32,027 nt of DNA from Dietzia alimentaria 72 (GTDB lineage: Bacteria; Actinomycetota; Actinomycetes; Mycobacteriales; Mycobacteriaceae), in the NCBI RefSeq assembly GCF_000226215.1, contig NZ_AGFF01000011.1, forward strand, positions 1 through 32,027. The letters are read 5' to 3'. The notes under the pieces were generated by a model. It had not been told where the DNA came from, did no database searches, and saw only the letters and a program-made list of their open reading frames with translations. The position numbers and the translations under genes were made by a program. Numbering within the stretch: the stretch's first letter is position 1; the number at the start of each line of letters is the position of its first letter. This document shows positions 1-32,027 of this stretch, one piece after another.

Positions 1-11
1 TTCTATGTTTG

Positions 12-548
12 TCAAGTGCGCGCGTGGGCGGCTTCAGCGGTGTTGAGAGTTCGGTAGATCTGCCGGGCCAGGTACCGCTTAAGACACCGTCGGATCTCCT
101 TGGTAGTCCGGCCCTCGGCGCGTCGCCGTTCGACGTATTCGCAGGTATCCGGATCGTGGGTCATTCGGGTCAAGACCGCCATGTGCAGGGCGCGGTTGAG
201 CCGCCTGTCGCCGCCGCGATTGAGCCGGTGTCGCACCGTGTTGCCGGATGACGCGGGGATGGGGTTCACCCCTGCCAGAGAGGCGAACGCTGCCTCGGAG
301 CGCACCCTGCCGTGATGTGACCAGACGGTCAGACAGATAGCGGCGGTCACTGGTCCGATGCCAGTCTTATCCAGAAGTGATGCGGCCTGGCTGGCCTTGA
401 CGAGCTCGGTCATTCGGGAGCTGTTGGCGACCAGCTGTTCGTCGAGCTCGACCACTCGTTTGGCCAGGCGGATCGCTTCGAGGCGGGCGGTGGCCTCACC
501 GAGGTCCTCATCGCGTGCACGCCACCGGGAGACGGCGAGGAGCTGTGT
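12..548 (-). pseudogene. IS110-family transposase, C-terminal fragment
   Basis: The minus-strand reading frame carries the C-terminal Transposase_20 region of IS110-type DEDD transposases: a helix-hairpin-helix-like stretch LLDKTGIGPVTAA, then SLAGVNPIPASSGNT and HRLNRGGDRRLNRALHMAV, ending KEIRRCLKRYLARQIYRTLN. The first clear start codon is a GTG at 455, but the same frame stays open upstream to about 535-550 with family-like residues (VSRWRARDEDLGEAT). The N-terminal half, with the DEDD catalytic domain, is absent. The family is normally about 350-400 residues and only about 180 remain. Just beyond the break the opposite strand becomes an alpha/beta-hydrolase gene that has lost its own 5' part. 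The element is therefore a dead remnant fused to unrelated DNA. The junction is placed to within about 20 bp. Confidence 0.85.
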
Positions 549-550
549 CC

Positions 551-946
551 CAGCCGGGCAGGTCGTGGTTCGACGTGATGGGGGCCGGGGTCGCCGGGTT
601 CATGACGAGCCTGGCCAACGACGGGGCGATCCCGTGGTTCTCCCGGGATCAGCTCGACCAGCTCTACCCGGACAACGGGATCGGTGACGCCGACTTCGCG
701 TGGATGCAGCAGCATCTGACCGCGCAGCCGATCGGCACCTACACGCAACCTGCGATCAACGAGCCACTGAGCGCAGCCGGCGTGCCCGTAGCGTACGTTC
801 GCTGCCTCCGGACCAGTCCTCCAGTCGCCGAGGTGTCAGCGGAGAAGCTCGGATGGAGCTACCGCACGCTCGACGCCGGCCACTGGCCGATGATCACCCA
901 CCCGGCGGAGACAGCGTGCGTCACCATGGAGCTGGCCACATCATGA
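551..946 (+). pseudogene. alpha/beta-fold hydrolase, 3' fragment
   Basis: Only the last ~130 codons of a hydrolase survive. They include the cap region (SWFDVMGAGVAGFM, WMQQHLTAQPIGTYTQP), the strand VPVAYVRCLRT and the histidine motif LDAGHWPMITHPAE, which would carry the catalytic His. The nucleophile elbow and the N-terminal strands are missing because upstream sequence belongs to the IS110 remnant on the other strand. The fold resembles actinobacterial esterases of the salicylate/methyl-ester type, but the substrate cannot be told. The stop codon overlaps the ATG of the DUF1697 gene (ATGA at 943-946), so the two were once translationally coupled. An in-frame ATG at 515 lies inside the IS110-derived sequence and is not expected to give a working enzyme. 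Confidence 0.75.
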
Positions 947-1473
947 TCACCGTCGCCTTGTTCCGCAACGTCAACCTCGGCCACCCAGGCAGTCCCACTG
1001 GTGATGAACTCGTCGAGGCGTTCGGCGGCCCGGCGGTCGCCCGCAGCTTCCAAAGCAACGGCACGGTCGTTTTCCAGGCCATGGATCCGGAGAATGCCTC
1101 GGCCGCGGCGATCATCAGATTGCGGGCCACCGGGTATCAGCCAACTGTTGTCATCCGGGCGCTGGAGCAAATTCGGCGCGCGGTAGAGGATGTGCCTCCG
1201 GTAGATCCCGGGGAAGGTGTCTATCGCTCGATGATCTCGTTCTTTGACGTGCGCCAGTTCCCGACTGTCCGCTTACCGTTCCGGAGCCCAGATGGCCTCG
1301 TAGAGATCCGCGCCATGGGGCCCGACTGCGCCCACAGCGTCTGCTGGAAGCCGCGCCAGACCGCAGGCAACGTCACCGGGTGCCTCGAGCAACTGCTGTC
1401 CGTGCCGGTCACGACGCGGACCGTAGCGACGATGCAGCGGCTTCTCGCGACAATTTCGGCCAGCACCCACTGA
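943..1473 (+). CDS. DUF1697 family protein
   Basis: The product is 176 residues and begins MITVALFRNVNLG, the signature opening of DUF1697 proteins (usually ALLRGINVGG). It continues with LVEAFGGPAVARSFQSNGTVVF, the family's second conserved block, and ends with TTRTVATMQRLLATI, which matches the usual C-terminal helix. Length is normal for the family (about 170-180). Function is unknown in the family. The start overlaps the stop of the broken hydrolase gene in an ATGA, which supports the ATG at 943 over longer in-frame extensions. The IS21 element begins almost directly after the stop codon, so any downstream partner has been separated. GNVTG appears where most members have a more polar loop, a minor variation. 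Confidence 0.8.
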   Translation: MITVALFRNVNLGHPGSPTGDELVEAFGGPAVARSFQSNGTVVFQAMDPENASAAAIIRLRATGYQPTVVIRALEQIRRAVEDVPPVDPGEGVYRSMISFFDVRQFPTVRLPFRSPDGLVEIRAMGPDCAHSVCWKPRQTAGNVTGCLEQLLSVPVTTRTVATMQRLLATISASTH

Positions 1474-1487
1474 AGCCGCCATCGCGG

Positions 1488-3158
1488 ATGCCGGCAGTGA
1501 ATCGAGTCGAGTTGTATGCGGCGATTCGGCGCGACGCCCGCGCGGGGATTTCGAATCGTGCGCTGCAACGCCAGCACGGCGTCGGCTACCGGACCGTGGT
1601 CGCCGCACTGGAGTCGGCCTGGCCGAAGGAGCGGAAGCCACCCCCGAAGCGCGGGTCACGTCTGGACCAGTACCGAGGCGTCATCGATGACTGGCTACGG
1701 GCGGACCTGGACGCGCCTCGCAAGCAGCGGCACACCGCGAAGCGGATCTTCGACCGGCTCCAGGATGAGCACCACACCACCGACGTGTCCTACTGGATGG
1801 TGCGCGAGTATGTCGCCACGAGACGCCGCGAGATCCGGATCGAAGCGGGCCGGGAACCCGCGAACACGTACATTCCGCAGGAGCACCTGCCAGGCCGCGA
1901 AGCCGAGGTCGACTTCGGCGAGGTCGCGATCCGGCTGCGCGGCGAACTGGTCACCTGCACGTTGTTCAGCCTGCGACTCTCATACTCCGGCAAGGCCGCC
2001 CACAGGATCAGTGCGTCCGCCGGGCAGGAAGCCTTCTTCGAGGGCCACACGCACGCGTTCCGAGCCCTCGGGGGCGTCCCGACCGGGAAGATCCGCTACG
2101 ACAACCTCAAGGCCGCCGTCGCGAGCGTGATCGGGTTCTCCCGCCAGCGGGTCGAGGCCGACCGGTGGACCGCGTTCCGCTCCCACTACGGCATCGAGGC
2201 CTTCTACTGCCAGCCCGGCATCCAAGGCGCTCACGAGAAGGGCGGCGTCGAGGGGCAGATCGGCTGGTTCCGACGCAACCACCTCGTCCCCATCCCAGAA
2301 GTCGACTCCGTCGCCGAGCTCAACGCCATGGTCGACGTCTGGGACGAAGCCGACGACAGCCGGCGGATCGGATCCCGCGCCCGCACGGTCGGGGAACACT
2401 TCGCCACCGAGCAGCCTCTGCTCGCGCCACTGCCCAACGAGTCGTTCGAGACCGGCCGCTGGTTCACCCCACGCGTCGACAGGTACGCCCAGATCACCGT
2501 TCGGATGAACAAATACTCCGTCCCCGCCCGCATGGTCGGCCGTCAAGCCCGAGTGCTGCTCAACGCCAGCGACCTGGTCGTGTTCGACGGCAAGACCGAA
2601 ATCGCCCGCCACGAGCGCCTCATGACCAAGGGCTCGACCCGGGTCGACCTGGACCACTACCTCGAGGTCCTCCTCCGCAAACCCGGCGCGCTACCCGGCG
2701 CGACAGCGCTGGAACAGGCCAGGGCATCGGGGAGGTTCACTCCCGTTCACGACGCCTGGTGGGCCGCGGCCTGCAAGGCCCACGGTGACGTCGACGGCAC
2801 CCGGGCGCTGATCGAGGTCCTGATGCTGCACCGGCACCTTCCCCACGAAGACGTCGTCGCCGGGCTCGCGACAGCGCTGCGCGCAGGCGCGCTCACCGCG
2901 GACGCTGTCGCACTTGAAGCGCGCAAGCACAACGAGACGGAAGATGGCGGAGCCGACGACAAGACAGGTCACCGCCCGACCCACTTGGGCGGCGACAGGG
3001 CACGCGGTGAAGGCGAGACCCCTGCCGTGCGATCGCTGACCGAGCGCCGGCTTCGCGCCCACATCCCGACTGACACTCGGCCGCTGCCGAGCGTGGACAA
3101 GTACGACCAGCTGCTGGCCAGCCGCCGTGACCCGCCGAACGAAGGAGCCGCACCGTGA
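1488..3158 (+). CDS. istA: IS21-family transposase IstA
   Basis: This is the DDE recombinase that cuts and joins the ends of the IS21 element. The ~556-residue protein has an N-terminal helix-turn-helix (VELYAAIRRDARAGISNRAL, about residues 7-26, followed by QRQHGVGYRTV). An integrase core follows, with D142 in EVDFGE, D205 in IRYDNLK, and an acidic pair in GAHEKGGVEG (E250/E255). A C-terminal Mu-transposase-like region includes MNKYSVPARMVGR. The length fits IstA proteins (about 400-570). ATG 1488 is chosen because family members begin a few residues before VELYAAIRRD; GTG 1497 is an alternative, and the longer open frame from 1380 lies inside DUF1697. The last ~70 residues are basic and low in complexity. 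The stop overlaps the istB GTG start. Confidence 0.9.
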   Translation: MPAVNRVELYAAIRRDARAGISNRALQRQHGVGYRTVVAALESAWPKERKPPPKRGSRLDQYRGVIDDWLRADLDAPRKQRHTAKRIFDRLQDEHHTTDVSYWMVREYVATRRREIRIEAGREPANTYIPQEHLPGREAEVDFGEVAIRLRGELVTCTLFSLRLSYSGKAAHRISASAGQEAFFEGHTHAFRALGGVPTGKIRYDNLKAAVASVIGFSRQRVEADRWTAFRSHYGIEAFYCQPGIQGAHEKGGVEGQIGWFRRNHLVPIPEVDSVAELNAMVDVWDEADDSRRIGSRARTVGEHFATEQPLLAPLPNESFETGRWFTPRVDRYAQITVRMNKYSVPARMVGRQARVLLNASDLVVFDGKTEIARHERLMTKGSTRVDLDHYLEVLLRKPGALPGATALEQARASGRFTPVHDAWWAAACKAHGDVDGTRALIEVLMLHRHLPHEDVVAGLATALRAGALTADAVALEARKHNETEDGGADDKTGHRPTHLGGDRARGEGETPAVRSLTERRLRAHIPTDTRPLPSVDKYDQLLASRRDPPNEGAAP

Positions 3159-3934
3159 CCACCAAGCGCCGAGGGATGACCGAGGAAGCAGCCGACGCCG
3201 CGATCGACCAGGCGTGCCGGATGCTGAGGATGCCCACCATCCGCAGCTCCTTCACCGACTACGCCGACCGGGCCGGGCACGAGCAAATGTCCTACCGCGG
3301 ATACCTCGCCGAACTACTGCTCGCCGAGTGTGACGACCGTGCACGACGCCGGTCCGAGCGTCGGATCAAGGCCGCCAAGTTCCCCCGGGAGAAGTCCCTG
3401 CGGGCCTTCGACTTCGACGCCAACCCCAACATCGACCCCGCCGTGATCCACACCCTCGCCAAGTGCGAATGGGTCCAGAAGGGGCAACCGCTGTGTCTGA
3501 TCGGCGACTCCGGCACCGGCAAATCTCACTTGCTCATCGCGCTCGGCACAGAGGCCGCCATGGCCGGCTACCGGGTCAAGTACACCCTGGCCACCCATCT
3601 CGCCAACGAGCTCGTCGAGGCCGCCGACGAGATGACACTCGCCAAGACCATCGCCCGCTACGGACGCGTCGACCTGCTCTGCATCGACGAACTCGGATAC
3701 ATGCAACTCGACCGGCGCGGGGCCGAGCTGTTGTTCCAGGTCCTCACCGAGCGCGAGGAGAAGGCCTCTGTCGCGATCGCGTCCAACGAGTCCTTCGGCG
3801 GCTGGACCAAGACCTTTACCGACCCCAGGCTGTGCGCTGCCATCGTCGACCGACTCACCTTCGGCGGCACCATCCTCGAGACCGGCACCGACTCCTACCG
3901 CCTGGCCCAAGCCGCAAAACAGCGCACGACCTGA
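3155..3934 (+). CDS. istB: IS21-family helper ATPase IstB
   Basis: IstB is the AAA+ ATPase, related to DnaC, that assembles on target DNA and activates IstA. The 259-residue protein carries an N-terminal IstB helical domain, Walker A GDSGTGKS (residues 117-124), Walker B VDLLCIDEL with D178/E179, sensor-like ASNESF, and the typical tail VDRLTFGGTILETGTDSYRL. Length matches the family (about 250-265). It starts with a GTG that overlaps the istA stop by four bases (GTGA), with the purine-rich GAAGGAG about 9 bases upstream, so the two are translationally coupled. No frameshift or missing motif was seen. Confidence 0.92.
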   Translation: MTTKRRGMTEEAADAAIDQACRMLRMPTIRSSFTDYADRAGHEQMSYRGYLAELLLAECDDRARRRSERRIKAAKFPREKSLRAFDFDANPNIDPAVIHTLAKCEWVQKGQPLCLIGDSGTGKSHLLIALGTEAAMAGYRVKYTLATHLANELVEAADEMTLAKTIARYGRVDLLCIDELGYMQLDRRGAELLFQVLTEREEKASVAIASNESFGGWTKTFTDPRLCAAIVDRLTFGGTILETGTDSYRLAQAAKQRTT

Positions 3935-3952
3935 CCGCCGCCATGTGCGAGA

Positions 3953-4036
3953 AGCGGTGTCGACCGAGACCACCATCGCCGGCCCAGATCACGTCTCCTC
4001 GGTGTCAGAACTCGCTTACAAGTGGTGTCGAACGAA
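3953..4036 (+). repeat. subterminal direct repeats at the IS21 right end
   Basis: Two 16-base copies, AGCGGTGTCGACCGAG (3953-3968) and AGTGGTGTCGAACGAA (4021-4036), agree at 13 of 16 positions and lie 68 bases apart in the non-coding DNA after istB. IS21-family elements are known to carry several repeated transposase-binding sites near each end. These copies fit that role, but binding is inferred. A shorter similarity (GCTTCTCGC) occurs near 1440 in the opposite orientation and may be chance. Confidence 0.5.
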
Positions 4037-4049
4037 ACCTCCGAAGCCA

Positions 4050-4307
4050 CTCGGGCGGGAGCAGTGGTACTTCGGTACTCAGCGATGCAAAGTAGTTCGT
4101 GACCGCCGTGGCGTTGAACCAATACGGGTTGAGCTCATCCTGGGCCCACCGACCGTTGATCCGCCCCGTCAGTGCCAGCGAGACCGCCTCCAGTAGCGAG
4201 GACTTCCCCGACTCGTTGTCGCCAACGACGATATTGGTGCCGGCGTTAGGCTCCAATTCGAAATCCTCAAAAAGTCGGTATCCCCTGACAATGATTCGAG
4301 TGATCAT
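4050..4307 (-). pseudogene. OLD-like AAA ATPase/nuclease, N-terminal fragment cut by IS21
   Basis: The minus-strand frame starts at ATG 4307 and gives about 86 native residues: MITRIIVRGYRLFEDFELEP, then a Walker A motif GDNESGKS (residues 29-36) and LTGRINGRWAQDELNPYWF. This is the start of an SMC/RecF-like ATPase of the OLD (overcoming lysogenization defect) group, whose full-length members carry a C-terminal Toprim nuclease. Related proteins include GajA of the Gabija anti-phage system and other defence or repair ATPases. The frame leaves family-like sequence after LLPPE at about 4050 and runs into the right end of the IS21 element, where it stops. Everything after the first ~86 codons (signature, Walker B, Toprim) is absent from the window on the far side of the IS. 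Confidence 0.7.
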
Positions 4308-4550
4308 CCTCGTATTATCTCACCAGCACTACACTTTTTCCCTCGGTCGATTGGGTTAAACGAGGATCGGTCGCGAGCGCAGAAATGACAACTTGACGAT
4401 CCGTTTGCATAACGTCGGACTACCGGGTGTCGCCCCCCCTGTGGGCGTCGCCGTCGTTGTTTCGGAGCCATCCGGTTATAAGCGCGGCATGGGAACCGGG
4501 GGCCACGGGCTGGGCGCTCCACGCCCGTGGTCGCCATCGTGGAATCGACT
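4308..4550. other. non-coding gap with an inverted repeat at 4503-4530
   Basis: This is the 5' region of the truncated OLD-like gene (minus) and of the membrane protein at 4551 (plus), so it should hold divergent promoters. I found no convincing -35/-10 pair. A perfect 8-base dyad, CCACGGGC (4503-4510) and GCCCGTGG (4523-4530), with a 12-base loop, sits 20 bases before the proposed start of the next gene. It could be an operator or an RNA hairpin; no U-tract follows. Confidence 0.4.
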
Positions 4551-5249
4551 ATGTCGTTGCTGTGCAGCCGTACCGTGAGTGATGTGAGTGGGGATTACGC
4601 GCAGCGGTCTGGTTCTCGGCGGCGACGGCGGTTTCTCGCGGTCGATACCGCGTGGTGGTCGAGTCGGCGGGTGGCGATCGCGTTGTCGGTTGTTGTTGTG
4701 CTGGTGTTTCTTCCAGCGGTGATGCTTATTGCTGACCATCCCTTCCTCCTGCGACGGAACATCGAGCAGGGCGACGTGTTCATATACTCCATTTTCGCGG
4801 TGCCGGTGTTGGGTGTGTTGGGTCTGTTCTGGTTGGCGCTTGTGGTGATGGCTCTGGCCCGCCGGGCACGCTGGACATTGTGGATCGCCGCCCCTGTCGT
4901 TGCTGTCCTGGCCTGCGTCTCGGTACTCGTGTTCCTCCCTGTCCCCGGGTTCACCGAATCGCGGGATGAGATGGACGCGCTCGTGGCGCAAATCCGTGCT
5001 GATCCACCAGAGCGCGGTTTCCAGTCCTACGACCCACCGCGGCAGGTTGGTGCACTCGAGATCAGTTCAGTAGACGCTCGCACCCCGGGCGAGGTGAGAG
5101 TGTCCGACGCCGACACGTCCTTCTTCCAAGGCTCCGGATGGATCTACCGCGACGGCAACGGTGCCCCGGCCACACCTGGTGAAGATCGCGAGTCCGACAC
5201 GCTCGAGCACATCGACGACTCGTGGTGGAAGTACTCCTACAGATGGTGA
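4551..5249 (+). CDS. unrecognised membrane protein
   Basis: I do not recognise a family. From ATG 4551 the protein is about 232 residues. A basic, arginine-rich N-terminus (SRRRRR) is followed by three hydrophobic segments: AIALSVVVVLVFLPAVMLIA; a stretch around FAVPVLGVLGLFWLALVVMA; and IAAPVVAVLACVSVLVFLPV. The C-terminal ~95 residues are hydrophilic and acidic, probably outside the membrane, ending DDSWWKYSYRW. The start is uncertain. ATG 4527 is in frame but inside an inverted repeat, ATG 4551 has a weak GGA upstream, and GTGs at 4575 and 4584 are alternatives. It lies in the accessory segment next to the IS21-cut ATPase, with no clear operon partner. A 217-base gap with nothing recognisable separates it from the next gene. 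Confidence 0.6.
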   Translation: MSLLCSRTVSDVSGDYAQRSGSRRRRRFLAVDTAWWSSRRVAIALSVVVVLVFLPAVMLIADHPFLLRRNIEQGDVFIYSIFAVPVLGVLGLFWLALVVMALARRARWTLWIAAPVVAVLACVSVLVFLPVPGFTESRDEMDALVAQIRADPPERGFQSYDPPRQVGALEISSVDARTPGEVRVSDADTSFFQGSGWIYRDGNGAPATPGEDRESDTLEHIDDSWWKYSYRW

Positions 5250-5466
5250 ATCCGGGGGCGCCTGCAGATCTCACCGCCGCACGGGTCCGCGCCTGCCCCG
5301 TGCTTCGGCCAGCGCGGTCACCACTGCGGTCGACACGCAGAGTTCATCGAATGGCCCCGCATCCGCAGCGGTATCGACCTGCCTTTGAACGACCGGGCTA
5401 TGCGCCTGAATTCCGAGCAGAGCGGTTCCAGCGCGCTGGTGGCGGCCAATGTTCTAGCGTCTGGAC

Positions 5467-5811
5467 ATGAAGGATCAGACAGTTCGAAGCGTGTTGGTTG
5501 CGGCAGGATGGGCGGTGCTGTCAGCACCCGCTGCGGCCGGCCTGACGGCGCTGGTGTGGCAGTTCCCCATCGCTATCGCGGGCACCGGCGGCCGCAGCGT
5601 GGGTGCTGCGTACGCGGCAACGTTGACCATGATCATGTTCATGACCTTGTTCTCGGTCTTCGGAGGCGTCCTCGCAATCGGCGTGGTTGGCGCCGGTGTG
5701 GGATTTCTCGCTAGAACCCGTCCCGCGCTGGTTGCGGCGCTGGCCGGAATTGCTGTGGGCGTGCTGGCAGCGCTGATCGTCGCCGTCGCCGACGTCTACC
5801 TCACGGGGTGA
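5467..5811 (+). CDS. small hypothetical membrane protein
   Basis: The 114-residue product is mostly hydrophobic, with three likely membrane helices: SVLVAAGWAVLSAPAAAGLT, ATLTMIMFMTLFSVFGGVLA continuing into IGVVGAGVGFL, and ALVAALAGIAVGVLAALIVA. Between the first two lies a short loop, GTGGRS. No catalytic or binding motif is visible and I do not recognise a family. No strong ribosome-binding site precedes ATG 5467. Codon composition is actinobacterial and the hydrophobic pattern argues it is a real gene. It is one of three unrelated small membrane proteins in the same direction (4551, 5467, 5996), each separated by about 180-220 bases, so they are probably not one operon. Confidence 0.55.
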   Translation: MKDQTVRSVLVAAGWAVLSAPAAAGLTALVWQFPIAIAGTGGRSVGAAYAATLTMIMFMTLFSVFGGVLAIGVVGAGVGFLARTRPALVAALAGIAVGVLAALIVAVADVYLTG

Positions 5812-5995
5812 TGCGCACCCGCTGCTCGTCAAACTGTCTGGCGGGCCACGTCACGAGGGCAGGAGCGCAGGGGCACAGATCGGAGCTTGTCATAAGACCA
5901 GGTTACCGGCTGGAATTGCGCCGGCCTGGGGGTCGTCTTCATGTTGCGGTCTGGGGGCGGCTGTCATCAGCGTGGCGGTGGCTAACCTGGCCGTC

Positions 5996-6346
5996 ATGAT
6001 CTGGGTATGGATACTCGCCGTGCTAATAGTCGTGCTGGTCGGGGCTGCCGTCCTGCCTCGGCGGGCCTCGCAGCCTCGCGAGGGCTTCCCGTGGTTCTGG
6101 TTGTCCTTCCCGACGGCGATGTTCTTGGTGGCCGGGTCGCTTCACGTGTGGCTCCCTACTTTCGGCGAGCCCGGTGGCTGGTGGAGGTACATGCCGCTGA
6201 CGAACAGACAGGCTGTGATCGGTATCGCGGGCCCGGAGTTTTACTGGCTGATGCAGGCGCGTTCGGTGGGGGCATGGATTCTCCCGGTACTTTCACTGGC
6301 CGCGGTGGGGCTCTCGGTATGGGGGTGGAAGCGCGGCCGAGTGTGA
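5996..6346 (+). CDS. small hypothetical membrane protein
   Basis: From ATG 5996 the product is 116 residues. It has an N-terminal helix (IWVWILAVLIVVLVGAAVL), a second around FPWFWLSFPTAMFLVAGSLH and a third near WILPVLSLAAVGLSVWGW, ending in the basic tail KRGRV. Aromatic residues are frequent near the predicted membrane borders. No family is recognised. A GTG at 5972 would add eight residues; ATG 5996 is preferred because the hydrophobic segment starts right after it. The 184 bases upstream hold nothing I recognise. Confidence 0.5.
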   Translation: MIWVWILAVLIVVLVGAAVLPRRASQPREGFPWFWLSFPTAMFLVAGSLHVWLPTFGEPGGWWRYMPLTNRQAVIGIAGPEFYWLMQARSVGAWILPVLSLAAVGLSVWGWKRGRV

Positions 6347-6704
6347 ATCGACGGCCTTGACGTACCGGGGGACCGGACCGGGCCTCTACGATCCGCTGAT
6401 TACGCGCTTGTCCTCGGAAGGCACGCGTGACGCCAGGCGACCGAGGAAGGGTCGAGTTCGCAGAATCTACAACCCGGCGTCGTCGGCTTGTCAGATCATT
6501 ATCTATCGGTACGCCGAACATGCAGTTAGTAAGGCCTCCGTGGCGCTCGCCGGCACGGCATCGCGGATACGGAGATTCGAGCCGTGGTGGAGCGCCCGTT
6601 TGTTTGGCTGCGGCGGTGGCACGCGAAGTGCTCGAAGCTACCGGAGGATTGCTCGACTTGTCCGGCAACGTTAGCCGCCGTCAGCAAACACAACGGGAGG
6701 GAAC
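6347..6704 (+). other. gap with a possible decayed toxin gene
   Basis: No intact gene is visible in these ~358 bases. One plus frame reads IYRYAEHAVSK near 6501-6533. A second plus frame reads RHGIADTEIRAVVERPF at 6551-6601. Joined, they would read like the start of small actinobacterial toxins (BrnT/DUF4258-like) with a HAE..K.HGI.D.EIR pattern. Because this lies just upstream of a broken antitoxin-like gene, I suspect a toxin gene ruined by frameshifts. The C-terminal half does not match anything I recognise, so this is weak. The gap ends with a good ribosome-binding site, GGGAGGG, for the next gene. Confidence 0.25.
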
Positions 6705-6883
6705 ATGACCACCGCCAGGGATCGTGAAGCGCACTACGCGGGGAAACCCGCCCTCTCGCTGTTCGGCTCACCGATGCCGACCGGCACCGCGTGGCGGAGT
6801 ACGCCGAGCGGACCGGGCAGCCTATGAGCGCGGTCAGTCGAGCGGCCATCGACGAGTATTTCGGCAACCATCCAGTGGCGTGA
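6705..6883 (+). pseudogene. ribbon-helix-helix (CopG-type) antitoxin-like gene, frameshifted
   Basis: ATG 6705 follows a strong ribosome-binding site (GGGAGGG) and reads MTTARDREAHYAGKPALSL. The frame then shifts at about 6760-6764. In the original frame it stops at a TGA after 41 residues. In the shifted frame it continues RLTDADRHRVAEYAERTG and QPMSAVSRAAIDEYFGNH to a TGA at 6881-6883. The second half is a typical ribbon-helix-helix DNA-binding segment. Together the two halves give a ~58-residue protein of the size and layout of CopG/VapB-like antitoxins. In the second frame a TGA at 6725 and the lack of a start codon rule out an intact alternative gene. A single lost base or two added bases explain the break; sequencing error or programmed slippage cannot be excluded. 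Confidence 0.6.
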
Positions 6884-6992
6884 ACCCAGCGATCCGCAGG
6901 TCCCCGTGAACCATCCGGGCTAACTGCGTCAATCATCAACAATGTCCTGGACAGCGGTCGGACTGCCCGCCCAGGTGTGCCACGATGCAGGT

Positions 6993-8276
6993 ATGGACTT
7001 CTCCCCATCGCCCCGCGCTGCTGAGCTCACTGCGGCCGTCCGCGAGTTCATCGACACGCAGATCGTTCCGATCGAACCGGACATCCACGCCGACATCACC
7101 CGGCGCCGCCTGGCCGGCGAGGACGCCTGGGCCGTGGACCCACGGATCACCGAGCTGCAGCAGCGCGCCCGTGAGCAGGGACTCTGGAACCTCTTCCTCC
7201 CCGCCGGCCACGAGGGCCCGTACGCGGAGCGCTACGGCACCCGCGGTGGCGCCGGCCTCAACAACACCGACTACGCGCCGGTCGCGGAGGAGATGGGGCG
7301 CTCGTTCCTGGCGCCGCTGATCTTCAACTGCAACGCGCCGGATACGGGGAACATGGAGGTGCTGCTCAAGTACGGCTCGGACGAGCAGAAGGACCAGTGG
7401 CTGGATCCGCTGCTCGATGGGCGGATCCGCAGCGCCTTCCTCATGACCGAGCCCGACGTGGCTTCCTCCGACGCCTCCAACATGGCCGCCAGTGCCCGGA
7501 TCGAGGGCAACGAGGTGGTCCTGGACGGCCGCAAGTGGTGGTCCTCGGGTGTGGGCCACCCGGACTGCGAGGTCGGCATCTTCATGGGGATCTCCGACCC
7601 GGATGCGCACCGCTACCTACGGCACTCGATGGTGTTGGTGCCCATGGATGCCCCCGGCGTGACGGTGGAACGGATGCTCTCCGCGCAGGGCATGTACGAC
7701 GAGCCGCTCGGCCACGGTCAGGTGCGGCTCGACGGCGTGCGTCTGCCGGTGAGCAGCATCATCTCCGGGCCCGGCCGCGCCGCGGAGATCGCGCAGGGTC
7801 GCCTGGGGCCGGGGCGCGTCCACCACTGCATGCGCCTCATCGGGCTCGCGGAGATGGCGCTTGACTTGGCCTGCCGTCGGGCGTCGGAGCGCGTGGCGTT
7901 TGGCAAGCCCATCGTCAACCTCGGTGGGAACCGTGAGCGTCTGGCGGAGGCCCGCATCGCCATCGACCAGGCCCGGCTGCTGGTGCAGCACGCCGCGTGG
8001 AAGTTGGACACCGAGGGGCAGGCGGCGGTCGAGGTCAGTGCGATCAAGGCTGCCGTGCCCAAGATGGTGCAGCAGGTCATCGACATGGCCATGCAGCTCC
8101 ACGGTGGCGGCGGGATGAGCGACGACTTCCCGCTCGCGGGCGCCTACGCCACCGCGCGTGCGCTGCGATTGGCCGACGGCCCGGACGAGGTCCACCTCGG
8201 CGTCGTCGCCCGCGCCATGCTCGCCCCATACCGCGACGCGGCCGCCGCGCGCACCACCACGGAGCCCACCCGATGA
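6993..8276 (+). CDS. acyl-CoA dehydrogenase, ACAD11-like
   Basis: The 427-residue flavoprotein has the acyl-CoA dehydrogenase layout: N-terminal helical domain, beta domain with TEPDVASSD (152-160) and KWWSSGVGHP (181-190), and C-terminal helical domain with MQLHGGGGMSDDFPLA. Near the C-terminus it reads LADGPDEVH (about 393-401) where ordinary members have a GTxEI motif. This and the SSD/WWSSG block are hallmarks of the ACAD10/ACAD11 subfamily. Mammalian ACAD10/11 act with a kinase domain on 4-hydroxyacyl-CoAs, removing the phosphate to give enoyl-CoA. Here the kinase is the next gene, overlapping by ATGA, which supports that role over a plain beta-oxidation step. ATG 6993 is used; an upstream in-frame start at 6942 lacks family support. 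Confidence 0.9.
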   Translation: MDFSPSPRAAELTAAVREFIDTQIVPIEPDIHADITRRRLAGEDAWAVDPRITELQQRAREQGLWNLFLPAGHEGPYAERYGTRGGAGLNNTDYAPVAEEMGRSFLAPLIFNCNAPDTGNMEVLLKYGSDEQKDQWLDPLLDGRIRSAFLMTEPDVASSDASNMAASARIEGNEVVLDGRKWWSSGVGHPDCEVGIFMGISDPDAHRYLRHSMVLVPMDAPGVTVERMLSAQGMYDEPLGHGQVRLDGVRLPVSSIISGPGRAAEIAQGRLGPGRVHHCMRLIGLAEMALDLACRRASERVAFGKPIVNLGGNRERLAEARIAIDQARLLVQHAAWKLDTEGQAAVEVSAIKAAVPKMVQQVIDMAMQLHGGGGMSDDFPLAGAYATARALRLADGPDEVHLGVVARAMLAPYRDAAAARTTTEPTR

Positions 8277-9625
8277 CCACGCCCCACAACTCCTCCGGAC
8301 TCGACGACGGTCCCGGACACCGCGAGCCCGCCCTGCGCCGCCGGGTCCCGGGCACCGCCGAGGTGCGTGCCGAGGACGCGATCGATGTGGAAGCCGTGGC
8401 CGCGTGGTTGCGGTCGGTGACCCCACACGACGCCACCGTGCTCGCCGGGGTGGATCTGGGCGACGACGACAACCCGGTCATCCCCGAGGTCCGGCAATAC
8501 ACCGGGGGCGCGTCCAACCTCACCTATCTGCTGCGCTACCCGGGCGCGGACCTGGTTCTGCGTCGTCCGCCGGCGGGGACCAAGGCCCGCGGTGCGCACG
8601 ACATGGGCCGCGAGTACCGTATCCAGTCCGCGCTCCGACCCGTGTATCCGCTGGTGCCGCGCATGGTCGGATTCTGCAGTGACCAGTCCGTGATCGGTTC
8701 CGAGTTCTACGTGATGGAGCGGATGCAGGGCACGATCCTGCGCAAGGACCTGCCCCGCGAGCTCCGCATGGACCGCGTCACCACGCGCCGCCTGTGCGAA
8801 GCGGCTGTCGACGCCCTGGTGGACCTGCACTCGGTTGACGTGGAGGCCGCAGGCCTAGAGGATCTCGACCGCGGTGACGGCTACGTGCGCCGCCAGGTCG
8901 AGGGATGGTCGGCCCGCTACCGACGCGCCCGCACGCCCGACGTGCCCGACTTCACCCCGGTCATGAAGTGGCTGTCCGCCAACCAGCCACAGGACGTGAA
9001 GCGTTGCCTGATCCACAACGATTTCCGGTTCGACAATCTCGTCTTGGACCCCAACGACGTGACCTCCGTCGTCGGAGTCCTGGACTGGGAGATGGCCACG
9101 ATCGGTGACCCGCTCATGGACCTGGGCGGCGCCATGGCCTACTGGGTGCAAGAGGACGACGGCCCCGTGTTTAAGTCGTTCCGCCGCCAGCCCACGCATG
9201 CTCCGGGGATGCTCACCCGCCAGCAGTTCGTGGAGCGCTACACCCGCCGCATGGGCCTCGAGGTGAGCGAGGAACAGTGGCGGTTCTACGAGGTGTTCGG
9301 TCTTTTCCGGCTAGCCGTGATCGTTCAGCAGATCAACCATCGCTACTACCACGGTCAGACCACCAACCCGGCGTTCCGCGTGTTCCGGCCCGCGGTGGCG
9401 TTCCTGGAGCAGCGGTGCCTGCGCATCATCCGTACCGGCTCCGGACGGCTCACACCCACGCAGGTCGGTCCGCGCGACGTGATTCCGGAATTGCTGGCGG
9501 TGCCCCGCGTCGCGATCCCGCTCATCACCGGAGGCGTCCACGACATCCGTGGCACGGTCGGCGGGTGGCTGGGCGCAATCCCCGGATTCGGCGGGAAGAC
9601 CTCCGGCAGGGGCGGGTCGCGCTGA
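8273..9625 (+). CDS. APH-fold kinase (phosphotransferase family), ACAD10/11-kinase-like
   Basis: The 450-residue protein has the aminoglycoside phosphotransferase/choline kinase fold. It shows a glycine-containing loop TGGASNLTYLL (77-87), LVLRRPP with the strand that precedes the ATP-binding region, the catalytic loop CLIHNDFRFDN (245-255, D250 the likely base) and the metal-binding VLDWEMATIGDP (D271). This subgroup matches the N-terminal kinase domain of ACAD10/ACAD11 and LvaA of Pseudomonas levulinate catabolism, which phosphorylate 4-hydroxyacyl-CoA. It starts in an ATGA overlap with the acyl-CoA dehydrogenase stop and ends overlapping the phosphatase start by one base, so the three genes are almost certainly one operon. 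It is not an antibiotic-resistance enzyme on this evidence. The long, basic C-terminus after ~380 has no motif I recognise. Confidence 0.88.
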   Translation: MTTPHNSSGLDDGPGHREPALRRRVPGTAEVRAEDAIDVEAVAAWLRSVTPHDATVLAGVDLGDDDNPVIPEVRQYTGGASNLTYLLRYPGADLVLRRPPAGTKARGAHDMGREYRIQSALRPVYPLVPRMVGFCSDQSVIGSEFYVMERMQGTILRKDLPRELRMDRVTTRRLCEAAVDALVDLHSVDVEAAGLEDLDRGDGYVRRQVEGWSARYRRARTPDVPDFTPVMKWLSANQPQDVKRCLIHNDFRFDNLVLDPNDVTSVVGVLDWEMATIGDPLMDLGGAMAYWVQEDDGPVFKSFRRQPTHAPGMLTRQQFVERYTRRMGLEVSEEQWRFYEVFGLFRLAVIVQQINHRYYHGQTTNPAFRVFRPAVAFLEQRCLRIIRTGSGRLTPTQVGPRDVIPELLAVPRVAIPLITGGVHDIRGTVGGWLGAIPGFGGKTSGRGGSR

Positions 9626-10356
9626 TGGGTGTGATCCACCTGGTCCGTCATGGTCAGGCGTCGTTCGGCACCGGCGACTACGACAGGCTCTCCGAGACCG
9701 GCCACCTCCAGGCCCGCCTCGCGGGTGAGGACATGGCGGCGCGCGGACTGCGGCCGGATCTGATCGTCCACGGAGGACTGCGGCGACAGCGCGAGACCGC
9801 GGAGGGCCTGGTGGAGGGCTTGGTCGCGGGATGGGGCGACGGGGCCGGCCCGTCGCTGCAGGACTGCCCGGTCGAGGTGGACGCGCGCTGGGCCGAATAC
9901 GACGCCGACTCCGTCCTCGACGCCGCGCGCGTGGCCGGGCTGACGGCCGACCACGGCACCCTCGACTCGGCCAGTTCCTCCGACGACGCCAAGCTGGCGT
10001 TCCAGCGCCAGCTCGACCTGGCACTCGGCCATTGGGCCGGGCTCGAGGTGTTTGCCGACTACCGGACGGCCACCGAGGCCGCGGTCACTGACGCCGCCGC
10101 CCGGTCCGGGACGGGCCGGACGACGGTCGTGGTCTCCTCCGCTGGCACTATCTCGTTGGCCGTTGCCGGCCTGTTGGCCGACCCCGACGGCGTGGTGGGC
10201 CTGTGGACCAGGCTGCAGCGCGTCACCGTCAACACCGGCACCGCCCGGGTGGTGGTCGGTCGCGGTGGGATGACCTGCATCGCGGTTAACGAGCATCAGC
10301 ACCTCGAGCGGGCCGCCGGCCCGGACGATCCCCGTCGACTGATCACGCTGAGGTGA
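9625..10356 (+). CDS. histidine phosphatase superfamily protein (phosphoglycerate-mutase fold)
   Basis: The 243-residue protein opens with HLVRHGQASF, the RHG motif (residues 8-10) whose His is phosphorylated during catalysis. A second basic region, GLRRQRETAEGL, follows. VSSAGTISLAV near residue 172 occupies the place where the second catalytic His usually sits (often SHG); here it reads SAG, so that His seems to be absent or displaced. The start ATG shares one base with the kinase stop (TGATG), so the gene is coupled to the ACAD11-like/kinase pair. It might remove phosphate from an intermediate or by-product of that pathway; this is inference from position. An 82-base gap follows. Confidence 0.85.
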   Translation: MGVIHLVRHGQASFGTGDYDRLSETGHLQARLAGEDMAARGLRPDLIVHGGLRRQRETAEGLVEGLVAGWGDGAGPSLQDCPVEVDARWAEYDADSVLDAARVAGLTADHGTLDSASSSDDAKLAFQRQLDLALGHWAGLEVFADYRTATEAAVTDAAARSGTGRTTVVVSSAGTISLAVAGLLADPDGVVGLWTRLQRVTVNTGTARVVVGRGGMTCIAVNEHQHLERAAGPDDPRRLITLR

Positions 10357-10438
10357 GGTCGGGGGCGGCCTGACAGTCGTATCGTGAAGCTGGTGGCCGA
10401 CCACCGGTAGCCGTCAGAGCCCTCGACAAGGAGACCCG

Positions 10439-11248
10439 ATGCCCACTTTCCAGCGCGGCCACACCACGATCGCCTACACCGACACCGGCGCCCCCGAGGG
10501 CCGCGAAGACGCTCCCGTGGTGTTCTTCGCCCACGGACTGCTGTTCTCGGGCTGGATGTTCCAGCATCAGATAGCGCACCTGAAGGACCGCTACCGCTGC
10601 GTCACCATCGACTTCCGCGGCCAGGGCCAGTCGCCCCGGGCGATGGGCGGATACGACATGGACACTCTCACCGTGGACGTGGCTGAACTGCTGCGGCACC
10701 TACAGATACCCGTGGTGAACTTCGTGGGGCTGTCCATGGGCGGATTCGTGGGAATACGGCTGGCGGCCCGGAACCCGGAGACGGTTCACACCCTGACCCT
10801 GATGGACACCGCCGCCACAGCGGAGGATCCCGCCAACCGGCCCAAGTACAAGCTGCTGTCCAAGGTCTACCGGGTCGCCGGGATCCGGCCGTTGCGTTCG
10901 CGGGTCGCGCCCATCATGTTGGCCCCCGGCAACGAGGAGGCGCCCTGGGTGCAGGAGTGGATATCCAGGACCGAGCGCATCGACCGCGCCGGGCTGGTCA
11001 AGGCCATCGAGTCGGTGGCCGACCGTGACCCGTGCGAGGACGAGGCCATCAGAGTGATCGCTCCGACGCTGGTCATGGTGGGTGCGGAGGACGCCGCCAC
11101 ACCGCCGGCCAAGTCGCTGCAACTGACGGAGCTGATCACCGACTCCCGGTTCCACGAGATCCCCGGGGCGGGGCATTCGCCCAGCATGGAGCGCCCGGAG
11201 GAGGTCAACTCCATCCTCGTGGCGTTCCTCTCCGAATACAACGCGTGA
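10439..11248 (+). CDS. alpha/beta-fold hydrolase
   Basis: The 269-residue enzyme has the oxyanion-hole region FFAHGLLFSGWMF (29-41), the nucleophile elbow GLSMGG (97-102, S99), an acid candidate in VMVGAEDAAT and the histidine in IPGAGHSPSMERPEE. DFRGQGQS (58-65) is the conserved strand-4 motif of epoxide hydrolase/haloperoxidase-like members. Length and motifs fit a complete soluble esterase or hydrolase; the substrate is unknown. ATG 10439 is well supported by AAGGAG seven bases upstream. The stop overlaps an in-frame GTG (11245) that could start the MMPL transporter, so this gene probably heads the hydrolase-MMPL-lipocalin unit. Confidence 0.88.
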   Translation: MPTFQRGHTTIAYTDTGAPEGREDAPVVFFAHGLLFSGWMFQHQIAHLKDRYRCVTIDFRGQGQSPRAMGGYDMDTLTVDVAELLRHLQIPVVNFVGLSMGGFVGIRLAARNPETVHTLTLMDTAATAEDPANRPKYKLLSKVYRVAGIRPLRSRVAPIMLAPGNEEAPWVQEWISRTERIDRAGLVKAIESVADRDPCEDEAIRVIAPTLVMVGAEDAATPPAKSLQLTELITDSRFHEIPGAGHSPSMERPEEVNSILVAFLSEYNA

Positions 11249-11262
11249 AGACTGGGAATTCG

Positions 11263-13479
11263 ATGGCCCGGGAGAGCACGACCAGGTCTGAGCCCGGCGA
11301 GAAATTCGGGCGCGGCGGTGGCTGGGTCGGTTTTCTGACGGGCAAGGCGTCAGCATGGGTGCTGTTGCTCGCGATGCTGGTGATCAGTGGAGCGGTGTTC
11401 GTGTTCGCCTCCTCCGAAGGATCCTCCGAGGCGCCCTCGACCCTCCCGAACGACTCCGAGGCCGCCCTCGTCTCCCGAATCCAGGCGGAGTTCCCCGACT
11501 CCGGATCGATTCCCGCGGTGCTGGTGGTGACCCGCGAGGACGGCGGTGAACTCGGGCCCGGGGGTATCGCCGCGGCCGTCGGCGCCGGTGAGCGGATGTC
11601 CGAGGTCGTGGGTGCTCCCGCGCAGGGGCCGATCCCCTCCGAGGACGGCGCCGCAGCCCTGATGCTTGTGCCTGTCGATTCCGAGCTGATCTCGGGCGAG
11701 GAGGGCCGTGAACTAGTCCAGACCATGCGCACCGCTGTGGCCGAGGGCGTCGACGAGGGCGTAAACGCCCAGCTCACCGGTGGCCCCGCGTTCGCCGCGG
11801 ACACCGCCGCGGCCTTCGAGGGTGCCGACTTCCGATTGCTCGCGGCTACCGCATTGGTCGTGGCGGTACTTCTCATCATCACGTATCGCTCGCCGGTGCT
11901 GTGGCTGGTCCCGCTGATCATCATCGGCGTGGCGGACCGGGTGTCCGCGCTGCTCATCTCCGCGGTGGGCGAGGCCCTCGACGTGACGGTCGACGCCTCT
12001 ACCTCCGGCATCGTCTCCGTCCTCGTCTTTGGCGCCGGCACCAACTACGCCCTCCTGCTGGTGTCCCGCTATCGAGAGGAACTGCGCAGGACAGAGGACC
12101 GGCGCACCGCCCTGAGAGATGCCTACCGCGGTGCCGTGCCCGCGATCCTCGCCAGCAACATCACGGTGGTCCTCGCGCTGCTCACACTGCTGCTGGCCAG
12201 CCTGCCGAACTACCGCTCGCTGGGCATGTCCGCCGCTGTGGGCCTGATCGTCGCCCTGATCTACGGGGTCATCGCCCTGCCCGCCGCCCTCGCTGTGTGT
12301 GGCCGCGGCCTGTTCTGGCCGTTCATCCCGCGCCCGGGTAAGAGCCACGGCAAGCACGAAACCGACTCCCACGGCACCGAGCCAGAGGCACAGGATTTCG
12401 ACGAAGAGGTCCCGCCCGGAATCTGGGGCCGGATCGCCTCTCGCGTCGTCCAGCGGCCCGTCACCGTGATCGTCTGCTGTGTCCTCCTGCTGGTGATCCT
12501 CGCACTGGGTCTGCTCGGCACGCGCATCGGACTGAGCCAGACGGAGCAATTCCGCAGCCCCTCCGAGGCCGCCGCCGGATTGGAGACCGCCGCCGAGCAC
12601 TACCCGGCCGGCGTCACCGATCCCGTCACGATTCTCGCCCGGACCGGAACCGAAACGCAGATCCTCGAGTCCGTCCGAGACGTACAGGGCGTGGTCTCCG
12701 CACGGCGGGCCGGCGACTCCGGAACCGGCTGGAGCCGCGTCACCGTGGTTCTGGACGCCGCCCCTGCGACCCCGGCGTCCGAGGCCAGCGTCACCGACCT
12801 GCGCGAGGCTGTGGACTCCGTGCCCGGCTCCGACGCGTTGGTCGGTGGCTCCGTCGCCGCGGCCGTCGACACCTCCCAGGGCAACCTGCGCGACCTCGCC
12901 GTGATCGCCCCGCTGATCCTGCTGGTGGTGTTGGTGGTGTTGATCCTGGTGCTGCGCTCACTCATCGCGCCGCTTCTGGTGATGACCGCGACCGTCCTGT
13001 CCTCGCTCGCTGCGCTGGGCCTGGGTACGTTCGTCACCACCCAGGTCCTCGGCTTCCCTGGACTGGACGTGGCGGTGCCGCTGTACAGCTTCCTGTTCCT
13101 GGTCTCGCTCGGGGTGGACTATTCGATTTTCCTCACCATCCGGGCCAGGGAAGAAGCCGCCACCCACGCCACCCGCGAGGCGATGGTCCGCGCGGTGGCG
13201 TTGACCGGCGGCGTGATCACGTCCGCGGGCGTGGTCCTGGCCTCGGTGTTCGTCGTGCTGGGTGTCCTCCCACTCATCGTGCTGACCCAGGTCGGCGTGA
13301 TCGTGGCCCTCGGAGTCCTGCTCGACACATTCGTCGTCCGCACCCTCGTCGTCCCGGCACTGTTCACGCTCGTCGGCGACAACGTGTGGTGGCCGGGGAA
13401 CCCCCGCCGACACGTGATCGGGCGCGGTGGTGCCGCCACGTCCGGAAGAAATTCAGTCACAAAGGAGATCCACACATGA
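11263..13479 (+). CDS. MMPL family (RND superfamily) transporter
   Basis: The 738-residue inner-membrane protein has two MMPL repeats. Each has an N-terminal helix, a large extracytoplasmic domain and a bundle of about five helices, separated by a hydrophilic His/Glu-rich linker near residues 360-390. Family members export envelope lipids or siderophores using the proton gradient. The second proton-relay motif is present as GVDYSIFL (D619); the first reads GTNYALLL, with Asn at residue 261 where MmpL3 has Asp. ATG 11263 is taken; GTG 11245, overlapping the hydrolase stop, would add six residues. The stop overlaps the ATG of the lipocalin gene, so export and lipocalin are likely made together. 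The substrate is unknown. Confidence 0.9.
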   Translation: MARESTTRSEPGEKFGRGGGWVGFLTGKASAWVLLLAMLVISGAVFVFASSEGSSEAPSTLPNDSEAALVSRIQAEFPDSGSIPAVLVVTREDGGELGPGGIAAAVGAGERMSEVVGAPAQGPIPSEDGAAALMLVPVDSELISGEEGRELVQTMRTAVAEGVDEGVNAQLTGGPAFAADTAAAFEGADFRLLAATALVVAVLLIITYRSPVLWLVPLIIIGVADRVSALLISAVGEALDVTVDASTSGIVSVLVFGAGTNYALLLVSRYREELRRTEDRRTALRDAYRGAVPAILASNITVVLALLTLLLASLPNYRSLGMSAAVGLIVALIYGVIALPAALAVCGRGLFWPFIPRPGKSHGKHETDSHGTEPEAQDFDEEVPPGIWGRIASRVVQRPVTVIVCCVLLLVILALGLLGTRIGLSQTEQFRSPSEAAAGLETAAEHYPAGVTDPVTILARTGTETQILESVRDVQGVVSARRAGDSGTGWSRVTVVLDAAPATPASEASVTDLREAVDSVPGSDALVGGSVAAAVDTSQGNLRDLAVIAPLILLVVLVVLILVLRSLIAPLLVMTATVLSSLAALGLGTFVTTQVLGFPGLDVAVPLYSFLFLVSLGVDYSIFLTIRAREEAATHATREAMVRAVALTGGVITSAGVVLASVFVVLGVLPLIVLTQVGVIVALGVLLDTFVVRTLVVPALFTLVGDNVWWPGNPRRHVIGRGGAATSGRNSVTKEIHT

Positions 13480-14177
13480 GCACCTCACCCCGTACGCGAC
13501 TTCGGTTCGCAGTCGCCGTCTCGGTTATCGCACCGCTGCTGGCGGCCGGCCTCGGTGCTGTCGCCGCCCCCGCTGCCGGGGCTCAGGACATCACCGACGG
13601 TGGTCGTCTGGGCGGAGGCTCCTCGCAGCTTCTGCCGGACGGGATCGCAGTCGGCTCCGTCGGCGGCCCCGAACTCGAACAGGTCGATTCGGTGGACCTC
13701 AAGCGCTACCAGGGGAGTTGGTTACAGGTGGCCGCGATCCCGCAGCCGTACACACTCCAGTGCACCAACGACACCCGCGCCGACTACGCGATCACCGCGC
13801 CCGGCACCGTGTCCGTCCGTAACACCTGCGGCACCGCGATCAGCTCGGACTCCGTGATCGACGGAGAGGCCAAAGTCATCGACACCGACACCAACGCCTC
13901 GCTCCGGGTGACCTTCCCGCTGGTGCCGTTCCAGAAAGAGGACGGTCCCGCCAATTATCGGATCACCTACCTGAACGACGACTACACGCTGGCGATCGTG
14001 GGCGATCCCTCCAGGTCCTCGGGCTTCGTACTGAGCCGTGAGCCCGCGCTCGATGCCGACCAGTGGTCGACCGTGCGCGACGTGATCGAGGACCGTGGAT
14101 GGTGGTCGTGTGCCTTTGTGACCGTACCGATGGCCGGCGGACGCGGCGACGCGACCCCACTGTGCCTCTTACCGTGA
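13476..14177 (+). CDS. secreted lipocalin family protein
   Basis: The 233-residue product starts with a Sec signal peptide (charged MSTSPRTRLR, hydrophobic core, likely cut after AGA at about 36). It has no lipobox. The mature part has the lipocalin first motif YQGSWLQVAAIP (GSW at 80-82), then LQCTNDTRADYAI and RNTCGTAI, two cysteines that could pair. Later come NYRITYLNDDYTLAIVGDP and FVLSREPALD, as in Blc-type bacterial lipocalins. Two more cysteines lie near the C-terminus (WWSCAF, ATPLCLLP). Lipocalins bind small hydrophobic molecules. ATG 13476 overlaps the MMPL stop, with AAAGGAG seven bases upstream, so it is probably the extracytoplasmic partner of the transporter. This pairing is inference; the fold call is firm. 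Confidence 0.85.
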   Translation: MSTSPRTRLRFAVAVSVIAPLLAAGLGAVAAPAAGAQDITDGGRLGGGSSQLLPDGIAVGSVGGPELEQVDSVDLKRYQGSWLQVAAIPQPYTLQCTNDTRADYAITAPGTVSVRNTCGTAISSDSVIDGEAKVIDTDTNASLRVTFPLVPFQKEDGPANYRITYLNDDYTLAIVGDPSRSSGFVLSREPALDADQWSTVRDVIEDRGWWSCAFVTVPMAGGRGDATPLCLLP

Positions 14178-14205
14178 TCCGTCGGCGAAACCAGGGGAGT
14201 ACCAG

Positions 14206-15600
14206 ATGAGCATTGATGTCAGTTGCACGATTCCGGTCGACCACTCGGAGGCATGGCGCTACTTCGCCTCGCCGGGCGCTCTGGTGCGGCTCTCGCCTCC
14301 GTTCATGCCGCTGCGGCCCGCCGTCGAGGCCACCTCGCTGCGCGACGGGGTGGCGGTTCTCGAGCCGAGATCCGCGCTGCCGGGCCCGCTCGGGATGAGA
14401 CTCGGTCCGCGCTGGTATGCGCAGCATGACCCGGCCGGGTACGTCGAGGGCGAGGCTTTTGTTGACCGCTGCGACTCGCAGCCCTACGCCGCCGCCACTG
14501 GTTGGGTCCACCACCACTCGGTTACCCCGGGGCCTATCACCGGCGCCCAGGACGCTCCCACGACGATCCTCGGCGACAGGGTCGACGCCCGAGTCCCGGG
14601 GCGGCTGCTCTCCCCGGTATTCGCCTACCGCTATCGGCAGATGGCCGCCGACCTGACCACGATCGCCAGGTTTTCCACCTCAAAGCCGCTGACCGTGGCG
14701 GTCACCGGCGCCAGCGGCCTGGTCGGTGGCGCACTCACGGCTTTGCTCGGAGTGGCCGGCCATCGCGTCATCCGTCTGGTGCGCGGCGACGCCCACGGAC
14801 CCGGTGAACGTCAGTGGGATACCGCCGCCCCCGCGTCCGATCTGCTCGACAACGTCGACGTGCTGGTCCACCTCGCGGGCGCACCCATCGCCGGACGCTT
14901 CACCGACAGTCATCTCGCCCGGGTGCGTGACAGCCGCATCGAACCGACCCGACGACTGGCCGAGCTGGTCGCCCGGCGCGACGGCAAGACCACTTTCGTG
15001 TGCGCCTCGGCCATCGGCTTCTACGGGTCTGATCGCGGGGACGAGCAGCTGACCGAGCACTCCGAGCCCGGGACCGGCCCCTTGGCGGACATCGTGCAGG
15101 ACTGGGAGAGCGCCTGCGAACCAGCACGGAAGTCCGGAGCCCGGGTGGTCAACGTCCGCACCGGAGTCGTGTTGTCCGGGGCCGGAGGGATGCTGCCGCC
15201 GCTGGCCGCGATCATGCGCACAGGACTTGGTGGGCGACTGGGGACAGGTCGTCAGTGGCTGTCGTGGATCGCTCTCGACGACCTCACCGACCTCTACCTG
15301 CGGGCCATCGTGGACGCGTCAGTCGAGGGGATCGTCAACGCCACCGCACCCGAACCCGTCACCAACAGTGAATTCACGCGCGTCCTGGGATCGGTGCTTC
15401 ACCGGCCGACAGTCCTCCCCGTCCCGGGTTGGGCTCCCGGACTGTTGCTCGGCCAGCGGGGGGCCGGGGAACTGGCGCTGGCGGACCAGCGCGTCCTCCC
15501 GCGGCTGCTCGAGACTCTGGAGCACCCGTTCCGCTACCCGAGCCTGCGCGTCGCGCTGGAGCACGATCTGGGAGCGGAGGAGCTCCCAGCGGCGCTGTAG
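14206..15600 (+). CDS. SRPBCC domain fused to TIGR01777-type SDR epimerase
   Basis: The 464-residue protein has two parts. Residues 1-155 form an SRPBCC/START-like hydrophobic-ligand fold (SIDVSCTIPVDHSEAWRYF, later GWVHHHSVTPG and FAYRYRQMAADL). Residues 160-460 are an NAD(P)-binding epimerase of the TIGR01777/SDR39U1 group, with the glycine motif TGASGLVG (168-175), DVLVHLAGAPI, the SAIGFYG active-site tyrosine segment, and a C-terminal DUF1731 region. The group's reaction is not known. A good ribosome-binding site (AGGGGAG) precedes ATG 14206, 28 bases after the lipocalin stop, so it may share that transcript. A perfect hairpin after the stop probably ends transcription. Confidence 0.88.
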   Translation: MSIDVSCTIPVDHSEAWRYFASPGALVRLSPPFMPLRPAVEATSLRDGVAVLEPRSALPGPLGMRLGPRWYAQHDPAGYVEGEAFVDRCDSQPYAAATGWVHHHSVTPGPITGAQDAPTTILGDRVDARVPGRLLSPVFAYRYRQMAADLTTIARFSTSKPLTVAVTGASGLVGGALTALLGVAGHRVIRLVRGDAHGPGERQWDTAAPASDLLDNVDVLVHLAGAPIAGRFTDSHLARVRDSRIEPTRRLAELVARRDGKTTFVCASAIGFYGSDRGDEQLTEHSEPGTGPLADIVQDWESACEPARKSGARVVNVRTGVVLSGAGGMLPPLAAIMRTGLGGRLGTGRQWLSWIALDDLTDLYLRAIVDASVEGIVNATAPEPVTNSEFTRVLGSVLHRPTVLPVPGWAPGLLLGQRGAGELALADQRVLPRLLETLEHPFRYPSLRVALEHDLGAEELPAAL

Positions 15601-15618
15601 ACGGAAAGCGCGTGGGCG

Positions 15619-15642
15619 CGCCCTGCCCGGTGCGGCAGGGCG
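15619..15642. terminator. bidirectional hairpin terminator candidate
   Basis: CGCCCTGCC (15619-15627) and GGCAGGGCG (15634-15642) form a perfect 9-base GC-rich stem with a 6-base loop, located between two convergent stop codons (15600 plus, 15645 minus). No clear U-tract follows, as is common for actinobacterial intrinsic terminators. Confidence 0.55.
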
Positions 15643-15644
15643 GG

Positions 15645-16289
15645 TCAGCGCTGCAGGATCATGGGGACGAGCACCCGTCGGGCCAACGCGCGGATCTCCT
15701 CCTCGGAGTCCACCAGGGGCGGCCCGTCAGGCATCACCACGAGAGAGTGCAGGAACCGGCCCACCACTCCGCCGACTTCCCGGGACAGAGTCTCAGCCTC
15801 CTCGGGATCCATCGGGCGGGTATGGACGTCCGCGGCCCAGGTACGACGGACGAAGTCGGCCATGATCTCGGTGATCCCGCCGAGGACCGTGTCCGACTGG
15901 CCCGCGAGCACGGCCATGGCTTCGACCTTGTCCACCTCGATGAGGCGACGGAGGAGTTCGCTCTGACGAATGTCGAAGACGGTGCCCACCAGTAGATTCT
16001 CGACGTGCCGCACCGGATCCCATTCGAGGGACTCGAATGGTGTGTAGCGGGAATTGACCGTCTTCATCAGGCGCTGCGCCTCGTGCGCGTAGATCGCACG
16101 GTGAATCTCGTCCTTGGGGCCGAGCCTTCGGTAGAGCGTCACGCGGGTGACGCCGGCGGCATGGGCGATGTCGTCCGTGCTGGTGCCCTTGATCCCGCGC
16201 TCGGCGAAAATCGAGGCCGCCACCTCGATGAGGCGGACGTCCTCGGCATCGGGCGAAGGGGCGCCACCGTTGCCACTGTTACGGATCAC
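15645..16289 (-). CDS. TetR/AcrR family transcriptional regulator
   Basis: The 214-residue protein has the N-terminal TetR helix-turn-helix: VRLIEVAASIFAERGIKGTS followed by TDDIAHAAGVTRVTLYRRLG (about residues 18-57) and KDEIHRAIYAHE. The C-terminal two-thirds are helical and variable, as expected for the ligand-binding and dimerisation domain. Length is typical. It is convergent with the SRPBCC-SDR gene and lies 54 bases upstream of nothing it clearly controls: the SPFH gene ends at 16344 on the same strand, so TetR is last in that direction and may have its own promoter in 16290-16343. The ligand and target are unknown. Confidence 0.9.
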   Translation of the reverse strand: MIRNSGNGGAPSPDAEDVRLIEVAASIFAERGIKGTSTDDIAHAAGVTRVTLYRRLGPKDEIHRAIYAHEAQRLMKTVNSRYTPFESLEWDPVRHVENLLVGTVFDIRQSELLRRLIEVDKVEAMAVLAGQSDTVLGGITEIMADFVRRTWAADVHTRPMDPEEAETLSREVGGVVGRFLHSLVVMPDGPPLVDSEEEIRALARRVLVPMILQR

Positions 16290-16343
16290 GCCGTCATGTT
16301 ACGTCCAGTGGCACGGTGACGCCCGCGACTTCATTCGTATCGG

Positions 16344-17642
16344 TCAGCGGTGGTGCTGCCCGCCGCCTTCGATCGGGTACCCACCCTGCTCGAACCCTCC
16401 CGGGGACCCGCCCTGTGGGCCGTCGATCGCCGGGGTCTCCTGCTGCTGGGCCCCCGGAGGGGAAGCCGGGGAGTCGGGGGCGATACCGCCCTCTGACTCC
16501 GGAACCATGTCAAACACGCCGGGCTTCGGCTTGGGCTTGCTGCCGGGCTCGTCGTACGCGGTGGCCGTCCCGCGCGCGGCGGCTTCGGCTGCGGCCACCG
16601 ACCGGGCGATCTCCGGGTCGGTGGAGGTGTCAAACCACTCGTCGGGCGCCGCCGGCAGGTCCGCATTCGCGTCGACCTCGGAAGGCTCGTAACGGAACAC
16701 GCCGTCGTCGTCCTTCTTGGCGACAGCCTTGGCAAAGTTCTCGAGCGAGTCGCCGAACTGCGACGGGATCATCCACATCGTGGCTGCATCGCCCTTGGCC
16801 ATTTCCGGCAGGTTCTGCACGTACTGGTAGGCGAGCATCTCCGGGGTGGGCTTGGAGGCCTTGACCGCGGCGTTGACGCGGGCGATCGCCGCGGCCTGGC
16901 CTTCTGCCACCAGGTAGCGCGCTGCACGCTCACCCTGGGCGCGGAGCATCCGCGACTGGCGATCGGCCTCGGCGTTGAGGATCGAGGCCTGCTTGTTGCC
17001 CTCGGCGTCGAGGATCGCGGCCTGCTTGGCACCCTGCGCGGTGGTGATGGCGGCCTCGCGCTGACCCTCGGCGGTGAGGATGGTGGCGCGCTTCTCGCGG
17101 TCGGCACGCATCTGCTTCTCCATTGAGTCCTGGATGGAGAGCGGCGGATCGATCGAGCGCAGCTCGACGCGGGCGACCCGCAGGCCCCAGCGTCCGGTCT
17201 CGGAGTCCAATACGCCGCGCAGCTGCTTGTTGATCATGTCGCGGCTGGTCAGCGTCTGCTCGAGTGTCAGACCGCCGACCACGTTGCGGAGCGTGGTGGT
17301 GGCGAGCTGCTCGACCGCGATGATGTAGTTGTTGATCTCGTACACGGCCGACTTGGGGTCGGTGACCTGGAAGTAGATCACCGTGTCGATGCTGAGCGTG
17401 AGGTTGTCCTCGGTGATCATCGACTGCGGCGGGAACGTGACGACCCGCTCGCGAAGGTCCACTTTGGCGCGGACGCGGTCGATGAACGGGATGATCAGGG
17501 CGAGCTGGCCGCTGACGGTGCGCTGGTAGCGACCGAGCCGCTCGATCACGGCGGCCTCCGCCTGGGGGATGAGCTTCACCGAGCTCACCACCACCGAGGC
17601 GATCAAAATGACGATGACGGCGAGAAAGATCAAGCCACCCAT
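16344..17642 (-). CDS. SPFH/Band 7 (stomatin-like) membrane protein
   Basis: The 432-residue protein starts with one membrane helix (MGGLIFLAVIVILIASVVV). A Band 7 domain follows (LIPQAEAAVIERLGRYQRTV, RERVVTFPPQSMITEDNLTL, GRWGLRVARVELRSIDPP). Then comes a long Ala/Glu/Gln-rich coiled coil with recurring units such as ILDAEGNKQ and ILNAEADRQ, and a proline/glycine-rich disordered tail ending GGGQHHR. SPFH proteins form large membrane-bound rings that organise microdomains. It lies 37 bases after an NfeD gene, the same pair as Rv1487/Rv1488 in M. tuberculosis. The start is set at 17642 because GGAGG lies seven bases upstream; an in-frame ATG ten codons earlier has no such site. Confidence 0.92.
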   Translation of the reverse strand: MGGLIFLAVIVILIASVVVSSVKLIPQAEAAVIERLGRYQRTVSGQLALIIPFIDRVRAKVDLRERVVTFPPQSMITEDNLTLSIDTVIYFQVTDPKSAVYEINNYIIAVEQLATTTLRNVVGGLTLEQTLTSRDMINKQLRGVLDSETGRWGLRVARVELRSIDPPLSIQDSMEKQMRADREKRATILTAEGQREAAITTAQGAKQAAILDAEGNKQASILNAEADRQSRMLRAQGERAARYLVAEGQAAAIARVNAAVKASKPTPEMLAYQYVQNLPEMAKGDAATMWMIPSQFGDSLENFAKAVAKKDDDGVFRYEPSEVDANADLPAAPDEWFDTSTDPEIARSVAAAEAAARGTATAYDEPGSKPKPKPGVFDMVPESEGGIAPDSPASPPGAQQQETPAIDGPQGGSPGGFEQGGYPIEGGGQHHR

Positions 17643-17679
17643 AATTTCCTCCGGATTCGTCGTACGTGTCAACTGTCAG

Positions 17680-18114
17680 TCAGAGGCCACGAACAACGAT
17701 CGCCGTGGCTCCTTCGATCTCGTGCACGAGGACCTTCTCGCCGGAGGCGAACGTGTCGCCGTCGATGAGCGGCCGCGCCGTCCAGGTGTCCCCGGCGATC
17801 TCGACCAGGCCGCCTGTCGCGCCGATCATCTCGACCACCGTGCCGTCCCGACCGGTCAGCGCGGCGGTGTTGGTGTCGTGCTCTGGTAGCGACGCCAGCA
17901 GACGGCGCCGGACGAGCGGGCGGACGGCGACGAGCAAGATGACCGAGACGAGAGCGAACGCGAGTGCCTGGCCCCAGAGGGGGGCTCCCAGGAAAGCCGC
18001 ACCCGACCCGCCGAGCGCGCCACCGGCGAGCATGAGCAGGAACAGCTCGCCGCCCACGGTTTCTGCCGCGGCGAGCAGTACCGCTGCTCCGAGCCAGCCA
18101 AGTCCTACATGCAT
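17680..18114 (-). CDS. NfeD family membrane protein
   Basis: The 144-residue protein has the short NfeD layout. Three or four membrane helices (LGWLGAAVLLAAAETVGGEL, LFLLMLAGGALGGSGAA, ALAFALVSVILLVAVRPLV) precede a C-terminal OB-fold domain (LTGRDGTVVEMIGATGGLVE, later DTWTARPLIDGDTFASGEKV and VLVHEIEGATAIVV). It has no N-terminal ClpP-like protease domain. NfeD proteins partner SPFH proteins in the membrane, and the SPFH gene follows in the same direction, so both probably form one operon. The promoter should lie in the 80 bases shared with the divergent cation transporter gene. Confidence 0.9.
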   Translation of the reverse strand: MHVGLGWLGAAVLLAAAETVGGELFLLMLAGGALGGSGAAFLGAPLWGQALAFALVSVILLVAVRPLVRRRLLASLPEHDTNTAALTGRDGTVVEMIGATGGLVEIAGDTWTARPLIDGDTFASGEKVLVHEIEGATAIVVRGL

Positions 18115-18166
18115 ACCCCGACACTACCGACAACTGGTCTCACGCAGGGGCGGCCACGATGACCGG

Positions 18167-18195
18167 TTGGGGACGGTCCGGCGGACGACTACGCT
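18167..18195 (+). promoter_or_regulatory. promoter candidate for a leaderless cation-efflux gene
   Basis: TTGGGG (18167-18172) and TACGCT (18190-18195) are separated by 17 bases. A transcript from this promoter would start at about 18202-18204, on the GTG that begins STLKKFAWL, which suits a leaderless mRNA. This is sequence similarity only. Confidence 0.4.
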
Positions 18196-18203
18196 CTGTG
18201 ATC

Positions 18204-19094
18204 GTGTCGACACTGAAGAAGTTCGCGTGGCTGGCCGTGGCCACGGCGATCGTCACCATTGCTCTCAAGGTCGGGGCCTGGTGGGTCACCGGATCCGTGG
18301 GGCTGTTGTCGGATGCGGCCGAATCGGTGGTCAACCTCGTGGCGGCGGTGATCGCGCTCGTCGCCATCACGGTCTCCGAGCGGCCGGCGGATGACGACCA
18401 TCAGTACGGGCACTCCAAGGCCGAGTACTTCTCCGCCGGGGCTGAAGGCGCCATGATCTTCGTGGCCGCGGCGTTCATCCTCTACGTCAGTGGAGAGCGG
18501 CTGTTCAATCCGCAGCCGCTCGAGTCGCTCGGCGTGGGCCTGGTGATCTCGGTAGTGGCCGCGGTGCTCAACGGGGTGGTTGGGATGCTCCTGCTCCGCG
18601 CGGGCACCCGGCATCGTTCGCCGACGCTCAAGGCCGACGGGAAGCACCTGCTCACCGATGTGGTGACCTCCGCCGGTGTCGTGGTGGGCGTGGCGCTGGT
18701 CTGGCTCACGGACTGGGACGCCCTAGATCCGATCGTCGGCATCGCCGTGGCGATCAACATCCTGGTGATCGGCTACCGATTGGTCCACGAGTCGGGGATG
18801 GGGCTGATGGACGTCACCCTCCCCGACCAGGACAACCAGGTGATCGAAGAGGTGCTGGCCCGGCACCGTGAGCCCGGCCGCGTCGATTTCCACGAGCTAC
18901 GCACCCGTGAGTCTGGCAAGTGGCGCTTCGTGGAGTTCCACGCCCTGGTGCCCGGCGACTGGAGCGTCGAGCGCGGACATGACCTGGTGGAGAAGGTCGA
19001 GCAGGAGATCCACGCGACCATGGAGTTCTGTCACATCACCACTCACCTGGAGCCGATCGAGGACGAGCGCGCCTACAACGACGTTCATCTCTGA
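18204..19094 (+). CDS. cation diffusion facilitator (CDF) family transporter
   Basis: The ~297-residue protein has the CDF plan: six membrane helices, then a cytoplasmic domain from about residue 210. Conserved blocks are GLLSDAAESVVNLVAAV in the second helix, DDHQYGHSKAEYFSAGAEG in the next loop (YGHxKxEyfs), and LKADGKHLLTDVVTSAGV in the fifth helix, with the H-x3-D pair. The second-helix site reads ESVVN instead of DxxxD, seen in a sub-group of bacterial CDFs. It exports divalent metals (Zn, Fe, Mn or Co; the ion is not clear). GTG 18204 is chosen from a leaderless promoter; ATG 18159 and GTG 18198 are in-frame alternatives. The 3' end overlaps a convergent methyltransferase gene by 10 bases. 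Confidence 0.88.
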   Translation: MSTLKKFAWLAVATAIVTIALKVGAWWVTGSVGLLSDAAESVVNLVAAVIALVAITVSERPADDDHQYGHSKAEYFSAGAEGAMIFVAAAFILYVSGERLFNPQPLESLGVGLVISVVAAVLNGVVGMLLLRAGTRHRSPTLKADGKHLLTDVVTSAGVVVGVALVWLTDWDALDPIVGIAVAINILVIGYRLVHESGMGLMDVTLPDQDNQVIEEVLARHREPGRVDFHELRTRESGKWRFVEFHALVPGDWSVERGHDLVEKVEQEIHATMEFCHITTHLEPIEDERAYNDVHL

Positions 19095-19702
19095 TCCGGC
19101 GCGAGCAGAGCGGTAATGCTGGCGCGCATCCCGCCCGAATGTGCGGTCTGACCGGTGACTGTGAAGCCCGCACGTCGTAGTTCGTCTGCCATGGCCTGGG
19201 TCGGCCACCGGTAGGCGAGGGTCACCGGGTGGTCGAACGACTCGAGTCGCGGGCCGGTGAAGAACGAGATGAGAAGGGAACCGCCGTCGGTGAGGACCCG
19301 CTGCAGTGCGGTGAGCGCCCCGGGCATCTCCTCCGGCGGCAGATGGATCAGCGAGTACCAGGCGAGGAGTCCCGACCAGCGCCGTCCGCTCAGTTCGTGG
19401 TCGGGGCAGGCGAGATCAGAGACGGAGGCGAGGAAAAACTCCACGTCCGGGTGCGCTCGTCGCGCGATCTCAACGAACTCGGCGGCGGGCTCGAGGCCGT
19501 CGACCCGATGCCCAAGCGCTGCCAGCTGCCCGGTCCAGCGCCCGGTGCCCGAGCCCACGTCGAGGATCCGCCCCGTCACACCAGCGGCCCACGGTTCGAC
19601 GATCGCGCGATCGGGATCCGCGGGCGAGACCTCGGTCCCCAACATCTCGGCCAGACCGCGCGCCCGGGAACCGTAGGCGTTCGCCACCTCAGATATGGTC
19701 AT
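19085..19702 (-). CDS. class I SAM-dependent methyltransferase
   Basis: The 205-residue protein has motif I ILDVGSGTGRWTG (46-58), the acidic strand-2 residue in VDGLEPAAEF, motif IV-like LLAWYSLIHLPPEEM, and a post-motif strand GGSLLISFFTG. It begins with a YgS-type helix typical of small ubiquinone/biotin-like methyltransferases. The acceptor is unknown. Its start overlaps the nitrilase stop by four bases (ATGA, 19699-19702), so the two form an operon. The 3' end overlaps the convergent cation-efflux gene by 10 bases. Confidence 0.85.
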   Translation of the reverse strand: MTISEVANAYGSRARGLAEMLGTEVSPADPDRAIVEPWAAGVTGRILDVGSGTGRWTGQLAALGHRVDGLEPAAEFVEIARRAHPDVEFFLASVSDLACPDHELSGRRWSGLLAWYSLIHLPPEEMPGALTALQRVLTDGGSLLISFFTGPRLESFDHPVTLAYRWPTQAMADELRRAGFTVTGQTAHSGGMRASITALLAPDQR

Positions 19703-20664
19703 GGGCTCACCGTAGCCCGCAGGCCGGCAGCCCGGCCGGTGCGCCGGTAGTAGCTTCGCCCGGCCACGTTCTGCTGGTGCCAGTACCCACGCAGCAGCAG
19801 TGGGAGCTCCGGGATCCAGAATCGCTCCTCGAGGGGTGTCACCGGTTCGCGTGCGCCCGGTTCGACATCCGCATAGACGATGCCCGGCCCCTCGGTGGTC
19901 CTACGCGAGGCGAGGACCGTGCCGTCCGCGTCGACGATCTGCGTGGAGCCCACGAAATCGGTGACATAGGGGACCGAGACGTCCGACCGCGGTGCCAGGA
20001 GAAAATCCGTCCGCAGCGACCCGCAGTGCGAGGCCTGCAGCACCGGTACCCCGAGCCTGCGCGCGAACTCCGCGGGCGCGTTCTCGGACAGGTACCGGTT
20101 GTACTGGGCGAGTGGCCCCAGCGCACGGTCGGTGAGTGCACCCCAGTTGTTCGGGACCGTCCACCAGTGCGTCCCGGTCATGGCTATCCCCACCCGGTCT
20201 CGGAGCCGCCGGACGGTCTGCGTCCTGATCAGCTCCCAGCAGCTCGCCACACCCACCCCGCCGAGGCCGGTGTCGAACGCCCCGTCGTCACGGCCGCCGG
20301 TGTAGAAGCAGTTCTCCCACATCGTCGGCAGGTCCTTGTCGTGCGTGTGGACGCGACCGTCGGGTTCGACGAGGTGGTAGCGGTTGTAGACCTCGTCGTC
20401 GTCGGCGATCAGCATGGACCCGCCGATGGTGGCACCGTGGCGCGCGGCGAGGCGCCGGAACAGGTCGACGGCCCGGTTGTCCCGTGGAAGCACCGCCTCG
20501 TGGACCTCGGCGCGCAGGGGTACCGGGGACGTGCAGAACTCGGGCACGGCGATCAGTCTCGCGCCCTGCTCTGCGGCCTCGGTGATCAGCGCTTCCAGGC
20601 GGCCCAGCGTCAGATCGACGCGGCCCGGAACCCCCTCGAGTTGGATGGCGGCAGCACGCACCAT
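19699..20664 (-). CDS. carbon-nitrogen hydrolase (nitrilase superfamily)
   Basis: The 321-residue enzyme carries the nitrilase Glu-Lys-Cys triad: Glu in LIAVPEFCTSP (about residue 45), Lys in THDKDLPTMWEN, and Cys in GVGVASCWELIRT. It matches the C-N hydrolase fold in length and in the loop YNRYHLVEPDGRV. Such enzymes cleave nitriles, amides or carbamoyl groups; the substrate is not obvious. ATG 20664 follows GAGGGG by six bases, and the in-frame extension to 20874 is not supported. It is coupled to the downstream methyltransferase gene by an ATGA overlap. Upstream, a divergent gene begins at 20738 across a perfect 10-base palindrome. Confidence 0.85.
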   Translation of the reverse strand: MVRAAAIQLEGVPGRVDLTLGRLEALITEAAEQGARLIAVPEFCTSPVPLRAEVHEAVLPRDNRAVDLFRRLAARHGATIGGSMLIADDDEVYNRYHLVEPDGRVHTHDKDLPTMWENCFYTGGRDDGAFDTGLGGVGVASCWELIRTQTVRRLRDRVGIAMTGTHWWTVPNNWGALTDRALGPLAQYNRYLSENAPAEFARRLGVPVLQASHCGSLRTDFLLAPRSDVSVPYVTDFVGSTQIVDADGTVLASRRTTEGPGIVYADVEPGAREPVTPLEERFWIPELPLLLRGYWHQQNVAGRSYYRRTGRAAGLRATVSP

Positions 20665-20697
20665 GTCAGGACCCCTCTGCAGGTTGCGGTAACGCAC

Positions 20698-20707
20698 GTC
20701 ACGTGAC
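20698..20707. promoter_or_regulatory. palindrome GTCACGTGAC between divergent genes
   Basis: A perfect 10-base palindrome sits in the 73-base gap between the nitrilase start (20664, minus) and a membrane-protein start (20738, plus). It could be an operator for either promoter. No regulator is encoded next to it. Confidence 0.3.
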
Positions 20708-20737
20708 CTAGGGTCGGAGTCTACGAAAGGCACGCAC

Positions 20738-21166
20738 ATGCAACTCGGGTTCGACACCAAGCTCACCCTGCTCGCGGCCGGGCTGGTCTTCCTCCTCGCC
20801 CTGGGGCTGGGCGTGTGGAAGTACCGGCAGATGGCCACCAGCGAGAACCACTTCGCGCACCCGTACGTGGACATCGCCCACCGGGCTTCACTGCTCTACT
20901 CGTTCGCCATCCTGCTCATCGCCGCGTTCGTCGAGCTGAGCAGCTGGCCCTCGTGGGTGAACATCGCGGCCGCGGGCGTGGTCGTGTTCTTCTTCCTCGT
21001 GGCCATCGGCAGTTACATCGTGCACGGCGCACGACAGGACACCACCAACCAGTTCGAGCACCCCACCAACACCCTCCACCTGGGAATGTGGGCGCTCATC
21101 GTGGGTGAGATCGGCGGGTTCGTTGTGCTGCTGGCGGGCTTCGTGAACGGACAGTTCCTCGTCTGA
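20738..21166 (+). CDS. conserved four-helix membrane protein of unknown function
   Basis: The 142-residue protein has four likely membrane helices: LTLLAAGLVFLLALGLGVW; the helix around LLYSFAILLIAAFVEL; the helix around IAAAGVVVFFFLVAIGSYIV; and LGMWALIVGEIGGFVVLLAG. Histidines lie close to helix ends (NHFAHPYVDIAHRA, SYIVHGARQDT, FEHPTNTLHLGMW), a pattern that could bind metal or heme, though this is a guess. The overall layout recalls hydroxylaminobenzene-mutase-like small membrane proteins. The start is supported by GAAAGG eight bases upstream. Thirty-four bases separate it from the next membrane-protein gene in the same direction. Confidence 0.7.
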   Translation: MQLGFDTKLTLLAAGLVFLLALGLGVWKYRQMATSENHFAHPYVDIAHRASLLYSFAILLIAAFVELSSWPSWVNIAAAGVVVFFFLVAIGSYIVHGARQDTTNQFEHPTNTLHLGMWALIVGEIGGFVVLLAGFVNGQFLV

Positions 21167-21200
21167 ATCCGGGTCGTCGAGCTGCCGCTAGGCTGGCCGT

Positions 21201-21506
21201 ATGCCTCTGCGTCCCCGTTCCCGCGCCTTTTCGGCCCGGAAGCGCTCGTCCGGTGAGATGGACCTGGGCACCAGGGCGCTGGTCCTGGGAGTCGGTTCAC
21301 TGGCGCTCTCGTGGATTCCAGTCATCAACATCGTCGCGTTCGTCGGGGCGTTGATGGCGGTGGCGTTCGGGCTGCTCGCCCGGTGGCCGACCGGGTGGTT
21401 GACCAATGGGGACCCCGACACCACGCGAGCGCTGTGGGGAGTAGTCCTGGGCGCGATCGCCATGGTGGTCTTTGTAGTGACCGCGGTGCGCTACTCCGCG
21501 ATCTGA
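21201..21506 (+). CDS. small membrane protein, DUF4190-like
   Basis: The 101-residue product has a basic N-terminus (RPRSRAFSARKRSSGE), then two or three hydrophobic helices: LVLGVGSLALSWIPVINIVA, FVGALMAVAFGLLARW, and WGVVLGAIAMVVFVVTAVRY. The alternation of two helices with an IP-V turn resembles DUF4190-type proteins. No function is known. The last 16 bases overlap the 3' end of the convergent alpha/beta-hydrolase gene. Confidence 0.6.
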   Translation: MPLRPRSRAFSARKRSSGEMDLGTRALVLGVGSLALSWIPVINIVAFVGALMAVAFGLLARWPTGWLTNGDPDTTRALWGVVLGAIAMVVFVVTAVRYSAI

Positions 21507-22408
21507 CGCCGGCCCGTCTGCGCGTTGGACAGTACCCAACCGATCCCCGTGCGCATCCGCCGCGCGAACGTCCCGGGCTGCGTGGCACACACCGCGTGAC
21601 CGGCGTGGATGGGGAACACGGCGCTGTGCGGTAACAGGTCGGCCATCTCGTCCTGGACCCACTGGGGGAACGCGATGTCGCGGGTGGTCTTGACGATCGC
21701 CACCGGCAGGTCCAGCTCGTGCAGCCACGAGGTGGAGTTGAAGCGGCCCACCTCGCTGATGACGGTGCGATGGGTGGCCATGGAGACCGACGACAGCTCC
21801 CGCAGCGCCCACGCGTGAGGACTCGGAATCTCCTCGCCGATTTCACGGGCGACCTCGTCGGGGATGGCGTTGAGCAGCGGGGTGGCCCTAGACAGGCTGC
21901 CCAGGGCGATCTTTTCCAGGGCGTTGCGCTCGGCGCCGGTGCCTGTGGCGGCCAGGACGAGACCCCCCAGTCGCGACGGGTCCGGTCGCGCGGCGAGCTG
22001 GGACACGATTCCGCCCATCGAGTAACCGCCCACGATCGGCGCTTCCAACTCGAGGTGGTCCGCCATCCGTATGACGTCCTCAGCCAGCGACTGGAAATCG
22101 AACCGGCCCCGGTGGCCCATCCCGTGATGCCGCTGGTCGTAGGTGATGAGCCGGTACTCGCCACGGAGACGCTGGAAGGTCTGGTACCAGTTCAACATTC
22201 CGGTGGCCACCATGCCGTGCAGCAGGATCACCGGCGGTAGGTGTTCCTCGCCCGTGTCGTAGAGGCGGGTGACCACGTCGTCGGCCAGCGTCACGACCCG
22301 ACCCGGCGGGAGCAGTGACATGTCGGGAGCCATGCGTGGAAGACGGGCCGCGACCCGTGGCAGATGTGACGCTGCCAGAGGCAGGGCACCAATCGGATTC
22401 CTGGCCAT
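21491..22408 (-). CDS. alpha/beta-fold hydrolase
   Basis: The 305-residue enzyme has the oxyanion-hole motif ILLHGMVATG (61-70), DQRHHGMGHRG for strand 4, the nucleophile elbow GGYSMGG (S130), an acid candidate in KTTRDIAFPQW, and the catalytic His in FPIHAGHAVC. It resembles actinobacterial hydrolases near fatty-acid genes, and no signal peptide is clear. ATG 22408 has AAGGAGG eight bases upstream. The gene is 80 bases downstream of the last gene of the ABC-importer operon on the same strand, with its own ribosome-binding site, so co-transcription is possible but not shown. Confidence 0.88.
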   Translation of the reverse strand: MARNPIGALPLAASHLPRVAARLPRMAPDMSLLPPGRVVTLADDVVTRLYDTGEEHLPPVILLHGMVATGMLNWYQTFQRLRGEYRLITYDQRHHGMGHRGRFDFQSLAEDVIRMADHLELEAPIVGGYSMGGIVSQLAARPDPSRLGGLVLAATGTGAERNALEKIALGSLSRATPLLNAIPDEVAREIGEEIPSPHAWALRELSSVSMATHRTVISEVGRFNSTSWLHELDLPVAIVKTTRDIAFPQWVQDEMADLLPHSAVFPIHAGHAVCATQPGTFARRMRTGIGWVLSNAQTGRRQIAE

Positions 22409-22488
22409 ACGTTCCTCCTTGACGACGTGTCACCTATTGTGCGCCACGCGGGCCCCTGAGCGCAGCAGACCGTGTCGTTCAGCGGTGG

Positions 22489-23457
22489 CTACCCCTCGGA
22501 GACGAGCCCCTGATCCACGAGGAAATCCCTCGCGACCTGCGCCGGGTCGTCCCCCTGGACGTCCACGCGCATATTCATCTCGACCATCACCTCGTTGGTC
22601 AGGATGTCCACTAGCGGTGCGAGAACCTCCTCGATCTCCGGATACGCGTCGAGGACGTCGCCGCGGACGACGGTGGCGAGGTTATAGACGGGGAAGAATC
22701 TCTTGTCGTCCTCGAGGACGACGAGGTCCAGACCCCTGACACGGCCGTCCGTAGTGTAAACCTCGCCGAACTTGCACTCCCGCCCGACCGAGGTGGCCTG
22801 GTAGATGATCCCCGGCTGCATGATGGGGGTGGGCACGCTCGCGGCGTCGAACCCGTAGGCCTCGGCGAGCCCGGGCCAGCCGTCGCGGCGCACCGAGAAC
22901 TCCGTCTCCATGCAGCTCACCGCCGCCTGCGGGTCGGACCGGACCAGCTCGGCGTAGTCGGAGAACGTGCGCACTCCGGTCTCCTGGGCAGTGGTCTTGT
23001 TCATGGCGAACGAGTAGGTGTTGTCCACCGTCGTCGGTGCCAGCCACCGGATGTCGTGTTGGTCCAGGTCGGCGTCCCGCACGGCCTCCCACTGGCCCTG
23101 CGGATCGCGTATCGGCTCGGAATTACCCAGGTAGCTCATCCACGCGGTGCCCGTGTACTCCATGCCGATGTCGACCTGCCCGGTGACCAGCGCCTGACGG
23201 AAGCTGTTGGACCCGGCGAGCGACGACATGTCGGAGACCTGCATCCCTGCGGCTGCCAGGAGGAACTCCACCATGTAGCTGCCGATCACGCCCTCGGTGA
23301 AGTCCTTTCCGCCCACCGTGATCGGCACACCCTCGAGTGCCGGGGTGGTGCCGCCGGGTCCGGGCCCAACGGGGAGCGGGACCGAGCCACCGTTGTTGAG
23401 ACCGCAGCCGGTCACCACGAGCATGAGCGCCAGCAGCGCGGAGAGTGCGCGTTTCAT
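22489..23457 (-). CDS. glycine betaine/choline-type ABC transporter substrate-binding lipoprotein
   Basis: The 322-residue lipoprotein starts with a signal peptide and the lipobox VVTGC (Cys 18). The mature part is an OpuAC/ProX-type fold: ITVGGKDFTEGVIGSYMVEF, SDMSSLAGSNSFRQALVTGQ, and VDIGMEYTGTAWMSYLG, then EFSVRRDGWPG and PIMQPGIIYQATSVGRECKF. It captures quaternary ammonium solutes such as glycine betaine or choline outside the membrane. It is the last gene of a four-gene operon and overlaps its permease by ATGA (23454-23457). An in-frame extension to 24282 is shadow sequence inside that permease. Confidence 0.9.
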   Translation of the reverse strand: MKRALSALLALMLVVTGCGLNNGGSVPLPVGPGPGGTTPALEGVPITVGGKDFTEGVIGSYMVEFLLAAAGMQVSDMSSLAGSNSFRQALVTGQVDIGMEYTGTAWMSYLGNSEPIRDPQGQWEAVRDADLDQHDIRWLAPTTVDNTYSFAMNKTTAQETGVRTFSDYAELVRSDPQAAVSCMETEFSVRRDGWPGLAEAYGFDAASVPTPIMQPGIIYQATSVGRECKFGEVYTTDGRVRGLDLVVLEDDKRFFPVYNLATVVRGDVLDAYPEIEEVLAPLVDILTNEVMVEMNMRVDVQGDDPAQVARDFLVDQGLVSEG

Positions 23458-24212
23458 CGCAGCCCCTTCGGGTTGAACACGGCCTCGCCCACGCCGCCGA
23501 GCCAGTCCACGAACAGCGCCAGGCACACGGCCAGCACCGAGCCGACGATCAGCGTGGTGTAGTCCTGCAAGCGGTAGCCGGTGTCGATGAAGATCCCTAG
23601 CCCGCCCGCATCGACGAGGAAGCTCAGCGTCGCCGTGCCCACCGCCAACACCAGGGTGGTGCGCAGGCCGGCGAGGATGAACGGCACCGCCAGCGGTAGT
23701 TCGACGGTTCGGAGGACGCGAGTGGCGGTCATGCCCTGGCCGCGGGCTGCGTCGATGAGCGCGGGGTCGACGTTGCGGATGCCGACGATCGTGTTCCGTA
23801 ACACCGGCAGCAGCGAGTAGAACGCCACCGGTAGGACGCCTATCCAGAAGCCGGTCCGGTTGGTGGCCAGGAACAGCAGCACCAGCAGGCCGATCGCGGG
23901 CGCCGCCTGGCCGATGTTCGCGATGCCGATCGCCACCGGCGCGAGCACGCGGGCCCGCCGGCGGGTCAGCAGGATGCCCAGTGGGACGCCGACGGCCACC
24001 ACGATCGCGGTCACGGCCGCGGTGATCTGGATATGCTCGACCGTCCGCTGAGTGATGGAGGCGGCATTGAGTGAGGCCGCCTGCGTGGCGTTGAGTTCGC
24101 CGGAGAACGCCCACCACAACACGCCCACGGCCGCCACCAGGATGAGCAGCGGCTGCACCACGAGGCGCGCCGAGTCCGCCCTGGAGGCCGTCGCGGTGCC
24201 GGAGGCGCTCAC
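23454..24212 (-). CDS. ABC transporter permease, OpuCB/OpuCD type
   Basis: The 252-residue membrane protein has the BPD_transp_1 domain with a first helix at LLILVAAVGVLWWAF and further helices around ITAAVTAIVVAVGVPLGILL and IGLLVLLFLATN. Its EAA motif reads DPALIDAARGQGMTATRVL (A-A-R-G--M--). It is the second permease of the importer; the ATPase docks on the EAA loop. Both ends overlap neighbouring genes by four bases, so it is translated in step with the ATPase (upstream) and the lipoprotein (downstream). Confidence 0.92.
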   Translation of the reverse strand: MSASGTATASRADSARLVVQPLLILVAAVGVLWWAFSGELNATQAASLNAASITQRTVEHIQITAAVTAIVVAVGVPLGILLTRRRARVLAPVAIGIANIGQAAPAIGLLVLLFLATNRTGFWIGVLPVAFYSLLPVLRNTIVGIRNVDPALIDAARGQGMTATRVLRTVELPLAVPFILAGLRTTLVLAVGTATLSFLVDAGGLGIFIDTGYRLQDYTTLIVGSVLAVCLALFVDWLGGVGEAVFNPKGLR

Positions 24213-25378
24213 GCCGGAGCCTCGTCGTCGGAATGGCGGTGGTGGATGCGTCGCAGTTCGTCCACCAGGTCGTCGATCCCAAGCGTGCCCCGGTAGGAAC
24301 CGTCGCGGTTCACCACCACGGTGGTGGCGCTGGCCGTGGACAGCAGCCCGTCCAGGGCCTCCTGCAGCGTGGAGTCCACCGTCACGGTGCTGTTCATGGG
24401 CTGGTCTCCGGAGCCCAGTTCGGTCATCTGCGCCACCTGGTCACCGCGCACCCAACGCAGTGGATGCCCGGCGTCGTCCAGCACCACTGCCCATTCGTCG
24501 CTGGAGCCGCGCAGTCGGGAGGCGAACTCGGCCGGGTCGTCCGAGGCCCTCGCCGTCATCGTCGTCGCCTCTCCCAACTGCACATCCCCCACGCGCCGGA
24601 GGGTGAGGGTCTTGAGCGCGGCGTCGTCCCCGATGAACCCGGCGACGGTCTCATCTGCCGGACTCGTGAGAACCGCCTCGGGGGTGTCGAACTGCAGCAC
24701 GGACGAGCCGGGGCCCAGGACCGCGATCCGATCGCCCAGGCGCACCGCCTCGTTGAAATCGTGGGTGACAAACACGATCGTCTTGTGCAGTTCGGACTGC
24801 AGTCGTAGCAACTCGTCCTGCAGGGATGCGCGCGTGATGGGGTCCACGGCGCCGAACGGCTCGTCCATCAGGAGCACCGGCGGGTCCGCGGCCAGCGCCC
24901 TCGCCACCCCGACGCGCTGCTGCTGCCCGCCCGAGAGTTGGGCGGGGTAGCGGTCGCGGTAGTCGGACGGGTCCAGGCCCACCAGGTCGAGCATCTGGTC
25001 GACGCGCTCACGGATGCCGTCCCGCTTCCACTTGAGGAGCCGCGGCACGGTGGCGACGTTCTGCGCGACCGTCATGTGTGGGAACAATCCTGAGGCTTGG
25101 ATGGCGTAGCCGATGCTGCGGCGAAGGGTGTCGGCGTCGAGTCGGCGATTGTCCTCGCCGTCGATCGTGATGGTGCCGGAGGTGGGTTCGATGAGGCGGT
25201 TGATCATCCGCATCGTGGTGGTCTTGCCGCAGCCCGACGGCCCCACGAGCACTGTGGTCTGCCCCGCGGGCAGTTCCAGCGACACCCGATCGACGGCCGG
25301 ACGCTCCTGGCCGGGGTAGATCTTGGTGACGTCGTCCAGGACGATCGGCACGCCCGAGAGTGAATCGTTGTTGGTCAC
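24209..25378 (-). CDS. ABC transporter ATP-binding protein with CBS tail (OpuCA type)
   Basis: The 389-residue ATPase has Walker A GPSGCGKTT (46-54), the signature LSGGQQQR (148-155), Walker B LLMDEP (169-174) and the switch His in VTHDF. After the ATPase domain a tandem CBS region (about residues 260-385) contains ASDDPAEFASRLRG and TVTVDSTLQEALDGLLSTAS. In OpuA-type transporters the CBS part senses ionic strength and so gates uptake in hyperosmotic cells. GTG 25378 overlaps the upstream permease stop (GTGA), which sets the start; the long in-frame extension to 25618 is shadow. Confidence 0.92.
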   Translation of the reverse strand: MTNNDSLSGVPIVLDDVTKIYPGQERPAVDRVSLELPAGQTTVLVGPSGCGKTTTMRMINRLIEPTSGTITIDGEDNRRLDADTLRRSIGYAIQASGLFPHMTVAQNVATVPRLLKWKRDGIRERVDQMLDLVGLDPSDYRDRYPAQLSGGQQQRVGVARALAADPPVLLMDEPFGAVDPITRASLQDELLRLQSELHKTIVFVTHDFNEAVRLGDRIAVLGPGSSVLQFDTPEAVLTSPADETVAGFIGDDAALKTLTLRRVGDVQLGEATTMTARASDDPAEFASRLRGSSDEWAVVLDDAGHPLRWVRGDQVAQMTELGSGDQPMNSTVTVDSTLQEALDGLLSTASATTVVVNRDGSYRGTLGIDDLVDELRRIHHRHSDDEAPA

Positions 25379-26019
25379 TGGTTTCCCCTGATGGTCAGAC
25401 GTCCGAGCAGGACGAGGAGCGCGTCCAGAACGAGCGCGAGGACGACGATGAGAACTGTCGCGGTGAGCGCCATCGGCAGCGCGGTGGGCGTCCCCACCCG
25501 GGACAGGGCGGCAAAGATCAGGTTTCCGAGCCCCGGGCCCTTGGCGTAGGCGGCGATCGCCAGGATGCCCATCGACATTTGTGTGGACACCCGGATCCCG
25601 GCGAGGATCGACGGCCACGCCAGCGGGATCTCCACCCGGCTGAGCACTCCGATCCGGCTCATCCCCACCCCACGGGCGGCGTCGACGGTCGTGGCGGGCA
25701 CGGCGTCCAGCCCGACGATGGTGTTGCGCAGGATCGGCAGAACGGCGTAGATGACCAGCGCCGTCATGGTGGGCAGCACACCCAGCCCGAGCAGCGGGAT
25801 GAGCAGGCCGAGCAGCGCGAACGAGGGCACCGTGAGGGCCGTGGCGGCCAGGCCTGTGGCCAGTGCGGAACCGGATCGGCTGCGGTACACCGCCACTCCG
25901 ATCGCCAGCGACAGCAGCGTCGCCAGGAGCACCGCCTGCACGGTGGCGCTGACGTGCTGCCAGGAGTCGGTGGCCAGCTGGACCCGACGCGCGGAGATGA
26001 AGTCCATCAGCGAGGTCAT
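25375..26019 (-). CDS. ABC transporter permease, OpuCB/OpuCD type
   Basis: The 214-residue permease has BPD_transp_1 helices (VQAVLLATLLSLAIGVAVYR, ALTVPSFALLGLLIPLLGLG, LIVVLALVLDALLVLLG) and an EAA loop VPATTVDAARGVGMSRIGV. Length is typical of this class (about 210-220). It is the first gene of the operon, so the promoter should lie upstream in the 87-base gap shared with a divergent phosphatase gene at 26107. It ends overlapping the ATPase GTG start by four bases. It pairs with the permease at 23454 to form the membrane channel. Confidence 0.92.
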   Translation of the reverse strand: MTSLMDFISARRVQLATDSWQHVSATVQAVLLATLLSLAIGVAVYRSRSGSALATGLAATALTVPSFALLGLLIPLLGLGVLPTMTALVIYAVLPILRNTIVGLDAVPATTVDAARGVGMSRIGVLSRVEIPLAWPSILAGIRVSTQMSMGILAIAAYAKGPGLGNLIFAALSRVGTPTALPMALTATVLIVVLALVLDALLVLLGRLTIRGNQ

Positions 26020-26106
26020 TGCTTCACGCTATCGGGGCGGGCACCTGTAGAGGGTCCAGTTCGCCAGATCTGGTCGGGGAGGGGTTCCGTGGGGCACGAT
26101 GGGGGC

Positions 26107-26967
26107 ATGACGCAACGGCCCGCACGCCCCCTCGATGCCGACCTGACGGAGCGCCTCGACGAGCTCCTCGCCGCGAGCGGCCGGATCGCGCGCCGGCATT
26201 TCCACGCCGACCTCGAGTCGCTGGAAGCCTCGGACAAGAACTCCGGCGGTTCGGGCTCCGCCGCGGGTGGCGGCTACGACCCGGTAACCGAGGCTGACCG
26301 CGCGATCGAGGAGTTGCTCCGCGCGGGGATCTCCCGCATGTCCCCGGGGGACCGGGTGGTGGGTGAGGAGAACGGCGCGACGGGGCCGGTGGACGCCCGC
26401 CGGACCTGGTACCTGGATCCGATCGACGGCACCAAGGCCTTCCTGACGGGCATGTCGGGCTGGGGGACGCTGGTGGGTGTGGTCGAGGACGGCCGCGCAG
26501 TGGCCGGGTGGATGGACCAGCCGGTGCTCGGGGAGACGTTCTCGGCGGTCAACGGTCGCGCCGTGGTGCGGCGGCCCAATGCGGATACCGGCAACACCGT
26601 GGTCGCCGACCTGCGCGTCTCCGGCTGCGCGGAGCTGTCGGACGCCATCCTGTACACCACTCATCCCTCGATGTTCGGCGAGCGCGGTGAGGACCGGGAT
26701 CGCTACGACGAGCTCGGTCGCCGCGTCCGCCTGCAGCGTTTCGGAGGCGACTGCTACGCCTATTGCATGCTCGCCGCAGGCCGGGTCGACCTGGTGGTCG
26801 AGGCGGACCTGAACTCTTACGACATCGTGGCGTTGATCCCGATCATCGAGGCCGCGGGCGGTGTCATCACCGGCCCGGGCGGGGGACAGCCACTCGAGGG
26901 CGGGACCGTGGTCGCCGCCGCGACCCCGGAGCTCGCGGAGCAGGCGTGGGCGGTGCTGCGACCGTAG
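26107..26967 (+). CDS. inositol monophosphatase family protein, HisN-like phosphatase
   Basis: The 286-residue enzyme has the Mg-dependent phosphatase motifs: EADRAIEE region, GEENG (86-90, metal-binding Glu), WYLDPIDGTKAF (101-112, D104 and D107) and later EADLNSYDIVALIPIIEAAG carrying the third metal-binding Asp. The sequence DPIDGTKAFLTGMSGWG is typical of the branch that includes histidinol-phosphatase HisN, so histidinol-phosphate is a fair first guess; inositol-phosphate or 3'-phosphoadenosine activity is possible. The start is at ATG 26107, after the GGGGG run; long upstream open frame is a shadow of the divergent permease. Confidence 0.88.
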   Translation: MTQRPARPLDADLTERLDELLAASGRIARRHFHADLESLEASDKNSGGSGSAAGGGYDPVTEADRAIEELLRAGISRMSPGDRVVGEENGATGPVDARRTWYLDPIDGTKAFLTGMSGWGTLVGVVEDGRAVAGWMDQPVLGETFSAVNGRAVVRRPNADTGNTVVADLRVSGCAELSDAILYTTHPSMFGERGEDRDRYDELGRRVRLQRFGGDCYAYCMLAAGRVDLVVEADLNSYDIVALIPIIEAAGGVITGPGGGQPLEGGTVVAAATPELAEQAWAVLRP

Positions 26968-26973
26968 ACCACC

Positions 26974-27693
26974 ATGACGGAGCCTCTTTTCGGCGTCCAC
27001 CGCGAGCCGTCGATCCTCGGCCCGGGAGCGGTCCACATTCCCGACTGGATGAGCCGTGGGCAGCAGGAATACCTCCTGCGGGCGTGCGTCGGCTGGGCGG
27101 CGACCCGCGCACCGCGCTCGATAGAACTGCCCGGCGGCGGCCGCATGTCAGTGCGGACGCTCAGCCTGGGGCGTCACTGGTTGCCCTATAGATACGACGA
27201 CGACGAGGACACTCCACCGATCCCGGCTTGGCTACTGCGGGCCGCACGGTCAGCGCTGACCTCGGCCGCGGCGATCGATCGGAGCGTCGCCCTAGTCCGC
27301 CCTGGCCATCCGGAAGCGGCGTACTCCCCCGACACCGCGTTTACTCCGGACGCGGCTCTGGTGAACCTCTACGGCCGTGGATCCACGATGGGATTGCACC
27401 AGGACCGCGACGAGGACTCCGATGCGCCGGTGGTCTCCCTGAGCCTCGGCGACGCATGTACCTTCCGCTTCGGCACGCCCGAGCACCGCGGTCGCCCGTA
27501 CACGGACGTGCGACTGGAATCGGGTGACCTGGTGGTGTTCGGCGGACCATCCCGGTTGGCGTTCCACGGGGTGCCCAAGGTGTTCGACGGGACCGCTCCG
27601 GCCTGGTGCACCGACGTCCTGGGTGCGGCCCCGGGTCGGGTCAACATCACCCTGCGTCAGACGCGGCCGGGCCGGTCGACAGCTGTCGGCTGA
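26974..27693 (+). CDS. AlkB-type Fe(II)/2-oxoglutarate dioxygenase (DNA/RNA dealkylase)
   Basis: The 239-residue protein carries the AlkB core: NLYGRGSTMGLHQDRDE (H142 and D144 bind iron), VVSLSLGDACTFRFG, GDLVVFGGPSRLAFHGV (H198 binds iron) and RVNITLRQT (arginines for 2-oxoglutarate). E. coli AlkB shows the same blocks in the same order. It removes methyl groups from alkylated bases. It starts six bases after the phosphatase stop, so the two are probably co-transcribed. A convergent PIG-L gene ends 24 bases downstream across a short tandem duplication. Confidence 0.92.
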   Translation: MTEPLFGVHREPSILGPGAVHIPDWMSRGQQEYLLRACVGWAATRAPRSIELPGGGRMSVRTLSLGRHWLPYRYDDDEDTPPIPAWLLRAARSALTSAAAIDRSVALVRPGHPEAAYSPDTAFTPDAALVNLYGRGSTMGLHQDRDEDSDAPVVSLSLGDACTFRFGTPEHRGRPYTDVRLESGDLVVFGGPSRLAFHGVPKVFDGTAPAWCTDVLGAAPGRVNITLRQTRPGRSTAVG

Positions 27694-27702
27694 TCGGCTC
27701 GG

Positions 27703-27730
27703 ATCAGGGCCGCATAATCAGGGCCGCATG
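27703..27730 (+). repeat. 14-base tandem duplication at a convergent gene end
   Basis: ATCAGGGCCGCATA (27703-27716) is followed at once by ATCAGGGCCGCATG (27717-27730), 13 of 14 bases identical. The second copy holds the last codons and stop of the PIG-L gene (minus strand); the first copy repeats that end out of frame. Confidence 0.7.
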
Positions 27731-28431
27731 CGACGGAAGCCCACCACCGGGTCGCCGCCGGCCACGCCGTCGACGGGGGCCACCATGCGCTCGACCTGGA
27801 TTCGGGACTGTTCCGCAACCGGGGTCTGGGGGTCGAGCACTGACAGGTATTCGGAGTGCTCGGCCAGCGCGTCCACCGCGTGTTCGACAAAGCCCTCCAC
27901 ATCCACGTAGTGCGTGGGCTCGGGCGCCGACTCGAACCACATCTGCGGGCGGCCCTCCGCCGAATCGACACCCACCGCGCCCACCAGATCGTCGTAAGCC
28001 GCCCCTACGGCCTCACCGAATTCCATGTGGTCGCTCTGGTTGGGCATGTCCGGGCCGAACGCGGGACCCGAGAACAACGACACGACGATGTCCGGCCGAT
28101 GGCGCCGGATCGAATCGGCAATCGCGTCACGTAGTTCGCTGTTGTTGACGATCCGACTGTCCGAAAACCCGAGGAACTCCACCGTTTCGACCCCGACGAT
28201 CGCCGCCGAGCGACGCTGCTCCTCTTCGCGGATCGGCCCGGCGATCGCGGGCGCCATGCCCTCGATGCCCGCCTCGCCACTGGAGGCCAGCACGTAGACG
28301 ACGCTCCGTCCCTCCGCCGTCCAGCGGGCCACCGCCGCTGACATCCCGTATTCGGGGTCGTCGGGGTGCGCCACCAGGACGAGGCAGCGGGTCCAGTCAG
28401 TGGGGAAGGGTTCGGGGAGATTTGTGCTCAT
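27718..28431 (-). CDS. PIG-L family deacetylase
   Basis: The 237-residue enzyme begins with the zinc-site motif LVLVAHPDDPEYGM (AHPDD at 21-25), then VYVLASSGEAGIEG, EFLGFSDSRI and the later QSDHMEFGEAV, whose His should complete the metal site. PIG-L proteins remove acetyl groups from GlcNAc-type sugars; relatives in this order make mycothiol (MshB, Mca). This one is shorter and not clearly either. The start is ATG 28431; the in-frame extension to 29493 is a shadow of the acyl-CoA dehydrogenase gene. It is divergent from that gene, with 123 bases between. Confidence 0.85.
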   Translation of the reverse strand: MSTNLPEPFPTDWTRCLVLVAHPDDPEYGMSAAVARWTAEGRSVVYVLASSGEAGIEGMAPAIAGPIREEEQRRSAAIVGVETVEFLGFSDSRIVNNSELRDAIADSIRRHRPDIVVSLFSGPAFGPDMPNQSDHMEFGEAVGAAYDDLVGAVGVDSAEGRPQMWFESAPEPTHYVDVEGFVEHAVDALAEHSEYLSVLDPQTPVAEQSRIQVERMVAPVDGVAGGDPVVGFRRMRP

Positions 28432-28554
28432 GAGACGAGTATGACCCGCTCCGCCCCCGCGGTGCGCGTCCTCGGCGCAAGAAGCCCACGTAATCTGGTG
28501 CCACCCCTCGTCGTCGTCGCTCTTTGTCGTCTTTGATCTCCGGAGGTCTTCCCC

Positions 28555-29724
28555 GTGTCCGCACTCTTTCCTGACTATCGTCCCTCCTGGGAAACCGACG
28601 ATCACCAGCTCCTTCGGGGGCACGCCCGCGCGTTCTTCGCCAAGGAGATGACGCCCAACCAGGAGAAGTGGTCGGCTCAGAAATACGTCGACCGCCAGAC
28701 CTGGCTGCGCACCGGCGAGGCCGGCCTGATCTGCCTCGACGTGCCGGAGGAGTTCGGCGGCCAGGGCGGCGACCCGGGCATGGAATACCTCGTGACCGAA
28801 GAGCTCGTCTACTCCGGCGACACGGCGTTCGGTATGGGCGTCGGCTCGACCATCACCCCGCACTACGTCGCCAATTACGCCACCGACGAACAAAAGCGCG
28901 AGTGGCTGCCGAAGATCTGCTCGGGCGAGTGGATCTCGGCCATCGCCATGACCGAGCCGGGCGCCGGCTCTGACCTCAAGGGCGTCCGCACCACGGCGCG
29001 CAGGGAGGGCGAGGGCCCGGATGCCGTGTACGTCATCAACGGCTCCAAGACCTTCATCTCCAACGGTGGCTCGGCCGACTTCGTGGTGGTGGTGGCCAAG
29101 ACCGACCTCGACGCCGGCCACAAGGGCATGGCCCTGTTCGCCGTGGAAGCCGACACGCCCGGCTTCGAGCGTGGCCGCGTCCTGGAGAAGATGGGCCGTC
29201 ACGGCGCCGACACCGCCGAGCTGTTTTTCAACGACATGCGCGTGCCCGCCGCCAACCTGCTCGGCGGTGAGGAGGGACAGGGCTTCTATCAGCTCATGAA
29301 CCAGCTCCCGCGAGAGCGCCTGGCGATCGCCGTGGACGCGCTGGCGATGGCCGAGGCCGCCGTCGTGGAGACCCTCGCCTACACACGGGAGCGGCAGGCG
29401 TTCGGCAAGCCGATCCTGGACTTCCAGAACACCCGCTTCGAGCTGGCGCACTGTAAGACCCAGGTCATGGCCACCCGCACGTTCATCGACCACTGCATTT
29501 CTCGGGAGATCGCCGGGGACCTCGATGCCGTGACCGCGTCCATGGCCAAGCTGCAGGCCACCGACATGCTCGACGACGTGGTGGACCGCTGCCTCCAGCT
29601 GTTCGGTGGCTACGGCTACATGATGGAGTACCCCATCGCGCAGAAGTTCGCCGGCGCCCGCGTCATGCGGATCTACGGCGGCACAAACGAAATCATGAAG
29701 GAGGTCATCGGCCGCGCGCTCTGA
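28555..29724 (+). CDS. acyl-CoA dehydrogenase (second copy)
   Basis: The 389-residue protein is a standard acyl-CoA dehydrogenase: MTEPGAGSDLKGVRTTARRE (FAD/substrate loop), NGSKTFISNGGSADFVVVVA, REQ-like YTRERQAFGKPI, and the C-terminal MRIYGGTNEIMKEVIGRAL that carries the ordinary GTxEI motif. It differs in that motif from the ACAD11-like enzyme at 6993, so it probably works in ordinary fatty-acid beta-oxidation. GTG 28555 has CGGAGG eight bases upstream. A perfect hairpin follows the stop. Confidence 0.92.
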   Translation: MSALFPDYRPSWETDDHQLLRGHARAFFAKEMTPNQEKWSAQKYVDRQTWLRTGEAGLICLDVPEEFGGQGGDPGMEYLVTEELVYSGDTAFGMGVGSTITPHYVANYATDEQKREWLPKICSGEWISAIAMTEPGAGSDLKGVRTTARREGEGPDAVYVINGSKTFISNGGSADFVVVVAKTDLDAGHKGMALFAVEADTPGFERGRVLEKMGRHGADTAELFFNDMRVPAANLLGGEEGQGFYQLMNQLPRERLAIAVDALAMAEAAVVETLAYTRERQAFGKPILDFQNTRFELAHCKTQVMATRTFIDHCISREIAGDLDAVTASMAKLQATDMLDDVVDRCLQLFGGYGYMMEYPIAQKFAGARVMRIYGGTNEIMKEVIGRAL

Positions 29725-29732
29725 GTAGCCAT

Positions 29733-29748
29733 GTCCGGGAGACCGGAC
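29733..29748. terminator. bidirectional hairpin terminator candidate
   Basis: GTCCGG (29733-29738), a GAGA loop, and CCGGAC (29743-29748) make a perfect 6-base stem filling the gap between two convergent stop codons (29724 plus, 29749 minus). No T-tract is visible. Confidence 0.5.
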
Positions 29749-30144
29749 TCAGCCCAGCCGCTCGACGATCTCCACGAACTCCTCCGCGTAGGCCAGGTGC
29801 CTGCGCAACCGTTCGAGCCGCTCGGTCGCCTCCGCGCGCACCTCGGTGATGACGTCGGCCGCGGGAGGGTCGGACGCGGCGTCGTCGGACGCGGCACGCG
29901 CGTCGAGCGCTCGGCAGAACTCCCCCATTCGTTCGAGGCTGAACCCCAGCGGCTTCATCCGACGGATGAGCAAAATTCGTTCGACATCTGCCCCGGTGTA
30001 GAGCCGGAAGCCGCCAGGGGAGTGGACGGACGGACTCACCAGCCCCACCTCGTCCCAGTGCCTCAGACTGCGGATTGACAGCCCCGTGCGCTCGGCGACC
30101 TCGCCGATCTTGATGGTCTGCTCGCCCCCGTTTGGCTCGCTCAC
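29749..30144 (-). CDS. MerR family transcriptional regulator
   Basis: The 131-residue protein has the MerR winged helix at its N-terminus (IKIGEVAERTGLSIRSLRHW, then DEVGLVSPSVHSPGGFRLY, about residues 11-49), then a helical dimerisation arm (RMKPLGFSLERMGEFCRAL) and a short C-terminus (RRHLAYAEEFVEIVERLG). It has no cysteine cluster of metal-sensing members, so its signal is not metal on this evidence. GTG 30144 is chosen because GGGAG lies a few bases upstream; the long in-frame extension to 31449 is shadow. It is divergent from the SulP gene and a near-perfect dyad lies between them. Confidence 0.88.
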   Translation of the reverse strand: MSEPNGGEQTIKIGEVAERTGLSIRSLRHWDEVGLVSPSVHSPGGFRLYTGADVERILLIRRMKPLGFSLERMGEFCRALDARAASDDAASDPPAADVITEVRAEATERLERLRRHLAYAEEFVEIVERLG

Positions 30145-30169
30145 AACTCTCCCGTTACGGTAGCTTTTT

Positions 30170-30190
30170 ACTCTCACGTGGCGTGAGGGT
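30170..30190. promoter_or_regulatory. MerR operator candidate (inverted repeat)
   Basis: ACTCTCACG (30170-30178) and CGTGAGGGT (30182-30190) form a 9-base inverted repeat (8 of 9 pairs) with a 3-base centre, in the 69-base gap between merR (minus) and sulP (plus). On the minus strand a TAAAAA -10-like box follows directly. MerR regulators bind such dyads within promoters, so binding by the adjacent regulator is likely, for self-control and possibly sulP control. Confidence 0.55.
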
Positions 30191-30213
30191 CTGACAGCGA
30201 CTGTAGGTGATCC

Positions 30214-31728
30214 GTGAGCGAGCAGTATCCGACCGGTGTGGTGGCATCCTTCCGCGCAGCATTCTCGTCGCCGGCGCGTCTGCGCACCGAGGTACTGGCT
30301 GGCCTGGTGGTGGCGCTGGCGCTGATCCCGGAGGCGATATCGTTCTCGATTCTCGCCGGGGTCGATCCTCGCGTCGGGCTGTTCGCGTCCGTGACGATGG
30401 CCGTGACCATCGCGTTCACCGGCGGTCGGCCCGCGATGATCTCGGCCGCCACCGGGGCTATTGCGCTGGTAATCGCGCCTGTCGTCGCTGACCACGGGCT
30501 CGACCACCTGGTTGCGACCGTCCTGCTCGGCGGCGCGATCCAGATCGTCCTCAGCCTGATGGGGGTGGCCAGGTTGATGCGCTTCATCCCGCGATCGGTG
30601 ATGATCGGCTTCGTCAACGCCTTGGCGGTCCTGATCTTCATGGCGCAGATTCCCCACCTGGTGGGTGTGCCGTGGTTGGTGTACCCGCTGGTCGTGGCGG
30701 GGATCGTCATTATGGTGGGCTTCCCGCGATTGACGACCGTGGTTCCCGCCCCGCTCATCGCCATCGCCGCGATCACTGCCGTGGTCCTGATGGTGGGCTG
30801 GTCCGTCCCCGATGTGGCGGGCGAAGGTGAGCTGCCGACCTCGTTGCCGTCGTTGCTGTTCCCCTCCGTCCCCTTCACGCTGGAAACCCTCCTGATCATC
30901 GCGCCCTATGCGCTGGCGATGGCACTGGTCGGATTGATGGAGTCCCTGATGACGGCGAAGCTCGTCGACGACATCACCGAGACCCACTCCGACAAGACGC
31001 GCGAGGGCTGGGGCCAGGGTGTCGCCAACATCGTCACCGGTTTCTTCGGGGGGATGGGCGGCTGCGCAATGATCGGGCAGACGATGATCAACGTCAAGGC
31101 ATCCGGTGCGCGGACGCGGCTCTCCACCCTGCTCGCCGGGGTGTTCCTGCTGGTCCTCGTGGTGGCTCTGGGCGACATCGTTGGACTCGTCCCCATGGCG
31201 GCTCTCGTCGCGGTGATGATCATGGTCTCGGTCGGCACGCTGGACTGGCACTCGATCCATCCACGCACGCTGCGACTTATGCCGCTCTCGGAAACGCTGG
31301 TCATGCTGGTCACGGTTGTGGCGACGGTGTGGACGAGCAACCTGGCGATCGGCGTCGTGGCTGGCGTACTCACCGCGATGGTGATGTTCGCCCGCCGTGT
31401 CGCGCACATGATCTCGGTGGAGAAGGTCGCCGAGCTGGACGCCAACCACGACGGCAGCGTCGACACCCGCACCTACCGCGTTACCGGCCAGCTGTTCTGG
31501 GCCTCGAGCAACGATCTGGTGTACCAGTTCGACTACTCCGGGGATCCCCAGAATGTGGTCTTGGACCTCACCGACGCGGACATCTGGGACGCCTCCACCG
31601 TGGCGACGCTGGACGCCGTTCAGCAGAAGTACGCGGCCAAAGGTAAGGCCCTGTCCGTGATCGGCCTCGACGGCGCAAGTCAGGAGCGCCTCGACAAGCT
31701 GTCGGGCAATCTCGGCGGGGGATTCTGA
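30214..31728 (+). CDS. SulP family anion transporter with STAS domain
   Basis: The 504-residue protein starts with the SulP core: LVVALALIPEAISFSILAGV, with later helices such as AALVAVMIMVSVGTLDWHSI. PRVGLFASVTMAVTIAFTGG and NIVTGFFGGMGGCAMIGQTM are family hallmarks. A C-terminal STAS domain follows (TYRVTGQLFWASSNDLVYQF, later LDLTDADIWDASTVATLDAV), whose Ser in WDAS is the usual phosphoserine position. SulP proteins move sulfate, bicarbonate or other anions; the substrate is not fixed by the sequence. GTG 30214 is used. It is divergent from merR, so that regulator may control it. The ~120 bases after the stop hold the promoter of the DUF222 gene. Confidence 0.92.
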   Translation: MSEQYPTGVVASFRAAFSSPARLRTEVLAGLVVALALIPEAISFSILAGVDPRVGLFASVTMAVTIAFTGGRPAMISAATGAIALVIAPVVADHGLDHLVATVLLGGAIQIVLSLMGVARLMRFIPRSVMIGFVNALAVLIFMAQIPHLVGVPWLVYPLVVAGIVIMVGFPRLTTVVPAPLIAIAAITAVVLMVGWSVPDVAGEGELPTSLPSLLFPSVPFTLETLLIIAPYALAMALVGLMESLMTAKLVDDITETHSDKTREGWGQGVANIVTGFFGGMGGCAMIGQTMINVKASGARTRLSTLLAGVFLLVLVVALGDIVGLVPMAALVAVMIMVSVGTLDWHSIHPRTLRLMPLSETLVMLVTVVATVWTSNLAIGVVAGVLTAMVMFARRVAHMISVEKVAELDANHDGSVDTRTYRVTGQLFWASSNDLVYQFDYSGDPQNVVLDLTDADIWDASTVATLDAVQQKYAAKGKALSVIGLDGASQERLDKLSGNLGGGF

Positions 31729-31763
31729 CGTACGCCCGGGTTGGACCGACGTCGGATTGACTC

Positions 31764-31792
31764 TTGCATGTTCGAATGTGTGTCCGTAAACT
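31764..31792 (+). promoter_or_regulatory. promoter candidate with SOS-box-like site
   Basis: TTGCAT (31764-31769) and TAAACT (31787-31792) are 17 bases apart. Inside the spacer, TCGAAT-N4-GTCCGT (31772-31787) matches the mycobacterial LexA box TCGAAC-N4-GTTCGA at 9 of 12 fixed bases. A TTGACT also lies at 31757, with poor spacing. It precedes a DUF222/13E12 gene, a family with known LexA-regulated members. Confidence 0.4.
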
Positions 31793-31850
31793 AGAACACA
31801 GATTCGATTCAGGTGCGGGGCTTGTTTCCCGCTGACGACAGGGGGCGAGG

Positions 31851-32027
31851 ATGGTTGGTGATCCCGCCCCAGGTTCGATGGCCGCGCTGGTTACTGCCGC
31901 GACGGCAGGGTGGCGGGCGGAAAATCGTGGCGCCGCGCAACGGTTGATCGCCTGCTATGAGGTGTTGCAAGAGTGCATCCGCCAGGGGCAATCCGGTACC
32001 GACGATGACGGCCAGCCCGCCCACGCG
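31851..32027 (+). CDS. DUF222/13E12-type protein, 5' end only
   Basis: The gene starts at ATG 31851 after GGGGGCGAGG and runs out of the window after 59 codons. The visible protein reads MVGDPAPGSMAALVTAATAG, then WRAENRGAAQRLIACYEVLQ and ECIRQGQSGTDDDG. The AAQRLIACYEVLQEC helix is the typical opening of DUF222 (13E12 repeat) proteins, most of which end in an HNH nuclease domain. The HNH part lies beyond the window, so nuclease function is only inferred. The SOS-box-like site upstream would fit damage-induced expression. The reading frame is intact as far as seen. Confidence 0.6.
   Translation, partial: MVGDPAPGSMAALVTAATAGWRAENRGAAQRLIACYEVLQECIRQGQSGTDDDGQPAHA

Follow-up and report, generated by a model that had tools for sequence, protein, structure and literature searches.

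The locus raises the question of what a protein of the histidine phosphatase fold that lacks the second catalytic histidine does beside an apparent kinase and dehydrogenase pair of the 4-hydroxy acid pathway. The three genes lie in the stretch of Dietzia alimentaria 72 DNA that was analyzed (32,027 nucleotides; hereafter the window) and encode an acyl-CoA dehydrogenase-like enzyme (DH), an APH-fold kinase, and the histidine-phosphatase-fold protein (HP). Their end-to-end overlap and coordinates, as given in the original prediction, were borne out by the positions of the open reading frames and their two overlaps, and all five motifs that it had described in DH and the kinase were located at the expected places (Table 1). 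The TGATG overlap makes translational coupling between kinase and HP likely. The kinase/dehydrogenase pair is what lets cells burn 4-hydroxy fatty acids, and the mammalian enzymes of this pathway were assigned only in 2024-2025. We propose, with middling confidence, that the three genes form a 4-hydroxyacyl-CoA isomerizing module in which HP handles the phosphorylated intermediate, most likely as an atypical catalytic phosphatase.

Table 1. Features of the three-gene locus and of the hydrolase gene downstream, in window positions.
Feature	Positions	Strand	Length	Description
DH	6993-8276	+	427 aa	ACAD11/LvaC-type acyl-CoA dehydrogenase
TEPDVASSD	7446-7472	+		Motif in DH
KWWSSG	7533-7550	+		Motif in DH
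LADGPDEVH	8169-8195	+		Motif in DH
ATGA	8273-8276	+		DH stop / kinase start, 4-base overlap
Kinase	8273-9625	+	450 aa	ACAD11/LvaA-type APH-fold kinase
IHNDFRFDN	9011-9037	+		Motif in kinase
LDWE	9080-9091	+		Motif in kinase
TGATG	9623-9627	+		Kinase stop / HP start, 1-base overlap
HP	9625-10356	+	243 aa	Histidine-phosphatase-fold protein
SSAG	10135-10146	+		Motif in HP
Alpha/beta hydrolase	10439-11248	+	269 aa	Nearest solved relative 3-oxoadipate enol-lactonase

Over its full length, the DH sequence resembles ACAD11 more closely than it does other acyl-CoA dehydrogenases, scoring 595 bits against 4hr3 and 378-383 bits against three ACAD11 chains, with the next listed entry at 133 bits; a closer full-length match to ordinary acyl-CoA dehydrogenases, which had been named as grounds for rejecting the assignment, was therefore not what the scores gave. 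The GTxEI motif was looked for in DH and was absent, as predicted, and the ordinary acyl-CoA dehydrogenase of the same window (28555-29724) carries GTNEI. By residue mapping, R270, H278, R281, and D395 of DH correspond to R626, H634, R637, and D753 of mouse ACAD11, such that DH has a catalytic aspartate (D395) where glutamate is usual, plus the R/H/R phosphate cluster; cluster and aspartate were kept in all 41 DHs found adjoining HP. The kinase scored 273 bits against 9o56, 169-172 bits against ACAD11, and 178 bits against the APH fold family PF01636. Its D250, N255, and R207 correspond to D220, N225, and R176 of ACAD11 and were kept in all 61 kinases that span these positions, from 62 loci, while D271, which we take to be the Mg-binding aspartate, is present alongside the catalytic D250 and N255. 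Among the CoA-contact residues of ACAD11, R176 is matched by R207, and no position in the chain numbering could be assigned to R86. All published ACAD11 active-site residues that could be mapped are present. Both similarity and these residues uphold the prediction that DH and kinase correspond, in split form, to ACAD10/11 and LvaA/LvaC.

Based on homology and conserved active-site residues, the kinase is predicted to add a phosphate to the 4-hydroxyl of 4-hydroxyacyl-CoA and the FAD dehydrogenase-like DH to eliminate it, which would yield a 2-enoyl-CoA that can enter beta-oxidation, without any net oxidation; other groups have demonstrated such a route through a phosphorylated intermediate for ACAD10/11, and one is reported for LvaA/LvaC. 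Translational coupling would place newly made HP close to the kinase, where it would act on the phosphorylated intermediate. Most likely it would dephosphorylate 4-phosphoacyl-CoA or the free 4-phospho acid that remains after loss of the thioester, keeping both compounds from accumulating and tying up CoA. An HP needed for the main reaction itself, where it would take over phosphate removal from the LvaC-type enzyme or share in it, was suggested for Pseudomonas citronellolis in the available part of PMC6692424, but seems highly improbable: simple hydrolysis would regenerate 4-hydroxyacyl-CoA rather than enoyl-CoA, DH retains the residues tied to phosphate elimination, and HP is missing from nine of the 15 class genomes that have a close kinase (at least 56% identity).

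Both the kinase and the dehydrogenase have homologs in mammalian ACAD11 and ACAD10, where they are fused, whereas they are split in Dietzia, and the place that HP takes in these bacteria is occupied in ACAD10 by a HAD domain, which has a different fold. The levulinate-catabolic lva operon of Pseudomonas putida likewise has a separate APH-fold kinase (LvaA) and ACAD-type enzyme (LvaC) in a 4-hydroxyacyl-CoA pathway, but here DH precedes the kinase, HP follows, there is no LvaB, and at this locus no gene like those of the LvaD reductase or LvaE CoA ligase adjoins the pair. The LvaB family, DUF6285 (PF19802), had no match in the D. alimentaria genome. According to the available part of PMC6692424, the levulinate cluster of P. 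citronellolis LA18T (PCLA_07f0390-0396) also brings together a kinase, a histidine phosphatase, and an LvaC-like dehydrogenase, with the phosphatase between the lvaA and lvaC homologs and lvaB missing; it differs in gene order and includes additional lva genes as well as one for a short-chain dehydrogenase, and its phosphatase was guessed to remove the phosphate from 4-phosphovaleryl-CoA. That part of the paper makes no mention of the second histidine. The role of the third gene had been called undescribed, but its association with lvaA/lvaC homologs and the dephosphorylation guess are thus already in print for P. citronellolis. An HP subfamily without the histidine, and its breadth, was not found in the papers searched.

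HP matched Pfam PF00300 (39.2, cut-off 21.7) and has in common with the branch 1 histidine phosphatases (PhoE, PGAM5, CobC) the fold, the RHG nucleophile motif, the second arginine, and the acidic glutamate (R8, H9, R54, E91), but differs from them in a serine for the second histidine, a glycine for the pocket serine, and a conserved FN-x-H-x-HL tail. In an alignment with known phosphatases, the SSAG of HP was set against [S/A/V]-H-x-x, so the histidine is replaced by Ser 172, with the alanine one position on; its loss had been predicted correctly, although as a change to alanine via SAG, one residue out. The second catalytic histidine was serine in 106 of 106 HPs examined, from five phyla, and all 106 had the glycine (Gly 50 in HP); the nucleophilic histidine, both arginines, and the glutamate were also kept, with residues 8-15 retained by construction in the 80 HPs from a relatives scan that required RHGQASFG, though not in the others. 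The set comprised the window HP, 13 from the class sample, 12 of 44 plasmid records, and, from at least 582 relatives, the best 80; it excludes the duplicate L001 and the additional Dietzia HPs (L114-L131, plus the fragment L132). Control phosphatases of the same genome had histidine at this position in six of six cases. Local decay as the source of the odd motif was ruled out by the subfamily-wide serine and by constraint in Dietzia: HP is under constraint there, the median pN/pS among six genomes being 0.20, compared to 0.14 for DH and 0.25 for the kinase.

The second histidine of histidine phosphatases is normally part of the phosphate pocket, and HP may for this reason be inactive. A non-catalytic regulator (pseudophosphatase) that attaches to the kinase or to the phosphorylated product, and either restrains the kinase like the degenerate HAD domain of ACAD10 or helps it as LvaB may in P. 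putida, is conceivable, if on the unlikely side. Consistent with it are the absence of the histidine from all 106 HPs and the overlapping stop and start codons of kinase and HP, which suggest a complex and occur in most of the 57 loci where the kinase lies upstream. It also has parallels, in that the phosphatase domain of ACAD10, whose motif is incomplete, holds back the kinase and shows negligible phosphatase activity (PMC11342911, available part), and LvaB, from the P. putida operon, binds LvaA (PMC6692424, available part), the P. citronellolis phosphatase sitting between its lva homologs without lvaB. However, an invariant nucleophile, both arginines, and the glutamate, with histidine swapped only for serine, are more than a scaffold needs, and no kinase-HP fusion was found in the 57 loci. 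DUF6285 was present in none of the 14 HP genomes of the class sample and in 13 of 118 overall, an exclusion that was not significant (p 0.36; our Fisher tests take no account of kinship), and Azoarcus (L031) holds kinase, DUF6285, and HP together, so the case for HP standing in place of LvaB is weak. More specifically, and more doubtfully, this phylum-crossing family with serine for the second histidine could now be a control subunit of the 4-hydroxyacyl-CoA kinase, binding the phosphorylated product in the kept pocket and throttling the enzyme. If true, HP would do in bacteria what the unrelated, degenerate HAD domain does in ACAD10, and perhaps what LvaB does, one and the same brake having been invented separately.

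Under the catalytic reading that we prefer, Ser 172 and Gly 50 would point to a pocket whose shape has changed to suit a bulky acyl phosphate rather than to a function lost, and Ser 172 may still hold the phosphate. The subfamily offers a concrete bacterial candidate for keeping the phosphorylated intermediate of the 4-hydroxy acid pathway in check. Since the second catalytic histidine is missing in these 106 members, of at least 582 relatives, the label 'histidine phosphatase family protein' may claim more than has been established.

The nearest solved fold of HP was the protein phosphatase PGAM5, as would suit an HP that acts elsewhere in the same metabolism, for instance on a phosphoprotein or on a product that neighboring short-chain dehydrogenases handle. 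We regard this as unlikely, since a common fold reveals no substrate, PhoE and RosC scored almost as high, and the commonest direct neighbor of HP was the kinase, in at least 50 of 90 cases against at least 20 for short-chain dehydrogenases; these counts are lower bounds because our purpose-written gene caller misses genes in several loci (L029, L080, L087, L104, L133, L140-L142).

The HP group is widespread. Relatives lay beside an ACAD11/LvaA-type kinase in Alpha-, Beta-, and Gammaproteobacteria, Deinococcota, and Myxococcota, ruling out a family confined to Actinobacteria, and HP was found at E <= 1e-10 in none of seven further class-sample genomes that belong to the same order; the phosphatase is therefore not the actinobacterial addition that had been supposed. 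The three-gene order (DH, kinase, HP) was identical in all six Dietzia regions fetched. HP lay within 300 bases of the kinase in 60 of 106 loci, and the median gap was -1 base in the 57 with the kinase upstream, where six gaps were below -30 (to -484), perhaps from misplaced ends, and seven above +10.

No same-strand kinase was found at the cut-off in 44 of the 106 HP loci, nine of which are only 2.8-3.7 kb long. Thirty genomes with such loci were searched, and in 25 of them the distant kinase class was the sole one present (best match 31-41% identity); the remaining 14 of the 44 were nine from the class sample (both genes present), L031, in which a distant kinase adjoins HP, the plasmid records L025 and L028, and L050 and L100. 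Some kinase at the same threshold also occurred in 65 of 104 class genomes without HP. A strict tie of HP to a neighboring kinase was ruled out, the kinase-linked label changing at least ten times on the tree (starred branches), where the nine short loci, which may hide a kinase, were counted apart. Two of the record listings used covered 40 of 44 and 40 of 294 entries. Conversely, HP is dispensable for the DH-kinase pair, because the nine close-kinase class genomes lack it, the pairs of L134, L135, and L139 (the sole loci for which a missing HP beside the kinase is claimed) are without it, the second kinase-DH pair of the D. alimentaria genome (C18) has none in the stretch read, and the P. 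putida operon, according to PMC6692424, has LvaB instead. The D. alimentaria genome holds one HP only.

Downstream of the three genes are an alpha/beta hydrolase, an MMPL protein, and a lipocalin-like protein. The hydrolase is a possible associate of the module, putatively hydrolyzing a lactone or ester ahead of the pathway. It follows HP in all six Dietzia regions and in L034, and a 47% relative was located on the opposite strand close to L033, a Streptomyces plasmid operon.

The three genes, originally described as overlapping end to end, are indeed joined by overlaps of 4 and 1 bases in this 3.35 Mb genome, and encode an ACAD11/LvaC-type acyl-CoA dehydrogenase (DH), an ACAD11/LvaA-type APH-fold kinase, and a histidine-phosphatase-fold protein (HP). 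Among the entries listed, DH best matched structure 4hr3 (595 bits) and then three ACAD11 chains (378-383 bits), the following entry scoring only 133 bits. ACAD11 residues R626, H634, R637, and D753, tied to the phosphorylated substrate and catalysis (PMC12440821), aligned with DH R270, H278, R281, and D395, assuming that the deposited chain numbering is the paper's minus one, and all 41 DHs recovered from HP loci retain them. GTNEI, the usual motif, is present in the ordinary acyl-CoA dehydrogenase of the window. The kinase matched PF01636 in a Pfam profile search (178 bits), with 9o56 (273 bits), ACAD11 (169-172), and 3dxp (156) as its closest solved structures. ACAD11 D220, N225, and R176 mapped to kinase D250, N255, and R207, conserved in all 61 kinases with coverage there (62 loci), while R86 could not be placed. 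ACAD10/11 phosphorylate 4-hydroxyacyl-CoA and then eliminate the phosphate to give 2-enoyl-CoA, and the same two steps are reported for LvaA/LvaC (PMC12440821, PMC11342911). Because the window's pair is homologous and has matching residues, it should run this chemistry, whereby the kinase would phosphorylate 4-hydroxyacyl-CoA and DH would eliminate the phosphate, yielding 2-enoyl-CoA.

Coordinates of features in the window and in related loci
Feature	Position	Strand	Remark
IS21-like element	1497-3934		Mu-type transposase C-terminal domain gene, then IstB ATPase gene
DH, kinase, and HP genes	6993-10356	+
HP tail, residues 222-227	10288-10305		N-x-H-x-H-L
Alpha/beta hydrolase	10439-11248	+	possible fourth gene; closest solved: 3-oxoadipate enol-lactonase, 89 bits
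MMPL transporter, lipocalin-like protein, TIGR01777 oxidoreductase	11359-14177 and 14206-15600		after alpha/beta hydrolase
Ordinary acyl-CoA dehydrogenase	28555-29724
Second kinase and ACAD11-like dehydrogenase, window's genome	G000:C18:41507-43647 (L002)
Azoarcus sp. KH32C plasmid genes	L031:4614-6678		kinase, DUF6285, HP
HP with adjoining FadB-like enzyme	L061:4784-7654

HP is an optional partner that always co-occurs with the pathway's two enzymes where whole genomes were checked. In the class sample, all 14 HP genomes held the kinase (65 of 104 HP-less genomes; p 0.0045) and DH (58 of 104; p 0.0008), both values uncorrected for kinship, and the 30 genomes searched in which HP lies away from the kinase all still carry both, 25 of them holding only the distant kinase class (best match 31-41% identity). 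The converse fails, in that HP was missing from nine of 15 class genomes with a close kinase (at least 56% identity). Across 106 loci, including the best 80 of at least 582 relatives, 60 had a same-strand kinase within 300 bases of HP. At the 57 loci with the kinase upstream, the median gap was -1 base (44 within -30 to +10, six lower, seven higher); HP came first at five further loci. Beside HP genes distant from the kinase we observed a FadB-like beta-oxidation enzyme (L061) or a short-chain dehydrogenase (L055, L069, L073, L074).

At E <= 1e-10, HP occurred in 14 of 118 class genomes and was absent from all seven other same-order genomes in that sample. Its closest named match among those listed was from Dietzia sp. 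E1 (84% identity). Within Dietzia, 20 of 23 genomes carried HP, one as a 35-residue fragment at the edge of a contig, including all 19 with a close kinase; the three HP-less genomes also lacked a close kinase, two being incomplete (64% and 87%). Of the 44 plasmid records found, 12 were examined, and in ten of them a kinase is annotated near HP (two Streptomyces, Deinococcus, Azospirillum, Ideonella, Pseudoalteromonas, Sulfitobacter, Azoarcus, Caballeronia, and a Rhodobacteraceae). A DH of at least 200 bits shared the stretch in nine of these ten, and none reached that score in the Sulfitobacter HP-kinase stretch. The Haematobacter record lacked a kinase in the HP neighbourhood, and the unannotated Cupriavidus plasmid had none beside HP at the cut-off used.

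Free 4-phospho acid is reported in cells running the 4-hydroxyacyl-CoA pathway, as is an ACAD10 HAD domain with an incomplete motif and negligible phosphatase activity that restrains the kinase (PMC11342911). HP may be the bacterial answer to the need met by that domain. Since HP lacks the second catalytic His, a purely regulatory role is a serious rival; nevertheless, the nucleophile, Arg pair, and Glu are retained and the replacing Ser is strict, and we therefore prefer real but atypical catalysis on a 4-phospho compound. The HP tail is nearly invariant (N222 in 106, H226 in 102, and H224 in 87 of the same 106 proteins), and one of its His residues might conceivably substitute for the lost catalytic one. 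In P. citronellolis, without lvaB, a histidine phosphatase gene lies beside lvaA and lvaC homologues, for which PMC6692424 guessed at phosphate removal and called for a functional test. We found no report of the second-His loss, the HP subfamily, or its breadth in the literature searched, which lay mostly outside subscription journals. On the Azoarcus plasmid, the genes for the kinase, a DUF6285 protein of the LvaB family, and HP each overlap by one base, and LvaB and HP are therefore not mutually exclusive.

The alpha/beta hydrolase, whose family matches fall below cut-offs, lay directly 3′ of HP in all six Dietzia regions, and we conjecture that it may open a gamma-lactone, giving the pathway's 4-hydroxy acid. 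A relative with 47% identity is encoded on the opposite strand close to the Streptomyces plasmid operon. A different alpha/beta hydrolase occurred within 4.5 kb of HP at seven of 90 loci, whose record titles indicate Burkholderiales or unplaced Proteobacteria. In the Dietzia regions, genes resembling the MMPL, lipocalin-like, and TIGR01777 set in size and beginning, judged by eye, come next. The second pair in the window's genome, 35% (kinase) and 49% (DH) identical to the first, showed no HP within the stretch examined; each of the 23 Dietzia genomes carries a kinase of this distant class.
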